From: Roseateles sp. SL47
GTDB taxonomy: Bacteria > Pseudomonadota > Gammaproteobacteria > Burkholderiales > Burkholderiaceae_C
Assembly: GCF_026625885.1 (NCBI RefSeq)
Contig: NZ_CP113068.1
Location: 3,906,001-3,970,000, forward strand
DNA: 64,000 nt
Direction of reading: 5' to 3'
Under the pieces are notes generated by a model that saw only the letters and a program-made list of their open reading frames with translations, did no database searches and was not told where the DNA came from. Position numbers and translations under genes: made by a program. This document shows, piece after piece, positions 1-64,000 of the stretch (positions within the stretch are counted from its first letter, which is position 1; each line of letters opens with the position of its first letter).

Positions 1-195
1 AAAGGTCTGCCCGTGGTGCTGATCTCCCACAACATGCCCCATGTCTTCGAGGTGGCGGACCGCATCCACGTGGCGCGTCTGGGCAAGCGGGCGGCGGTGT
101 TGAATCCGAAGCAGATCAGCATGAGCGACACGGTTGCGGTGATGACCGGCGCGCTGCGGGCCGATCAACTGCCGCCCGAGGTGCTGGCTCATTGA
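1..195 (+). CDS. Sugar ABC transporter ATP-binding protein, C-terminal end (partial)
   Basis: The frame is open from base 1 and ends at TGA 193-195, so only the last 64 codons are present. The residues LISHNMPHVFEVADRIHV match the H-loop region that follows Walker B in sugar-importer ATPases of the FrcA/RbsA type. The protein would energise monosaccharide import at the inner membrane. The gene is followed after 46 bases by a ROK regulator, a common partner of sugar ABC operons. The substrate cannot be told from this fragment; fructose- or ribose-type is an inference from the family. Confidence 0.8.
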   Translation, partial: KGLPVVLISHNMPHVFEVADRIHVARLGKRAAVLNPKQISMSDTVAVMTGALRADQLPPEVLAH

Positions 196-241
196 GCACG
201 GTGCGTGTGTGGGTCTCGGATCCGTCCAGGAGGAGTCTTTC

Positions 242-1489
242 TTGCCCGCTTTGACTGCTGACGACGAAATGCCTGCCGAGTCCTCGCTCCCGCGTGGCGC
301 CGAGTCCCGGCTGTCCACGCGCGGCTCGAACCAGGGAGGGCTTCGCCAATACAACGAGCGGGTGGTGCAGCAGGCGCTGCGGCTGCATGGGCCGCTGCCG
401 GGCGCCGATCTGGCGCGGCTGACCGGGCTCACCGCGCAGACCGTGTCCCTGATCACCAAGCGGCTGCTGGATGAGGGCTATTTGCGCAAAGGCGCGCCAG
501 TGCGTGGCAAGGTGGGGCAGCCGTCCGTGCCGCTGTCGCTGAATCCACAGGGCGCGTATGCGGTCGGATTGAAGGTGGGGCGGCGGCAACTGGATGCGTT
601 GCTGGTGGACTTCACCGGTGAGGTGCAGGGCCGATGGTCTTGGACCTATGCCTTCCCGGACCCGGATGCACTGCTCTCGGAAATCGCCCGGCGTCTGACG
701 GCGGTTCGGCGCAAACTCGGGCCCGAGGGGCGGGATCGGGTCTGTGGTGTCGGTATTGCCGCACCGCTGGCGCTGGGGGGCTGGCAGAGCCTGCTGGGTG
801 TTGCGCCGGAGCAGGCGCAGCGCTGGGCCGGGCTGAAGCTGAGGGACGAAGTGGCCCGGCGGTGCGAATGGCCGGTGCTGGCGATGAAGGACACCTCGGC
901 CGCCTGCGTGGCCGAACTGGTGTCCGGGCGGGGGCGCAGCCTGCACAGTTTTCTCTATCTGTTTGTGGATACCTTCATTGGCGGCGGGCTGGTCATCGAC
1001 AGCCATCTGCACACCGGGGCGACCGGCAATGCGGGGGCGGTGGGCTCGATGCCGCTCGGACCCGCAGGGAGCGGGGCGGGGCAGTTGCTCAGCGTGGCGT
1101 CTCTCAACACCTTGGAGCAGGCCTGGTCCGCAGCAGGACTCGCACCCGCCGCCGAGGGCCAGGCGCTGCAGTCGCCTTGGCGTGAAGTCACGGAGCCTTG
1201 GTTGGCGCAGTCCGGGCCGGCATTGGCTCATGCCATCCATGGGGCCGCCTGTCTGCTGGACCTCCACGGCGTGATCATCGACGGTGTGTTGTCACGGGAT
1301 CTGCTGAAGGCGCTGATCCGCAGCACCGAAGCGGCGATGAAAGGGCCAGCCTGGGAGGGCGTGGTGCCGCCCCGATTGTTCGAAGGGGCCGTGGGGGCGG
1401 ATGCAGCCGCCATGGGCGGTGCCTTGCTGCCACTGCATGCGAACTTCGCTCCGGACCGGGAGCTGTTCCTCAAGGATATGGCGGTCTGA
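242..1489 (+). CDS. ROK-family transcriptional regulator (NagC/XylR type)
   Basis: The N-terminal winged helix (about residues 35-90, with GADLARLTGLTAQTVSLITK as recognition segment) is followed by a ROK sugar-kinase-like domain. The C-terminal part has the glycine-rich FIGGGLVIDSHLHTGATGNA region and GALLPLHANF. The start is set at TTG 242 because a strong AGGAGGAG lies at 228-235, 6 bases upstream; a GTG at 209 in the same frame has no such site. That gives 415 residues. It probably represses the sugar ABC operon whose last gene ends 46 bases upstream, with a sugar as inducer. The cysteine zinc motif typical of ROK kinases (CxCGxxGC) is not visible, as in many ROK regulators. Confidence 0.85.
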   Translation: MPALTADDEMPAESSLPRGAESRLSTRGSNQGGLRQYNERVVQQALRLHGPLPGADLARLTGLTAQTVSLITKRLLDEGYLRKGAPVRGKVGQPSVPLSLNPQGAYAVGLKVGRRQLDALLVDFTGEVQGRWSWTYAFPDPDALLSEIARRLTAVRRKLGPEGRDRVCGVGIAAPLALGGWQSLLGVAPEQAQRWAGLKLRDEVARRCEWPVLAMKDTSAACVAELVSGRGRSLHSFLYLFVDTFIGGGLVIDSHLHTGATGNAGAVGSMPLGPAGSGAGQLLSVASLNTLEQAWSAAGLAPAAEGQALQSPWREVTEPWLAQSGPALAHAIHGAACLLDLHGVIIDGVLSRDLLKALIRSTEAAMKGPAWEGVVPPRLFEGAVGADAAAMGGALLPLHANFAPDRELFLKDMAV

Positions 1490-1531
1490 CGCCGTGACTC
1501 CCTTGCCGTGCGACCCTTCAGCTGCGCATCC

Positions 1532-1546
1532 AGTGGGCTGTCCCAC
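1532..1546. terminator. Hairpin between convergent genes
   Basis: GTGGG-CTGT-CCCAC forms a 5-bp stem with a 4-base loop, 43 bases after the ROK stop codon and 14 bases before the end of the convergent monooxygenase gene. The same 15-base string AGTGGGCTGTCCCAC recurs at 13888-13902, just after the pdeM gene and the IS. The position suggests a bidirectional terminator or a short REP-like repeat. There is no T run. Confidence 0.4.
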
Positions 1547-1559
1547 CAAAGGGACGCCG

Positions 1560-2549
1560 TCAGTCCGCCAGTCCGGAGAGCAATTCGTAAGAGCGACGAC
1601 GGGCTTTGGCATCGTGCACCGCGCAGGCGACGATGAACTCATCGGCACCCGTGCGTTCCTGAACGTCTCGCAGCCCGGCCTTCACCGTGGCGGGTGAGCC
1701 GACGATGGATTCGGCCAGCATGCGCTCCACCTGGAACTGCTCCGATGGCGTCCACAGAACTTCCATCTGAGGCACCGGGCGCGGCAGCAAACCTCGCTGG
1801 CCTCGCTGCATGCCGAGGAAACGCTGCTGGATGGAGGTGAAAAGATGCCGCGCCTCTGCGTCGGTATCCGCCACGATGATGTTCAGGCCTACCGCCGCAT
1901 AGGGCTTGGGGTGGCGTTCACTCGGGCGATATTGCGCTCGGTACATCTCCAGCGCCTGCATGAGCATGGCGGGGGCAAAGTGCGAGGCAAAGGCAAACGG
2001 CAGCCCCATGTAGGCGGCCAATTGGGCGCTGTAGAGACTGGAGCCCAGCAGCCAGATCGGGACTTCCGTGCCTTGGCCCGGAACCGCACGAACCAGTTGG
2101 TTGGGGGCGGCCGGCGCGAGGTACGCCTGGAGTTCCAGCACGTCTTCCGGGAATCGGTCTTCATGCGCGGTGGACAAATGCCGACGCAGGGCGCGCATGG
2201 TGGGGCCATCGGTGCCTGGGGCACGGCCCAGGCCGAGATCGATGCGGCCGGGGAAGAGGGTGGCCAAGGTGCCGAACTGCTCGGCAATGGTCAGCGGTGC
2301 GTGGTTGGGCAACATGATGCCGCCGGACCCCACGCGGATGCGCTCGGTGGCGGCGGCAATCTGGCCAATCAGCACCGCCGTGGCCGAGGACGCCACGCCG
2401 TCCATGTTGTGATGTTCAGCCACCCAGAAGCGCTCGTAACCGAGCCGCTCTGCCCATTGTGCGAGGGCAATGCTGTCGCGCAGGGCCTGGGCGGCCGAGC
2501 CACCTTCCACGATGAAAGCAAGGTCAAGAATCGACAGTTTTGTAGACAT
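1560..2549 (-). CDS. LLM-class flavin-dependent oxidoreductase (luciferase-like)
   Basis: A protein of 329 residues with the hallmarks of the YhbW/MsnO8-type luciferase-like monooxygenases: [27 protein letters not shown] near residues 35-60, the substrate-side loop [13 protein letters not shown], and [15 protein letters not shown] near 105-120. These enzymes bind FMN or FMNH2 as a TIM barrel in the cytoplasm. The true substrate is unknown. The ATG is at 2549. It stands alone, convergent with the ROK regulator. Confidence 0.88.
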
Positions 2550-2742
2550 GTCGAAAGTCTAGGCTCATTGCCTTCCTCGTGTCGGCGGCATGGCTTTCTG
2601 GCGGATGCCATGGCAGGCGTTTCAGGTTCAAGGTCTCGCCCGTTCCACCGCGCAACAGCGCGAAGTGGCCAACCCGGAGGAAACGCTGCATCGCTCCGAA
2701 GGGTGCGCTGCAGCGTTGCGCCCGGCCAACTGGCCGCGCCGC

Positions 2743-4554
2743 CTACAAGTTGTTCATGTCCGATTGGGTGGAGTTGAACCAGGACCAATAGTAGGTGGGT
2801 GCTGGATACTTGGCCCGCAAGGCCTTGTATTCCGCGCTGGTCCATCGGGAGGTGGTGTACACACCCACCGACCCAACGCCCGCAAAGTCATCGCGATGTT
2901 CAGGTTCGCAGAACAGCACGAAGCGGGTCAGCAAGACAGGATTGCCGGGAGACTTTTGGATCGACACGGTCTGGGACATGGCCAGGTCGCTCAGGCCCTC
3001 ACACAGTTCACCGGGTACCGCACGCGGCAAGCGGAATCTTGTGCCGTCACGCAAGTACAGATCAAACGGCCCGCTCTTGTTTGGCTTGCCCAGGAGCAGG
3101 GCCGCGCCCGTCACGTTCAGCAAGCTCGTGTCCAGTTGGGGTGTGGAAATCTTGTTGGCCTGCAGCCCTATCGCCTCCAGTTGGTTGGCTATCATGACGC
3201 TCTTTTCGCCCATCACCATGTTGCCGTTGACCGACATGACCACGTCACGGCCCCGGGTGGACAGGGCGGATCCGCTGCCGACCACCGCAGTCTGGCCAGC
3301 AATCTGCTCAGCTTGGATCAGCGCAGCATTCACAATGTTGTGGCCCGCCGCGTCCCAGTTGCCGTTTCCGCCGGGTCCACCCCCGGAGTCCGACACGGCG
3401 CCCCCGTCTTCTCCCAACAGGTTGACGGCCGCCAGGATACCCGGAACGCCTTCGCGGCCATCCTTGGACCGGATCGGGTTGTCGCTCTTGGCATGGCCGT
3501 ACACCCCCTGCATGATCCGGCTGTCCGTGGGGCTGCTCTTCAGGGTCGACAGCCGGCCCGCATAGCCCGCTTGTTCCAGGGCCGCGCCGATCTGAGCTGC
3601 GGCGCCAATGGGCAGGCTGACTCCGCCGAAGTAGTAGGGCTGGGTATTAAACACCACGGACTCCAGCGTCCAGGTGTTTGAACCGCCAGTGCCGGGCGAA
3701 GGGCCGGTGCCACCACCGGGCGTGCCCGGAGCGGGGCCAAACACTCCCTGCCCGTACTGCTGCCTCATGTAGTCGCAGTAATGACTGCCGTGGAAGAAGA
3801 CGGAGGAATTGCCGCGATTGGCGGCGATGTGGGCCCTGATCTCAGCGGGGTCGAAGATCGGCAGGATTTTCTTTTCATCCTTCGCATCTGCAATGACCCA
3901 GTCGCCGCCCTTGAACTCCTTCTTGTCCTTGGATACCTCCCCGTTGTAGCAACTGACGCCGTTGAGGCTCGGCGGCAGGTCCAGTGGCCGTGCCAGAGAA
4001 GAGGTGCCAGGACTCGCACCCGTCAGGGCGGCGGCCTTCATCAGGCTGGCCTGTGCCGGGGTGGCGGCACCACCGGTGGAAGGCGTGTCGCTGACGGGCC
4101 GGATCCAGATCGCAATGCGAGCAATGGCGGCTTCACCGGTGGCTTTGTCCACCGCAATGCCGGGGGAGAAGGGCAACATCAACTGGTCGTTGGCTCGTAC
4201 CAGCTCCAACCTGCGCAGTTCGTCAACCGTCGGTTGATAGCCGTTGGCGATCGTGACGTCGCCCAGCACCAATTTGCAGTCGACCGTCCGTTCAGATTGA
4301 TCGGAGGGCGAGGTGCCGGCCCCATCACCTAGCACCAGCGCCGCATCCGCACAGCTGCGATCCAGCGCAAGGATCTCCTTGCTGTACTTCTTCATGTAGC
4401 GGTTGGCGCCGGTGCTGATGGTGGTGAGCTGCTCCCCCACCGCCTTGCCTTGGTTGACCATCTGCGCATAACGTACGGCCAGCAGCAGGCTGGCGGTGAT
4501 GCCGGCCACCACCACCCCGGAGATGGCAGTCTCCACCAGCGTGAAGCCTCGCAT
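2743..4554 (-). CDS. PilV-like prepilin / pilus tip protein with shufflon-type N-terminal region
   Basis: The N-terminus from ATG 4554 reads MRGFTLVETAISGVVVAG, a canonical type IV prepilin leader. Cleavage would fall between Gly and Phe, followed by Glu+5 and one hydrophobic helix. The frame continues upstream to 4656 with a proline/arginine-rich leader, so a start there would give an unusually long leader; I prefer 4554 (603 residues). After the helix comes a region with NRYMKKYSKEI, then a Gly-rich linker (GTPGGGTGPSPGTGG). Next is a segment with phrases such as GNWDAAGHNIVNAALIQAEQ, resembling the constant region of conjugative pilus tip adhesin PilV. The C-terminal part (RTFVLFCEP, VYTTSRW) would be the variable tip. 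No other pilus gene, recombinase gene or sfx repeat lies nearby, so the assignment rests on the leader and overall layout. Confidence 0.6.
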   Translation of the reverse strand: MRGFTLVETAISGVVVAGITASLLLAVRYAQMVNQGKAVGEQLTTISTGANRYMKKYSKEILALDRSCADAALVLGDGAGTSPSDQSERTVDCKLVLGDVTIANGYQPTVDELRRLELVRANDQLMLPFSPGIAVDKATGEAAIARIAIWIRPVSDTPSTGGAATPAQASLMKAAALTGASPGTSSLARPLDLPPSLNGVSCYNGEVSKDKKEFKGGDWVIADAKDEKKILPIFDPAEIRAHIAANRGNSSVFFHGSHYCDYMRQQYGQGVFGPAPGTPGGGTGPSPGTGGSNTWTLESVVFNTQPYYFGGVSLPIGAAAQIGAALEQAGYAGRLSTLKSSPTDSRIMQGVYGHAKSDNPIRSKDGREGVPGILAAVNLLGEDGGAVSDSGGGPGGNGNWDAAGHNIVNAALIQAEQIAGQTAVVGSGSALSTRGRDVVMSVNGNMVMGEKSVMIANQLEAIGLQANKISTPQLDTSLLNVTGAALLLGKPNKSGPFDLYLRDGTRFRLPRAVPGELCEGLSDLAMSQTVSIQKSPGNPVLLTRFVLFCEPEHRDDFAGVGSVGVYTTSRWTSAEYKALRAKYPAPTYYWSWFNSTQSDMNNL

Positions 4555-4844
4555 TCGAGATGCGCTGGCCTTGCGGTTGCGCGGGCGGGCCAAGAGCTGG
4601 AGGTGCCGTGGAGGGAAGGCCGGCTGTGGGGGAGCGGCTGACAGGCGTGGTGGCATGGCAGTAGCGCGGTGGCGCGTGATGAAAGAATGCCGCCATCTTC
4701 CTGTCGGGCTCCACCCAGGGCTATTGCATCAATCTGCAGAGCTCATCTGCCTTCTTGAGTAAGAAGTTGGCCGTCCACCCTGAATGGGTGGTCGATGTCC
4801 CGAGCTTGGTTTTCTCATGGCAAACATGGACCGCCCTGACGGAT

Positions 4845-5984
4845 TCACTGGCGCGCCGGCTCCGGGTCGCGGTACTGCTCGGCGATGGCCTTGAACCGGT
4901 CTTGCACCGTGGTGAACGCATCCACCACGTCCGGGTCGAAATGGCTGCCACGGCTTTGGGTGATCAGGCGTGCTGCCTCGTCGTGGGACATGGGGGCTTT
5001 GTAGACACGGCGCGAGATCAAGGCGTCGTAAACGTCAGCCACCGCCATCAGCCTTGCGGGCAGGGGGATGTCCGCGCCGCGCAACCCTCTGGGGTAGCCC
5101 GTGCCGTCCCACTTTTCCTGGTGGCCGTACGCAATGTCCTTGGCCGTGTGGAGGAACTCGACCGGTGTGCCCAACTGTCGCTCGGCCTGTTCGATGGCGT
5201 CCCGACCCAGCGTGGTGTGCGTTTTCATGACCTCGAATTCCTCCGGTGCAAACGGCCCCGGTTTGAGCAGGATGTGGTCGGGGATGCCCACCTTCCCAAT
5301 GTCATGCAGGGGGGCAGATTTGAAGAGCGTGCTGATGTATTTGTCGGTGAGCAGGCCTTCAAAGCGAGGATGTTGACGCAGCGCTTCGGCCAGAGCCTTG
5401 ACATAGTGCTGGGTGCGGCGTAGATGTTGGCCGGTCTCGTTGTCCCGCGTTTCGGCCAGGGAGGCCATGGCGTGGATGGTCACGTCCTGGATGGCGGCCA
5501 GCTCGGCGGTGCGCCGTGCCACCTCCTGCTCCAGATAGCTGGCTTTGTCCCGCAGGAAATCAGCACTGGCCTTGAGTTGCAGATGCGTCCGCACCCGCGC
5601 CAGCACCAGCGGCGGGCTGATCGGCTTGGTGATGTAGTCCACCGCGCCCAGCGCGAAACCGCGGGCTTCATCCTGGGTATCCACCCGCGCCGTCAGGAAG
5701 ATCACCGGGATGTCGCGGGTGCGCGCCGAGGCCTTGAGCGCCTCGCAGGTTTCGTAGCCGTCCAGCCCCGGCATCATCACATCCAGCAGGATGAGGTCGG
5801 GGGGGGTGGGGCCTGCCGCCATGCGCAGCGCCTCGTGGCCACCCGAGGCTGTGACCACGTGATAGTGCATGCTCAGCAGCGCACGCATCAAAGCGAGATT
5901 GGTCGGGGTGTCATCCACGACCAGCACCGTGGCCCACGTGGCCGACGCAGCATGTGGCAGCACCGGATCCTCAATCGATGTCAT
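4845..5984 (-). CDS. Two-component response regulator with HD-GYP output (RpfG type)
   Basis: The 379-residue protein starts at ATG 5984, preceded by AGGGAGAG at good distance. The frame is open further upstream to 6479, but that part looks non-coding. Residues about 18-130 form a CheY-like receiver (VLVVDDTPTN, phospho-acceptor in LILLDVMMPG, conserved Lys in YITKPI). A short coiled coil follows (about 140-165), then an HD-GYP phosphodiesterase domain with LHDIGKVGIPD and the GYP motif in GHQEKWDGTGYPRGL. The family hydrolyses cyclic di-GMP, linking a histidine kinase signal to motility or biofilm. No kinase gene is adjacent. It is divergent from the exonuclease gene. Confidence 0.93.
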   Translation of the reverse strand: MTSIEDPVLPHAASATWATVLVVDDTPTNLALMRALLSMHYHVVTASGGHEALRMAAGPTPPDLILLDVMMPGLDGYETCEALKASARTRDIPVIFLTARVDTQDEARGFALGAVDYITKPISPPLVLARVRTHLQLKASADFLRDKASYLEQEVARRTAELAAIQDVTIHAMASLAETRDNETGQHLRRTQHYVKALAEALRQHPRFEGLLTDKYISTLFKSAPLHDIGKVGIPDHILLKPGPFAPEEFEVMKTHTTLGRDAIEQAERQLGTPVEFLHTAKDIAYGHQEKWDGTGYPRGLRGADIPLPARLMAVADVYDALISRRVYKAPMSHDEAARLITQSRGSHFDPDVVDAFTTVQDRFKAIAEQYRDPEPARQ

Positions 5985-6170
5985 GCGGCTCTCCCTGATT
6001 GGTGGTGGCGCGGGCATGGAGGCCGGCACCGCCTGATGGTCCGCTTTCCCATTGGAGGCACGCCCCGATGGTAGCTGCGCGGCTGTCATCATGGCGCGCA
6101 GAGGCCCCTGATGGGGGAAGGGTTGCCGTCCTACACCCAAGGGCCATTCGTCCGTTCTACGATCCAGATC

Positions 6171-7262
6171 ATGACAGTGCGCACGAGTCCGGCTTCCGAC
6201 CTGATCGTCGCCCGGCCGGAAGGTTTGTATTGCCCGGCGGGCGATTTTTATATTGACCCCTGGCGTCCGGTCCCTCGGGCCGTGATCACCCATGCCCACA
6301 GTGACCATGCCCGCTGGGGCCATGGCCATTACCTCGCGCATGAGCACAGCGCCCCCCTCCTGCGACGGCGCCTCGGTGAGGATATTCATCTGCAAACTGT
6401 GCGGTATGGTGAAGCGATTGACCACCATGGGGTGCGGCTGTCTTTGCACCCCGCGGGTCATGTGCTGGGATCGGCGCAACTGCGTGTGGAGGTGAAGGGC
6501 GAGGTGTGGGTGGCGTCAGGGGACTACAAGCTGGAGTCGGACGGCACCTGTGCCCCGTTTGAAGCGGTTCGCTGCCATACCTTCATCAGCGAGTCCACGT
6601 TTGGTCTTCCCATCTACCGGTGGCCCTCCCAGCCCGAGCTGTTTCAAGAGATCAATGCCTGGTGGCAGGCCAATGCGGAGCAGGGCCGGGCCTCGGTGTT
6701 GTATGCCTACGCCTTGGGCAAGGCCCAGCGCCTGCTGCACGGTGTGGATGCGTCGCTGGGGCCGATCATCTGCCACGGCGCTGTGGAGCCGCTGAACGCG
6801 GTGTATCGCGACCTGGGCGTGCCCTTGCCGCCCACGCGCAGGGCCACCGACCCCAGCTTGGACACATCCAGCCTCGGCAGGTCGCTGGTGATCGCGCCGC
6901 CCTCGGCCGCGCGATCCACCTGGCTGCGGCGCTTCGGCCCTGATCTGGCGGACGCTTTTGCCAGCGGCTGGATGCAGTTGCGCGGCACCCGTCGGCGCCG
7001 GGGCGTGGATCGCGGCTTTGTGGTGTCCGACCATGCCGACTGGCCGGGCCTGCAGACGGCCATTCGGGCGACTGGGGCGGAGCGGGTGTTTGTCACCCAC
7101 GGCAGTGTGCCCGTGATGGTGCGTTGGTTGTGTGAGCAGGGATTGCAGGCCCAGGCCTTTGCCACGGAGTATGGCCAGGAGGACGACCCGGCGTCGCCTG
7201 AGGAAGCGGCTCCGGGCGGTGCCTCCGACGCCAGCCCCCTGTCCCCCGCTGCGCGATCATGA
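6171..7262 (+). CDS. Ligase-associated DNA exonuclease (metallo-beta-lactamase fold)
   Basis: The metal-binding motif THAHSDHARWGH (near residue 45) and later histidines (HPAGHVLGSAQ, SDHADWPG) mark a beta-lactamase-fold nuclease of the ligase-associated exonuclease family, related to Artemis/SNM1. The ATG at 6171 gives 363 residues; the frame also has a start at 6111, but the family begins near MTVRTSPASDLIV. It is the first gene of a four-gene repair operon and its stop overlaps the ligase start by 4 bases (ATGA at 7259-7262). The family is thought to process DNA ends for the linked ligase; the exact substrate in this organism is unknown. Confidence 0.92.
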   Translation: MTVRTSPASDLIVARPEGLYCPAGDFYIDPWRPVPRAVITHAHSDHARWGHGHYLAHEHSAPLLRRRLGEDIHLQTVRYGEAIDHHGVRLSLHPAGHVLGSAQLRVEVKGEVWVASGDYKLESDGTCAPFEAVRCHTFISESTFGLPIYRWPSQPELFQEINAWWQANAEQGRASVLYAYALGKAQRLLHGVDASLGPIICHGAVEPLNAVYRDLGVPLPPTRRATDPSLDTSSLGRSLVIAPPSAARSTWLRRFGPDLADAFASGWMQLRGTRRRRGVDRGFVVSDHADWPGLQTAIRATGAERVFVTHGSVPVMVRWLCEQGLQAQAFATEYGQEDDPASPEEAAPGGASDASPLSPAARS

Positions 7263-8917
7263 AGGCCTTCGCCGCTCTTTACCGTGCGCTGGACGCCTCC
7301 ACCGCGAGCCTGGCCAAGCAGGCGGCGCTGCAGGCCTATCTGCGCGAGGCTCCGGCCGCTGATGCCGCCTGGGCCGTCTACTTTCTGGCCGGTGGCAAGC
7401 CTCGCCAATCGGTGCCCACGCGGCTGCTGCGTGAGCAGGCCCGCCTGGCGGCAGGGCTGCCGGAATGGCTGTTTGACGAATGTTATGAAACGGTGGGCGA
7501 CCTGGCGGAAACCTTGTCCTTGTTGCTGCCCCCGCCCACCAGCACCATCGAATGGCCGTTGTCCGTGTGGATGGAGCAGCACCTGCTGCCCTTGCGCGGG
7601 CAGCCGCCGGAGACGCTGGCCGCGTCGCTGCACCAACACTGGCAATGGCTGGCGGCGGACCAGCGGCTCGCCTACTTCAAGCTCATCACCGGTGCATTCC
7701 GTGTGGGCGTGTCCAGGTTGCAGGTCACGCAGGCCCTGGCGGCGGTGAGTGGCGTGGATGCCCGGCAGATCGCTCAGCGGCTCATGGGCTACACCCATAT
7801 CGGCGCACGCCCGACGGCCGGGGATTTCCAGGCCTTGATCGCCCCAGAGGAGGCGCTCCCGCAAGGGCAGTCGCGCGGCGGTCAGCCCTATCCCTTTTTC
7901 CTGGCGCATCCGTTCAATCAGCCGGTGGCGCACTTCGAGGCGCTGCTGGGCCCGGTGCAGGACTGGTTGGTGGAATGGAAGTGGGACGGCATACGCGCCC
8001 AACTGGTCAAACGTGCCGAGGGCGTGTGCCTGTGGTCCCGCGGTGAAGAGCTGATCAGCGAACGCTTCCCGGAGTTGTTGGCCATGGGCCAGAGGCTGCC
8101 GGACGGCACCGTGCTGGATGGTGAAGTGCTGATCTGGCGGGAGGGTCAGGTCCAGCCCTTTGCGGAGTTGCAGCGCCGCATCGGCCGCAAGCAGCTGGGG
8201 CCGAAGCTGTTGCGGGAACTGCCGGCGGTGCTGTGTGCCTACGACCTCCTGGAAGTGCAGGGCGACGATCTGCGCCAGCGCCCACAGCATGAGCGGCGCC
8301 AAAGGCTGGAGCAGTTGCTGTCGGCCCATCCACATCCGTCCCTGATCCTGAGCCTGCGGGTCAGCGCGGACAACTGGGCGAGCCTGGCCACGCTCCGTGA
8401 AGAAGCGCGCGCACGGGGAGTGGAAGGCATGATGCTCAAGCGGCTGGATGCCCATTACGGCATCGGTCGCACCAAGGATGTGGGGGTGTGGTGGAAGTGG
8501 AAGATCGACCCGCTGTCGGTGGATGCGGTGCTGCTGTATGCCCAGCGTGGGCATGGCCGACGCGCCAGCCTGTATACCGACTACACCTTCGCGGTCTGGA
8601 ATGGCTCCCCGGACGATCCCGCCCGGCAACTGGTGCCTTTTGCCAAAGCCTATTCCGGCCTGACCGACGAGGAGATCCGCGCCCTGGACGCCATCATCCG
8701 CAAGACCACGGTCGAAAGCTTCGGCCCGGTGCGCAGCCTGCAGCCCACGCAGGTGTTTGAACTCGGCTTTGAGGGCATTTCTCGCAGCAGTCGGCACAAG
8801 AGCGGCATTGCGGTGCGCTTTCCCCGCATGCTGCGCTGGCGCACCGACAAACCGGTGGAAGAGGCCGATTCGCTGACCACGCTGCAGGCCTTGCTGCCCG
8901 GAGGCCGCGGAGGATGA
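7259..8917 (+). CDS. ATP-dependent DNA ligase (operon-linked, Lig/Lhr cluster)
   Basis: A 552-residue ligase with an N-terminal DNA-binding domain (about 1-200). The nucleotidyltransferase domain carries the active-site Lys241 in motif I ([10 protein letters not shown]), with GEVLIWREG, motif [12 protein letters not shown] and motif [21 protein letters not shown]-terminal OB fold ends near [12 protein letters not shown]. It seals nicks using ATP and differs from the NAD-dependent LigA used in replication. It overlaps both neighbours by 4 bases, so translation is probably coupled. Confidence 0.95.
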
Positions 8918-11571
8918 CACCGCAGCAGTGGCTGGAGCAGCGGGGCTGGGCCGCATTCGACTTCCAGCGCGAGGTGTGGGCGGCCATGGCGGAAGGCCGC
9001 AGTGGCCTGTTGCATGCCAGCACCGGCAGCGGCAAGACGCTGGCGGTATGGCTGGGCGCACTGGCGGCGCTTCCGGCCCTGGGTGTGCGGGGCGGGGCGG
9101 ACGCACCACCGCCGTTGTCGGTGGTGTGGATCACGCCGATGCGGGCCTTGGCGGCTGACACCTGTCGGGCCTTGCAGGAACCCTTGCGCGACCTGCTGCC
9201 CGGCTGGACCCTCGGACTGCGCAGCGGCGACACCCCATCCGGCGAGCGCGCATCGCAGGACCGGCGGCTGCCCACGGTGCTGGTCACCACGCCGGAAAGC
9301 CTGTCGCTGTTGATGTCCCGGGCGGATGCACCGGACCAGTTGCGTCACGTGCAGTTGGTGGTGGTGGATGAGTGGCATGAGTTGATGGGCAACAAGCGGG
9401 GCGTCCAGACCCAGCTGGGGCTGGCACGGCTGCGGCGCCTCCACCCGGGGCTGATGACCTGGGGCTTGTCCGCCACGCTGGGCAATCTGGACGAGGCGCT
9501 GCGGACGCTGCTGGGCCCGCGAGCCATGCCGGGCGTGATGGTGCAAGGCGCGAGCGACAAGTCGCTGGTGATCGACACCCTGCTGCCCGCCACCGCCGAG
9601 CGGTTCGCCTGGGCGGGCCACATGGGCCTGCGCATGCTGCCGCAGGTGGTGCAGGCCATCGAGGAGAGTGAAAGCTGCCTGGTCTTCACCAACATGCGCT
9701 CGCAGGCGGAGCGTTGGTATCGAGCCTTGCTGGAAGCCCGTCCGGATTGGGCGGGGGTGCTGGCATTGCACCATGGGTCGCTGGACAAGGAGGTGCGGGA
9801 ATGGGTGGAGCTGGGACTCAAGGAAGGTCGCATCAAGGCGGCCGTCTGCACCTCCAGCCTCGACCTGGGCGTGGACTTCCTGCCGGTGGACCGGGTGCTG
9901 CAGATCGGATCAGCCAAGGGGGTGGCCCGCCTGGTTCAGCGCGCGGGCCGATCCGGCCACGCCCCGGGCCGCCCGTCCCGCATCACGCTGGTACCGACCC
10001 ACAGCCTGGAGCTGGTGGAAGCTGCGGCTGCCCGTGCAGCGGTGCAGGCCGGCCAGGTGGAGGCGCGGCACAGCCCGAAGGAACCGCTGGATGTGCTGGT
10101 GCAGCATCTGGTCACCGTTGCGCTGGGCGGTGGTTTCCGGCCGGAAGCCCTGCTGGAGGAGGTTCGCGCGACGGTGGCCTATGAGCACCTGGGCGTCGAA
10201 GCCTGGCAGTGGTGCCTGGACTTTGTCCGCCAGGGTGGCCCCTCGCTGGCGGCCTATCCTGACTATCACCGCGTGGTGCCGGACGAGCAGGGCCTATGGC
10301 GGGTACCCGATGCGCGTCTGGCGCGACGGCACCGCGTCAACATCGGCACCATCGTCAGCGATGCGGCGATGACGGTGCAATACCTGGGCGGCGGCCGGCT
10401 GGGCACGGTGGAAGAGGGTTTTGTGGCACGCATCAAACCGGGCGACGCCTTCATGTTTGGCGGTCGCCTGCTGGAGCTGGTGCGGGTGGAGCAGATGACG
10501 GCGCTGGTGCGCCGTGCCACCGCCGGACGTGCGGCCTTGCCGCGTTGGAACGGCGGCCGCATGCCGCTGTCCAGCACGCTGGCCGATGCGGTGCTGAGGG
10601 AGCTGGATGCCGCCCATCAGGGCCATTACAACAGCGCGGAGCTGGCCTGCGTGCGCCCGCTGATCGAGATCCAGCAACGCTGGTCGGGCGTGCCGACGCC
10701 GGAGGTGCTGCTGGCCGAGACCTTCAAGTCCCGCGAGGGCTGGCACCTGTTTCTATATCCCTTCGCCGGCCGCCAGGTCCATCTGGGTCTGGCCGGGCTG
10801 TTGGCCTGGCGTGCGGCCCAGCCGGACACCGGCACTTTCTCGATGGCGCTGAATGACTACGGCCTGGAGTTGCTCAGTGCCAAGCCCATGGACTGGGCTG
10901 AGCGTCTGCCGGGCTTGCTGGCTCTGCCGCCGATGGACCAGTTGTTGGGTGAGGTGCTGGCCAGCCTCAACGCGACCGAACTGGCGCGTCGGCGCTTTCG
11001 TGAGATTGCACGGGTGGCCGGGCTGATATTTCAGAGCCATCCTGGCGAGCGCCGCAGCAACCGCCAGCTCCAGGCTTCGGCCAGCCTGTTCTTCGAAGTC
11101 TTTCAGCAATACGACCCCGGCAATCAACTGCTCAAGCAGGCCGAGCGCGAGTTGCTGACACAGGAACTGGATGTGCAACATCTGGCCGAGGCGTTGTTGC
11201 GCATGCAGCGGCAGACGTTGCGCATCCATGTGCTGCGCAAACCCACGCCACTGGCCTTCCCGTTGATGGTGGAGCGCTTCCGCGAAAAGCTCACCAATGA
11301 ATCGCTGGCGGATCGCATTGCGCGGATGGTGTCGGCGCTGGAGCGAAGCGCCGGGGGCGAGACGGTCGGCACGTCGCATGAGCGGGCCGATCAGGTGTTT
11401 GCCCGGCCCGATGCACCGGACATGGCGGTCCAGCAGTCCTTGGCATTGGAAACGCGCGGCGACACCTCGGGGGATCGGGCAGCAGCCTCAGGAGGCAGGG
11501 CCAGGTCCACCGCGAGGGACCGCGCGCGCGCCAAGGCCAGGAGCCCCAGGCACCGGAGGGTGCGTGTCTGA
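8914..11571 (+). CDS. Ligase-associated DEXH-box DNA helicase (Lhr-core type)
   Basis: An 885-residue superfamily 2 helicase. Walker A lies in [11 protein letters not shown] (about residue 38) and the DEXH box is DEWHELMG (about residue 152). Motif III is LSATLGN, and motifs V-VI are in [13 protein letters not shown] and [14 protein letters not shown]. Then come the winged-helix and Lhr-specific C-terminal domains. Lhr-core enzymes translocate 3'-5' on single-stranded DNA. The last 50 or so residues are Arg/Ala-rich and probably disordered. It is the third gene of the exonuclease-ligase-helicase-PdeM operon. Confidence 0.95.
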
Positions 11572-11594
11572 GCTGCACCAGCGATGATGTCGAC

Positions 11595-12284
11595 ATGTCT
11601 ACGATTCTGAATTCGCGCCTCGCCCCGGGGGCGCGCCGTCTCCACGTGGCGGACGATGCGCTGGACCTGCTGCCGGGCCTGGCGGCCTGGTGGCCTGCGC
11701 AGCGCACCTTGTTTGTGGCAGATGTCCACATCGGCAAAGCGGCCAGCTTCCGCGCGCTGGGGCAGCCGGTGCCCTCGGGCACGACGCAGAACAACCTGCA
11801 TCGCCTGAGCGCGCTGGTCACGGAGTGCGAGGCGCAGCGTCTGGTGGTGTTGGGCGACTTCCTGCATGCGTCGCCTGCGCAGCAGCCGCAGGTGGTGGAT
11901 CAGGTGAAGGCCTGGCGAGACGGCTTGAGCCAGTTGGACTGTGTGCTGGTGCGGGGCAACCATGACAGCCACGCCGGGGATCCGCCCCCGTCACTGCGCT
12001 TCCAGGTGGTCGATGAGCCCAGCCCGATGGGACCGTTTCTGGCCTGTCACCATCCGGGCGCGCGTCCTGGCGGGCTGGTCTTGGCGGGGCATCTGCACCC
12101 GGCCATCACCTTGCGCGGGCCGGCCCATGACCGTCACCGCTTGCCCTGTTTTTGCATGACACCGGGCCAATTGATCTTGCCGGCCTTTGGCGCTTTTACC
12201 GGTACGACGCTACACGGGCTGCCGCCTGGTGCGACTTGTTACCCGGTGGGTGCTGGGCAGGTGTTGGGGCCGGTGGGGGTCTAG
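11595..12284 (+). CDS. pdeM: Ligase-associated DNA damage response endonuclease PdeM
   Basis: A 229-residue calcineurin-like metallophosphoesterase with all expected metal motifs in order: FVADVHIGKA, VVLGDFLHAS, LVRGNHDSH, ACHHPG and LAGHLHPA. The family (PdeM/MPE) is a DNA endonuclease encoded with Lhr helicase, ATP ligase and Exo. It starts 23 bases after the helicase stop. Its stop codon TAG (12282-12284) lies inside the 4-base target duplication of the IS1380-type element that follows, so the insertion left the protein intact. Confidence 0.93.
   Translation: MSTILNSRLAPGARRLHVADDALDLLPGLAAWWPAQRTLFVADVHIGKAASFRALGQPVPSGTTQNNLHRLSALVTECEAQRLVVLGDFLHASPAQQPQVVDQVKAWRDGLSQLDCVLVRGNHDSHAGDPPPSLRFQVVDEPSPMGPFLACHHPGARPGGLVLAGHLHPAITLRGPAHDRHRLPCFCMTPGQLILPAFGAFTGTTLHGLPPGATCYPVGAGQVLGPVGV
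12281..12284. repeat. Target-site duplication CTAG, left copy
   Basis: CTAG directly precedes the left inverted repeat of the IS; its last three bases are the pdeM stop codon. The matching copy is at 13886-13889. Confidence 0.75.
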
Positions 12285-13885
12285 CCCGGATATTTCATGA
12301 GCATCAGGTCGGCAGCCTCGTGCCGAGGCGCGTTTTCATAGGTATCTCACCCCCTATGGAAACCGAGGACTGCCGATGCCAAAGTGTACCGATGCGACCG
12401 TTGAATTCGGACGGGTTGGAAGGCGTGTAGTCCAGGCCGCCTTCGATGGTGGTGACATCGTCAGTGACGGCGGCGTGCTGTTGCTCAAGCGGGTCGATGA
12501 GCGCCTTGGTCTGACCCGCGCGGCTGCCCTGGCGCTGGGCGACGGGCGTCGCCTCGCCAGTGTCCAGCACGACCTGCGCAGCCTGCTGGCGCAGCGCATC
12601 TACGGTCTGTGTCTGGGCTGGTCGGACGTGTGCGACCACAACGTGTTGCGCAGCGATCTGGTGATGCAAACGGCCGTGGGTCGTGCCGAGCCGCTGGCCA
12701 GCGCGCCCACGCTCAGCCGCCTGGAGACGGCGGCCACGGCCGAACATGCGGCGGTGCTGCACGACGTGCTGATGCAGCAGTTCATCGCCAGCCACGCCAA
12801 GGCGCCCAAGGAGCTGGTGCTCGATGTCGATGCCACCCATGTGCCGCTGCACGGCCAGCAAGAGCGCGGCCACTTCCACGCCTACTACGACAACTACTGC
12901 TACTTGCCGCTGTACGTCTTCGCCGGGCAGGACCTGCTGGCCTGCGTGCTGCGCCCCAGCGACCGGGACCCGGCCAGCGTTGTCAGTGCGCTGATCAAGC
13001 GCTTGCTGGTGCCGCTGCGCCGCGCGTGGCCGAAGACCAAGATCATCGTGCGGGCGGACTCGGGGTTTTGCCGCCCGCGCGTGCTGCAGCGCCTGGAGCG
13101 CTGGCGCGTGAGCTACATCATCGGGCTGCAGAAGAACTCGCGTCTGAACGATCAGGTAGCACTGGCAGAACTGGCGCTGGCCGAGCAGTTCTCTGCCAGG
13201 CGCAGCAAGCAACGGATGTTCGGCGAGTTCCAGTACGCGGCCCACACCTGGGACAAGGAGCGTCGCGTCATCGCGCGGCTGGAGCATGGCGAGCAAGGTG
13301 TCAACCCACGCTTCATCGTCACCGACCTGCCGGGATCGCCCAAGGCTCTGTACGAGCGCCGGTACTGCGCCCGTGGCGAAGCCGAGAACCGCATCAAGGA
13401 AGCGCAACTCGATCTGTTTGGCCGGCGTGCGAGTTGCCACCGCTTCCGGGCCAACCAGCTGCGGCTGCTGCTGGCGGCGCTGGCGTACACCTTGATGATC
13501 AACCTGCGCCGACTGGCGCTGCAAGGCACCGAGCTGGCCCAGGCCTGCACCGCCACCATCCGCACCAGGCTGCTGAAGATTGGCGCGGCCGTGCTGCGCA
13601 ACACCCGCCGCGTGCGGGTCCTGCTGGCATCGGCTCACCCGATGAAGCATGTCTTCCTGGCCGCTGCTGGCGCCCTCAGCCCCTAGCAACTCATCCAGTG
13701 CCTGGCCCGCGCGTTGACACCAAACCGGCCCGCAACCCAAGCCGGGGAAGGGGTAATCGCGCCTGGGTGTGTGTCATCAACCAAGCTCAACGCAGCAAAC
13801 GGCCACGACGCGCCTCAAATCGTCGTTCGGACAAGCAAATCAGCGCCGCGAACCCATCCAGTACGCTACTCGTGAAAGATCCGGG
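12285..13885 (+). mobile_element. IS1380-family insertion sequence, complete (1601 bp)
   Basis: The element starts CCCGGATATTTCATGAG (12285-12301) and ends CTCGTGAAAGATCCGGG (13869-13885); the ends match as inverted repeats at 15 of 17 positions. It is flanked by CTAG on both sides and encodes one full-length transposase. Size and 4-base duplication fit the IS1380 family. About 185 bases between the transposase stop and the right end are non-coding. Removing one CTAG and the element rebuilds a pdeM stop codon followed at once by the hairpin at 13889. Confidence 0.9.
12376..13686 (+). CDS. IS1380-family transposase
   Basis: A 436-residue DDE transposase. The catalytic acidic residues are likely in ELVLDVDATHVPLHG (about residue 155), IIVRADSGFCRP (about 225) and ARGEAENRIKEAQLDLFGRR (about 340). 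The last is the typical Y/REAENRIKE block of the IS1380/IS4 group. The frame is intact from ATG 12376, so the element may be active. Large overlapping frames on both strands are by-products of the high GC. Confidence 0.95.
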   Translation: MPKCTDATVEFGRVGRRVVQAAFDGGDIVSDGGVLLLKRVDERLGLTRAAALALGDGRRLASVQHDLRSLLAQRIYGLCLGWSDVCDHNVLRSDLVMQTAVGRAEPLASAPTLSRLETAATAEHAAVLHDVLMQQFIASHAKAPKELVLDVDATHVPLHGQQERGHFHAYYDNYCYLPLYVFAGQDLLACVLRPSDRDPASVVSALIKRLLVPLRRAWPKTKIIVRADSGFCRPRVLQRLERWRVSYIIGLQKNSRLNDQVALAELALAEQFSARRSKQRMFGEFQYAAHTWDKERRVIARLEHGEQGVNPRFIVTDLPGSPKALYERRYCARGEAENRIKEAQLDLFGRRASCHRFRANQLRLLLAALAYTLMINLRRLALQGTELAQACTATIRTRLLKIGAAVLRNTRRVRVLLASAHPMKHVFLAAAGALSP

Positions 13886-13889
13886 CTAG
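13886..13889. repeat. Target-site duplication CTAG, right copy
   Basis: It directly follows the right inverted repeat of the IS and matches 12281-12284. Confidence 0.75.
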
Positions 13890-13902
13890 TGGGCTGTCCC
13901 AC
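13889..13902 (+). terminator. Hairpin after pdeM, displaced by the IS
   Basis: GTGGG-CTGT-CCCAC, a 5-bp stem identical to the hairpin at 1532-1546. Before the IS inserted it would have begun directly at the pdeM stop codon and so could have ended the repair operon. It is now 1.6 kb downstream. Confidence 0.4.
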
Positions 13903-13913
13903 ACGTTCTGACC

Positions 13914-14038
13914 AATGAAACCGATGGATTTCGCGCCCGTGCTGGGTTGTGAATCCTCGCGATGCCTGCGGGCATCGCTGTGGTTTGCGCCTGGCTCTGG
14001 TTCCAGGACACGTCTCAGGTCAATCCATCGGTTTCATT
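13914..14038. repeat. 125-bp inverted-repeat element with nested hairpins
   Basis: A perfect 17-bp inverted repeat (AATGAAACCGATGGATT at 13914-13930, its complement at 14022-14038) brackets about 90 bases. Inside are two hairpins: GCGATGCC/GGCATCGC (13959-13966 with 13971-13978, loop TGCG) and CCTGG/CCAGG (13990-13994 with 14003-14007). The right arm runs into TTTTT. No ORF is present. It could be a small non-autonomous mobile element or a structured RNA with a three-way or four-way junction. This covers most of the gene-free stretch 13890-14072. Confidence 0.6.
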
Positions 14039-14072
14039 TTTGGCAGTGACTTGCGGGGCAGCACCCTAGGCG

Positions 14073-14309
14073 TCAGGGCAGCAGCCCGCCCATATCGGTG
14101 TGGAAGTCCCCCACCTCCGTCCATGCTGTGAGGTCAGCGGGGACGTCGAAGACCTTGGACAGTGCCAGCGCGGCTTCTTCTGCTGTGGCGAAGGAATCGC
14201 CCCAAGGGTTGCTGTCGCGTTTGACGCGCCAGCGGCGGGACAAGCGCGGTTTGATCGAAAAGGTTCCGTCCGGCCCCTGGAACACATAACTGACGATGTC
14301 GAGGTCCAT
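14073..14309 (-). CDS. Small protein of unknown function (78 aa)
   Basis: The reading frame from ATG 14309, with GGAG 7 bases upstream, encodes a soluble 78-residue protein (MDLDIVSYVFQGPDGTF at the N-terminus, DFHTDMGGLLP at the C-terminus). The frame extends upstream to 14450, but that part is rich in Arg and has no ribosome site. No signal peptide or membrane segment is visible. I do not recognise the family. Its neighbours are the inverted-repeat element and a repeat-rich gap. Confidence 0.6.
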   Translation of the reverse strand: MDLDIVSYVFQGPDGTFSIKPRLSRRWRVKRDSNPWGDSFATAEEAALALSKVFDVPADLTAWTEVGDFHTDMGGLLP

Positions 14310-14531
14310 GCTTTGACTCCGCGTCTGGCGGCCCGGAGCGGATCGTGTCCGCGCGCGCCAGAGCTCCAGCCTATCGCCTTCCTGCGGGGACGTCAGGCCC
14401 TCCTGATCGGTGTCACGGCTCACGGGGACTCGACGGCGCGCCGGGGTCATTCGTCATCCTCTTCCTCCCGGGCCCCCCCGCAAGCCACGCCCCTCGAACA
14501 AGTGGGGGCGACCTCAGCTTTCCACCTTCGC

Positions 14532-14710
14532 GCGGGAGCCTTGCTTAGCGGCGGCCGGGCACCTAAGGTTTGCAGGGCTCCCCCCTCCATCGCCGTAACA
14601 TCATCCGCGCAGGAGCGTCATCCATTGCAGGAGCGTTATCCACGTGGGAGCGTCATCTACGCAGGAGCGTCCTCCAGCGCGGGAGCCTTACTTAGCGGCG
14701 GCCGGCCACC
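14532..14710. repeat. Degenerate 17-bp tandem repeats between two copies of a 32-bp motif
   Basis: The 32-base motif beginning GCGGGAGCCTTRCTTAGCGG occurs at 14532-14563 and 14679-14710. Just before the second copy are four degenerate units of 17-18 bases with core GCAGGAGCGTCATCCA (14609-14626, 14627-14643, 14644-14660, 14661-14678). The motif itself starts like a further unit (GCGGGAGC). The units are adjacent without spacers, so this is not a CRISPR. It fills most of the gene-free stretch 14310-14799. Confidence 0.65.
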
Positions 14711-14716
14711 GCCGGG

Positions 14717-14754
14717 CCGCCCCAAGGAGGCCGGCATGCCCCCTTGGGGGGCGG
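14717..14754. terminator. GC-rich hairpin downstream of the minus-strand gene
   Basis: CCGCCCCAAGG (14717-14727) pairs with CCTTGGGGGGCGG (14742-14754) with a small G bulge and a 14-base loop. It lies 46 bases past the end of the minus-strand gene at 14800. Sequences of this kind (CCCCAAGG...CCTTGGGG) recur between genes in Burkholderiales, so it may be both repeat and terminator. Confidence 0.5.
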
Positions 14755-14799
14755 ACTGACAAAGCGCGTTCAGCGCGACTCAGGCCGGGGGCCAACATG

Positions 14800-15681
14800 T
14801 CAGCACCGCGGACCGCTATTGCTCCGCAGAATCCAGCGGTCGGACTTGCGCGCGAGCAGGGCCAGGGAAGAGAGCGTGCCGGTCCCGCAGGTGCTGCTGT
14901 CCACCTCGGCAAACTGTTCCAGCTCCACGGTATTTCCATCCCGCCACCGCATGAAACGGAAGCTCACGCCGCGCTGTTCCGGGGATGCTTCGAACTTGTA
15001 GCGCTCCACCAGCCGGTCGCCGTCCAGCGCCCACACCATCACCCCATTGAATTCCGCGCCCGGTGACGCATGGGTCACCACCAAATACTTCCCATCCGGC
15101 GACGGATGCACATTCCCATGCATCTCATACCGCTGCCCGTCCTTGCGGGAGATCCACAGCACTTCGGTCCCGAAGGCCATGGTGGCGCGCACCACGAAAA
15201 AGCCCTTGTCCGGCGACAAACCGTCCAGGCGGAAATCGATATAGGGAGTCTGCCCACCGTCATCCGGCTCTGGCCGCCGGCTGTCCAGCATCACCGGTCG
15301 GCCCTGGTCCACAAACAGCATCAGCCGTTGCCCGTCGCGACGCGCCACGGTGCCCACCTTGCGCAACACCTCCGCTTCCGCCTGGGCACGGAAGGCTTCA
15401 TCCGATCCATCATCCGGCGCGGCCTCTGAGGGGGCCGCCGTTGCATTGGCAGCTGGGAGGGACGGCGGGTCAGCCTTCACCGGCTTGGAGCGCGGCGCAA
15501 TGGCCAGGGGGCGGGTCGATTCCGGGCCCGCAGAGGCCAGCATCGGAATCGCCAGCGCAATGACCAGCAGCAGCGCACCGATCACTTTCAAGGCGATGGG
15601 GAACTCACGCGATGGGGCGGGCGTTTCAGGCTCGGGCGCCAGCGGATCGTGCAGCGCGCCGGGAACGGTGGGCGAAGTCAT
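14800..15681 (-). CDS. Membrane-anchored protein of unknown function with beta-propeller-like repeats
   Basis: A 293-residue protein. Residues about 30-52 (ALKVIGALLLVIALAIPMLA) form one membrane segment after a 28-residue Pro-rich cytoplasmic tail. A low-complexity Pro/Ala linker (about 55-95) follows, then a periplasmic domain. Phrases such as VHPSPDGKYLVVTHASPGAEF and WISRKDGQRYEMHG resemble blades of TolB/WD40-like propellers. Two cysteines near the C-terminus (STCGTGT, SGPRC) could pair. The family is not recognised and neighbours give no clue. Confidence 0.7.
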   Translation of the reverse strand: MTSPTVPGALHDPLAPEPETPAPSREFPIALKVIGALLLVIALAIPMLASAGPESTRPLAIAPRSKPVKADPPSLPAANATAAPSEAAPDDGSDEAFRAQAEAEVLRKVGTVARRDGQRLMLFVDQGRPVMLDSRRPEPDDGGQTPYIDFRLDGLSPDKGFFVVRATMAFGTEVLWISRKDGQRYEMHGNVHPSPDGKYLVVTHASPGAEFNGVMVWALDGDRLVERYKFEASPEQRGVSFRFMRWRDGNTVELEQFAEVDSSTCGTGTLSSLALLARKSDRWILRSNSGPRC

Positions 15682-15896
15682 GGGGCGGATCAGCGGTAAC
15701 AGGTGCGCCGCCCGATGGCGCGGCGGCGCGGCACCCGGCGTGCCGATAGGCTCGCCGCAGGAGCGCGAGTCTAGAAGGCAGGGTTTACCTGTGCCAGGGA
15801 AAGTTACCGGTGGTCACAGCCTGGGGCTTTCGCGGCGCGGTGACTGTGACAAATGCCTCGGAGTGGCGGTCGGCCAGAGGCGGCCCCTGGCGTGCG

Positions 15897-16112
15897 TCAA
15901 GCGTAGGTATTGAGATTGCGGCCCAGGTTGCCTTCCGTGGCCAGTGCCGGCGTGGGGGGCAGGGCGTCGAGCAGCGCCGTGGCGCCGGCTTCCTGCGTAT
16001 CCAGGGCTTTTCTCAGCACCAGCAGGCTCGCCGCATTCTCGGCCGTGCCAGGGGTACCGTTGGAGGCGCTGCTCACAGCGGCAGCGACGCTGGGGGTGTT
16101 GCTGATGTTCAT
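15897..16112 (-). CDS. YjfB-like putative motility protein (71 aa)
   Basis: The layout matches the small YjfB family: a Ser/Ala-rich N-terminus, a helix with ASLLVLRKALDTQEAGATAL, then a proline segment (LPPTPAL) and the typical end NLGRNLNTYA. The family is annotated as putative motility proteins, with no defined biochemical role. No flagellar genes are in the window. Confidence 0.7.
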   Translation of the reverse strand: MNISNTPSVAAAVSSASNGTPGTAENAASLLVLRKALDTQEAGATALLDALPPTPALATEGNLGRNLNTYA

Positions 16113-16142
16113 CCCTGTCTTATCGACAGCCTGGGCACAGAA

Positions 16143-16775
16143 CTAAGCGTTTTTTCGCGTGTCAACGCGCGCTGTGCTGTCCGTCGGCGCCCGAGCGGCT
16201 TCCACGGAGGCGACCAAGGCCTGGCGGGCGGCTGCCAGCACCTCGTCGGCGAGCGGGGAGGCATCCGGGCAAGCGCGTGACAACATCAAGGCCCCGACCG
16301 CATGCGACAGCACGTTGAGCACCTGGGCACGCGCCTGGTGAAGGGCCTCAGGGGTCACCGCCGGGTCATCAGCCTTGCCGCGCAGGAGGGCCACCACCAG
16401 GCCTTCAATGCCGTTGGCAAAGGCGGCGCGCACCTCTTCCGGCTGCCGTGCCGCATCGCCACCCAGCGCCGCCATGGTGCAACCGGTGCCTCGCCCATCG
16501 CGGTGCTCGCGGGAGAGGTAATTCCCGATGAAGGCCACCGGGTCCACATCTCCCCCAGTCAGCGCCAGGGTCTGCGCCATGCCGCAGGCGGCCGATTCGG
16601 CGATGAGGTCGGTTTTGGAGCCGAACTGCTTGTAGAAGCCGCCATGCGTGAAGCCGGCAGCGGCCATGAGATCCGCCACGCCGACACCGTCATAGCCGCG
16701 CTCACGAAACAACTGGGACGCCGTTTCCACCACTCGGGCTCGATTCGCCTGCGCTTGGGCTTTGCTGACTCTCAT
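16143..16775 (-). CDS. TetR/AcrR-family transcriptional regulator
   Basis: A 210-residue regulator starting at ATG 16775 with AGGCGGA upstream. The helix-turn-helix lies in residues about 12-58 (ARVVETASQLFRERGYDGVG, then MAAAGFTHGGFYKQFGSK), typical of the family. The C-terminal ligand domain has LAGLGG-type spacing (CTMAALGGDAAR). It is divergent from an SDR/MDR oxidoreductase pair. A 15-bp palindrome in the gap sits across its own promoter, so autorepression and control of the pair are likely. The ligand is unknown. Confidence 0.9.
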   Translation of the reverse strand: MRVSKAQAQANRARVVETASQLFRERGYDGVGVADLMAAAGFTHGGFYKQFGSKTDLIAESAACGMAQTLALTGGDVDPVAFIGNYLSREHRDGRGTGCTMAALGGDAARQPEEVRAAFANGIEGLVVALLRGKADDPAVTPEALHQARAQVLNVLSHAVGALMLSRACPDASPLADEVLAAARQALVASVEAARAPTDSTARVDTRKNA

Positions 16776-16814
16776 CGTGGGTCCGCCTGGGTCTGACTGC
16801 TGAATGGAGCAGAT

Positions 16815-16850
16815 TTTATATTGATGTTGAACATCATCCAAATATTGACA
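16815..16850. promoter_or_regulatory. Divergent promoter with 15-bp palindromic operator
   Basis: TGATGTTGAACATCA (16822-16836) is a perfect palindrome around a central base. On the minus strand a TATAAA (-10-like, complement of 16815-16820) lies just beyond it, so a repressor bound there would block tetR. On the plus strand TTGACA (16845-16850) is a perfect -35 box reading towards the SDR gene, with a weaker -10 (CATCAT, 16868-16873) at 17 bases. The surroundings are markedly AT-rich for this genome. Confidence 0.6.
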
Positions 16851-17018
16851 TTTGGGATTACGAGCATCATCATTAACTCACTCAAGCATTTCGGGGCCGC
16901 ACTCGCCGGACGCAGCGTTACATCGAACTTCTTCCGCCTTTCCGGGCCCTGAACGCCGCGCAACCCGCAACCGCACACCCCAAATCTCCAACCCACCCAC
17001 AACCCAGGACCCACTGAC

Positions 17019-17840
17019 ATGACTTCCTCATCGACCTCATCTTCCATTCGCCCCTCCGCACTGCCTTCCGTGCTCGTCACCGGTGCGTCCAGCGGCATCG
17101 GTGCCGTCTACGCAGACCGTTTCGCCCGCCGGGGCCATGACCTTGTGCTGGTCGCGCGTGACGTCGCCCGCATGGAAACGCTCGCCGCACGCCTGCGGCA
17201 AGCGCATCAGGTGCAGGTCGAGGTCCTCCAGGCCGACCTCACCCAGCACAACGACGTTGCCGCCGTGGAAGCCCGTCTGCGGGATGACGCGCGTATCGGT
17301 GTCCTGATCAACAACGCCGGCATGGCGCAGACCGGTGGTTTTGTGCAGCAGAGTGCGCAGTCGGTGGAGCAGTTGATTGCGCTGAACGTCACGGCGGTCA
17401 CCCGGCTGGCGGCGGCGATCGCGCCCCGTCTGGCGGCTGCAGGGGGCGGCTCCATCATCAACATCGGCTCGGTGGTGGGCCTGGCACCGGAACTCGGCAT
17501 GACCGTCTATGGCGCCACCAAAGCCTTTGTTCTGTTCCTGTCGCAAGGGCTGACGGTGGAGTTGGCGTCCAAGGGCGTGTATGTGCAAGCCGTGCTGCCC
17601 GCCGCCACCCGCACCGAGATCTGGGAACGTGTCGGCATCGATGTGAACACGCTGCCGGAAGTGATGGGCGTGGATGAACTGGTGGATGCCGCACTGGTGG
17701 GATATGACCGCCGCGAGCTCGTCACCATCCCCCCGCTGTCTGTGGCGGAGCGCTGGCCGGCGCTGGACGGGGCGCGTCAGGGCCTGATCTCCGACCTGCG
17801 CCAGGCTCATGCGGCCGAGCGTTATCGTCCCCAGGCTTGA
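17019..17840 (+). CDS. Short-chain dehydrogenase/reductase
   Basis: A 273-residue classical SDR. The cofactor motif TGASSGIG is near residue 21, NNAG near 96, and the catalytic Ser is in IINIGSVVG. The catalytic Tyr and Lys are in VYGATKAF. It acts on an unknown carbonyl or alcohol with NAD(P). The gene is followed 21 bases later by a medium-chain oxidoreductase. The pair is probably controlled by the divergent TetR regulator, as often found for stress-inducible detoxification operons. Confidence 0.92.
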   Translation: MTSSSTSSSIRPSALPSVLVTGASSGIGAVYADRFARRGHDLVLVARDVARMETLAARLRQAHQVQVEVLQADLTQHNDVAAVEARLRDDARIGVLINNAGMAQTGGFVQQSAQSVEQLIALNVTAVTRLAAAIAPRLAAAGGGSIINIGSVVGLAPELGMTVYGATKAFVLFLSQGLTVELASKGVYVQAVLPAATRTEIWERVGIDVNTLPEVMGVDELVDAALVGYDRRELVTIPPLSVAERWPALDGARQGLISDLRQAHAAERYRPQA

Positions 17841-17861
17841 ACGATGAGGTCAGCACCGCCC

Positions 17862-18872
17862 ATGAAAGCCCTCACCTTCAAGCGTTACGGGAAGTCGCCC
17901 GATGTCGGTCTTTCCACGCTCGACCGGCCGACGATTCAGCCGGACGAGATCCTGGTCCAGATTCACGCCGCTGGCCTGAATCCGGTGGACAACATCGTGG
18001 TGGGAGGCAGCTTCAAAGCGGTGCTGCACTTCCAGTTCCCGGCGGTTCTGGGCAGCGACCTCGCGGGTGTAGTTGTGGAAGTGGGCAGCCGGGTGACGCG
18101 GTTCCGGCCCGGGGATGCGGTGTTCGCCAGCGTCTTCGACCTGGGACGCGGTTCGCTCGCGGAGTTCGTCGCCGTGCCGGAAAGCGCGGCCGCCTTGAAG
18201 CCGTCCAATCTGGATTTTGTGCAGGCGGCCGCAGTGCCCATGGTGGGCCTCACCTCATGGCAGACCTTGAAGGACCGCATGGATCTGCGGCCGGGCCAGA
18301 AGGTCTTCATTCCGGCGGGGTCCGGTGGCATAGGGACCTTCGCGATCCAGTTGGCCCGCCTGCTGGGGGCGAAGGTGGGCACCACTGTCAGTACGGGAAA
18401 CGTTGAGCTGGTGCGCGGCCTGGGGGCCGACGACATCATCGACTACAAGACACAGGACTTCGAGCACACCCTGCGTGGCTACGACGCCGTGTTGGGCACG
18501 GTGCGCGGTGACGGCGTGGAGAAGTCGCTGAACATCCTCAAGCCGGGCGGACGCATCGTGTCCTTGGTGGGTCCGGTGGACCCGGCCTTTGCACGGAGCA
18601 AGCAGCTCAATCCGCTGCTCACCTGGGTGTTCGGGCTGATGAGCCGCAAAATCCGAAAGTTGTCCAAGAAAAAAGGCGTGGACTACGCCTTTCACTTCGT
18701 ACGGCCGGATGGCCATCAATTGGCGGAGATTCGGGCGCTGCTCGAGGGGGGGCGCATTCGCCCCGTCATCGACCGGGTGTTCCCGTTCGACCAGGCCAAG
18801 GAGGCGCTGGACTACCTGGCACTGGGACGGGCCAAGGGCAAGGTGGTGGTCCAGTTATCCGCTCAGCCGTGA
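17862..18872 (+). CDS. Medium-chain NAD(P)-dependent oxidoreductase (quinone reductase-like)
   Basis: The protein begins MKALTFKRYGKS (ATG 17862; an ATG at 17844 in the same frame is less likely) and has 336 residues. The N-terminal GroES-like domain has GLNPVDNIVVGG and GSDLAGVVVEVG. The Rossmann domain has the motif AGSGGIGTFAIQLARLLGA. No zinc-binding cysteine cluster is visible, so it belongs to the zinc-independent quinone or enone reductases. It probably reduces reactive carbonyls together with the upstream SDR. It is convergent with the DUF350 gene and overlaps it by 10 bases. Confidence 0.9.
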   Translation: MKALTFKRYGKSPDVGLSTLDRPTIQPDEILVQIHAAGLNPVDNIVVGGSFKAVLHFQFPAVLGSDLAGVVVEVGSRVTRFRPGDAVFASVFDLGRGSLAEFVAVPESAAALKPSNLDFVQAAAVPMVGLTSWQTLKDRMDLRPGQKVFIPAGSGGIGTFAIQLARLLGAKVGTTVSTGNVELVRGLGADDIIDYKTQDFEHTLRGYDAVLGTVRGDGVEKSLNILKPGGRIVSLVGPVDPAFARSKQLNPLLTWVFGLMSRKIRKLSKKKGVDYAFHFVRPDGHQLAEIRALLEGGRIRPVIDRVFPFDQAKEALDYLALGRAKGKVVVQLSAQP

Positions 18873-19087
18873 ATGGCCGCCGCCACGATCTGGCCGATGG
18901 AGATGCACATCGCCGCCACCACCACGGCCAGCGCCATGTTCTTGTGCTCGACGATTTCTTCCCACAGTTTGTAGGGGGTGAGCTTGTCGATGATGACGAA
19001 GCTGATCCAGAACACCAGCACGCCAATCATGGCATACAGGATGGAGCCCAGCACGATGCCGGGTTTGAGCCACTCAAAACCTTCCAT
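18863..19087 (-). CDS. DUF350 family small membrane protein
   Basis: A 74-residue protein with two membrane segments (IVLGSILYAMIGVLVFWISF and ALAVVVAAMCISIGQIVAAA) separated by the conserved motif DKLTPYKLWEEIVEHKN. This is one half of the DUF350 (YjfL) unit. It is the last gene of a minus-strand operon after the DUF4178 protein (gap 21 bases). The function of the family is not established; DUF350 genes often accompany DUF4178 and SPFH-type genes. Confidence 0.88.
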   Translation of the reverse strand: MEGFEWLKPGIVLGSILYAMIGVLVFWISFVIIDKLTPYKLWEEIVEHKNMALAVVVAAMCISIGQIVAAAIHG

Positions 19088-19108
19088 GGGAATCTCCTTG
19101 TGTAAGGG

Positions 19109-20707
19109 CTACTTGTGCCCGCCGCCACCACTGCTGTAGCCGCCGTACGAACCGCCGCCCGAGCCTGAATAGATCGCACCGCTGCCCGAATTGCGCTTGC
19201 ATTGCTGATACTCCGCACTGCTGGCGCCGTAGGTGTTCTTGTAGTCCTGGCAATCATCCCGGCTGCAGGCCCGCAGGAAGGCAAACAGCAGTGCCAGCAG
19301 CAGCAAGCCGACGGTGACCTTCACCAGCAGCGACGTGGTGTCAGACCCGGACGCCACGTCGCGGCGCAGCGAGCCGAGCTGCTGCTCCGGCAGTGCAAAT
19401 GCGCGCTGCACCTCGGCTGCATCCACCGCCCGGCCCTGGCTCCAGGTGATTTCCTGACCGGTCTGCTCGGAACTCAGCAACTCCAGCCGCCCACCGTTGC
19501 GCCATTCGTAGTCGCCCACCCGCGCGCGTTCGTCCCGGCGCACGCGCCAGTAGAACTCGCCCAGCACGTAGGTCACTTTGGCGGTGTAGGTCCAGCGCCG
19601 CTTGAAGGTCTTGTCCTTCCACGTCACTGTGTCCTTGCCGGACTTGGCAGGCGCTCCGGTGATCGGGCGCACCACGCTCCAGCCTTCTTCGGTGTCCACC
19701 AGAAAGGCGAAGCCCTCGATCTTGTTGAAGAGCAGGTATTCGCGCCAGAAGGTCTGCTCGTCCTCAGGGCTCTCCGGAATGTCGACCCGTTCCATGTAGC
19801 CCACCACCTGCCAGGGCTTGGGTGTGCCGCCACTGAGCGCCAGGTCGCCGCTGGTGCCCAGCGGAATCTGCGGGTCACCGCCGGTGATCTGGTGGTAGGC
19901 CGACAGCTCGGCGCCGACCCCCTTGGACACATCCACCACCGATTTGCATTGGTGGCAGACAATGGATTGCGTGGTCTCCAGCTGCGGCTCCAAGGAGGCG
20001 CCGCAATTGGGGCAGGGGACGGCTCTGGACTTGACCGAGGCCGTGCTGTCCTGCCGGAGTCCGGTCATGGCCAGATCTGACAGCCGCACCGAGCGGCCTA
20101 CCGACCAGGTGGGGGCCGCCGGGTCGCTGTAGTCCAGCGTGGCCACTTCGCCCTGGGTGTTGCGCAGGTCCACCACCCAATAGCTGCTGTCCATGCGCGG
20201 CGCATGCGGCAGTTCACCCTCGGCGGCGGCAAGGGTGGCGCTGAACCTGGAGGCCACCTGCCAGGCGGCGCCGCCCAGCATCTGCAGGCCGCCCGCGCTG
20301 AGGCTGTCCGGATTGGGCGCACGATCGCTCAGCGGCGCCTCGAAGCTCATCACGAACTGACCGTTGTCCTCGGACAGCCATCCGCTGCGCGGCGGTGTAT
20401 CGGCATTGGCATCGAACAGCACATGCCATTCGTTCCAGCCACCGTCGGCATAGGCCATCTGCAGCCGGCCGACCACTACAAATCCGGCGCCCGCAAAGCG
20501 GCCCGCCGCGCCCAGTTGGAGCGGTGAATAGTCCTGGAACAGTTCGGCGCTCTGACCGACGCGGCGCAGCGTCTCACCCTCACGCAGCAGCGTGGAGCGG
20601 CAATAGCTGCAGACCGTGCTGGCGGACGCGGGCGAGGCGAACTCGACCGGCCCGCCGCAATTCGGGCAGAACGCCTGCCAGCGGCGTTGGGGGGCTGAAG
20701 TAGCCAA
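19109..20707 (-). CDS. DUF4178 protein with two zinc ribbons and a C-terminal membrane anchor
   Basis: A 532-residue protein. A zinc ribbon FCPNCGG...CSYCRS lies at residues 14-40, followed by a first DUF4178-type beta domain. A second ribbon PCPNCGA...CHQCKS lies near 230-262, followed by a second DUF4178 domain with typical EWRVRRDERARVGDYEW-like phrases. Near the C-terminus is a single membrane helix (LLVKVTVGLLLLALLFAFL), then a cysteine-containing stretch and a Gly/Ser/Tyr tail. It lies between the SPFH and DUF350 genes. It probably forms a membrane-associated assembly with them; the biochemical role is unknown. Confidence 0.85.
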   Translation of the reverse strand: MATSAPQRRWQAFCPNCGGPVEFASPASASTVCSYCRSTLLREGETLRRVGQSAELFQDYSPLQLGAAGRFAGAGFVVVGRLQMAYADGGWNEWHVLFDANADTPPRSGWLSEDNGQFVMSFEAPLSDRAPNPDSLSAGGLQMLGGAAWQVASRFSATLAAAEGELPHAPRMDSSYWVVDLRNTQGEVATLDYSDPAAPTWSVGRSVRLSDLAMTGLRQDSTASVKSRAVPCPNCGASLEPQLETTQSIVCHQCKSVVDVSKGVGAELSAYHQITGGDPQIPLGTSGDLALSGGTPKPWQVVGYMERVDIPESPEDEQTFWREYLLFNKIEGFAFLVDTEEGWSVVRPITGAPAKSGKDTVTWKDKTFKRRWTYTAKVTYVLGEFYWRVRRDERARVGDYEWRNGGRLELLSSEQTGQEITWSQGRAVDAAEVQRAFALPEQQLGSLRRDVASGSDTTSLLVKVTVGLLLLALLFAFLRACSRDDCQDYKNTYGASSAEYQQCKRNSGSGAIYSGSGGGSYGGYSSGGGGHK

Positions 20708-20726
20708 TCAGGCGCTCGGGATCAGA

Positions 20727-21812
20727 TCAGCTGAGCTTTTTGAGCAGCTCCGCCTTCTTGGCAGCAAATTCCTCGTCGGTCAGGATGCCCTTGGCCTTGA
20801 GGTCTCCCAGCTTTTCCAGCAGCAGCAGGACTTCGTCCGCGCTTTGGCTGACCGGTTGCGGCGTGACAGGGCCCGCTGGTGCTGTGCCCGGCTGTTGCGG
20901 CTGGGCCTGCGCGGCAGCACCGGCTTGGCCTTGGGCCAGGCCGCTCTGCAACTGCTGCGCCAGCGTCTGGCCGAGCGCCAGGCCCGCGCCCAGGCCCATG
21001 GCGTCGCCCGCCACGCCACCACCACCCGAGCCCACGCCTTCGGCGAGCTTGGGGATGGCCTGCGCGGTCTGGTATTGCAGAAACTGGTTCATGTTCTGGC
21101 CGATCATGCCCATGCCGATTTTCTGGTCCAGGATCTTCTGCAGCTCTTCCGGCAGGGACACGTTCTGCAGCGTGACCGACTCCAGCTTCAGGCCCAGTGC
21201 TTCAAACGCCGGTGCGGTGGCGGCCTGCAGGGCCTTGGCAAATTCCACCTGGTTGGCGGCCAGGTCCAGGAAGGGGATGCCGGACTGGGCCACGGCATCG
21301 CTGATGTGCTGCAGCATCAAGCCACGGAGCTGGCCGTCCAGCTCGGTGACGGTGTAACGCTCACGTGTACCGGAGATTTCGGTGTGGAAGCGCTTGGCGT
21401 CCGCCACCCGGTAGCTGTAGTTGCCAAAGCCGCGCAGGCGCACCGCACCGAAGTCCTTGTCGCGGATGGTGACGGCTTGGGTGGTGCCCCAACGCTGGTC
21501 CACCTGTTGGCGGGTGCTGAAGAAATAGACGTCGCTCTTGAACGGGGATTCAAACAGCTTGTCCCAGTTCTTCAGATAGGTCAGCACCGGCAGGGTCTGG
21601 GTGGTGAGCTTGTACATGCCGGGGCCGAACACGTCCGCCACCTTGCCTTCGTTCACAAACACCGCCACCTGGGACTCGCGCACCGTCAGCGAGGCGCCGT
21701 ACTGGATTTCGAAATCCTGCATCGGGTAGCGCCAGGCGAGGACGCCGTTGTTGTCCTCCGTCCATTGGATGATGTCTATGAACTGTTTCTTGATGAAGTC
21801 CATCAGGCCCAT
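20727..21812 (-). CDS. SPFH domain protein with C-terminal SHOCT domain
   Basis: A 361-residue protein. Residues about 1-240 form an SPFH/band-7-like domain of the kind called virion core protein-like (MGLMDFIKKQFIDIIQWTED, GVLAWRYPMQDFEIQYGASL). A Gly/Ala/Gln/Pro-rich linker follows. The last 30 residues (LGDLKAKGILTDEEFAAKK) are a SHOCT oligomerisation motif. It has no signal peptide, so it is probably cytoplasmic and membrane-peripheral. It is the first gene of the three-gene operon with DUF4178 and DUF350. Confidence 0.88.
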   Translation of the reverse strand: MGLMDFIKKQFIDIIQWTEDNNGVLAWRYPMQDFEIQYGASLTVRESQVAVFVNEGKVADVFGPGMYKLTTQTLPVLTYLKNWDKLFESPFKSDVYFFSTRQQVDQRWGTTQAVTIRDKDFGAVRLRGFGNYSYRVADAKRFHTEISGTRERYTVTELDGQLRGLMLQHISDAVAQSGIPFLDLAANQVEFAKALQAATAPAFEALGLKLESVTLQNVSLPEELQKILDQKIGMGMIGQNMNQFLQYQTAQAIPKLAEGVGSGGGGVAGDAMGLGAGLALGQTLAQQLQSGLAQGQAGAAAQAQPQQPGTAPAGPVTPQPVSQSADEVLLLLEKLGDLKAKGILTDEEFAAKKAELLKKLS

Positions 21813-22085
21813 GGCGCTGCTCCGAGAAAAAGCGACCCTCTTGATCGCGGGATGGAGTATCTCTCAGCTGCCGGGGGGGCGTCGCTCCCCCGGCAGGGGG
21901 ACGGGAGGAGGGCGGCTTCGTCCGGGGCGCCCGGCCTTGAAGGTTTTTCCGGTACCCAACCAGCAGCACGTCGCGATCTTGATGGAATCTTGATGCGCCT
22001 CTTGTCAGCTTCTACGAGGCTTTGACGGCCGCCTTTCTAGAGTTCAGTCATCCCAAAACGTCCCCGCCTGAAGGGGCTGACTCTC

Positions 22086-22181
22086 ATGGATGCACTGTTT
22101 CTTGGACTGAGTGCGCTGCTGTTCCTGGTGGCCGTCGGGCTGGCCGTGGCCAGTCACCGGCTTGCGGAGGGCGGGCAATGA
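22086..22181 (+). CDS. 31-aa single-helix membrane protein upstream of kdpF
   Basis: The frame ATG 22086 to TGA 22181 encodes MDALFLGLSALLFLVAVGLA followed by VASHRLAEGGQ: a single membrane helix with a short basic/acidic C-tail. Its stop overlaps the kdpF start (ATGA, 22178-22181), which argues for translational coupling. Similar short, unnamed ORFs precede kdpF in other bacteria as far as I recall. It may be an extra small subunit or stabiliser of the Kdp complex, by analogy with KdpF. Confidence 0.65.
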   Translation: MDALFLGLSALLFLVAVGLAVASHRLAEGGQ

Positions 22182-22267
22182 ACGTCCTCTACTGGCTCAC
22201 CGGCCTGATGTCGGCCGCTTTGTTTATTTATCTGCTGGTCGCGCTCTGGCGCGCCGAGCGGTTCTGA
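22178..22267 (+). CDS. kdpF: Potassium-transporting ATPase subunit KdpF
   Basis: A 29-residue peptide: MNVLYWLTGLMSAALFIYLL then VALWRAERF. Length, single helix and the LLVALWRAERF end are typical of KdpF, the lipid-like stabilising peptide of the KdpFABC complex. GGAGGGCGGG precedes the start. It is followed 9 bases later by kdpA. Confidence 0.92.
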   Translation: MNVLYWLTGLMSAALFIYLLVALWRAERF

Positions 22268-22276
22268 AAGCTGGCC

Positions 22277-24073
22277 ATGAACAGCCTGGCAACCCTCAAT
22301 CTCGTCCTCTTTCTCGGCCTGGTCCTGCTGCTGGCGTGGCCGCTGGCCCGCTGGATCACCCGTCTGGCCAGTGGCCGCCTGCCAGCCTGGATGCTGGCCG
22401 TGGAGCGTCCTTTCATGCGTCTGGCCGGCATCCGGCCGGCGCAGGGCATGCACTGGAAGCAATACGCGCTGGCCTTGCTGATCTTCAACTTCATCGGTGT
22501 GCTGGTCGTCTACGGACTGCAGCGGTTTCAGGACATCCTGCCGCTGAACCCGCAGGCCATGGGCGCCGTCAGCCCGGATTCGGCCTTCAACACGGCCATC
22601 AGCTTCGTGGCCAACACCAACTGGCAGGGGTATGGCGGCGAAGCCACCATGAGCTACCTCACCCAGATGCTGGCGCTGACGGTCCAGAACTTCCTGTCCG
22701 CTGCCACCGGCATTGCGGTGGTGTTTGCGCTCATCCGCGGCTTCATGCACAAGCTCAGCGGCCATGTGGGCAATTTCTGGTCGGACATCTGCCGCATCAC
22801 GCTGTGGCTGCTGCTGCCCTTGTCCTTCGTGCTGGCGCTGGTGTTTGTGCAGCAAGGCGTGATCCAGAACTTTGACGCCTACAAAAATGTCCAGACGCTG
22901 GAAGCCACGGACTACCAGACCCCGCGTCTGGGCGCCGACGGCCAACCGGTGAACGACGACAAGGGCCAGCCGGTGATGGACGCCCAGCGCACCACCACCC
23001 AGACACTGGCCATGGGCCCGATTGCCTCGCAGGAGTCGATCAAGATGCTGGGGACCAACGGCGGCGGCTTCCTGAACGCCAACTCGGCCCATCCCTACGA
23101 GAACCCCACACCGCTGACCAATCTGCTGCAGATCCTGGCCATCTTCCTGATCCCGGCGGCGCTGTGCATCAGCTTCGGCCAGTTGGTGGGAGATTGGCGC
23201 CAGGGCGTGGCCGTGCTGTCCGCCATGACCGTGCTGTTTGTGGCCGGTGTGCTGGTGGCCACGCCGGCGGAGCAGGCGGGCAATCCGCTGGTGGCCGCCC
23301 AGGGCGTGGACATCCAGGCCAGCGACCTGCAGGCCGGTGGCAACATGGAAGGCAAGGAAACGCGCTTTGGCATCTCCGCCAGTTCGCTGTTTGCCGTTGT
23401 CACCACGGCCGCCTCGTGCGGCGCGGTCAACGCCATGCACGATTCGTTCACCCCGATCGGTGGCGCCGTGCCGATGGTGATGATGATGCTGGGCGAGGTG
23501 GTCTTCGGGGGGGTGGGCACCGGCCTTTACGGCATGCTGGTGTTTGCCATCCTGGCGGTGTTCATCGCCGGTCTGATGATTGGCCGCACGCCGGAATACC
23601 TGGGAAAGAAGATCGAGCCCTATGAGATGAAGATGAGCGCTGTGGCGCTGCTGGTCACACCCATCGTGGTGCTGGCGGGCACGGCCGTGGCGGTGCTCAC
23701 GCCGCTGGGCACGGGCAGCGTGGCCAACCCGGGTGTGCATGGCTTCAGTGAAATCCTCTATGCCTTCACCTCGGCCGCCAACAACAACGGCAGTGCCTTT
23801 GCCGGCCTGTCGGCCAACACCCCGTTCTACAACACCCTGCTGGGCATCGCGATGTGGCTGGGCCGCTTCCTGATGATCGTGCCGGTGCTGGCCATTGCGG
23901 GCAGCCTGGCCGCCAAGAAGAAGGTGCCGGTGGGCGAGGGCACCTTGCCCACCCACGGACCGCTGTTTGTGGTGCTGCTGATCGGCACCGTGCTGCTGGT
24001 CGGCCTGCTGAACTATGTCCCCGCGCTTGCGCTCGGCCCGGTCGTGGAGCACCTGATGCTCTGGACCCATTGA
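22277..24073 (+). CDS. kdpA: Potassium-transporting ATPase, K+-binding subunit KdpA
   Basis: A 598-residue polytopic inner membrane protein, about 40 residues longer than the E. coli protein. The selectivity-filter-like loops of the potassium transporter superfamily are visible: [34 protein letters not shown], and [21 protein letters not shown], with [14 protein letters not shown] as the fourth. It forms the channel-like entry for K+ in the KdpFABC pump, which scavenges potassium at low supply or osmotic stress. Confidence 0.97.
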
Positions 24074-24089
24074 TTCGCCGGAGCCTGTG

Positions 24090-26333
24090 ATGACAACACA
24101 ACTCAAGACGATGTCCACCTCCATCCCGGCCGCTGCTCGCGGTGACGCAGCCATCGCTGCACCCGACGGTGCCTCGGGCGGGCCGTCTGGCCCCTCCCAG
24201 GGCGGTGCTGGCCCGGGGGGGCGTTCGCCACGGCCCCAGCGGGACAACAGCCTCTGGGATCCCGCGCTGGTGAAGCCCGCACTGCGCCAGTCGTTTGCCA
24301 AGCTGGCGCCCTCGGTGCAGTTGCGCAACCCGGTGATGTTTGTGGTGTACGCGGGCAGCGTGCTCACCACCGGTCTGTGGCTGGCCAGCTTCAGTCAACC
24401 AGCCCTGGCAGGGGCCGAGGGCCCCGGTTTCATGCTGGGCATCGCCCTGTGGCTGTGGTTCACCGTGCTGTTCGCCAACTTCGCCGAAGCGCTGGCCGAA
24501 GGACGCTCCAAGGCGCAGGCCGCCTCGTTGCGCGGCCTCAAGGCCAAAACCTGGGCCAAGAAGCTGGAGCAGCCGCGCCATGGCTCTTCCTGGCATCCGG
24601 TGAATTCGGACGAGCTGCGCAAGGGCCATGTGGTGCTGGTGGAAGCCGGTGACCTGGTGCCCCTGGACGGCGAGGTGATCGAAGGCGTGGCCTCGGTGGA
24701 CGAAAGCGCCATCACCGGCGAATCAGCGCCGGTGATCCGTGAATCCGGTGGCGACTTCTCCGCCGTCACCGGCGGCACGCGGGTGCTGTCCGACTGGGTG
24801 GTGGTGCGCATTGCCGTGAATCCGGGCGAGGCCTTCCTGGACCGCATGATTGCGATGGTGGAGGGCGCCAAGCGCCAGAAGACTCCCAACGAGATCGCCC
24901 TGACCATCCTGCTGGTGGCCCTGACGCTGGTGTTCCTGGTGGTGACGGTGACGCTGTTGCCGTTCTCGCTCTACAGCGTCAGCTCGGCCGGCGCGGGCAC
25001 GGTGGTGTCCATCACCGCCCTGGTGGCGCTGCTGGTGTGCCTGATCCCGACGACCATCGGCGGCCTGCTGTCCGCCATCGGTGTGGCCGGCATGAGCCGT
25101 TTGATGCAGGCCAACGTGGTGGCCACCTCGGGCCGTGCGGTGGAAGCCGCAGGCGACGTGGATGTGCTGATGCTGGACAAGACCGGCACCATCACCCTGG
25201 GCAACCGCCAGGCCAGCGCTTTTTTGTCCGCCCCGGGCATGTCCGAGCAGGCGCTGGCCGATGCCGCACAACTGGCTTCTCTGGCCGATGAAACGCCGGA
25301 AGGCCGGAGCATCGTGGTGCTGGCCAAGCAGCGGTTCAATCTGCGTGAGCGTGAGCTGTCCAGCCTGCAGGCCCACTTCGTGCCGTTCACCGCCCAGACG
25401 CGCATGAGCGGTGTGGATTTCGGCCAAGCCGACGCGCCGCATCGTCTGCTGCGCAAGGGCGCCGTGGACGCCATCCGCCGCTTCGTGGAGGCACAGGGGG
25501 GGCAGATGCCGGCACAGGTGTCCGCCGTGGCGGATGAAGTGGCGCGCCGCGGCAGCACGCCGCTGGTGGTGGCCGACCTGGAAGCCGGCCGGGCCCGCGT
25601 GCTGGGCGTGGTGGAACTGAAGGACATCGTCAAGGGCGGCATCAAGGAGCGTTTTGCGCAACTTCGCCGCATGGGCATCAAGACGGTGATGATCACCGGG
25701 GACAACCGCCTCACGGCCGCCGCCATTGCGGCGGAAGCCGGTGTGGATGATTTCCTGGCGGAAGCCACGCCGGAAGCCAAGCTGCAGCTGATCCGCGACT
25801 ACCAGGCAGAAGGCCGCCTGGTGGCCATGACCGGCGACGGCACCAACGACGCACCCGCCCTGGCGCAGGCCGACGTGGCCGTGGCCATGGCCAGCGGCAC
25901 GCAGGCGGCCAAGGAGGCCGGCAACATGGTGGACCTGGATTCCAACCCCACCAAACTGCTGGAAATTGTCGAGACCGGCAAGCAGCTGCTCATGACGCGC
26001 GGTTCGCTCACCACCTTCTCGATTGCCAACGACGTGGCGAAGTACTTCGCCATCATTCCGGCGATGTTCCTGGGCGCGTATCCCCAACTGGCGGCGCTGA
26101 ATGTCATGCAGCTGCACAGCCCGGCCTCGGCGATTTTGTCGGCGGTGATCTTCAACGCGCTGATCATCGTGGCGCTGATCCCGCTGGCGCTCAAGGGCGT
26201 GGCCTACCGGCCCATCGGCGCAGCTGCGCTGCTGCGTCGCAACCTCTGGATTTACGGCCTGGGCGGCCTGATCGTGCCGTTTGTCGGCATCAAGATCATC
26301 GACCTGCTGCTGGTGGCGTTGCATCTCGTCTGA
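24090..26333 (+). CDS. kdpB: Potassium-transporting P-type ATPase, subunit KdpB
   Basis: The start ATG 24090 has GGAG 7 bases upstream; a GTG codon just before it is also in frame. The protein has 747 residues, with an extra Ala/Gly/Pro-rich N-terminal tail of about 50 residues compared with E. coli. P-type motifs are all present: TGES in the actuator domain, the phosphorylated Asp in [21 protein letters not shown] and the hinge [14 protein letters not shown]. The membrane CPx equivalent region reads [15 protein letters not shown]. It hydrolyses ATP to drive K+ uptake through KdpA. Confidence 0.97.
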
Positions 26334-26366
26334 CGCCTGCACCGTCAAGTATCAAGGACTCACACC

Positions 26367-27167
26367 ATGTCATCCAACTCCCTTCAGACCCCGGCCGCCC
26401 GCATGGCTGAACGCACCGGTCGCGATGCCGGCACCGGCCAGACCGATGCTCCCCAGGCGATGTCCACGATGCAGATGCTGCGCCCGGCGCTGGTGGCCTT
26501 TGTGCTGCTCAGCGCGGTGACCGGCCTGCTGTACCCGGCTGCCGTCACCGGCGTGGCCCAGGCACTCTTCCCGCATCAGGCGCAGGGCAGCCTGGTGGAG
26601 CAGGGCGGCAAGACTGTCGGCTCGATGCTGATCGGTCAGAACTTCAGCTCGCCGCGCTACTTCTGGGGACGCCCGTCGGCCACCGGCCCGATGGTGAACA
26701 ACGCCGCCAACTCCAGTGGTTCCAACCAGGGCCCGACCAATACGGCGCTGGTGGATGCGGTCAAGAGCCGGATTGACGCGCTGCGCGCGGCCGACCCTGG
26801 CAACACGGCCCCTGTGCCGGTGGACCTGGTCAGTGCCTCGGCCAGTGGGCTGGATCCGCACATCAGCATGGCGGCGGCCCGCTATCAGGCGGCCCGTGTG
26901 GCCCGTGAGCGGCGCTTGCCGCTGGAGACCGTGCAACGGCTGATCCAGGCCAACACGGAAAGCCGGGACCTGGCCGTCCTGGGCGAGCCACGTGTCAATG
27001 TGCTGATGCTCAACCTGGCACTGGACAAAGAGCCCGGCCAGAAGGCAGCACCGCCCGCTGCGGCGGCTCCGGCAGACTTGCCGGCTGCGCAGACGGCGCC
27101 CACCCCGTCTGCTGCCCCGTCTGCTGCCACCGCGCCTGCTGCCACCGCATCGGCGGCAGTCTCCTGA
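26367..27167 (+). CDS. kdpC: Potassium-transporting ATPase subunit KdpC
   Basis: A 266-residue protein with AAGGA before the start. A polar N-terminal extension (about 35 residues) precedes the single membrane helix ([20 protein letters not shown]). The periplasmic domain has the family motifs [26 protein letters not shown] and [22 protein letters not shown]. The last 45 residues are an Ala/Pro repeat tail not found in short KdpC proteins such as the 190-residue E. coli one. It is a chaperone-like subunit of the KdpFABC pump. Confidence 0.96.
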
Positions 27168-27180
27168 CGCGGACGCCGAC

Positions 27181-27223
27181 GGCCACCGGCATTCACAGCG
27201 ATCCGACACCCAAACCGGTGGCC
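27181..27223. promoter_or_regulatory. 9-bp inverted repeat between kdpC and the porin gene
   Basis: GGCCACCGG (27181-27189) and CCGGTGGCC (27215-27223) are perfect complements with a 25-base loop, 13 bases after the kdpC stop. It could attenuate transcription into the porin, kdpD and kdpE. No T run follows. Confidence 0.35.
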
Positions 27224-27315
27224 GCACGGCCACCGACTTCCCGCGACCAACGCCGTCCGTATCCCCAGCCACTCGCTGCGGGCCGGTCGAGCCGCCGCAT
27301 TGCCTTGACTGAAGT

Positions 27316-28239
27316 ATGAAAACTCGTTTGCTGACTCTGTTCCTGATGTCGTCCTGCCTGCTGCATGCCGCAGCGCGGGCAGAAGGTGACACTTCGCCCG
27401 CCACGCAGCCCAATGCGGACGCAACTGGCGAAACTGCTGCAACTGATGCACCTGCTGCAAGCGCCGCAACTGCCGCACCTTCACCCGCACCGACCGCCGC
27501 ACCGTTCACCGCCAACATCGGCCTGGTCTCCGACTATCGTTTCCGTGGCATCAGCCAGACCTGGAAGCGCCCCGCCGTGCAGGGTGGCTTTGACTATGCC
27601 GACGCCAGCGGCTGGTATCTCGGCGTGTGGGGCTCCAATGTCTCGGGCAACAGCTACAACAATGGCGCCGGCCTGGAAATGGACCTGTATGGCGGCTTCA
27701 AAACGGCGGTGGCCGAAGGCCTCACCCTGGACCTGGGCGCACTGGCCTATGTGTACCCCGGCGCCCGGATGAACCGTGCACCGGGAGTGCCTGGGGGCGA
27801 CCACTACGACAATGTCGACCTGTACGCCGCCCTCACGGCCGGCAATTTCTCCGGCAAGCTGTCGGTGGCGGCCACCGATTATTTCGGGCTGGACGGCACC
27901 ACGGCGGGGTACGCCTATTTCAGCGCGCTGACGCCCGCAGGCAACTCCAAGGGCAGCGCCTATCTGGACCTCAACTACGGCTTTGATCTGGGCCAGGGCC
28001 TGACCGCCTCCGCGCATCTGGGTCACCTGTGGGTGCGCCATTACGGCGATCTGTCCTATACGGACTGGAAACTGTCGCTCAGCAAGCCCATCGAGCGCCT
28101 GGGTGGCCTCACCCTCAGCGCTTCGCTGGTGGGCACGGATGCGGACAAGGCCTTCTACCAGGCCGGAGACGCCGGAGGGCTGCGTCCGAAGCGGCTGGGC
28201 AACACCGGTGTGGTGCTGGGCATCAGCCGCTCGTTCTGA
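27316..28239 (+). CDS. TorF-family putative outer membrane porin
   Basis: A 307-residue protein with a signal peptide (MKTRLLTLFLMSSCLLHAAARA), then a low-complexity Ala/Thr/Pro stretch (residues 25-60). A beta-barrel follows, starting with the family signature FTANIGLVSDYRFRGISQTW and ending in the typical terminal aromatic (GISRSF). It belongs to the conserved proteobacterial family annotated TorF putative porin. It sits between kdpC and kdpD in the same orientation, so it may be co-induced under potassium limitation. Confidence 0.87.
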   Translation: MKTRLLTLFLMSSCLLHAAARAEGDTSPATQPNADATGETAATDAPAASAATAAPSPAPTAAPFTANIGLVSDYRFRGISQTWKRPAVQGGFDYADASGWYLGVWGSNVSGNSYNNGAGLEMDLYGGFKTAVAEGLTLDLGALAYVYPGARMNRAPGVPGGDHYDNVDLYAALTAGNFSGKLSVAATDYFGLDGTTAGYAYFSALTPAGNSKGSAYLDLNYGFDLGQGLTASAHLGHLWVRHYGDLSYTDWKLSLSKPIERLGGLTLSASLVGTDADKAFYQAGDAGGLRPKRLGNTGVVLGISRSF

Positions 28240-28312
28240 TCCCCTTGCCACCCAGTGACGCCGGCCAGCGCCATCGGTCTCCAACGCCACGACTCAAGGC
28301 GACAATGCTTCC

Positions 28313-31138
28313 ATGACTGTCGATGACGACCGCCCCGATCCGGATGCGCTGCTGGCCCAGTTGCGCGAGCAGGCCGAGGCCGAACAGCGCGGCCGCCTGC
28401 GTATCTACTTTGGCGCTTCCGCCGGTGTCGGCAAAACCTACGCCATGCTGCAGGCGGCGCGGCAACTGCAGTCGCAGGGCCGATCGCCGCTGGTTGGCGT
28501 GGTGGAGACCCATGGCCGATCGGAGACGCTGGCCTTGCTGGAGGGGCTCCCACGACTGCCGCAGTTGCCGCTGCGGCAGGTGGCCTACCGGGGCCGCAGT
28601 CTGCCGGAGTTCGATCTCGACGGCGCCCTGGAACGCCTCAAGGGCCAGCCCGACGCGCTGATCCTGGTGGACGAACTCGCCCACAGCAATGTGGCGGGTT
28701 CGCGCCACCCCAAGCGCTGGCAGGATGTGGAGGAATTGCTGGCCAACGGCATCAACGTCTACACCACGCTGAACGTCCAGCACCTGGAGAGCCTGAACGA
28801 CGTGGTGGGCGGCATCACCGGTGTGCGGGTGCAGGAGACGCTGCCGGACACCTTCTTTGATCGGGCCGATGAAGTGGTGCTGGTGGACACCCCGGCCGAC
28901 GAACTGCTCACACGGCTGAAGGCCGGCAAGGTCTACCAAGGTGCCCAGGCGGAACGGGCCGGCCAGCATTTCTTCCGCAAGGGCAATCTGATGGCCCTGC
29001 GGGAGCTGGCGCTGCGCCGCACGGCCGACCGGGTGGAAAACGATGTGCAGGCCTGGCGCAGCAATGAACGCATTGCCCAGGTCTGGAAAACCGAATCCGC
29101 CATCCTCTGCGCCATTGGGCCGGGGGATGAGGCGGAAAGCGTGGTGCGCAGCGCTGCCCAGTTGGCGCAGCAACTGGCAGTGAGCTGGCATGCCGTGTAT
29201 GTGGAAACACCACGCCTGCATCGGCTGGCGGATAGCCATCGCGAGCGGGTCCTGCGCGCGGTGCGGCTGGCGCAGGACCTGGGCGCCACCACCGCCGTGC
29301 TGGCCGGGCAGGAGCCGGCCAGCGCGCTGCGGGACTACGCGCGGGAACACAACCTCTCCAAGCTGGTGCTCGGGCGGGGCGAGCTGCGGCCCTGGTGGCG
29401 GGGCCGCCGGGACCTGGCCACCTGGTTGCGGACGGCGGCGCCGGAACTGGACCTGCTGCAGGTGGGGGCTTCCCGCACCCAGCGCAGCTCGGACGAAGCC
29501 TCCACGCCCCTGCTGACCGACCCGGTGCGGTACCTCCGTGCCACCGTCGCCTGTGCCCTGGTGGCGGTGGTCTGCTGGCCGTTGAGTTGGCTGGTGGCCA
29601 GCGACAACATCGTCATGCTGTTCCTGCTGGGCGTGGTGGGCGTGGCGCTGCGGCTGGGTCGCGGGCCTGCCGTGCTGGCCAGCTTCCTCAGCGTGGCCTT
29701 TTTCGATTTCTTCTTCATTGCGCCCCGGCTGAGTTTTGCGGTCAGTGACGTGCAATACCTGATCACCTTTGCCGTGATGCTGGTGGTGGGCCTGGTGACC
29801 GGACAGCTCACGGCCGGGCTGCGTTATGAAGCACGGGTGTCGGCGGACCGCGAAGCGCGGGCGCGCGGGCTGTTTGAACTGACCCGGGAACTGGCCGGCG
29901 CGCTGCAGGTGGAGCAGGTGGTGGCCACGGCCGAGCAGCAACTGGCGCAGCAGTTTGGCGGGCGTGCGCTGATCTACGTGCTGGACGATGACGATCAGTT
30001 GCAACCCTCCCCAGGGCAAGCCACGCTGCATCCCGGGGATGCCCCCGACCCGGGCACCGCCCGCTGGGCGCTGGACCATGAACAGCCGGCCGGGCAGGGG
30101 ACCGACACCCTGCCGGGCAGCGCCTGGTTCTACCTGCCGCTGCGCGCACCGATGCGCAGCCGGGGCGTACTGGCCTTGAAGGCGGGCGAGGCCCGCACGC
30201 TGCTGTTGCCGGAGCGCCGGGCGCAACTGGACACGGCCGGTCGCATTACCGGGCAGGCGCTGGAGCGGGTGCACTACGTCGCCGTGGCGCAGCAGGCGCT
30301 GTTGCAGATCGAATCGGAGCGTCTGCGCAATTCGTTGCTGTCGGCCTTGTCGCATGACCTGCGCACACCGCTGGCGGCGCTGCAAGGGCTGGCAGAGACG
30401 CTGGTGCAATCACTGGCGCCATCACAGACGATATTGGAGCCCCCATCACCCGGGCTCCTCCCGCTGGATGGCGGGCCAGGAGACGCCCACCGCTCCCCCG
30501 ATCAAAGGCCGTCTCACAACCGCGATGCCCTGGAGGCTGCCCGCGCCATCGAGCAGCAATCGCTGCGCATCAATGCCATGGTGCACAACCTGTTGGACAT
30601 GGCACGGCTGCAAAGTGGGGGGCTCAAGCTGAACCGGCAATGGCAGCCGATCGACGAGGTGGTGGGCAGCAGCCTGCAATTGATGGGCAGCGCGCTGGCC
30701 CGGCACCGAGTGGTGCTGGACATCCCCGCCAGCCTGCCGCTGGTGGAAGTGGATGCCACCTTGCTGGAGCGTGTGCTGGCCAATCTGTTGGAGAACGCGG
30801 CCAAGTACACACCGCCCGGCAGCGAGGTCAGGGTGGTGGGGCGCACCCGCCATGACGAGTTGTGGGTGTCGGTGGAGGACAACGGGCCGGGCCTGCCGCC
30901 TGGCCGCGAGGAAGCGCTGTTTGAGAAGTTCACCCGCGGCCACAACGAATCCCATCTGCCTGGTGTGGGGCTGGGGCTGGCCATCAGCCGTGCCATCATG
31001 CAGGCGCATGGCGGGAGAATCTGGGCCGAACGGGCGGGCCCGGCGGGCGGTGCCCGGTTCAGCTTTGCCGTGCCCTTGGGCACGCCGCCAGCACTGCCCA
31101 GTTTTGACGAAGACGAGTCCACCGGCGCCTCGCCCTGA
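28313..31138 (+). CDS. kdpD: Osmosensitive K+ channel sensor histidine kinase KdpD
   Basis: A 941-residue kinase. The N-terminal KdpD domain has Walker A in FGASAGVGKTYAML (about residue 40) and the Walker B-like VDELAHSN. A USP-like domain follows, then four membrane segments (about 405-500), a GAF-like region, and the kinase core with His681 in SHDLRTPLAAL. The N box is NLLENAAKY and G boxes are DNGPGLPPG and GVGLGLAIS. Between the phosphorylated helix and NLLDMARL there are about 31 more residues than in E. coli KdpD, rich in Pro and Gly (about residues 700-735). It senses low K+ or osmotic stress and phosphorylates KdpE. Confidence 0.96.
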   Translation: MTVDDDRPDPDALLAQLREQAEAEQRGRLRIYFGASAGVGKTYAMLQAARQLQSQGRSPLVGVVETHGRSETLALLEGLPRLPQLPLRQVAYRGRSLPEFDLDGALERLKGQPDALILVDELAHSNVAGSRHPKRWQDVEELLANGINVYTTLNVQHLESLNDVVGGITGVRVQETLPDTFFDRADEVVLVDTPADELLTRLKAGKVYQGAQAERAGQHFFRKGNLMALRELALRRTADRVENDVQAWRSNERIAQVWKTESAILCAIGPGDEAESVVRSAAQLAQQLAVSWHAVYVETPRLHRLADSHRERVLRAVRLAQDLGATTAVLAGQEPASALRDYAREHNLSKLVLGRGELRPWWRGRRDLATWLRTAAPELDLLQVGASRTQRSSDEASTPLLTDPVRYLRATVACALVAVVCWPLSWLVASDNIVMLFLLGVVGVALRLGRGPAVLASFLSVAFFDFFFIAPRLSFAVSDVQYLITFAVMLVVGLVTGQLTAGLRYEARVSADREARARGLFELTRELAGALQVEQVVATAEQQLAQQFGGRALIYVLDDDDQLQPSPGQATLHPGDAPDPGTARWALDHEQPAGQGTDTLPGSAWFYLPLRAPMRSRGVLALKAGEARTLLLPERRAQLDTAGRITGQALERVHYVAVAQQALLQIESERLRNSLLSALSHDLRTPLAALQGLAETLVQSLAPSQTILEPPSPGLLPLDGGPGDAHRSPDQRPSHNRDALEAARAIEQQSLRINAMVHNLLDMARLQSGGLKLNRQWQPIDEVVGSSLQLMGSALARHRVVLDIPASLPLVEVDATLLERVLANLLENAAKYTPPGSEVRVVGRTRHDELWVSVEDNGPGLPPGREEALFEKFTRGHNESHLPGVGLGLAISRAIMQAHGGRIWAERAGPAGGARFSFAVPLGTPPALPSFDEDESTGASP

Positions 31139-31189
31139 GGGCGGCAGCGTCGCGGGTGCGGACGTGCATGACATGCAGGAGAGAGAACT

Positions 31190-31888
31190 GTGAGTGAGCC
31201 GCAGCCGGTGGCGCTGATCGTCGAGGACGAACCGAACATCCGCCGTTTTGTGCGTCTGGCGCTGGAGGGCGAGGGCTGGACGGTGCACGACACCACCACC
31301 GTCAAGCAGGGCCTGATCGATGCCGGTACAAGACGGCCCGATCTGGTGGTGCTGGACCTGGGTCTGCCGGACGGGGACGGGCTGGAGTTCCTTCGGGACC
31401 TGCGGGGCTGGTCCTCAGTCCCGGTGATCGTGCTGTCGGCCCGGGGGGCGGAAGAGGACAAGATTGCGGCGCTGGACAGTGGCGCGGACGACTATCTCTC
31501 CAAGCCCTTCGGCGTCGGCGAGCTGATGGCTCGGGTGCGTGTGGCACTGCGTCGCAGCCAGTCGCGGGCCAGCGAGCAGCAGGACCCGGTGTTCCGCTTT
31601 GGGGACGTGGAGGTGGACCAGGCTGCGCGGCGTGTGAAACGCGCGGGGCAGGATGTCCATCTCACCCCCATTGAATACCGCCTGCTCAGCCACCTCATTG
31701 CCAATGCGGGCAAGGTGCTCACCCACCGGCAACTGCTCAAGGCCGTGTGGGGCCCCGCCCATGTGGAGCAGAACCACTATCTGCGGGTGTATATGGGCAA
31801 CCTCCGGCAGAAGCTCGAAGCGGAGCCGGCCAGCCCGAAGCACCTGCTGACCGAAACGGCGGTGGGATATCGCCTGATGCAGAGCTGA
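31190..31888 (+). CDS. kdpE: KDP operon response regulator KdpE
   Basis: It starts at GTG 31190 with AGGAGAG 6 bases upstream and has 232 residues. The OmpR-type receiver has ALIVEDEPNIRR, the phospho-acceptor in LVVLDLGLPDGDG and the conserved Lys in YLSKPFG. The C-terminal winged helix has VHLTPIEYRLLSHL and VWGPAHVEQNHYLRVYMGNL, closely matching KdpE. Phosphorylated by KdpD, it activates the kdp operon. I could not recognise a clear KdpE site upstream of 22086. Confidence 0.96.
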   Translation: MSEPQPVALIVEDEPNIRRFVRLALEGEGWTVHDTTTVKQGLIDAGTRRPDLVVLDLGLPDGDGLEFLRDLRGWSSVPVIVLSARGAEEDKIAALDSGADDYLSKPFGVGELMARVRVALRRSQSRASEQQDPVFRFGDVEVDQAARRVKRAGQDVHLTPIEYRLLSHLIANAGKVLTHRQLLKAVWGPAHVEQNHYLRVYMGNLRQKLEAEPASPKHLLTETAVGYRLMQS

Positions 31889-31936
31889 CACCCGCTTGAA
31901 GCCAGGGCCTTGGGCGACCCGGTCGACAGGAGCCCC

Positions 31937-32665
31937 TTAAGCCGCACGCGGGCGCGCAAACACCGGGCTGCGGTCCAGGTGGCCGATCCAGTGGTGGTAC
32001 ACGGCACTGGCCGCGCGGCGCAAGCGGGCGAGCCGCTCCGGCAGCTCGGCCAGAATTTCCTGCTCGGTCTGAACCGTCGGGCCGTGGCCTTGTGTCAGCT
32101 CGTCGCGGCCCTGGGCGCACCATTCCCGCAGACCCTTGTCGGTAACTTCCAGATGACTCTGCAACCCGAGGTGGGGCCCCAGGGCAAAGCCCTTGTTCAG
32201 GCCGTGCAGTCCAAATAGCGTACGCGTGGCGCCGGCAGGCAGCTGGAAGCTGTCGTAATGCCAGTTGAAACTCAGCAAGCGCTCCTGCCCGTCAAACAGA
32301 TGACGGGCCGCCGGCGTGATCCAGAGGTCTCGCCAGCCGATGTCCGGCCGAGCATTGCGGCTGACCGTCGCGCCCAGGGTCTGCGCCAGTTGTTGCGCGC
32401 CGAAGCAATGCCCCAGCACCGGCCGGCCCAGCCGTAGAGCGTCTGCCAGCAGCAGGCGTTCGCGGCGGATCCAGTCCAGCCGGTCATGCACCGAATGGTC
32501 GCTGCCCAGGAGCACCAGGCCGCAGAAGTTGCCGGCATAGGCGGGAGGCCGGTCCCCCAGGTCCGGGCGCAGCAGTTCCACGGGCAGGCCGTGGTCACGC
32601 AGGCATTGCAGCAGATAGCCAGGGCCCTGGGCGGGTTCGTGCTGGAGGATCAACACGGGTCTCAT
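31937..32665 (-). CDS. Class I glutamine amidotransferase-like protein
   Basis: The likely start MRPVLILQHEPAQGPGYLL (ATG 32665) gives 242 residues; the frame is open 31 codons further upstream. The nucleophile Cys is in the elbow VLGHCFGAQQLAQTLGA, and a second family motif is FNWHYDSFQLP, where the catalytic His resides. These GATase1 proteins usually act alone on small amide compounds; the substrate is not evident. It is convergent with kdpE. Confidence 0.85.
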   Translation of the reverse strand: MRPVLILQHEPAQGPGYLLQCLRDHGLPVELLRPDLGDRPPAYAGNFCGLVLLGSDHSVHDRLDWIRRERLLLADALRLGRPVLGHCFGAQQLAQTLGATVSRNARPDIGWRDLWITPAARHLFDGQERLLSFNWHYDSFQLPAGATRTLFGLHGLNKGFALGPHLGLQSHLEVTDKGLREWCAQGRDELTQGHGPTVQTEQEILAELPERLARLRRAASAVYHHWIGHLDRSPVFARPRAA

Positions 32666-32820
32666 TCGAGAGGCGTCGCGGGGACGCGTTGTGACGATGC
32701 CTGCAGCGTAGGAGCCGCTTCGTCCAGACGGTGGCAAGAGCGGGGGCCGGGGCGTCAAGAAGTCGTCAAGAAGCGGTCGGCATGCCCTCCCCGAAACGCC
32801 TGGATGCGAAAATGCCGCCC

Positions 32821-33303
32821 ATGAACCTGCCTCGCGTACGCATCCAGACCGAAGACTTTGACCTCAGTGCCGAGACGCTCGCCCTGCGCGCGGATGACGG
32901 CGGGGTGGGGGCGGTGGTGAGTTTTGTTGGCACGGTACGCGACGCCGCCGATGGCAGCCCGGTGACACTGATGGAGCTGGAGCACTATCCAGGCATGACC
33001 GAGGCCTCGATCGAAGCCATGGTGGACCAGGCTTTCCAGCGTTTTGATATCCGCGCGGCCCGGGTCATTCATCGGGTCGGCCCGCTGGAGGCTCGCGCCC
33101 AGATCGTCCTGGTGCTGGTCAGCTCCCGCCACCGCGGTCAGGCCTTCCAGGCCTGTGAATTCCTGATGGACTATCTGAAGACGCAGGCGCCGTTCTGGAA
33201 GAAGGAACATGGGCCGCAGGGTGCCCACTGGGTGGACGCCCGCGTTACCGACGACCAAGCCCTGGCCCGCTGGGGCATTCAGGCCCAAGGCAACGGGCTT
33301 TGA
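32821..33303 (+). CDS. moaE: Molybdopterin synthase catalytic subunit MoaE
   Basis: A 160-residue MoaE with GAVVSFVGTVRD, LELEHYPGMTE, VIHRVGPLE, SSRHRGQAFQACEFLMDYLK and the catalytic Lys region PFWKKEHG. It transfers sulfur from MoaD thiocarboxylate onto precursor Z to make molybdopterin. The start is ATG 32821; an ATG 9 bases upstream is also possible. moaD is not adjacent, which is unusual, as the two are generally neighbours. The cofactor is needed by the Pao oxidoreductase encoded 4 kb away. Confidence 0.94.
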   Translation: MNLPRVRIQTEDFDLSAETLALRADDGGVGAVVSFVGTVRDAADGSPVTLMELEHYPGMTEASIEAMVDQAFQRFDIRAARVIHRVGPLEARAQIVLVLVSSRHRGQAFQACEFLMDYLKTQAPFWKKEHGPQGAHWVDARVTDDQALARWGIQAQGNGL

Positions 33304-33318
33304 GCAACGGGTTCTGAT

Positions 33319-33618
33319 TCAGGCGCCCAGCGCGCCCGACTGCCACATCGACAACAGCACACCCGCGCCCAGCGCGGCGATCCACACGCGCATCGGCGCC
33401 GGTTCCGTGCGAGGGCGCTGCTGCTGGTGGCGATGCCCCAGGAAGCAGGCCACCGAAGCGGCGCCCGCCAGCAAAAACACCAAGGCGACACCCAGCCCTT
33501 CCACACTGCGGCCATGGTGCAGGGCCAATGCCAGAACCACCTGGCCCAGCATCAAACCCGCCAGACCCGAAACGGCCGTGGACGACAAAACGGCGGAAGC
33601 AGAAGAGGGCTTGCTCAT
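33319..33618 (-). CDS. Small integral membrane protein of unknown function
   Basis: From ATG 33618 the frame encodes 99 residues with three hydrophobic helices: TAVSGLAGLMLGQVVLALAL, GLGVALVFLLAGAASVACFL and WIAALGAGVLLSMW. A His/Gln/Arg-rich loop (GHRHQQQRPR) separates the last two. The frame is open to 33669. No family recognised. It ends 16 bases from the moaE stop, in convergent orientation. Confidence 0.6.
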   Translation of the reverse strand: MSKPSSASAVLSSTAVSGLAGLMLGQVVLALALHHGRSVEGLGVALVFLLAGAASVACFLGHRHQQQRPRTEPAPMRVWIAALGAGVLLSMWQSGALGA

Positions 33619-33923
33619 GACCGGTCTTTGGGCGAAATAGCAACAAATAGATTCTCGGCCGCCGGCCAACTTTCATGACGTGGAAAACTCAGGGGAGTCC
33701 GCAGTAATTGGCAGTGGGCGCTCATTTCGGATCGTGTTGTTCCGATGCAAATTCGATCCCCCACGAATGCGGGGGCAAGCATAGAAACGATCCGCGTGTA
33801 GTCCCACGTGCATGTGACAACCGGCCAAACACTGTGGGTGGGCGCACAGACGTGACATTCTCACGGTGGCGAAATGCTCTATGTCCGCGATGTGCGGGCA
33901 GTTTACATATCGGAGCAACCACC

Positions 33924-34718
33924 ATGACCCTGCCTTTGCTCTCCCGGAAGTCTCCGGCGTTCCAGCATACCCTGCTGGCCCTCGCCCTGGCTGCCGCTAG
34001 CGCCAGTGCTTCCGCACTTCCTTCGTTCACCTGGGACCCGTCCACAGCCGGGCTGAACGGTTCGGCATTTACGGCTGACAACCTGCTGATCTCGAACTAC
34101 TCGACGATCAACTTCACGGGCGGCAACACGTTCACTGAAGAAGGCTACCTGGCCATCAGCGCTGCTCAACTGGGCGGCACTTCAGTGCTGCCGGCTGGCC
34201 TGAACAGCGAGTACGGCCTGTACATCAAGTTCAGCGGCGCGGGCACCATCAGCTCGGGCAACCCGGCGGACGTGATCACGTCGGGCGAACTGACCTCGCT
34301 GAACTACACCCTCTATGGTTTCAACGGTACCTCCACCTACAACTATGTCGGCGGCACCTGGACCGAAACCGCCAGCGGTGAAGTGGCGCTGGCCTCCGGC
34401 AGCCTGAGCTGGGGCAATGTGGCCACCATTCCTTCGGGCGATGGTTCCACTTTCAACCCGTCGGCCAACGCCGGTCTGAACATCAACTGGCTGGTCGATG
34501 GCTTCTCGAGCCCGACCTACCTGTTGGGTCTGACCTCGTTCTCCAACACCACCTCGCAAGTGACGGTCACTGACACCGGCTTTGTGATCAGCCAAGGGGG
34601 GGGCTCGATCAACTTCGCGTCGCCCGTGCCGGAACCGGCCAGCTACGCCATGCTGATCAGCGGTCTGGCTGCTGTGGGCTTCGTGGCCCGCCGTCGCAAT
34701 CGCAACAGCGAAAAGTGA
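33924..34718 (+). CDS. pepA: PEP-CTERM exosortase substrate, flocculation-associated PepA-like
   Basis: A 264-residue secreted protein starting at ATG 33924 with GGAG 8 bases upstream. A signal peptide (residues 1-32, ending SASASA) is followed by a Ser/Thr/Asn/Gly-rich domain (FTWDPSTAGLNGSAFTADN). The C-terminal sorting signal is VPEPASYAMLISGLAAVGFV followed by ARRRNR. That signal is cut by an exosortase at the inner membrane and the protein is exported to the cell surface. Its overall layout fits the PepA proteins linked to floc formation in Zoogloea-like bacteria, a family assignment from memory. The coding region is poorer in GC and richer in Asn/Thr than its neighbours. No exosortase gene is in the window. 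Confidence 0.78.
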   Translation: MTLPLLSRKSPAFQHTLLALALAAASASASALPSFTWDPSTAGLNGSAFTADNLLISNYSTINFTGGNTFTEEGYLAISAAQLGGTSVLPAGLNSEYGLYIKFSGAGTISSGNPADVITSGELTSLNYTLYGFNGTSTYNYVGGTWTETASGEVALASGSLSWGNVATIPSGDGSTFNPSANAGLNINWLVDGFSSPTYLLGLTSFSNTTSQVTVTDTGFVISQGGGSINFASPVPEPASYAMLISGLAAVGFVARRRNRNSEK

Positions 34719-34730
34719 TGGCGTGAGGTG

Positions 34731-34755
34731 ACGCCGGGGCTTCGGCTCCGGGCGT
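34731..34755 (+). terminator. First hairpin after the PEP-CTERM gene
   Basis: ACGCCGGGGC-TTCG-GCTCCGGGCGT forms a stem of about 10 bp with a stable TTCG loop, 12 bases past the stop codon. There is no T run after it. Confidence 0.5.
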
Positions 34756-34766
34756 GACCCAGGTTT

Positions 34767-34794
34767 GGGCTCGCTGCCTTCGGGTGGCGGGCCC
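34767..34794 (+). terminator. Second hairpin after the PEP-CTERM gene
   Basis: GGGCTCGCTGCC-TTCG-GGTGGCGGGCCC pairs over 12 positions when G-U pairs are allowed, again with a TTCG loop. The two hairpins in tandem probably end or stabilise the PEP-CTERM transcript. Confidence 0.5.
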
Positions 34795-34952
34795 GGACTG
34801 AAACAGTCTCAGGCATCGGCCATTTTCTTGGTGGCACACCACGACCGCAGCTTGTGAGGGCTGCAGTCCACTGGCACAAGCGTGCGCCGCCAGCGTTTGC
34901 TGGCTTGCACGCATCCTCACGGGTTTGTTGGAGCGACGGACGTGGTTCCGTC

Positions 34953-35741
34953 TCAGGCTTGGACAGCAACTGGCGCGAAGGCGGCAGAGGTGGTCGCGTG
35001 AGTTTCCGTCACGGCTTGAGGCATCAACCGCTGGAAGTCTGGCTTCAGCAGGGCATAGCATTCGCAGGCCCGTGTTTCCAGCCCCGGCCGGTCCAGTACC
35101 GCGATATGACCTCGCGTGTACCGGATCAGGCCGGCGGCCTGGAGTCGTTGCGCCCCTTCCGTCACCCCTTCCCGACGCACCCCCAGCATGTTGGCAATCA
35201 GCTCCTGCGTGACAGAGAGCTCGGCATGGCCATGCTGGCGATCCAGGACCTGCAGCAGCCATCGGCACAGCTGCCGTTCCAGCGAGTGGTGGCGATTGCA
35301 GACAGCGGTCTGCGCCATCTGCGTCATCAGCGACTGCACATAACGCAGCAGTGAATGCGCGACCAGGCCGCTGCGAAGGAATTCATCCTTCAGCACGTTC
35401 AGACGCAGGCGATACGCCAGCCCAGCCCGTAGCACCACGGCACGCGCGGCCGCAGATTCACCGCCCAGCAGCGAAGACACCCCCACCACTCCCTCCGGGC
35501 CGATCATGGCGACCTGGGACGAGGCACCGGAGTGCGTCGTGTAGATCAGCGACACGATGGAATTGGCCGGGAAGAACACGTGGTGGGTGGGTGTCCCTGC
35601 ATCAAACAAGACGCGTCCCTTGAGCAGTTCCACTGCTTCAAGATGGGGCAGCACACGAGCCATTTCCTCCTGGGGCCATTGGGCCAGGAGGTCGTTGCTG
35701 CGCGGGACCGTGGCGGTTGTTGTTGCAAAGGACATAACCAT
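34953..35741 (-). CDS. Crp/Fnr-family transcriptional regulator
   Basis: From ATG 35741 (GGAG 9 bases upstream) the protein has 262 residues. Residues about 15-140 form a cyclic-nucleotide-like sensor domain (VLFDAGTPTHHVFFPANSIV, MIGPEGVVGVSSLLGG). The C-terminal Crp-type helix-turn-helix has ELSVTQELIANMLGVRREGV. No Fnr-type cysteine cluster is visible, so it is not an oxygen-sensing Fnr; the effector is unknown. The upstream stretch to 35936 is open in frame but has no convincing start. Confidence 0.88.
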   Translation of the reverse strand: MVMSFATTTATVPRSNDLLAQWPQEEMARVLPHLEAVELLKGRVLFDAGTPTHHVFFPANSIVSLIYTTHSGASSQVAMIGPEGVVGVSSLLGGESAAARAVVLRAGLAYRLRLNVLKDEFLRSGLVAHSLLRYVQSLMTQMAQTAVCNRHHSLERQLCRWLLQVLDRQHGHAELSVTQELIANMLGVRREGVTEGAQRLQAAGLIRYTRGHIAVLDRPGLETRACECYALLKPDFQRLMPQAVTETHATTSAAFAPVAVQA

Positions 35742-36009
35742 GAATTCACTCCAGCGTATTCCAAGGGAAAACAATGGCAATCCACATGCCTGCCCCCCGG
35801 AATGAGAGAGTTCATCGATGCCCAACTTCAGAAAAGTTGAACGGGAACCCGGGCCTGATTGCCGAGCCAAGAACTTCTTAGCAACGGACGTGCCCGATCG
35901 TCGCCATGGCGACCTGGGTGCACCGTGGCTGTGCAATCCAGCCCTGGAGTGTCACGCAATGCGGACACCTTGCGTGCAACCGATTGCAATTTCATGGCAA
36001 TGTCCAAAT

Positions 36010-36025
36010 TCCCCCTCTGGGGGGA
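36010..36025 (-). terminator. Terminator-like hairpin downstream of the OmpR-type regulator
   Basis: TCCCCC-TCTG-GGGGGA gives a 6-bp stem with a 4-base loop; on the minus strand it is followed by AATTT. It lies about 100 bases past the stop of the regulator at 36126. The rest of the gene-free stretch 35742-36125 is relatively AT-rich with no supported gene. Confidence 0.45.
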
Positions 36026-36125
36026 TGGATTGCCGATGGAATCGAGTCACAGCGGCTTTCCATCAGGTTGCGTCGGGTTTGGAATGAACCACTCGCAACT
36101 GCGCAAACACGTTGGATGAAAGTGT

Positions 36126-36815
36126 TCAACTGCGCATTTCCAGCACATATCCCATACCGCGCACGGTGTGAATCAGCGGCAGGTCAAAAGGCACATCGAG
36201 TTTGGTCCTCAGGCGCCTCACGGCGACTTCCACCACATTGGTCTCGCTATCGAAATTCATGTCCCAGACCTGCTCGGCGAGTTCAGTGCGGGACAACACC
36301 TCGCCCTGACGCCGAAGCAGCAGCGTGAGCAGACTGAATTCCTTGGCGGTGAGGTCCAGTCGCTGCCCCGCGCGCTGGGCTTTGCGCCGCAGCAGGTCCA
36401 ACTCCAGGTCCCCCAACTTCAGCACGGTCGCCTCTGCACCGTGAGCGCTCTGGCTTCGCCGCATCAGGACGTGCAGCCGCGCCACCAATTCCGAAAACGC
36501 AAAGGGCTTGACCAGATAGTCGTCCGCCCCGGTCTGCAGGCCTTTCACCCGGTCCTCCACATCGCCTCGCGCAGTGAGCATCAGCACCGGCAATGGCTGG
36601 GTGTGCTTGTGCTGGCGCATGGCCGCAAGGATAGCCATGCCGTCCAGGCCGGGCAGCATCCCGTCCAGCACCATCAGGTCGTATTGGCCTTCGCATGCCT
36701 GATGCAGGCCCTGGATACCGTCATTCGCGACATCCACGATAAAGCCTTCCTGCGTCAAACCCTGGCGCAGGAAATCGGCCAATTTGATTTCGTCTTCGAC
36801 CAGCAAGAGTTTCAT
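36126..36815 (-). CDS. OmpR-family response regulator (heavy-metal CopR/CusR-like)
   Basis: From ATG 36815 (MKLLLVEDE) the protein has 229 residues. The receiver has the acidic pocket LLVEDEIKLADF, the phospho-acceptor in DLMVLDGMLPGLDG and the Lys in YLVKPFAF. The winged-helix domain has LDLTAKEFSLLTLLLRRQGE and VWDMNFDSETNVVEVAVRRL, typical of the CopR/CusR/IrlR subgroup that regulates metal efflux. The usual cognate kinase, expected just downstream, is missing. A kinase-like fragment lies upstream on the other strand. Confidence 0.9.
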   Translation of the reverse strand: MKLLLVEDEIKLADFLRQGLTQEGFIVDVANDGIQGLHQACEGQYDLMVLDGMLPGLDGMAILAAMRQHKHTQPLPVLMLTARGDVEDRVKGLQTGADDYLVKPFAFSELVARLHVLMRRSQSAHGAEATVLKLGDLELDLLRRKAQRAGQRLDLTAKEFSLLTLLLRRQGEVLSRTELAEQVWDMNFDSETNVVEVAVRRLRTKLDVPFDLPLIHTVRGMGYVLEMRS

Positions 36816-36883
36816 GGAAAGAATTCTGCACAAACGACTTCTGACATTGGCTTACCGTTTTGTCATCTCGGGCGGGGGGCTGA

Positions 36884-37303
36884 CCGCGCGCCACCGGCAA
36901 GGCCTCCCAGTTGAGTCGCCAACTGCTGGGCTTTGGCCGTCAACAGGTGGGGCATGAGGCGGTGATTGATCTGCGGGAGCAATTGCCGGAGCTGATGGAG
37001 TTGGTGCTGGCGGCGGCTGACCGTCGTTATGAGGGCACGGTGCTGCTGGTGGCCAAGCCCTACGACACCGACCCACTGGCCGCACCACTGGCCGCACCAC
37101 TGGCCGCAGCGATGGACATGGCCCAAAGCGCATTGCGTCCGGCCGGCCAGGTCGACACAGCCCCCAAGGGCAGCGCCCTCCCGGTCGGCAGGAGTTCCAT
37201 CGCCGCTGCGGATGAAGCCGCTCAGGCCACTCGAGCCATGCCCGCCAGCAGCTTGTCCAGGGTGACCGGATATTCACGCACCCGCACGCCGGTGGCGTTG
37301 TAG
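36884..37303 (+). pseudogene. Histidine-kinase fragment (hybrid kinase relic)
   Basis: A frame that begins without a start codon (TGA at 36881) reads RATGKASQLSRQLLGFGRQQ and then VGHEAVIDLREQLPEL. That resembles the second helix of the HisKA domain in hybrid sensor kinases, where the family has AxQLTRQLLAFxRxQ followed by xVDLN. Then comes GTVLLVAKPYD, like the start of a receiver domain, with the whole ATPase domain missing. The tail after the 12-bp repeats at 37073-37108 overlaps the end of paoC and is not kinase-like. I infer a decayed and deleted gene. Confidence 0.45.
37073..37108. repeat. Three tandem copies of a 12-bp unit
   Basis: CCACTGGCCGCA is repeated exactly at 37073-37084, 37085-37096 and 37097-37108. 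In the frame of the kinase fragment it encodes repeated Pro-Leu-Ala-Ala. Confidence 0.9.
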
Positions 37304-39435
37304 ATGGCGTTCGCCACCGCCGCGCCCACGCCGCAGATGCCCAACTCACCGACGCCCTTCGCCTTCATCGGTGACGAGATCGGATCGGTCTCATCCAGAA
37401 AGATCACCTCCTGATGCGGGATGTCGGCATGCACCGGCACCTCATACCCCGCCAAGTCATGGTTGACAAAAAAGCCGCGCTTCTCGTCCACCTGCAACTC
37501 TTCCATCAGGGCGGCGCCCACCCCCATGGTCATTGCACCGATCACCTGACTGCGAGCCGCTTTCGGATTCAGGATGCGGCCGGCCGCGCACACTGCCAGC
37601 ATGCGCCGAACGCGGATTTCTCCGGTGAAGGCATGCACCGCCACCTCCACAAAATGGCCGCCGAAGGTGGACTGCTGGTATTTCTTGTCCAGGTCCCCGT
37701 ATTCCATCTGGTCCTCGGCGACCAGACCTTCATGCCCGGCGGCCTCGGCCAGTGACACGGACCTGTCGCCGTCCCGCACGGCGCCCTCGGCAAACACGGC
37801 CTTCTGCGCATCCATGCCCTGCTTGCGCGCCACCCTCTCGCGCAGTTGCATGCAGGCGGCATACACACCGGCCGAGGAACTGTTGCCTCCCCATTGGCCG
37901 CCGGAACCGCAGGACACCGGCAGCTTGGAATCGCCCAGGCGCACCACCACCTTGTCCAAGTCCACGCCCATCATCTCCGCAGCGGTCTGCGCCAGGATGG
38001 TGTAGGTGCCGGTGCCGATGTCGGTCATGTCGGTTTCCACCGTCACGACGCCGCGCTGGTCCAGGCGCACCCGGGCGCCGGACTTCATCACCAGGTTGTT
38101 GCGGAAGGCAGCGGCGACACCCATGCCCACCCGCCAACGGCCGTCCCGCCGCTGCCCCGGGCGCATGCGCTGCTGCCAGCCAAAGCGCTCGGCACCAGTG
38201 CGCAGGCAGTCCACGAGGCGGCGCTGTGAGAAGGGCCGTTCCGGTTTCTCCGGGTCGACTTGCGTGTCGTTGAGGATGCGGAATTCCACCGGATCGATGT
38301 TGGCCTGCTCCGCCATTTCGTCGATGGCCACTTCCAGCGCCATCATCCCCGGCGCCTCACCCGGTGCACGCATCGCATTGCCTTCCGGCAGGTCCAGCAC
38401 CGCCAGTTTCATGGCGGAGAAGCGATGAGCGCCGGCATACAGCAGCCGGGTTTGCGCCACGGCGGTTTCCGGCTGCCCATCGGGCTGATCGCCCGACCAG
38501 CTTTCATGGGCGATGGCCGTGATGCGGCCATCCTTGGCGGTCCCGATGCGGATGCGCTGGATGGTGGCGGGGCGATGGGTGGCGTTGTTCATGATCAATG
38601 GCCGTTGCAGGGCCACCTTGACCGGGCGGCCCACCGCCTTCGCGCCGAGCGCGGCCATCACCGCATCCGCACGCAGGAAGAGCTTGCCGCCAAAACCGCC
38701 GCCGATGAAGGGCGAGATCAGCCGAACCTTGTCCTTGGGCAGATTGAGCGTCCTGGCCAGATCGCTGCGGCCCCAGTCGATCATCTGGTTGGAGGTCCAG
38801 ACCGTGAGCCTGTCACCTTCCCACAGGGCCAGGGTGGCATGCGGTTCCATCATGGCGTGGGATTGGTCGGGCGTGGTGTAGGTGTGGTCTATGCGCACCT
38901 CCGCCCTGGCGAAAGCCGCCTCGAAATCACCCACCCGGGTTTCCGGCGGCGTGCCCCCGGGGCCGTCGTCGGCCTTGGGCGGTTTGGCGCTGTCCATGGC
39001 CTTGGCCAGGCTGAAGGTGCCGGCCTCGGCCTGGTATTGCACCTTCACCAGTTCGGCGGCGGCGCGGGCCTGCTCAAAGCTTTCAGCCACCACCACGGCC
39101 ACGGCCTGGTGGTAGTGGTCCACCCTGGGGCCGGCCAGCAGTTTGGCGGTGTTGAACTTGCCTTTGCCGAGCTTGCCGGCCGTGCTGGCGGTCACAACGG
39201 CCAGCACGCCAGGCGCGCTCTCGGCGGCTTTCACGTCCATGCTGCTGATGGTGCCTTTGGCGATGCCGGCTCCCATCACAACGCCATAGGCGGCATTGGG
39301 CGCCACATCATGGCGCTCATAGGCATAGGGCGCCGTGCCGGTGGTCTTGCGGGGGCCATCGATGCGGTCGGTGGCCTTGCCGACCACGCGGAGTTGATCA
39401 ATGGGGTTCTGGGTGGCGGGGCGGTCGAACTTCAT
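37222..39435 (-). CDS. paoC: Periplasmic aldehyde oxidoreductase, molybdopterin-binding subunit PaoC
   Basis: A 737-residue large subunit of the xanthine oxidase family, close in length to the 732-residue E. coli PaoC. It has [57 protein letters not shown] and the C-terminal active-site Glu region [21 protein letters not shown]. It binds the Mo-MCD cofactor and oxidises aldehydes, often aromatic, to acids. The start overlaps the paoB stop by 4 bases. There is no signal peptide; the complex is carried out on the Tat signal of PaoA. Confidence 0.94.
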
Positions 39436-40400
39436 GCGCGTGTCCTTGCTTGCCGGGCTTCATCCAGGGCGGCGGCGATGGTTCGCTCCACCAGCGGGAT
39501 CTTGAAAGCGTTGTCCGAGGTGGGGTGGGCATCGGCCAGCAGATGGCTGGCAATGGCCTGTGACCCTTCTGGCATGGCCGCATCGGCCGCGTCGAGCCGC
39601 CAGGGCTTGGGTGCAATGCCGCCCACGGCAACGCGGCCACGGCCATTGGCGGGCACGATGGCCGCGACCGACACCAGCGCAAAGGCGTAGGACGCACGGT
39701 CTCGCACCTTGTGATAGATGTGAACCCCTGGCACCGGCTTGGGCAGTGACACGGCGGTGATCAATTCACCGACGGTCAGGGTGGTCTCCACGTGCGGCGT
39801 GTCGCCTGGCAGGCGATGGAAGTCGGCGATCGGAATGCGGCGGGTCTGGCCATCCGGACGGACGGTTTCCACCACCGCATCCAGGGCGCGCATGGCCACG
39901 GCCATGTCGCCGGGATAGGTGGCGATGCAGGACTTGCTCACACCCACCACGCCCAGCTGGCGGCTGCGCCCCCCCTCCAGTGCGCCACAACCGCTGCCGG
40001 GCTGGCGCTTGTTGCAGGGCTGCTGGGTGTCATAGAAATAGGGGCAGCGGGTGCGCTGCAGCAGGTTGCCGGCCGTGGTGGCACGGTTGCGCAACTGGCC
40101 GGAGGCGCCGGCCAGCAGGGCACGGGAGAGCACGCCATAGTCGTTGCGTACTCGCGCATCGGCCGCCAGGTCACTGTTGCGCACCAGCGCGCCGATGCGC
40201 AGGCCGCCGTCCGCGCTGGCTTCGATGCGGTCCAGCGCCAGCCGGTTCACGTCGATGAGGTGGGGGGGTGTTTCCACCTGCAGCTTCATCAGGTCCAGCA
40301 GGTTGGTGCCGCCGGCAATGAAACGCGCGCCGGGTTGGCGTGCGGCGGCGGCGGCGGCCTGGGCCGGAGTGTCTGGCCGCTCCAGGGTGAAGGGCTTCAT
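39432..40400 (-). CDS. paoB: Periplasmic aldehyde oxidoreductase, FAD-binding subunit PaoB
   Basis: A 322-residue FAD subunit from ATG 40400 ([15 protein letters not shown]). The FAD loop is [13 protein letters not shown]. It carries the extra [4Fe-4S] loop [20 protein letters not shown], with a further Cys in [11 protein letters not shown], which is diagnostic of PaoB. It passes electrons between the Mo and FeS subunits. Both ends overlap its neighbours by 4 bases (ATGA), which indicates tight coupling. Confidence 0.94.
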
Positions 40401-41254
40401 GCGGGCCTCCCGGCGACCTCGGTGATCGCGTCGATGATGTTGGAATAGGCGCCGCAGCGGCAGATGTTGCCGCTCATGCGCTCGCGCAGTTCCTCGGCCG
40501 AGAGCAGTGGGCGCACGGTCAGGTCGGGCGTGACATGGCTGGGCGTGCCGGCCTTCAGTTCGTCCAGCACCGCCGAGGCCGAGCAGATCTGGCCGGGCGT
40601 GCAATAGCCGCATTGGTAGGCGTCATGCTTGATGAAGGCTGCCTGCAACGGGTGCAGGTGCTCCGGTGTGCCCAGGCCCTCGATGGTGGTCACCTTGGCG
40701 CCGTCATGCAGCACGGCCAGCGTCAGGCAGGCATTGACGCGGCGGCCGTCCAGCAGCACCGTGCAGGCGCCGCATTGGCCGTGGTCACAGCCCTTCTTGG
40801 TGCCGGTGAGGTGCAGATGCTCGCGCAAGGCGTCCAGCAGCGAGGTGCGGTTGTCCAGTTCCAGTGTCTGGTTCTGGCCGTTGACCGTCAGGGTCACTTT
40901 GGAGGTGGCCATCAGGGTCTCCTGCGAGGCGGGGGACGAATGGGGTGGAAGCTGCGCCTGGGCGTTGGCGTTGGCGTTGGCATCGAGCGTCAGGCTGGTG
41001 CCAGCGGCGCAGGCGCTGCTGGCGATGAGCATGTGACGGCGGGTGAATCCGCCGGTGGCTTCGCTGACGCTGTCCGTCAGGGCCACCCAGGCGCCTTCTG
41101 CGCCGACGTCAGCGGCCTGGCCGTGGACCGGCAACGGGAATGGCGTGGGAGACGAGGTGGAGGTCGGGGTGGGGGAGGGGGCGCGCGAGGGCGAGAGCGA
41201 GAGCGAGAGAGAAGGTTTGGGGGCCGACGGGCACGACGGGGACGCTGCATCCAT
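40397..41254 (-). CDS. paoA: Periplasmic aldehyde oxidoreductase, 2Fe-2S subunit PaoA
   Basis: The 2Fe-2S core is clear: [23 protein letters not shown] binds the first cluster, and [13 protein letters not shown] with [11 protein letters not shown] binds the second. A Tat signal ([16 protein letters not shown]) lies at about residues 69-85 of the frame from ATG 41254. The first 55 residues are a Ser/Pro-rich low-complexity tail, unusual for a Tat leader. A GTG at 41086 with AAGG upstream would give a normal leader ([20 protein letters not shown]). ATG 41254 has its own GGAG, so the start is unresolved. Confidence 0.9.
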
Positions 41255-41317
41255 GCTGGGGTACTCCTGGCTGAGCCGATGTTGGCGCTGCCCGGAGGTG
41301 GCAAGGCATGTGCCCGC

Positions 41318-41500
41318 TCAGCGATGTTGCTGCAGCCACTCCTCCACCCGCAAGGCACGGGTGCCCACCGCGTCCACCGCCTGCTTGAGCAGTTGGTGGG
41401 AGACGCCAAAGCGGTCTCCCCAATATCGAAGCTCGTCGCGTTCGCTCAGGCTGACCCGGTGGTGGTCGGAGCCGTGGGTGTTGGTGGTGTCATCGGGCAT
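41318..41500 (-). CDS. DUF3606 family small protein (60 aa)
   Basis: From ATG 41500 with GAGG upstream. The core RVSLSERDELRYWGDRFGVS followed by QLLKQAVDAVG is the DUF3606 signature. This soluble family, predicted to form a small helical domain, is of unknown function and common in proteobacteria. It lies 64 bases upstream of paoA on the same strand. Confidence 0.82.
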   Translation of the reverse strand: MPDDTTNTHGSDHHRVSLSERDELRYWGDRFGVSHQLLKQAVDAVGTRALRVEEWLQQHR

Positions 41501-41543
41501 GGCGCACGCCTCACCTTGGAACGGCATGGCCAGTCATGGCGGG

Positions 41544-41786
41544 TCATGGGTGGCCAGTGTCACGGCCTTTGGGCGGTGGCACCCCATTGGCATGGTTGTC
41601 CAGGCTGGCGCCCGGGTCTTCCTCGCCGGCGACCGATTCCTCGAAGGCATGGTCGGGCACAGCCGTGGGGCTGTGCGCCGGGATGGGAGCGGGCTTGGGG
41701 GCCGGGCCGGACGGGGGCGGCGAGGCGGCAATGGGGGAAGGTATGGGGGTCGGAGGGGTGGGTACGGAAGCGGAAGGGATGGTCAT
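41544..41786 (-). CDS. Possible proline-rich small protein (80 aa)
   Basis: A frame from ATG 41786 encodes a Pro/Ala/Ser-rich N-terminal half (repeated PTPPTPIPSP) and an acidic polar tail (ESVAGEEDPGASLDNHANG). There is no ribosome site at good distance. It could be a real disordered protein or chance coding in a repeat-rich gap. The rest of the stretch 41787-41948 holds only short CCA/AGC-rich repeats. Confidence 0.3.
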   Translation of the reverse strand: MTIPSASVPTPPTPIPSPIAASPPPSGPAPKPAPIPAHSPTAVPDHAFEESVAGEEDPGASLDNHANGVPPPKGRDTGHP

Positions 41787-41933
41787 GGGCGTGGCCTTGG
41801 TCGTCAGTCTTGCGGGGCCGGCAAATGCAGTGCCCATGCTGCACGAGCAGCGCATCCTTGCGTCCCTGCGCCCCCGAACCACCAAGCCACCAAGCCACCG
41901 AACCGGCGGATCACCACCGCACCACCGGACCTT

Positions 41934-41948
41934 CTCAGCCCTCAGCCC

Positions 41949-41961
<13 letters not shown>
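41934..41961. repeat. Four tandem copies of a 7-bp unit across the ligC stop
   Basis: CTCAGCC is repeated four times (41934-41961). On the coding strand the repeat supplies the last codons and the TGA stop of ligC. Confidence 0.85.
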
Positions 41962-44256
<2,295 letters not shown>

Positions 44257-44305
44257 GGAGCCCTCCTGGATGTGCATCGGCGCACGGCAGCGTTGAGGCG
44301 CCGGA

Positions 44306-45253
44306 TCAGCCCACCAACTCGGGCCAATACAGCCGCAGCGGGTTGTCCACCAGCAGGCGCTGCTGCAAGGCCTGGGTGGGCGCGATCTGGGGAATGAAGT
44401 CCACCAGCAGGCCGTCGTCGGGCATGTGGTCCTTCAGGTTGGGATGGGGCCAGTCGGTGCCCCACAGCACGCGGTCCGGAAACGCCTCCACCACGCGTCG
44501 GGCGAAGGGCACCACGTCCTGGTAGGCCTGCTGCTGGCCGTGGAGGGCCGGTGGGCCGCTGCTGGAGAGCCGCTCCGGGCAGGTGACCTTGCACCACACC
44601 TGTGGATGCTCCCGCATGAAGCGCAGGAACAAGCCGAATTCGGGACCGTCCGGGGATTGGGTGACATCGGGCCGGCCCATGTGGTCGACCACCACGGTGG
44701 TGGGGAGGGCACTGAAGAAGTCCCACAACTCCGGCAGGTCCGGCGCCTCGAAATAGATCACCACATGCCAGCCCAGGCGATGAATGCGCTGCGCAATCTC
44801 CATCAACTCGTCACGCGGGGTGAAGTCCACCAGCCGCTTGACGAAGTTGAAGCGAACGCCGCGCACACCCGCGTCGTGCAGGGCCTGCAGCTGTTCATCA
44901 CTGATGCTGCGGCGCACGGTGGCCACGCCGCGGGCGCGGCCCTGTGAAGCTTGGCAGGCATCAAGCATGGCGCGGTTGTCGTCGCCATGGCAGGTGGCCT
45001 GCACGATGACGTTGCGGTGAAAGCCAAGATGGTCCCGCAGCGCAAAGAGTTGCGCCTTGCTCGCATCGCAGGGGGTGTATTTGCGTTCAGGCGCGTAGGG
45101 GAACGCCGCGCCGGGGCCGAAGACATGGCAGTGCGCGTCCACCGCGCCTTCAGGCAGTTGAAAGCGCGGGCGGGCGGGGCCCTGGTACCAGTCCAGCCAG
45201 CCAGCGGTCTTGGTGAAGCCGCCGGTGGTGGGCAGGGCGTCAGAGGGGGGCAT
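44306..45253 (-). CDS. ligI: 2-pyrone-4,6-dicarboxylate lactonase LigI
   Basis: A 315-residue amidohydrolase-superfamily enzyme with VDAHCHVFGPGAAFPYAPER, YTPCDASKAQL, RGVRFNFVKRLVDF, VVDHMGRPD and the C-terminal Asp region LWGTDWPHPNLKDHMPDDG. It hydrolyses the lactone PDC to 4-oxalomesaconate without needing a metal, as known for LigI. It lies 49 bases before ligA in the operon. Confidence 0.93.
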   Translation of the reverse strand: MPPSDALPTTGGFTKTAGWLDWYQGPARPRFQLPEGAVDAHCHVFGPGAAFPYAPERKYTPCDASKAQLFALRDHLGFHRNVIVQATCHGDDNRAMLDACQASQGRARGVATVRRSISDEQLQALHDAGVRGVRFNFVKRLVDFTPRDELMEIAQRIHRLGWHVVIYFEAPDLPELWDFFSALPTTVVVDHMGRPDVTQSPDGPEFGLFLRFMREHPQVWCKVTCPERLSSSGPPALHGQQQAYQDVVPFARRVVEAFPDRVLWGTDWPHPNLKDHMPDDGLLVDFIPQIAPTQALQQRLLVDNPLRLYWPELVG

Positions 45254-45298
45254 GTGCGGTCTCCTTCAGGGGCACTTAGGGGGCGATCAAAACGGCGA

Positions 45299-46252
45299 TC
45301 AGGGTCGATCAGGCGTGGCCAGGTGCGCCAGCAGCCGGTCGGCTTCGGTGCGCCAGTCGGGGCTGCGGGCAAAACCGCTGGTGGTCTTGTCGCCGAACAC
45401 ACCGTTGTCCGCCAGGTCGGCCATCCAGGCCTGGCGTTCGGCCGTTCCATTGGCGCTCCAGGGCACGAGGCCGGCTTCGGTCACGGTCATCGCCACCTCC
45501 CGGACCTCTTCACTGCGTCGGCGGCCATGCTGGATGACCCGCTGGAAGAAATACGCCGCCTGCTGCTCCCACTGGATGCCGGGGAAAGTCTCCTGCAGCG
45601 ATGCGATCACTGCATCTTCCACCCCATAGTGGCGTGCTGCCGTCAGACTCTCGATGACCATCGCCTCCAGGCCCTTGATCATCACGCTGCGGCACATCTT
45701 GGTGGCACTGGCGACTCCCAGGCGCTCGTCATGCACCTTCGCGGCAAAGCCGAGCCGTTCCAGCATCGGCAACAGCGCTTGCGCCTGCGGCCCGCCCAGC
45801 AGCAGCGGCACGCGGATGCGGTAGGGCGGCACGCTGGTCATCACCGCACCTTCGACATACCGGCCGCCATGACCTTCCACCACCGCCGCAGCCTGTTGCT
45901 TGGCGCCAGGCGACGCGGAATTGAAATCCAGCACGAAGGTGCCGGATGCCAGACCGGCCGCACAAGCCCGAGCGGCATTCACCGTTTCACTGGCCGTAAC
46001 CGCGCTGATGACCAGATCCCGTCCGGCAGCAGCTTCGGCGGCCGTGGCGCACAAGCGGACGCCGTGGGCGGTGGCATGCTGGCGCAACGGGTCGGCAGCC
46101 GTGCCCGGTGGGGTCAGCTTGAGGTCGTAGGCGGTGAGGTCATGGCCGCTGCCGCGCAGGTCCTCGGCCAGGATGCGGCCGACTTCCCCGTAACCGATGA
46201 GACCAATGCGCAGCGAGCCTGCGTGGGAAGGAGATGAAGCGGTGTCAGACAT
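45299..46252 (-). CDS. NAD(P)-dependent 6-phosphogluconate dehydrogenase-like protein (DUF1932)
   Basis: A 317-residue protein. The Rossmann motif is RIGLIGYGEVGRILAEDLRG near residue 15. The central part (FVLDFNSASPGAKQQAA, VEGAVMTSVPPYR) resembles hydroxyacid dehydrogenases. The C-terminal DUF1932 domain has SATKMCRSVMIKGLEAM with the usual catalytic Lys. Genes of this type recur in protocatechuate 4,5-cleavage clusters. A role on a 2-hydroxy- or oxo-dicarboxylate intermediate is inferred. Confidence 0.83.
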   Translation of the reverse strand: MSDTASSPSHAGSLRIGLIGYGEVGRILAEDLRGSGHDLTAYDLKLTPPGTAADPLRQHATAHGVRLCATAAEAAAGRDLVISAVTASETVNAARACAAGLASGTFVLDFNSASPGAKQQAAAVVEGHGGRYVEGAVMTSVPPYRIRVPLLLGGPQAQALLPMLERLGFAAKVHDERLGVASATKMCRSVMIKGLEAMVIESLTAARHYGVEDAVIASLQETFPGIQWEQQAAYFFQRVIQHGRRRSEEVREVAMTVTEAGLVPWSANGTAERQAWMADLADNGVFGDKTTSGFARSPDWRTEADRLLAHLATPDRP

Positions 46253-46312
46253 GGGCAGGGCAGGTGTGAACGACGAGGGGCGTGTCGCAAAGGCCCCATC
46301 GACGGGCGCAGG

Positions 46313-47386
46313 TCAGTCCAGCGCGATGTTGAAACGCTTGACGATGTCGGCGTATTTCGCCGACTCCGTCACCATGAAGTTGCCGAACTGCTCACGGGTG
46401 ACCGGGAACAGGTCATAGCCGAAGGTGGCGTAGCGCTCCTTGATGTCCGGCTCGGCCAGGGCCGCTTCGATGTCCCGCTGGATCTTGTCGGCGACTGCCT
46501 TGGGCAGGTTCTTCGGGGCGGCAATCGTGGTCCATCCGGTGGCCTCGTAGCCCGCCGGTCCGCCGGATTCCGCCACGGTGGGCAGGTCCGGGAAGGCCGG
46601 GTGGCGACGGGGGGCGGTGACGGCAATGAAACGGATGCGGCCGGCGCGCTGCAGCGGACCGGCAGTGGCCATGGAGCCCAGCGCGAAGTTCAGCTCACCG
46701 TTGGCCACGGCGGTGTAGAGCATGGAGGTTTCTTTGTAGATCACATGCTGCATCTGCGTGTGGGTCATGGCCTCCAGCTGGGCCGACCCCAGATGCACCG
46801 GATTGCCGACCGACCACGACCCATAGTTCAGCGCGGCCGGCCGGGCCCTGGCATCCGCCACGAGGTCGCCGACGGTCTTGTATTTGCTGTTGGTGGGGAC
46901 GCCCACAAAGAAATAGGTGCGGAACAGCGGCGTGATTGGCTCGAAGTCCTTCACCGGGTCATAGGGAAGCTTCTTGAACAGATGCTGGTAGACGACCAGA
47001 TGCACGTTGTCCAGCTGGATCAGGTCGTGGCCGTCCTGGGCGCCGCGCTTAAAGGCGTCGATGGCGAGAAAGCCATTGGCCCCCGGCTTGTTCTCCACGA
47101 TCACCGGTTTGCCCCACTTCTTCTGCAGCTTGTCGGCCACCATGCGCGCGACCGTCTCCGGACCGCCGCCGGCCGGGAAGGGCGTGATGATGCGCACCGG
47201 TCGGGTGGGCCAGTCAGTGGCGGTGGAGGCCGGCGTGGTGGCGGGTGCCGCAGGCGGTGGCGAGGAGGGTGATGAGGACTGCGCCACTGCGGGCGCGGCC
47301 CCCAGGGTCAGTCCGAATGAGGTCGCAGCGGCCGCAGCCGTCGCGAGCAGGGCAGCCCGGCGCTGCGGGTCTTGGGGAACGTTCAT
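46313..47386 (-). CDS. Bug-family tripartite tricarboxylate transporter substrate-binding protein
   Basis: A 357-residue periplasmic binding protein with a twin-arginine-like leader (QRRAALLATAAAAATSFGLT) ending near AVAQ. It has the family start WPTRPVRIITPFPAGGGPE, VENKPGANGFLAIDAFKRG and the C-terminal LPTVAESGGPAGYEATGW. Bug proteins deliver carboxylates to TctAB-type permeases or act as sensors. No TctA or TctB gene is present here. An aromatic or dicarboxylic acid ligand from this pathway is likely but unproven. Confidence 0.9.
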   Translation of the reverse strand: MNVPQDPQRRAALLATAAAAATSFGLTLGAAPAVAQSSSPSSPPPAAPATTPASTATDWPTRPVRIITPFPAGGGPETVARMVADKLQKKWGKPVIVENKPGANGFLAIDAFKRGAQDGHDLIQLDNVHLVVYQHLFKKLPYDPVKDFEPITPLFRTYFFVGVPTNSKYKTVGDLVADARARPAALNYGSWSVGNPVHLGSAQLEAMTHTQMQHVIYKETSMLYTAVANGELNFALGSMATAGPLQRAGRIRFIAVTAPRRHPAFPDLPTVAESGGPAGYEATGWTTIAAPKNLPKAVADKIQRDIEAALAEPDIKERYATFGYDLFPVTREQFGNFMVTESAKYADIVKRFNIALD

Positions 47387-47475
47387 CGTGCTTGTCTCCG
47401 TCTGTTCTCGTCACGTTGAATGGGCGCCCGGACTGCTGATGGTGGCCCGTGGGTTCGATCGGCCTGCTGCTGTCG

Positions 47476-48165
47476 TCAGGCCTGATCGATGTAGCGCAGG
47501 CCTGCCTTGGCCAGCGGCTCGCGCATTTTGTACATATCCAGGCCGAGGACGCCTGCAGCCAACTGCTCGCGCTTGGCGCCTTCCAGCGCCTCGCGGGCGA
47601 TGGCGGCCTCCAGCGTTTTCTCGGCCATGGCGGCTGGCACGTTCACCACACCGTCGTCATCCGCCACGATCACATCACCCGGGGTGACCAGCGCGCCGGC
47701 GCAGACCACCGGAATGTTGACCGAGCCGAGCGTGGCCTTGATGGTGCCCTTGGACGAAATGGCCTTGCTCCACACCGGAAAGCCCATCTCATTGAGCGTG
47801 CGGACATCCCGCACACCGGCATCGATGATCAGCGCACGGGCGCCGCGGGCCTTGAATGAGGTGGCCAGCAGGTCCCCAAAGTAGCCGTCGGTGCATTCGG
47901 CGGTGATGGCGGCCACCACCACATCACCCTCCTGAATCTGTTCGGCTGCCACATGCATCATCCAGTTGTCCCCGGGATGCAGCAGCACGGTCACTGCCGT
48001 GCCCGAGACGCTGACGCCGGACTGGATCGGGCGCATGTAGGGCTTGAGCAGGCCCACACGGCCCATGGCTTCGTGCACCGTGGCCGAGCCCAGACGGCCC
48101 AGACCGTCGGCAGCGGCGCGGTCGGCGCGGCGGATATTGCGATAAACGACACCCAGTTCGTACAT
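47476..48165 (-). CDS. ligK: 4-carboxy-4-hydroxy-2-oxoadipate aldolase LigK
   Basis: From ATG 48165 ([11 protein letters not shown]) 229 residues of the RraA-like class II aldolase fold. Motifs are [62 protein letters not shown] and [14 protein letters not shown], where the conserved Arg and Asp bind the divalent metal and enolate. It splits CHA into pyruvate and oxaloacetate. Its start is 24 bases from the ligJ stop. Confidence 0.94.
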
Positions 48166-48188
48166 GGCGGTTTCTTTCGTGTGCAGGG

Positions 48189-49235
48189 TCAAAGGCCTTT
48201 GGCCTTGAGGGCGGTGTCCAGCCGGCTGAACACACGGCGGGCGTTGCCTTCGTAGATCTGGAAACGCTCCTCGTCATTGAGGTGGGGCGTGGCCTCGATG
48301 TAGCGCTTGGTGTCGTCGTAGAAGTGGCCGGTGGTGGGGTCGATGCCGCGCACCGCACCGATCATCTCGGACGCGAACAGCACATTCTTCACCGGGATTA
48401 CCCGGGCCAGCAGGTCAATGCCAGGCTGGTGATAGACGCAGGTGTCGAAAAAGATGTTGTTGAGCAGATGCTCGTCCAGCAGCGGCTTCTTGAGTTCCTG
48501 CGCCAGGCCGCGGAAGCGGCCCCAGTGGTAGGGCACCGCACCGCCGCCATGCGGAATCAGGAACTTCAGTGTGGGGAAGTCCTTGAACAGATCACCGGTC
48601 AGGCATTGCATGAAGGCGGTGGTGTCGGCGTTCAGGTAATGCGCGCCGGTGGTGTGGAAACAGGCATTACAACTGGTGGAGACATGAATCATCGCCGGAA
48701 TGTCCCACTCCACCATCTTCTCGTAGATGGGATACCAATGGCGATCGGTCAGCGGCGGGCTGGTCCAATGGCCGCCGGACGGGTCGGGATTGAGGTTGAT
48801 GCCAACAAAGCCATAGTCCTTGACGCAGCGCTCCAGTTCCGGAATGCAGGTGGCCGGGTCCACGCCCGGGCTCTGCGGCAGCATGGCGGCGCCAATGAAA
48901 TGGTCCGGGAAGAGCTGGCTGACGCGGTAGCACAGCTCATTGCAGAGGGCCGCCCAGGTGGAGGAGGTCTGGAAGTCACCGATGTGGTGGGCCATGAAGC
49001 TGGCGCGCGGACTGAAGATGGTGAGGTCGCTGCCGCGTTCCTTCATCTTGGCCAACTGGTTGGTGATGATCGATTCGCGCAGTTCATCGTCGCTGATCGT
49101 CAGCTCCGACGGCTTGGGGGCAAGGCTCGGGTCCTTGAGACCGGCGATCTGGCGGTCCCGCCAGGCCCCCAGCGCCGCCGGGGCGGTGGTGTAGTGGCCG
49201 TGGACGTCGATGATCAATGGCTTGCGGTTGGACAT
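48189..49235 (-). CDS. ligJ: 4-oxalomesaconate hydratase LigJ
   Basis: A 348-residue amidohydrolase-fold hydratase. The metal motif is [12 protein letters not shown] at the N-terminus. Other motifs are [65 protein letters not shown] and [19 protein letters not shown]. These fit LigJ/PmdE, which hydrates 4-oxalomesaconate to 4-carboxy-4-hydroxy-2-oxoadipate. Products of both protocatechuate and gallate cleavage pass through this step. Confidence 0.93.
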
Positions 49236-49328
49236 CTTGGGTGTGGGTCTTGGCGACGTTGGGATGAAGGACGCTGCTGGGCGTGTCGTGTCGTGTCGTG
49301 GCGTGGGTGTGGGCGATGGCGTTGGATG

Positions 49329-50036
49329 TCAGAGCCGGCCTTCGGCCACCGGCGGGGTCATGCCATGCTGGCGCTTCAGGGCGTCATGGCGGGCCAGGGT
49401 GAAGAAGTCCAGCGCCAGCTGAGCGGCGGCGACATCGGTGCTGCTGGCGGCCACCGCGCCGACAAATCGGGTGATGATCTCCAGCCCCGTCGGCATGGCC
49501 CCCAACAGCGTGATGCCTGGTACCTGCTGCAGTTCGCTGAGCTGCTGGAAGCCGAGGGACACCTCCCCCTGTGCCACCAATCGGCCGACCGGCACGCCGG
49601 GCGGCGCCTGTCGGAGCCGGTCCCCCAGCACCTTGCGCAGGTCCCAGCGATCCAGCAGCTTCAGCAGCGCCGTGCCGCTGGGGCCGGTGGAGTAGCCGAT
49701 GCCGCGGGCCGCCAGCAAGGCCTGGCGCAGCGCTTCGGGCGTGGAGACATCGGGCATGGCATCGCCGGCAGTGGCTGCGATCACCATCGGCGATTCCACC
49801 ATCACCCGCCGGCTGGCGGCGTGCAGGTGGCCGGCGTCGGCCAGGCGCTGCATGGCGTCTTCCGCCAGCACGACCAGATCCAGCCGCTCCCCCTGGGCCA
49901 CTCGCTGCGCGGCATCCACGCCGCCCACGGATTCAAAGCGCAGCTTCACACCGGTGTCCGCGCTGAAGGCGGTGGACAGGTCAGCCAGCACCTGGCGGGT
50001 GGCCATGGAGGAGATGCCAAGCAGAGGATCGGTCAC
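49329..50036 (-). CDS. ModA-like substrate-binding-fold protein without signal peptide
   Basis: It starts at GTG 50036 (VTDPLLGISSMATRQVL) and has 235 residues. An ATG at codon 11 is also possible. The type 2 periplasmic-binding fold is suggested by FSADTGVKLRFESVGG, LVVLAEDAMQRLADAG and GIGYSTGPSGTALLKLLDRW. It has no hydrophobic leader, so it should stay in the cytoplasm, unlike molybdate-binding ModA. It is the first gene of the lig operon. A role as ligand-binding cofactor of regulation or metabolism is a guess. Confidence 0.75.
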   Translation of the reverse strand: MTDPLLGISSMATRQVLADLSTAFSADTGVKLRFESVGGVDAAQRVAQGERLDLVVLAEDAMQRLADAGHLHAASRRVMVESPMVIAATAGDAMPDVSTPEALRQALLAARGIGYSTGPSGTALLKLLDRWDLRKVLGDRLRQAPPGVPVGRLVAQGEVSLGFQQLSELQQVPGITLLGAMPTGLEIITRFVGAVAASSTDVAAAQLALDFFTLARHDALKRQHGMTPPVAEGRL

Positions 50037-50099
50037 GGCAACAGAAGGGGAAGCTGATCTGCGGTGGATTCTGGTCCGAGTCGACCCTTCAATCCAGTT

Positions 50100-50115
50100 C
50101 TAGCTCCCACTAGCT
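50100..50115. promoter_or_regulatory. CTAGCT direct repeats in the divergent lig/lysR gap
   Basis: CTAGCT occurs at 50100-50105 and 50110-50115, exactly 10 bases apart, that is one helical turn, between the GTG of the ModA-like gene and the LysR start. The spacing is that of a protein-binding site. Confidence 0.4.
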
Positions 50116-50153
50116 GATATTCCGGTTGGGCATGGCGTGCGATGATCCTGCCC

Positions 50154-51050
50154 ATGAATCTCACCCAACTGGAAACTTTTGTCCATGTGGCCGAGCATGG
50201 CAGCTTTAGCAAGGCGGCGCTGGTGCTGGGCGTGGCCCAGCCGGCATTGAGCCGCCAGGTGCGGGCCTTGGAGACGGAGCTGCATGAGACCCTGCTGCTG
50301 CGCAATGGCCGCGGTGTTCAGCTCACCGAAGCCGGGCGGCGCCTGCTGCAGCATGGGCAGGACATTCTCAACCTGGTCAGCCATGCCAAGGAAGATCTGC
50401 GGGCGCAGCGCAGCGAGCCGGTGGGGCAGATCACCATTGCCATGCCCCCGACGCTGGCCCGGCTGCATACCCTGGCGCTGATCCGCGCCTTCCAGGCGGA
50501 TATGCCGCAGGCCCGGCTGGCCATTACCGAGGGGTTTTCGGTCCATCTGACCGAATGGCTGCTGACCGGCCGCACGGACCTGGCCCTGGTCTACAACCCG
50601 GAGCCGGTGCCCGCCTTGGAAATCCTGCCGCTGCGCAAGGAACGGCTGTGCCTGGTCAGCCCCCGAGGCGAGGCACCGGCACGGCCGCCGACGCTCAAGC
50701 AACTGGCCCGCTATCCGCTGGTGATGCCCCAGCGGGGCCATGTGTTTCGCTCGCTGATGGAGAAGGCTGCTGCCATGGCGGGGGTGCAGTTGGAGGTGCG
50801 CTGGGAGGTGTCCAGCGTGCCGGCCATCCTGGATTGTGTGGCGGCCGGCATTGGGCACGCGGCACTGGGCGAAGATGCCCTGCGCATCGTGGAGCAGCCG
50901 GAACGCCTGGTGGTGACGCCCCTGGCCCGTGCGGACATCCAGAGTACGCTGTGCCTGGTCACTCCCACCAGCAAGCGGGCCACACCGCTGATGCAGCGGA
51001 CGGCGGCTCTGCTGATGCGGCTGGTCGGGGAGGCGCCGGTGTCGGAATAG
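50154..51050 (+). CDS. LysR-family regulator divergent from the lig operon
   Basis: From ATG 50154 (MNLTQLETFVHVAEHGSFSK) 298 residues; an ATG 4 codons upstream is also in frame. The LysR helix-turn-helix has SKAALVLGVAQPALSRQVRAL. The effector domain has VGQITIAMPPTL and LVYNPEPVPALEILPLRKERLCLV, similar to the NAC/CynR group. It probably activates the lig operon in response to a pathway intermediate, judged from the divergent arrangement alone. Confidence 0.9.
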   Translation: MNLTQLETFVHVAEHGSFSKAALVLGVAQPALSRQVRALETELHETLLLRNGRGVQLTEAGRRLLQHGQDILNLVSHAKEDLRAQRSEPVGQITIAMPPTLARLHTLALIRAFQADMPQARLAITEGFSVHLTEWLLTGRTDLALVYNPEPVPALEILPLRKERLCLVSPRGEAPARPPTLKQLARYPLVMPQRGHVFRSLMEKAAAMAGVQLEVRWEVSSVPAILDCVAAGIGHAALGEDALRIVEQPERLVVTPLARADIQSTLCLVTPTSKRATPLMQRTAALLMRLVGEAPVSE

Positions 51051-51228
51051 GGCGGTTGCCATGTGCGGGTCGGGGCCGTTGCGTAAGGCCCGGGCAGCCC
51101 AATTGCGTCGCGAGGTAAAGCTTCGGTAGCGCTGTGGCGCACATCCCTACAACCGTCCCCCGAAGGTGGGTAGGTGTCCCAGGCTTTTCGTTGACGCCCC
51201 GGATGCGCTTCAGGAAGATTCGCCCACC

Positions 51229-51837
51229 ATGCCAGAGACTTCTCACACCTTCGGACCTTCCGGTCAGCAACGCCCCAGCCTGTGGCGGACGCTGCTCTGG
51301 TGGGTGCTGGCGGCGTTGGCCGCCTTTGTCTTGTTGGAGGCCGTGCCCGCACGGGCCGCCTCCACCTCGGCGGCAATGCTCCCATCGATGTCCGGCCCCA
51401 CCCCCGTTGCATCAGGATCGGCCGTGGGCCCCGCAGCGGTGCCCCGCTTGACGGCGGGTCTCCCGCTTCCGGTGATCACGCCGATTGCAGATTGCTCGGC
51501 CTTGACCAGCACCTCGTTGGTGGAATTTGCAGGAGCCGGTCGCCGTGGGACCAAGGCCTTCAAGGCTACCAGTCAAGGGTTGCCGGCCAGCATCCAGTTC
51601 CGGGTCGAGCTGCCGCTGGGCCGCTGGACGCAGCCTTACCTGTAGATCGGATCAACGACGGCAGCTTCGGTGCCGATGCCGCCAAGCGCGAGGACTTTGC
51701 CCATCGTGCCGTGCATGTCACCGCCGTGGCGGCCCAGCGGCTGATTGAACGCTTCGACGGACGGCCCAAGCGCTTTGCATATTTCAGCGGCTACTGGGAG
51801 GGGGGGGCGTGAAGCCCTGGTGGCGGCGCAGCACACT
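51229..51837 (+). pseudogene. Truncated, frameshifted tannase/feruloyl esterase gene
   Basis: From ATG 51229 the frame has a membrane-like leader (LLWWVLAALAAFVLLEAVPA), then DCSALTSTSLVEFAG and IQFRVELPLGRWTQPYL, where it stops at 51643. The matching continuation is in another frame: INDGSFGADAAKREDFAHRA, VHVTAVAAQRLIERFDG and FAYFSGYWEGG. After a run of eight G (51800-51807) a third frame gives REALVAAQH. This is the N-terminal part of the tannase family, up to where the nucleophile motif FSGCSDGGREAL is expected. The Cys-Ser-Asp is replaced by Tyr-Trp-Glu, so the active site is lost. The remaining two thirds of the gene are absent. Confidence 0.72.
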
Positions 51838-51846
51838 AGGCGGAGA

Positions 51847-52377
51847 TTACGCACACTGAAGTGCCTTGAAATTGTCGACGTAGAAGTCAAGGCTTTCAGT
51901 GACGACGTGGTCATAAAAGCCACCCAGCCGACTGTTCAGTTCATCAAGACCGAACTTGACCGCGCTCTGCTCAATGTGCCGGAAGTCCATGAAGCGGGCC
52001 CGTGCTTGGTTCTTCATTACGACACAGAAGTGATACCGGCAGTCTCTGGCTGAGAAGTCCTTCAGCAAGCCTTTCAGTAATTCTGTTCCCGCCTCAAACT
52101 TGCGCTGCATTTGTGCTTTGTCGATATCCGAGGTGCGCTGGTTTTTGAATTCGACAAAGTAGAGATCCTTGTGTCCCGCTTGGATGGCGTCTGGGGATGC
52201 GGGGATCGGGGCAGCGCTTTGGGCTCGTACGTAAGCGTCGAAGTCATAGACCTCTGCTGTAGCTTCATCACTGCAGAGATGCTGTCCGTTTGCGACATCC
52301 AAGCTGGTGGCTTTGAATGTCGAACTGTAAGGACCGAGCGCTTGCGCCAGGTGTTGCTTGAGGCTGTATTTATTCAT
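51847..52377 (-). CDS. Unknown protein with E-x-K nuclease-like motif, partner of the ATPase
   Basis: A 176-residue soluble protein starting at ATG 52377, overlapping the end of the ATPase gene by 8 bases. Residues 70-80 read KDLYFVEFKNQ, a beta strand followed by E76-x-K78. Asp45/Asp47 lie upstream (VYDFDAYV) and helices follow (DIDKAQMQRKFEAGTELLKG). This is the pattern of a PD-(D/E)xK nuclease, though the remaining fold cannot be checked by eye. The second half has CRYHFCVVMKNQARARFMDF. I do not recognise a named family. GC is lower than in the flanking lig and gal genes. Confidence 0.75.
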   Translation of the reverse strand: MNKYSLKQHLAQALGPYSSTFKATSLDVANGQHLCSDEATAEVYDFDAYVRAQSAAPIPASPDAIQAGHKDLYFVEFKNQRTSDIDKAQMQRKFEAGTELLKGLLKDFSARDCRYHFCVVMKNQARARFMDFRHIEQSAVKFGLDELNSRLGGFYDHVVTESLDFYVDNFKALQCA

Positions 52378-53677
52378 CGCGCAAGTCCTCTGCATCCATT
52401 TTTCTGAAGACTTCAAAGGGCTCGGCAAGGATGCTGAAAATGTCACTCAGGCGGTCTTCATCGTCAATGCTTCGCCCTTGCGCCAGGGCGAAGCGTGACT
52501 CTGCATCGAGTCCTGCGCGATCCACATCGCGCTTGAGGGCTTCAATCAGGTAGGGGCTGTGCGACGACACCAGAACGTACACGCCGTTTTCTGCCAATGT
52601 CACCAACACCTTGGCAAGCCTGAGTTGCCATTTGGGATGCAGGTGATTCTCCGGCTCATCAAAAATGAGAACGGTGTTCTTTGCCACGAATTCGTTGGCC
52701 ACCAGCATCTTGAGCAGTCCAAACACCTTGATGCCGCTGGCTGTGTTCTTGATGGAGATGGAGGTGCCGCGCCGATGAAACAAGAAGTCGCGCTCTGCTT
52801 TGTCGTACGCCACTTCACCGTCCATCAGCCGCTCCAAGTCTTCCAGCAGCTCGCTTGAATTCAGGGCGTTGCCTTCACTGAGCAGATCGGCAGGCAGCGC
52901 CGGTGTTCGGAGCTTGTCGAACAGATCTTTGGTGTGCAGTGTCGTGAATGGCTGCCCCAGGCGGCTGGAACGGCGCTGGCCCATGTCCAGCAGGGTTTGG
53001 CTTCGTGCCAGCACATCATGGTTGTTCAGGATGAGCGGCGAATCAATGAAGGTGGCATCTTTCAGTGGGACTGGCTCCACCTCGCCCGACAGGCGTACGC
53101 CGCTGTCTGTTACCCGAAGATCAAGAAGGGTCAGGCTGTTCTCCACCAGTTGGATTCGCCCTTCTGCCGCCCCTTGCAGCAGCAAGGAGGCGTCAAACTC
53201 CGATGCAAAGACCTTGTTGAGTGCGTTTTCAATGGATTGCTTGACGTCTTCAGGCTGATCCAGCGCAGTCTGAATGTCGTCGCGAAGCGCTAGAACGGCC
53301 TGCTGATCCTCCGGAGCGAAACTTCCCAGCGCGAAGATGCGTTGGATGTGGTCATCAATGGCGGCCAACTGCTCCTCGGCACTGATCCGGTGCTTTGTCA
53401 AAGAGCGTAAACGCCGCAACACATCCATCATTTCGGGGGTGGTGTGTGGCATGGCCTCGCGGAGGCGGAAGTAGATCTCGTCTGTCTTCTCCTCAACCCT
53501 GAATTCCCTGGACTCTTGCAAGTCTTCCCGATAGCGGTTGATGGCCTTGACGATGCAAAAAACAATCTTGCCGACGGTGCTCTTTCCGTTGTCGTTTTCA
53601 CCAGCAATGACGCATAGCTTGCGCAGCGAAAGTTCGGCATGCTGGAGCATGCCGATGTTGTCGAGGATGAGCTTCAT
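52370..53677 (-). CDS. OLD/ABC-like AAA ATPase of a putative defence operon
   Basis: A 435-residue ATPase. Walker A is GENDNGKST (residues 26-34), in the usual place after a first strand as in SMC/OLD/RecF-like proteins. A helical insert of about 200 residues follows. The signature-like segment is NTASGIKVFGLLKML. Walker B is VLIFDEPENHLHP, followed by VLVSSHSPYLIEAL with the H-loop His. This layout is shared by ATPases of systems such as Septu, PARIS and Gabija and of overcoming-lysogenisation nucleases, but no TOPRIM domain is attached. It starts at ATG 53677, overlapping the upstream small gene by 4 bases (ATGA). Confidence 0.88.
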   Translation of the reverse strand: MKLILDNIGMLQHAELSLRKLCVIAGENDNGKSTVGKIVFCIVKAINRYREDLQESREFRVEEKTDEIYFRLREAMPHTTPEMMDVLRRLRSLTKHRISAEEQLAAIDDHIQRIFALGSFAPEDQQAVLALRDDIQTALDQPEDVKQSIENALNKVFASEFDASLLLQGAAEGRIQLVENSLTLLDLRVTDSGVRLSGEVEPVPLKDATFIDSPLILNNHDVLARSQTLLDMGQRRSSRLGQPFTTLHTKDLFDKLRTPALPADLLSEGNALNSSELLEDLERLMDGEVAYDKAERDFLFHRRGTSISIKNTASGIKVFGLLKMLVANEFVAKNTVLIFDEPENHLHPKWQLRLAKVLVTLAENGVYVLVSSHSPYLIEALKRDVDRAGLDAESRFALAQGRSIDDEDRLSDIFSILAEPFEVFRKMDAEDLRDE

Positions 53678-53844
53678 GATGTGCGTCCTTCTGGAATCGA
53701 TGCTTCTTCAGGTGCCTCGCGGCGCAGTGGTCGGCCCGGGACCTTGATTGTCAGAGATTGACCTGGCAGTGCCACGCGATCTGGTAAGAACTCGGAGGCC
53801 ATCTCAGTGGAGGCGGTGAACTTCTTGGGTTGCGGGGCCGTCAT
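53674..53844 (-). CDS. Small protein (56 aa) coupled to the ATPase gene
   Basis: AGAGGGA lies 7 bases before ATG 53844; the adjacent ATG 53847 would add one Met. The frame encodes MTAPQPKKFTASTEMASEFL and then a basic and acidic tail (LPDRVALPGQSLTIKV, RREAPEEASIPEGRTS). Its TGA overlaps the ATPase start. No domain is recognised. In position and size it could be an antitoxin-like or accessory factor. The same frame is open upstream to 53910, so it may alternatively be the tail of a decayed regulator gene. Confidence 0.5.
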   Translation of the reverse strand: MTAPQPKKFTASTEMASEFLPDRVALPGQSLTIKVPGRPLRREAPEEASIPEGRTS

Positions 53845-53906
53845 CATGCGGTCCCTCTTGAGCGACGCCCATGTTTCCGGGATACCCCGGTGCCGAGGTG
53901 GTGGTC

Positions 53907-54101
53907 TCAACGCCGTACAAAGCGAGGGGGTCTTTCAGCCAGAGTCGGTAGTGTGTCCCCCGCAGGCTGGGCTGACTGGATGCCAAAGCGCTGCGTCAAG
54001 CCCGGGCGCCGAAGCTCCCCGAGGAAGCGCCATCGGAGCCCGATGTGTTTGAGTCGGTCCCGCTGGGATGCGGCAAGTTCAGCCGTCGGATCAGCTTTCA
54101 T
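53907..54101 (-). pseudogene. WYL/CapW-BrxR-type regulator, N-terminal fragment
   Basis: From ATG 54101 the frame reads MKADPTAELAASQRDRLKHI, then GLRWRFLGELRRPGLTQRFGIQSAQ. This is the winged helix-turn-helix start of WYL regulators of the CapW/BrxR kind (pattern RLxFIxFRLxFLGEVxRxDLxxRFGI). It then runs into an unrelated 20 residues and stops. The rest of a normal 280-residue protein is missing. Such regulators usually precede anti-phage operons. No other gene is supported in 53848-54255. Confidence 0.5.
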
Positions 54102-54148
54102 CGCGGCTGCAGCCAAGGTCAAAAGTTGCGGGCATTTTATCCGTACGA

Positions 54149-54158
54149 CCTCATGAGG
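54149..54158. promoter_or_regulatory. Palindrome CCTCATGAGG upstream of the ATPase operon
   Basis: A 10-base perfect palindrome. On the minus strand it sits between a weak -35-like TTATTT and a GATAAAAT -10-like element, about 50 bases before the regulator fragment. It may be an operator for the lost WYL protein. Confidence 0.35.
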
Positions 54159-54255
54159 AAATAAAGATGCGCAGAGGGTGACCCAATGGCAGTTCGATAG
54201 GTCACTTGCCCAGGCCGCCCGTACGCGAGGGGGCGCGGGGGCGCGGTCATCACCC

Positions 54256-55164
54256 TCAAATCCGCTGCGCCCCCGTCAAATGATGGGCTGCCCGATGCAG
54301 ATGCGCCAGAAAGTGCCGCACGCTTGGTTTCAGCGCCGAATCGGCGCGCGCCAGCGCGCCAATCGTCAGGCGAAGCGGCCCTTCCGCCACCCGCACCACC
54401 TCCACGTGTTGCATGGCAAACGGGTGCGCGGCAATCTGCTGCGGCATCAGACCCACGCAGTTGCCGCTGGCGATGATCGACAGCAGGCCCAGCGTTGAAT
54501 TCACCAGCGCACCCGCCGGCGGCGGCTTGAGCCCGTGGTTTTCAAACAGCGTGCGGGCATAACCCGCATCGGATGTGGCGCCGGTGTACACCCAGGGCAC
54601 ATCATTCAGTTCCACCAGAGTCTTGGCACGCCGTAACGGATTGCCTTTGCCCACCACGATCATCATGTCCACCGGCATCAGCGGCTCCACCGTGAATTCG
54701 CCGGAGGGCAGGTGCTCGGGCAGGGGGCCGAGGGCGATGTCCACTTCACCCTTGCGCAAGCGGGTGAGCTGCGCCATGTAGAGCTCTTCGATGATGCGCA
54801 GCTGAATCTCCGGGAACTCCGCGCCAAACGTGCGCAGCGCCTCCGGCACCAGCAGCATCACCGCCAGGGGCACCGCACCGATGGCCAGCGTGCCGGTCAT
54901 GCGGCCGCCCAGTTGCTGGATCTGATCCACCGCATGGGCCAGTTCCCGGTCCGCTGCAATGGCGCGCTCATACAACACCATGCCTTGCGCCGTGGCCAGC
55001 ACACCGGTGGTGCTGCGCAGCAGCAAGGTGGTGGCCAGTTCGCGCTCCAGTTCGCGAATCATCTTGGTTAATGCCGGCTGCGACACGCCAATTCGACGCG
55101 CGGCTCCGCGCAGGCTGCCTTCTTCCACCGAGGCGACCAGCGCCCTGAGATTCGTCAGTTTCAT
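54256..55164 (-). CDS. LysR-family regulator divergent from galA
   Basis: A 302-residue LysR protein with the helix-turn-helix GSLRGAARRIGVSQPALTKMIREL near residue 15. The effector domain has GTLAIGAVPLAVMLLVPEAL, GEVDIALGPLPEHLPSGEFT and VNSTLGLLSIIASGNCVGLMP. It is divergent from gallate dioxygenase, with a T-N11-A palindrome 11 bases upstream of its start. It is therefore the likely gallate-responsive activator of galA; this follows from position only. Confidence 0.9.
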   Translation of the reverse strand: MKLTNLRALVASVEEGSLRGAARRIGVSQPALTKMIRELERELATTLLLRSTTGVLATAQGMVLYERAIAADRELAHAVDQIQQLGGRMTGTLAIGAVPLAVMLLVPEALRTFGAEFPEIQLRIIEELYMAQLTRLRKGEVDIALGPLPEHLPSGEFTVEPLMPVDMMIVVGKGNPLRRAKTLVELNDVPWVYTGATSDAGYARTLFENHGLKPPPAGALVNSTLGLLSIIASGNCVGLMPQQIAAHPFAMQHVEVVRVAEGPLRLTIGALARADSALKPSVRHFLAHLHRAAHHLTGAQRI

Positions 55165-55174
55165 GGTGAACCAT

Positions 55175-55191
55175 GATAACCAAGCGTTATC
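55175..55191. promoter_or_regulatory. LysR-type box in the lysR/galA gap
   Basis: GATAAC-CAAGC-GTTATC is a perfect 6-bp palindrome with 5-base spacer, containing the T-N11-A pattern of LysR regulators (T55177, A55189). It lies 75 bases before galA and 11 before lysR, so one site can serve both genes. Confidence 0.65.
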
Positions 55192-55265
55192 GCCCCGCAG
55201 GGCCTGCCATCTGACGAGAGCGGAGTCCGATTTCTAGACTGCCCCTCCAACCAACCTTCAGCACC

Positions 55266-56588
55266 ATGGCAGTCATCATCGGCGGCATTGCCGCTTCCCA
55301 TACCCCCACCATCGGCTTTGCCTTCGACCGCGACAAGCGCCATGACCCGACCTGGGCACCGATCTTCGAAGCGTTTGACCCGGTGCGTGAATGGCTGGAC
55401 CAGCAAAAGCCGGACGTGCTGCTGTTCATCTACAACGACCACGTCACCTCCTTCTTCTTCGACCACTATTCCGCCTTCACCCTGGGCGTGGGCGAGCAAT
55501 GGGAGGTGGCGGATGAAGGCGCAGGCGCGCGCGACCTGCCCCCCGTGAAGGGCCATCCGGCCTTTGCCGCCCATGTGGGCCAGAGCCTGATGGCCGATGA
55601 ATTCGACATGTCCTTCTTCCAGCATCGTGCGCTGGATCACGGCTGCTTTTCACCGCTGTCCATGCTGGTGGATCACCAACCGTCCCAAGCGGGAGCGGAG
55701 CAGGGCGGCTGGCCGGTGAAGATGGTGCCGCTGCAGATCGGTGTGCTGCAGTTCCCGATTCCCACCGCACGGCGCTGCTACAAGCTGGGGCAGGCCTTGC
55801 GGCGCGCCATTGAGAGTTATCCGGAAGATCTGCGTGTGGCGATTGTGGCCACCGGGGGGCTGTCGCATCAGGTGCATGGCGAGCGGGCCGGCTTCAACAA
55901 CACCGATTGGGATCATCGCTTCCTGGACCTGCTGGAGAAGGACCCTGAGCACCTGGCCGACATGACCCATGCGCAATACGCGCAATTGGGCGGGCTGGAA
56001 GGCGCAGAGGTGATCATGTGGCTGGTGATGCGTGGCGCGTTGTCGGCCCGTGTGGATTGCCGCCACCGCAGCTACTACCTGCCGTCCATGACCGGTATCG
56101 CCACGGCCATCTTCGAGAACCAGGCGGGGGAACCCTCAGCAGGTGAACGTGCGCGACGGGCCGAGCGCATTGGCACGCAGCTCGCCGGCATTGAGCAGTT
56201 GGCTGGCACCTATCCGTTCACGCTGGCCCTCAGCGTCAAGGCCTACCGCATCAATCACTTCCTGCATGACCTGGTGCTCCCTGAACGCCGGGCGGCTTTC
56301 CTGCACGATCCGGACGCCGAATTCCAGCGTGCTGGACTCACCCAGGCCGAGCAGGACCTGGTCCGCCGCCGCGACTGGCGCGGCCTCATCCACTACGGTG
56401 TCATCTTTTTCATGCTGGAGAAGCTGGGCGCCGTGGTCGGCGTCTCCAACCTGCACATCTACGCCGCCATGCGCGGCGAAACGCTGGAGCAGTTCCAGGC
56501 CACCCGCAACACCAAGGCCCTCTATTCGGTGGCCGGCAAGGATGCGGGCAGCCTGGACTGGGCCGCGCCCCAGAAAGAGCCTTCCTGA
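55266..56588 (+). CDS. galA: Gallate dioxygenase GalA
   Basis: A 440-residue fused dioxygenase. Residues 1-280 are LigB-like, with Fe ligands His12 (ASHTPTIG), His59 (YNDHVTSFFFDH) and Glu248 (EGAEVIMW), and the likely acid/base His201 (GLSHQVHG). Residues about 330-425 are LigA-like (NHFLHDLVLPERRAAFL, GVSNLHIYAAMRGETLEQF). Length and fusion are those of GalA/DesB-type gallate dioxygenases. It opens gallate to 4-oxalomesaconate, which LigJ and LigK of the neighbouring operon can finish. Confidence 0.94.
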   Translation: MAVIIGGIAASHTPTIGFAFDRDKRHDPTWAPIFEAFDPVREWLDQQKPDVLLFIYNDHVTSFFFDHYSAFTLGVGEQWEVADEGAGARDLPPVKGHPAFAAHVGQSLMADEFDMSFFQHRALDHGCFSPLSMLVDHQPSQAGAEQGGWPVKMVPLQIGVLQFPIPTARRCYKLGQALRRAIESYPEDLRVAIVATGGLSHQVHGERAGFNNTDWDHRFLDLLEKDPEHLADMTHAQYAQLGGLEGAEVIMWLVMRGALSARVDCRHRSYYLPSMTGIATAIFENQAGEPSAGERARRAERIGTQLAGIEQLAGTYPFTLALSVKAYRINHFLHDLVLPERRAAFLHDPDAEFQRAGLTQAEQDLVRRRDWRGLIHYGVIFFMLEKLGAVVGVSNLHIYAAMRGETLEQFQATRNTKALYSVAGKDAGSLDWAAPQKEPS

Positions 56589-56654
56589 AGGCCAGGCCGG
56601 AGGGCACGACGAGGTCCCCGGCCGACGATTCCATTCCACCCCAAGAGGAGACAC

Positions 56655-57782
56655 ATGAAGACCCCCAATCAACAAGGACTGCGGGCCGGCACTGCCCTGG
56701 CAGCGGCCTGCGCGAGCCTGTGCATGGCCAGTGGTGGCGCCGAGGCGCAAAGCGTCACCATCTATGGACTGATCGATGCGTCCGTGGAGCACCTCAGCGA
56801 TGTCGGCGCCAGCCGCAGCGGGCTGACCCGCGTGCCGGGCCTCACCGGTTCATTGCCGTCGCGCCTGGGGCTGCGCGGCAGTGAGGACCTGGGCGGCGGC
56901 CTGAAGGCCGTGTTCGTGCTGGAGCAGGGCATCGGCGTGGACAGCGGCACGCTGAACCAGGGCGGCCGAGTCTGGGGCCGGCAGGCCTACGTGGGCCTGA
57001 GCGGTGACTTCGGCACGGTGGCCCTGGGCCGCCAGTATTCGATGCTGTATTGGTCCCAACTGGATGCGGACCTGCTGGGCCCGGCCATGTTCGGCTCCGG
57101 CTCGCTGGATAGCTACCTGCCCAATTCCCGCGTGGACAACGCCATGGCCTGGCGCGGCACCTTCAGCGGCTGGACGCTGGGCGCCACCTTCAGCCCGGGA
57201 CGCGACTCGGTGAATGCCGGCCCGACGCCTGCGGGCACCAACTGCCCCGGCGAAAGCGCCACCGATTCCAAAGCCTGCCGCCAGTGGTCTGCCATGGTGA
57301 AGTACGACACCGCCAACTGGGGTGCGGTGGCCGCCGTGGATGCGATCCGCGGGGGCACTGGCGCCTTTGCCGGGCTCACCAGCAGTGCACTGACAGACCG
57401 CCGCGCCACGGTGGCCGGCTGGGCCAGGTGGGACAACTGGAAAGTGGGCGGCGGGCTGATCAACCGCCGCAACGAGGGCAGCACCACCACACCCAAGAGC
57501 AAGCTCTGGTACGTTGGGGCCGGCTATACGGTGAACCCGCAAATCCTGCTGGAGGCGGAACTGTTCAAGCTGGACTACAAGAACAGCGCAAACCAGGCGA
57601 CGCTGCTCGCGGTGCGGGCCACCTACACGCTCTCCAAGCGCACTGCGCTTTACGCCACCGCTGGCCGCATCGACAACGACGGCACGCTGGCCCTGAGCGT
57701 GAGCAATGCGGCTTCTGGCGGCACACCGCCGGCAGGCGGCTCGCAGAACGGCATTGCAACCGGCATCAAGCACAGCTTCTGA
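56655..57782 (+). CDS. Gram-negative porin (Burkholderia type)
   Basis: A 375-residue outer membrane protein with GAGG before the start and a signal peptide of about 31 residues ending AEA-QS. The barrel begins SVTIYGLIDASVEHLSD, with SRLGLRGSEDLGGGLKAVF and GRQAYVGLSGDFGTVALGRQ, and ends with the terminal aromatic (GIKHSF). This is the common trimeric porin of Burkholderiales. It lies 66 bases after galA, so it may be co-expressed and let gallate or related aromatic acids in. Confidence 0.92.
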   Translation: MKTPNQQGLRAGTALAAACASLCMASGGAEAQSVTIYGLIDASVEHLSDVGASRSGLTRVPGLTGSLPSRLGLRGSEDLGGGLKAVFVLEQGIGVDSGTLNQGGRVWGRQAYVGLSGDFGTVALGRQYSMLYWSQLDADLLGPAMFGSGSLDSYLPNSRVDNAMAWRGTFSGWTLGATFSPGRDSVNAGPTPAGTNCPGESATDSKACRQWSAMVKYDTANWGAVAAVDAIRGGTGAFAGLTSSALTDRRATVAGWARWDNWKVGGGLINRRNEGSTTTPKSKLWYVGAGYTVNPQILLEAELFKLDYKNSANQATLLAVRATYTLSKRTALYATAGRIDNDGTLALSVSNAASGGTPPAGGSQNGIATGIKHSF

Positions 57783-57838
57783 TGGGCGCTGAGCCCTGAT
57801 GGACCGCCGGTGGGGCGCCAGGGCCCTGCCGGGCCGGC

Positions 57839-57858
57839 CGGGATCTCGCTGGATCCCG
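57839..57858. terminator. Hairpin between the porin and tetR
   Basis: CGGGATC-TCGCTG-GATCCCG has a 7-bp perfect stem with a 6-base loop. It is placed between convergent genes, 56 bases after the porin stop and just past the tetR stop, as expected for a bidirectional terminator. Confidence 0.5.
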
Positions 57859-57863
57859 ACGAA

Positions 57864-58532
57864 TCAATGGGGACGTGCCCGCCGGGAGGCGGGGCGCCTG
57901 GGGGTGTCCGGCCCCTTGGCCGCAGCGTCTTCCACCCCATAGCCCTTCAGCCACACGGCCACCCCACGGCGCACCGAGACCGTGATCTCGTCGATAGGGG
58001 GGGTTTCTCGTATCACTCCGAGCATGCGGCGGTCGCAGATATTGGCTTCGATCAGCGCCTTGAGGTGCCAGGCGGCGACCATGGGATCGTTCTCCGGCAG
58101 GATGCCCCGGTGCATGCATTCGGCCAGGAAATCCCCGACGGAGGTCCACCCCCGCTCGATGCCGTTGTGGAAGATCAGTTGCCCCACCACGGTGCGGTCG
58201 GCTTCGTGCTCCGCCATCCGATGGATAGCCACCAGTTCCGGGGAGAGGCGCATCTCGAGCAGGGCGATGCCAAACCGGATGAGCACGTCCTCCAGCGGCG
58301 CGTCATGGTGGAGTTGATCAAAGACGCCGACCATGTGGCGCGACGCCTTGTACTCCATCACCGCCAGGAACAACTCTTCCTTGGATGGGAAGTAGTTGTA
58401 CAGCGTGGCCTTGGATCCCCCCACGCGGGAGGAGATCACCGCCATGGAGGCCTTTTCGTAACCGACTTCCAGGAACACCTCGGTGGCGATGTCCAGGATC
58501 AAGACTCGACGTTCTTCAGTTTTGGTGCGCAT
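57864..58532 (-). CDS. TetR-family repressor of the efflux operon
   Basis: A 222-residue regulator. The helix-turn-helix is in residues about 10-55 (ILDIATEVFLEVGYEKASMA, GGSKATLYNYFPSKEELF), followed by an AcrR-type C-terminal domain. It is divergent from the NodT-EmrA-EmrB efflux genes. A 22-bp near-perfect palindrome covering the efflux promoter -10 region is the likely operator. The inducing drug or aromatic compound is unknown. Confidence 0.92.
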   Translation of the reverse strand: MRTKTEERRVLILDIATEVFLEVGYEKASMAVISSRVGGSKATLYNYFPSKEELFLAVMEYKASRHMVGVFDQLHHDAPLEDVLIRFGIALLEMRLSPELVAIHRMAEHEADRTVVGQLIFHNGIERGWTSVGDFLAECMHRGILPENDPMVAAWHLKALIEANICDRRMLGVIRETPPIDEITVSVRRGVAVWLKGYGVEDAAAKGPDTPRRPASRRARPH

Positions 58533-58593
58533 GGGCTGAGTAATCCGGCGTGATGGGAATCACTGATTTCTGAACCGGTGTGTACATTTTTGC

Positions 58594-58641
58594 TTGACGT
58601 GCTCAGAAGGTCAATCCTAAACTGTACCGAACGGTTCAGTT
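58594..58641 (+). promoter_or_regulatory. Efflux operon promoter with 22-bp palindromic operator
   Basis: TTGACG (58594-58599) and TAAACT (58618-58623) are spaced by 18 bases. AACTGTACCGA/ACGGTTCAGTT (58620-58641) is a palindrome with one mismatch pair near each centre, overlapping the -10 box. It lies 21 bases upstream of the NodT-type start, so a TetR dimer pair bound there would block RNA polymerase. Confidence 0.65.
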
Positions 58642-58661
58642 AATGCCTTGCTGGTGCTTCC

Positions 58662-60101
58662 ATGCGATCTGATACGCCTTACTTCCTCTCTGCGCTGGCT
58701 TCGGCGCTCCTCCTGGGTGCCTGTGCCCAGATTCCCGACCTTGGCCCGCGTGCCAGCCTGCCTGCGGCCGGCGCCGTGGCTGGGGGCGCGGACCTGAAGG
58801 GGGCGGCGGAGGCCGCCTGGCCGTCGGACCCGTGGTGGCGCCGTTACGGCGACCCGCAGCTCAATGCGCTGATGGACGAGGCGCTGCGAGACGCCCCCTC
58901 GCTGAAGGTGGCAGAGGCCCGCCTGAAGCAGGCGGCCGCGTTGGTGGAGCAGCAGGGCGCCAGTCTGCGCCCCGAAACGACCGCCACGGCCGGCCTGAAT
59001 CGCGAGCGCCAGAGCTACAACAACGGCATTCCCGCTGCCTTTGTCCCGCAGGGCTGGAACAACTACGGTCAGGCGGCCGTACAGCTCAGCTATGACGTGG
59101 ACCTGTGGGGCCGCCAGCGCGATTCACTCGCGGCGGCCACCTCCAGCTGGATGGCCAGCCAGGCCGATGCGGCGCAAGCGCGTCTGAGCCTGGCCTCGCA
59201 ACTCGCCACGGCGTATGCGGATTTCGCGCGTCAGTTTGCGTTGGAAGACACCGCCAAGGCGGCGGTGGAGACCCGTCAGCAGACCAGCCGCCTGATGCAG
59301 GAGCGTGAAGCCCACGGCCTGGAAACCCGCGCGGCCGTCCGCCAGGCCCAGTCGCGGCTGGCGCAGGCGCAGGGCGACCTGCTGTCCATCCAGGAATCGC
59401 TGGTGCTGCAACGTCATCTGATGGCTGCCTTGCTGGGCGCCGGCCCGGCGCGTGGCGACGGTTTGTCCCGTCCGGTGATGGACCTCAGCCAGGTGCAGGG
59501 CCTGCCGCAGCAGGTGGAACTGGATCTGCTGGGGCGTCGGCCGGACATCGTCGCCGCCCGCCTGCGGGCTGAATCTGCCGGGCGCAAGATCGATGTGGCC
59601 CGCACCGCGTTTTATCCCAACATCAATCTGAGCGCGTCCTTCGGCTTCCAGTCGCTGGGGTTGGACATGCTGACCAAGTCCGGCTCGCAGGCGGGCAGCT
59701 TCGGCCCGGCCATCAGCCTGCCGCTGTTCGACCAGGGACGCCTGACCGGCCAATACAAGCAGGCCTACGGCACCTACGACGAAGCCGTGGCGCAATACCG
59801 CCAGACCTTGAGCCAGGCGCTGCAGGAAGTGGCCGACGTGGCCGCCAGCGAACGCGCACTGGAAGGGAGGCTCGCCCAGGCCCAGGCTGCCAGCGAAGCC
59901 GCCCGGGATGCCTGGACCCTGACCCGGCGCCGGTATGAGGGCGGGCTCTCCACGTATCTGGATGTGCTGAGCGCCGAGGACAGTTATCTCAATCAGGTCA
60001 AAGCCCTGACGGAACTGCAGGCGCGATTGATGAGCCTGGATGTCTCGCTCATCAAAGCCTTGGGCGGGGGTTATCAGGCTGCGGCGACCCAGGCGGGGTG
60101 A
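58662..60101 (+). CDS. Outer membrane efflux lipoprotein (NodT family)
   Basis: A 479-residue protein with a lipoprotein signal: LASALLLGACAQ gives the lipobox with Cys21 as the acylated residue. Two TolC-like repeats follow, with GDPQLNALMDEALRDAPSLK, VDLWGRQRDSLAAATSSW, GRRPDIVAARLRAESAGRKI and RRYEGGLSTYLDVLSAEDSY. It forms the trimeric outer membrane duct of the tripartite pump encoded with the next two genes. Confidence 0.95.
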   Translation: MRSDTPYFLSALASALLLGACAQIPDLGPRASLPAAGAVAGGADLKGAAEAAWPSDPWWRRYGDPQLNALMDEALRDAPSLKVAEARLKQAAALVEQQGASLRPETTATAGLNRERQSYNNGIPAAFVPQGWNNYGQAAVQLSYDVDLWGRQRDSLAAATSSWMASQADAAQARLSLASQLATAYADFARQFALEDTAKAAVETRQQTSRLMQEREAHGLETRAAVRQAQSRLAQAQGDLLSIQESLVLQRHLMAALLGAGPARGDGLSRPVMDLSQVQGLPQQVELDLLGRRPDIVAARLRAESAGRKIDVARTAFYPNINLSASFGFQSLGLDMLTKSGSQAGSFGPAISLPLFDQGRLTGQYKQAYGTYDEAVAQYRQTLSQALQEVADVAASERALEGRLAQAQAASEAARDAWTLTRRRYEGGLSTYLDVLSAEDSYLNQVKALTELQARLMSLDVSLIKALGGGYQAAATQAG

Positions 60102-60308
60102 CGCCGAGGCCGACACAGGCTTGTGCGTTCGACATGCACAGACCTGCAACGCACGCCCCTGCCACGCACGCGCCCCCCAACGCAAGCGCTCCGCATCGGT
60201 ACGCAGTCCGCAACGCACACATTCAGGACCGCACCCCCCACGACCTCCACGGCCTCCACGATCTCGTGCCCCGCTGGTTTTCCCGTCAAGCTTTCGAACA
60301 TACGCATC

Positions 60309-61769
60309 ATGTCCCACGCTGACCATCACTTCGACTCCAACAACGCCGCTCACTCCGCTGCCCAGGCCAATGCCGCAGCGGGCGCCGACGACGCGCTGAA
60401 CGACACGTCCACCCCGTCGTCGGCAGGCGCCGGAACCGGCTCGAACGGGCCGGCTTCGGCCGCGTTCAAGCCTGCTGCCGCACCACAGCCTGCCCGCCGC
60501 AAGCCCCGCCTGGCCATGCTGGCCGCCGCAGTGGTGCTGTTGGGCGGTGGCGCATGGGCCTATCACCACTTCATCGGTGAGCGCTATGTCTCCACCGACA
60601 ACGCCTACACCGCAGCGGAAGTAGCGCAAATCACCCCGGCCATCGATGCCATCACACAGCGGGTGAGGGTGGTGGATACCCAGGAGGTGCGCAAGGGAGA
60701 TGTGCTGGTGGAGCTGGATGCCACCGACGCCCGCCTCGCGCTGGCCCAGGCTGAAGCGGAGCTGGGCCGTGCCGAGCGCCGGGTGCGCACCTATCAGGCC
60801 AATGACCTGGGCTACCGTGCCCAGGTGGCCGCCCGTGAAGCCGAGCAGGAGCAGGCCGATGCCCAACTGAAGGTGGCACAGGCTGACCTGGACCGGGCGA
60901 AGCTGGACCTGAGCCGGCGTCAGGCGCTGGCCACCAGCGGTTCAGTGAGCGGCGAGGAACTCTCCAACGCGCAGGCGGCCTTCAACACCGCCTTGGCCCG
61001 CCTGTCGGCGGCCAAGGCCACAGCCGAGCAGACGCGCGCCAACCGCGCGGCCACCCAGGGCGCCATGGCGGCCAACCAGGCGCTGATTGAACAGGCCGGC
61101 CTGGCCGACAACCCGGAGGTGGCGCTGGCCCGTGCCAAGCGGGATCAGGCACGCGTGGACCTGGAGCGCACCGTGTTGCGCGCGCCGTTTGATGGCGTGG
61201 TGGCACGCCGCCAGATCGAAGTCGGGCAGAAGGTAAAGGCAGGCAGCGTGGTGATGACGGTGGTGCCCATCCAGCAAGTGCATGTGGATGCCAATTTCAA
61301 GGAAGGCCAGTTGGGCCGTGTGCACAACGGCCAGGCCGTGGAGCTGAAGGCCGACCTGTATGGCTCGTCGGTGGTCTATCACGGCGTGGTGGTCGGCCTG
61401 GCCGGCGGCACCGGATCGGCCTTCGCCGCCATTCCCGCACAGAATGCGACGGGCAACTGGATCAAGGTGGTTCAACGCGTGCCGGTGCGTGTGGCCATCG
61501 ATCCCAAGGAACTGGCCGAGCGTCCGCTGCAGGTCGGGCTGTCGATGGAAGTGACCATCGATACACGCACCCAGGCCAGCTCCGCGCTGGCAGCACTCGC
61601 GTTGCCGGAGGCTGGAACGGCGGACCGCGAGGCGCCCGCAGCCCCTGCTGCCGATGCTGGCGCGGCCCCTGGCGCTACGTCCACCACAATGACCAACGCG
61701 TCCAGCCCGGTGCCCCTCAAGGCGAATCCTTCGGCCACCCCTTCGGCCACCGCCATCATCACCCGCTGA
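60309..61769 (+). CDS. HlyD/EmrA-family periplasmic adaptor
   Basis: From ATG 60309 486 residues; the frame is open upstream to 60123, but that part has no start signal. A long Ala/Pro-rich cytoplasmic tail (about 60 residues) precedes the single helix (LAMLAAAVVLLGGGAWAYH). Then come the lipoyl half-motif STDNAYTAAEVAQI, a coiled-coil hairpin (about 150-260), and the second lipoyl half VLRAPFDGVVARRQIEVGQ. The C-terminal 55 residues are another low-complexity tail. It links the EmrB-type pump to the NodT duct. It starts 207 bases after the NodT stop; nothing recognisable lies in that gap. Confidence 0.94.
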   Translation: MSHADHHFDSNNAAHSAAQANAAAGADDALNDTSTPSSAGAGTGSNGPASAAFKPAAAPQPARRKPRLAMLAAAVVLLGGGAWAYHHFIGERYVSTDNAYTAAEVAQITPAIDAITQRVRVVDTQEVRKGDVLVELDATDARLALAQAEAELGRAERRVRTYQANDLGYRAQVAAREAEQEQADAQLKVAQADLDRAKLDLSRRQALATSGSVSGEELSNAQAAFNTALARLSAAKATAEQTRANRAATQGAMAANQALIEQAGLADNPEVALARAKRDQARVDLERTVLRAPFDGVVARRQIEVGQKVKAGSVVMTVVPIQQVHVDANFKEGQLGRVHNGQAVELKADLYGSSVVYHGVVVGLAGGTGSAFAAIPAQNATGNWIKVVQRVPVRVAIDPKELAERPLQVGLSMEVTIDTRTQASSALAALALPEAGTADREAPAAPAADAGAAPGATSTTMTNASSPVPLKANPSATPSATAIITR

Positions 61770-61776
61770 GGTTGCC

Positions 61777-63321
61777 ATGAGCACGTCAAGCCTGGGCCGA
61801 GACGGCCCACAGGCGCCGCTACAAGGCGGCCAACTGCTGGCGGCCGGTCTGGTGCTGGCAGCGGCCAACTTCATCGCGGTGCTGGACACCACCATCGCCA
61901 ATGTGTCGGTGCCCACCATTGCCGGCAATCTGGGTGCGACCAACAGCCAGGGTACCTACGTCATCACGTCCTATGCCGTGGCCGAGGCCATCACCGTGCC
62001 GCTCACCGGCTGGCTGGCGCGGCGTTTCGGGACGGTGCGGGTGTTCATCGCTTCCATGGTGCTGTTTGGCCTGTTCTCCGCGCTCTGTGGCTTTGCTCAG
62101 AACCTGGGCATGCTGGTGCTGTTTCGCATCTTCCAGGGCCTGGCGGGCGGGCCGCTGATGCCCTTGTCCCAGACGCTGCTGCTGCGCATCTTTCCCAAGG
62201 AAAAGGCGGCGGCGGCCACCGGTCTGTGGGCCATGACCACGCTGGTGGCGCCGATCATGGGGCCCATCCTGGGTGGGGTGATCTGCGACAGCGCGACCTG
62301 GCCCTACATCTTCTTCATCAACGTGCCGGTGGCCCTGCTGTGCGCGGTGGCGGGCTGGCGCATGCTCAAGCGGTATGAAAGCCCGCGCGATGCCGCCCGC
62401 ATCGACGGCGTGGGCCTGGGCCTGCTGGTGATCTGGGTGGGCGCCTTCCAACTGATGCTGGATGAGGGCAAGGACCTGGACTGGTTCTCTTCGCCGGAAA
62501 TCATCGGCCTGGCCATCGTGGCAGCCATCGGCTTCGTGGCTTTCCTGATCTGGGAGCGGGACACGCCCCATCCGGTGGTGGACCTGCAGGTGTTCCGGCA
62601 CCGCGGCTTCACCGCCAGCGTGATCACCATCAGCCTGGCCTTCGGCGCCTTTTTTGGTGCCACGGTGCTGACGCCGCTGTGGCTGCAGAACACCATGGGC
62701 TACACGGCCACCAAGGCCGGGCTGGTCACGGCGCTCTCCGGTATTCTGGCGGTGTTGTCCGCGCCGCTGGCCGCGCAGTTGAGCACCAAGGTGGACCCCC
62801 GGCGGCTGGTCTGCTTCGGGGTGGGGTGGCTTGGCCTGGTGACGCTCTACCGCAGCACGGCCACACCGGACATGGGCTTCTGGGAGATCGGCATTCCGCT
62901 GCTGGTGATGGGCGTGGGCATGCCATTTTTCTTCGTGCCGCTGACGGGCCTGGCACTGTCCAGTGTGGAGGAATCCGAAACCGCGTCCGCTGCCGGCCTG
63001 ATGAGCTTTTGCCGCACGGTCTCCGGCGCCTTTGCCACCAGCCTGGTCAACACGTCCTGGGAAGACCGCAGCACAGAGGCCCATGCGGAGCTCTCCGGGC
63101 TGACCGACCGCTTCGGCAGCTTGTCCAACCAGTTGGCGCAATCCGGCTTCACCCCGGACCAGGTGCTGAGCCAGATCAACCAGATGGTGACCTCCCAAAG
63201 CGTGACGCTGGCCACCAACCAGGTGTTCTGGATCGCTGGCTGCTGCTTTGCGCTGGCGGCAGCAGCGGTGTGGCTGGCCCCGAAGCCAACCCGGGTGGCG
63301 GACACGACCGCAGCTCATTGA
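61777..63321 (+). CDS. DHA2-family drug:H+ antiporter (EmrB type)
   Basis: A 514-residue protein with 14 predicted membrane helices. The DHA2 signatures are FIAVLDTTIANVSVPTIAGN (motif D1), TSYAVAEAITVPLTGWLARR, GPLMPLSQTLLLRIFPKEK and the motif C-like GPILGGVICDSATWPYIFFI. It pumps hydrophobic compounds out of the inner membrane using the proton gradient, via the adaptor encoded 7 bases upstream. Its substrates may include aromatic acids handled by this region, but this is not shown. Confidence 0.95.
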   Translation: MSTSSLGRDGPQAPLQGGQLLAAGLVLAAANFIAVLDTTIANVSVPTIAGNLGATNSQGTYVITSYAVAEAITVPLTGWLARRFGTVRVFIASMVLFGLFSALCGFAQNLGMLVLFRIFQGLAGGPLMPLSQTLLLRIFPKEKAAAATGLWAMTTLVAPIMGPILGGVICDSATWPYIFFINVPVALLCAVAGWRMLKRYESPRDAARIDGVGLGLLVIWVGAFQLMLDEGKDLDWFSSPEIIGLAIVAAIGFVAFLIWERDTPHPVVDLQVFRHRGFTASVITISLAFGAFFGATVLTPLWLQNTMGYTATKAGLVTALSGILAVLSAPLAAQLSTKVDPRRLVCFGVGWLGLVTLYRSTATPDMGFWEIGIPLLVMGVGMPFFFVPLTGLALSSVEESETASAAGLMSFCRTVSGAFATSLVNTSWEDRSTEAHAELSGLTDRFGSLSNQLAQSGFTPDQVLSQINQMVTSQSVTLATNQVFWIAGCCFALAAAAVWLAPKPTRVADTTAAH

Positions 63322-63351
63322 AGGCCCGCTCCCACCCCATAATCTGCGGAA

Positions 63352-63385
63352 GTTGGCTGTAACGTTGGCTCTAACGTTGGCAGTA
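63352..63385. repeat. 12-bp tandem repeat upstream of the oxidoreductase gene
   Basis: GTTGGCTGTAAC (63352-63363), GTTGGCTCTAAC (63364-63375) and a partial GTTGGCAGTA (63376-63385) follow one another, 83 bases before the next start codon. The helix-phased copies could bind a regulator. Confidence 0.6.
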
Positions 63386-63467
63386 GTGGGCCGGGATTGG
63401 CGGAGCGTGGCCCATCGTGGTCCGTTCTGGTTCATCGCGGCTGATGGGCGCAAAGGACGGAGACCGG

Positions 63468-64000
63468 ATGGAACGCGTGGATTGCATCGTGATCGGTGCG
63501 GGTGTGGTGGGGCTGGCGGTGGCGCGTGAGATGGCGCAACGCGGGCTGGAAACCGTGGTGCTGGAGCGGGCGCTGGACATCGGCACCGGCACCAGCTCCC
63601 GCAACAGCGAGGTGATCCATGCCGGCATCTACTACCCCACAGGTTCCCTGAAAGCCGAGCTCTGCGTGCGGGGCAAGGCGCTGCTGTACGACTATTGCGC
63701 TGCCCGCAACATCCCGCACCAGCGTTGCGGCAAGTTCATCGTGGCCACATCGCCGGATCAGCAGCAGAAGCTGGAGCAGTTGCTGGAGACGGGCCGGCGC
63801 AATGGCGTGGACGATCTGGTGATGATGTCCGGTGCGCAGGCGATGGCGGCGGAAGCGTCCCTGCGCTGTGTGGCGGCGCTGGACAGCCGCTCCACCGGCA
63901 TCATCGACAGCCACGGCCTGATGCTGGCCCTGCGCGGCGACTTCGAAGCGGCGGGCGGCATGGTGGCATTTGATGCGCCGGTGACGGCCGGCGTGTGCGG
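63468..64000 (+). CDS. FAD-dependent oxidoreductase, LhgO-like (partial)
   Basis: From ATG 63468 with GGAG upstream; the window ends after 177 codons. The N-terminal FAD motif is [20 protein letters not shown] followed by [20 protein letters not shown]. The sequence [20 protein letters not shown] is typical of the L-2-hydroxyglutarate dehydrogenase (LhgO) family. It probably oxidises a 2-hydroxy acid and passes electrons to the quinone pool. The C-terminal half is outside the window. Confidence 0.87.

Follow-up and report, generated by a model that had tools for sequence, protein, structure and literature searches.

A two-gene system of an OLD-like ABC ATPase and a putative PD-(D/E)xK nuclease, a candidate anti-phage module, in acquired DNA of Roseateles sp. 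SL47

Background

In the anti-phage systems PARIS (AriAB), Septu (PtuAB), and Gabija (GajA), the nuclease is of the TOPRIM or the HNH type. For a related kind of system, in which the gene of an OLD-ABC ATPase is followed by that of a small nuclease with a PD-(D/E)xK-like active site, anti-phage action has been established only recently. WonAB, from the Vibrio WASA-1 prophage, is described in the accessible part of its publication as an OLD-ABC ATPase together with a PD-(D/E)xK-variant nuclease, and its defence depends on both genes and on both active sites (PMC12137116). According to the same text, WonAB aborts infection through a shutdown of translation, and when WonB is overproduced together with WonA, translation stops while genomic DNA stays intact; WonB is toxic only in the presence of WonA, by which its authors consider simple sequestration excluded (PMC12137116). 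WonAB, PD-T4-4, and operons termed 'OLD-ABC ATPase + Novel REase' are there assigned to a larger uncharacterised family (PMC12137116). Furthermore, the accessible part of a survey of BREX and related loci reports 594 taxa possessing an OLD-ABC ATPase along with an HNH, PD-(D/E)XK, or PIN nuclease (PMC12839542).

The DNA considered here (the window) is a stretch of 64,000 nucleotides of Roseateles sp. SL47, for which a sequence-only reading had proposed an undescribed system of three genes. The locus is described below as a real, conserved, and acquired system of two genes. As a kind it is not undescribed, WonAB and PD-T4-4 being published two-gene systems of the same kind, and it is best read as a family new to an established kind rather than as a new category.

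Organization and base composition of the gene pair

Three open frames of 56, 435, and 176 aa follow each other on the minus strand with overlaps of 4 and 8 nt, all as first read. The 56-aa frame (53674..53844) overlaps the start of the OLD/ABC-type ATPase gene (52370..53677) by 4 nt, and the ATPase gene overlaps by 8 nt the gene of its PD-(D/E)xK-type partner (51847..52377), which contains the motif LYFVEFKN. The ATPase is a candidate sensor, and the partner a candidate effector. Recounting gave the same G/C numbers as before (28/60 at 52621-52680 and 43/60 at 50461-50520). The pair has a GC content of 54.9%, compared with 65.8% in the window, and none of 622 segments of the pair's size, sampled in steps of 100 bases across the 64 kb, is that low. 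With 157 homologues of the partner (E<=0.01) and 781 of the ATPase (E<=1e-5), these two frames exceed what chance would produce; a second ATPase match of 66 residues in the same genome and partial ATPase matches on viral contigs were left out of the family count.

The 56-aa frame is judged to lie outside the system. Pfam, PADLOC, NCBIfam, and PHROG give nothing for it at E<=1, no similar protein is found 5' of the ATPase in eight related loci, and none in plasmids at E<=0.1. In 250 genomes of the family its sole clear match is itself, next to two marginal ones (E 0.006 and 0.010; 44 and 35 residues, 30% and 40%). In two related loci (L004 and L005), a frame of 52-55 aa of dissimilar sequence stops at the identical TGA; the 4-nt overlap and the common end arise because the start of the ATPase gene, ATGAAG, supplies this TGA in the adjacent frame. 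Being without a convincing homologue, the frame was dropped as a component. The ribosome site of the ATPase, GAAGGA, falls inside it, and it is taken to be a chance frame or at most a leader frame bearing that site. The proposal of three genes thus gives way to the pair alone.

The ATPase

The ATPase matches the Pfam families AAA_15 (E 4.5e-16) and AAA_21 (E 3.3e-14). It carries, encoded on the minus strand, the motifs GENDNGKST (53576-53602) and LIFDEPE (52649-52669) and the residue His373 (52559-52561), as well as NTASG at residues 311-315, which we take to be Walker A, Walker B, the H-loop, and a signature-like motif, respectively. Across 13 sequences, down to 21% identity, N28, G31, K32, N311, G315, D340-E341-P342-E343, and H373 are invariant, in agreement with the motifs first read from the sequence. 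The protein ends only 62 residues past the H-loop histidine, and TOPRIM is absent among its Pfam matches. Its profile finds 19 solved sequences in the PDB at E<=0.001, with PtuA, AriA, and OLD at the top, aligned over the C-terminal half of the ATPase; UvrA and CbiO are among the weaker matches. Altogether 148 PADLOC families match at E<=1, first of them HEC-02A (E 1e-31, in two stretches, the best at 270-382); the match to PD-T4-4_A (E 1.4e-26, in two stretches, the best at 274-381) is counted as weak. In PHROG, the family phrog_14430 (function not annotated) matches residues 1-400 with E 4.7e-66.

The partner

Concerning the partner, D63...E76-F-K78 and K93 are invariant (minus strand; D63 at 52189-52191, E76-F77-K78 at 52144-52152, K93 at 52099-52101; D47 is situated at 52237-52239), i.e., it exhibits the residue pattern of the PD-(D/E)xK superfamily with an invariant D and (D/E)-x-K. 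The structure prediction suggested by the sequence-only reading gave an AlphaFold2 model with a pTM of 0.82, which resembles PD-(D/E)xK nucleases at modest Z; DNA-cutting restriction enzymes occupy the top rows of the structural comparison, and Hjc is found in lower rows. The suggested family search leaves the partner unclaimed, with zero matches to Pfam, NCBIfam, and PADLOC models at E<=1, and its profile finds nothing in the PDB sequences up to E 10. It was also not found in 50,697 phage records, in plasmids, or, with the patterns used, in IMG/VR. That it is neither HNH nor TOPRIM holds: there is no HNH or PtuB match at E<=1, and TOPRIM is absent from its Pfam list. Judging from residue pattern and model, the partner is a probable, as yet putative, PD-(D/E)xK-type nuclease, and its family is one that the searched family and defence models miss.

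Conservation of the pairing

When one genome per species was scanned (84,980 species), nine related loci (L003-L011) were obtained. Eight of them (L003-L010) were retrieved with the partner as query, the tested point being whether the ATPase lies ahead of it; the ATPase gene is situated immediately 5' of the partner in 8/8, or 9/9 when the window is counted, and in L010 the partner frame begins 8 nt past the ATPase stop. The ninth locus, L011, starts within the partner and was excluded from this count. Six more distant loci were retrieved with the ATPase as query and represent every match with a query coverage of 80% or more or, in the genome searches, of full length; L013/L022 and L052/L055 were left out because their contigs, being of equal length, were taken to be those of L004 and L010. 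Of the six, one is a phage record (24% identity) and two are plasmids (27% and 24%), the two that reach 80% coverage among 26 plasmid records matching the ATPase; the other three are genomes (35% identity to the window ATPase in one, 33% and 27% to P0192 in the others). In 6/6, the next frame downstream overlaps the ATPase gene and contains [ST]-x-D...EFK. The neighbourhood is hence conserved in all 15 loci showing both genes, with ATPases down to 21% identity.

Distant relatives occur in a phage and in two plasmids, and together with the gene overlap and the small effector this would also suit a toxin-antitoxin-like addiction system, in which the ATPase would keep a toxic partner in check and the role would be the maintenance of a plasmid or island. 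Such a role is improbable, as the ATPase gene comes first and its catalytic motifs are complete, and as WonB, according to the accessible text, is toxic only alongside WonA, with sequestration excluded by the authors (PMC12137116).

Among the metagenome clusters listed (120 of the partner and 120 of the ATPase), 27 longest-contig sizes coincide, compared with 1.3 on average and 6 at most under the null. Within the 36 listed clusters of 431-aa ATPases, four (P0220, P0222, P0238, and P0239) coincide in longest-contig size with a partner cluster. The block P0167 to P0205, made up of 27 other clusters with ATPases of 431 aa, has no longest-contig size in common with any listed partner cluster, and the pairing may therefore have exceptions: in some abundant ATPase clusters this partner may be absent, lost, or replaced by another. 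The ATPases of P0167 to P0205 are abundant (one cluster comprises 231 contigs) and around 76% identical to the window ATPase.

Acquisition and genomic site

The pair is carried by a block of around 2.4 kb (51832..54254, no strand assigned) with a GC content of 56.7%, as compared with 65.8%, which occupies the place of the 3' portion of a gene for a tannase/feruloyl esterase. In the nearest member of the genus (G773, locus L032; 95% identity), both flanks are collinear with the window, and 1,340 bp lie opposite 51832-54254, within an intact frame of 726 aa that contains a homologue of the window's tannase remnant. This 5' remnant (51166..51831, plus strand) has a broken frame and is truncated at the block edge; Pfam Tannase matches 51642-51812 (E 2.3e-8) and not 51166-51645, and segments within 51592-51831 can be aligned with the unbroken L032 frame. 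At 51640-51831 the remnant cannot be read in a single frame, its pieces being out of frame with each other; its end is near a run of G directly ahead of the block edge. The earlier view of acquired DNA is upheld by the low GC and by the replacement of most of a gene kept whole in G773. A search with the protein of the lysR neighbour gave matches in 7 of 16 genus genomes (including the genome itself), and in five other aligned genus members the lysR gene lies near sequence matching window 49000-49216, by which the site is recognised as variable. Nothing convincing was found in the way of boundary repeats at the block edges or a promoter.

Two further readings of the block were dropped. No sign of a prophage origin of the window copy was seen, and the partner has no match in the 50,697 phage records, in plasmids, or, with the patterns used, in IMG/VR; phages do carry the kind, since phrog_14430 and one phage record hold relatives of the ATPase. 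The stretch 53907-54122 was presumed to be a BrxR/WYL remnant, but a degraded BREX system was rejected, with Pfam and PADLOC empty at 53907-54122 and no PglZ match in the entire genome.

The partner occurs in 2/399 genomes of the family, the window's own included. This bears on a housekeeping role in DNA repair or recombination, i.e., a RecF/RecN-like ATPase with a resolvase-like nuclease, for which the Pfam matches to SMC_N and AAA_23 (E 0.09-0.1), a match to RecN (E 0.005), and Hjc in the lower structural rows could be adduced. A partner so sporadic, a low GC content, differing genomic sites, and defence genes as neighbours make that role highly improbable.

Genomic context of related loci

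A location in BREX is found in five of the nine related loci (L003, L005, L006, L007, and L011). The pair is placed between two pglX halves in L003 (Pseudomonas oleovorans; 2742-4574 and 9607-11388), L006 (2659-4470 and 6889-8634), and L007 (2638-4461 and 10137-11867); only the C-terminal half is visible in L011 (691-2457), and in L005 pglX is whole, with the pair between pglX and pglZ. With the whole PglX of L005 as reference, the last residue of the N-halves falls at 653-654, and the C-halves set in at 643-660; as these ends and starts nearly meet, little or no pglX has been lost.

The split is clean and separates the methyltransferase half from the specificity half, and half-length PglX models of PADLOC (607 and 593 positions) fit these halves. 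The contents of the slot appear exchangeable, comprising the pair, a UG5-nitrilase reverse transcriptase (L003), and SIR2-HerA (L007). At the end of a pglX half in L003 (4571-4714), a 47-aa frame that by eye resembles the beginning of another ABC ATPase breaks off at the pair, which suggests that the slot may once have contained a different module. In the plasmid BREX loci used for comparison, pglX is whole in 3/3, and in two plasmid BREX loci, of Methylomonas (L049, 5652-7267) and Sphingobium (L050, 5532-7204), a different pair, consisting of a 370-390-aa ATP-binding or hypothetical protein and a hypothetical protein of around 165 aa, lies between brxC and an intact pglX. A limited check of the accessible pglX literature found no published account of such a slot, and the word 'split' is absent from the main text of PMC12839542.

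Outside BREX, a fragment of an HsdM/type I methyltransferase gene lies immediately upstream in L004, cas3e is a neighbour of the pair in L009, and a PDC-M29-like pair is its neighbour in L010, in accordance with the defence context first supposed; in L008 no defence gene was recognisable by eye. L010 (Oligella) contains at 2894-8415 three consecutive pairs of an ATPase and a small partner, namely PDC-M29A/B-like, the present pair, and a third one, whose 173-aa partner shows a weak AbiLii match (E 0.008). As the genome of the window has no PglZ match, the pair does not require BREX.

These surroundings bear on two other modes of action. First, the pair might act in ATP-gated restriction, directly cutting foreign DNA (unmodified or modified) as a nuclease accessory to BREX or a type I restriction-modification system; BREX in 5/9 related loci, the hsdM fragment beside another, and the DNA-cutting restriction enzymes that head the structural comparison of the predicted model would agree with this. 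It is nevertheless rather unlikely: the pair occurs without BREX, with no PglZ match in the window genome and, by inspection, no BREX near L008, L056, and L057, and in WonAB, the closest tested kind, overproduced WonB spares genomic DNA and halts translation, according to the accessible text (PMC12137116). Second, with BREX and hsdM nearby, and a slot that cuts pglX precisely between its two functional halves, the pair might guard restriction itself. As a dedicated back-up sensor it would detect when BREX or a type I methyltransferase is inhibited or damaged by anti-restriction proteins of phages, much as in the case of PARIS and Ocr, and would then release its PD-(D/E)xK effector; we regard this as unlikely.

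Comparison with known defence systems

The window pair exhibits the features of the WonAB kind, an OLD-like ABC ATPase without TOPRIM and an adjacent small partner with the PD-(D/E)xK pattern. By description, not by sequence, it resembles WonAB in having two genes, first the ATPase and then the small nuclease, and in being mobile and sporadic; the catalytic Lys of the nuclease and, in the ATPase, the Lys of Walker A, the Glu of Walker B, and the His of the H-loop, as given for WonAB in the accessible text, all have counterparts in the window pair. In contrast to WonAB, relatives of the window pair are often situated inside BREX. Again by description, as far as the accessible texts go, the 'Novel REase' operons (PMC12137116) and the BREX-embedded pairs (PMC12839542) have the same organization, and the latter are embedded as in the BREX loci of this family.

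For PD-T4-4 the comparison extends to profiles. The ATPase profile aligns with that of PD-T4-4_A over 405 columns with probability 99.9 (hhalign, global mode). A diverse alignment of the partner (A5) aligns with the PD-T4-4_B profile at probability 72.1 (E 3.4e-5), with D63 and E76-x-K78 on equivalent positions, whereas its reversed and 60 column-shuffled controls reach at most 0.3; the alignment of close partners (A1) alone gives 3.5, and the signal requires the diverse alignments A2 and A5. The ATPase is accordingly kin of PD-T4-4 at profile level, and the partner a remote homologue with aligned D...ExK that the PD-T4-4_B model of PADLOC does not match at E<=1. A search for PD-T4-4_A at E<=1e-60 in 299 genomes of the phylum gave 15 places in 12 genomes, the window's own genome not among them; 12 of the 15 places are given as loci, and in 12/12 an adjacent downstream frame (picked by script as the first within 60 nt) shows by inspection x-D...(D/E)-x-K. 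In its build, the pair looks similar to both PD-T4-4 and WonAB.

Membership in other named systems did not emerge. Concerning the PADLOC candidate HEC-02, the model of its second component, HEC-02B, likewise hits the ATPase, and PADLOC gives nothing for the partner; concerning Septu, the partner has no HNH or PtuB match at E<=1; concerning PARIS, OLD, and Gabija, TOPRIM is in neither protein's Pfam list, and the partner is matched by neither PADLOC nor NCBIfam. PARIS AriAB, Septu PtuAB, and Gabija GajA share with the window ATPase the OLD/PtuA-type ATPase core, whereas the window ATPase ends soon past the H-loop and has a PD-(D/E)xK-like partner.

Proposed mode of action and implications

The pair is quite probably a self-contained two-gene anti-phage module of the WonAB/PD-T4-4 kind, with an ATPase gating a PD-(D/E)xK enzyme and abortive infection as the most likely outcome. 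By analogy with WonAB, the OLD/ABC ATPase, probably a dimer, would form a complex with the small PD-(D/E)xK enzyme, which it holds or activates. A trigger produced by the phage would shift the state of the ATPase, which would thus sense infection and license the nuclease at the cost of the cell. The partner would then cut nucleic acid, either DNA or RNA, by way of a metal site formed by D63, E76, and K78, and the infection would be stopped, most likely with harm to the cell too.

The class of ATPase-gated nucleases, with few tested members, gains a family with hundreds of homologues. Its BREX-embedded and solitary copies constitute a natural comparison as to whether such pairs are guards of restriction or stand-alone modules.
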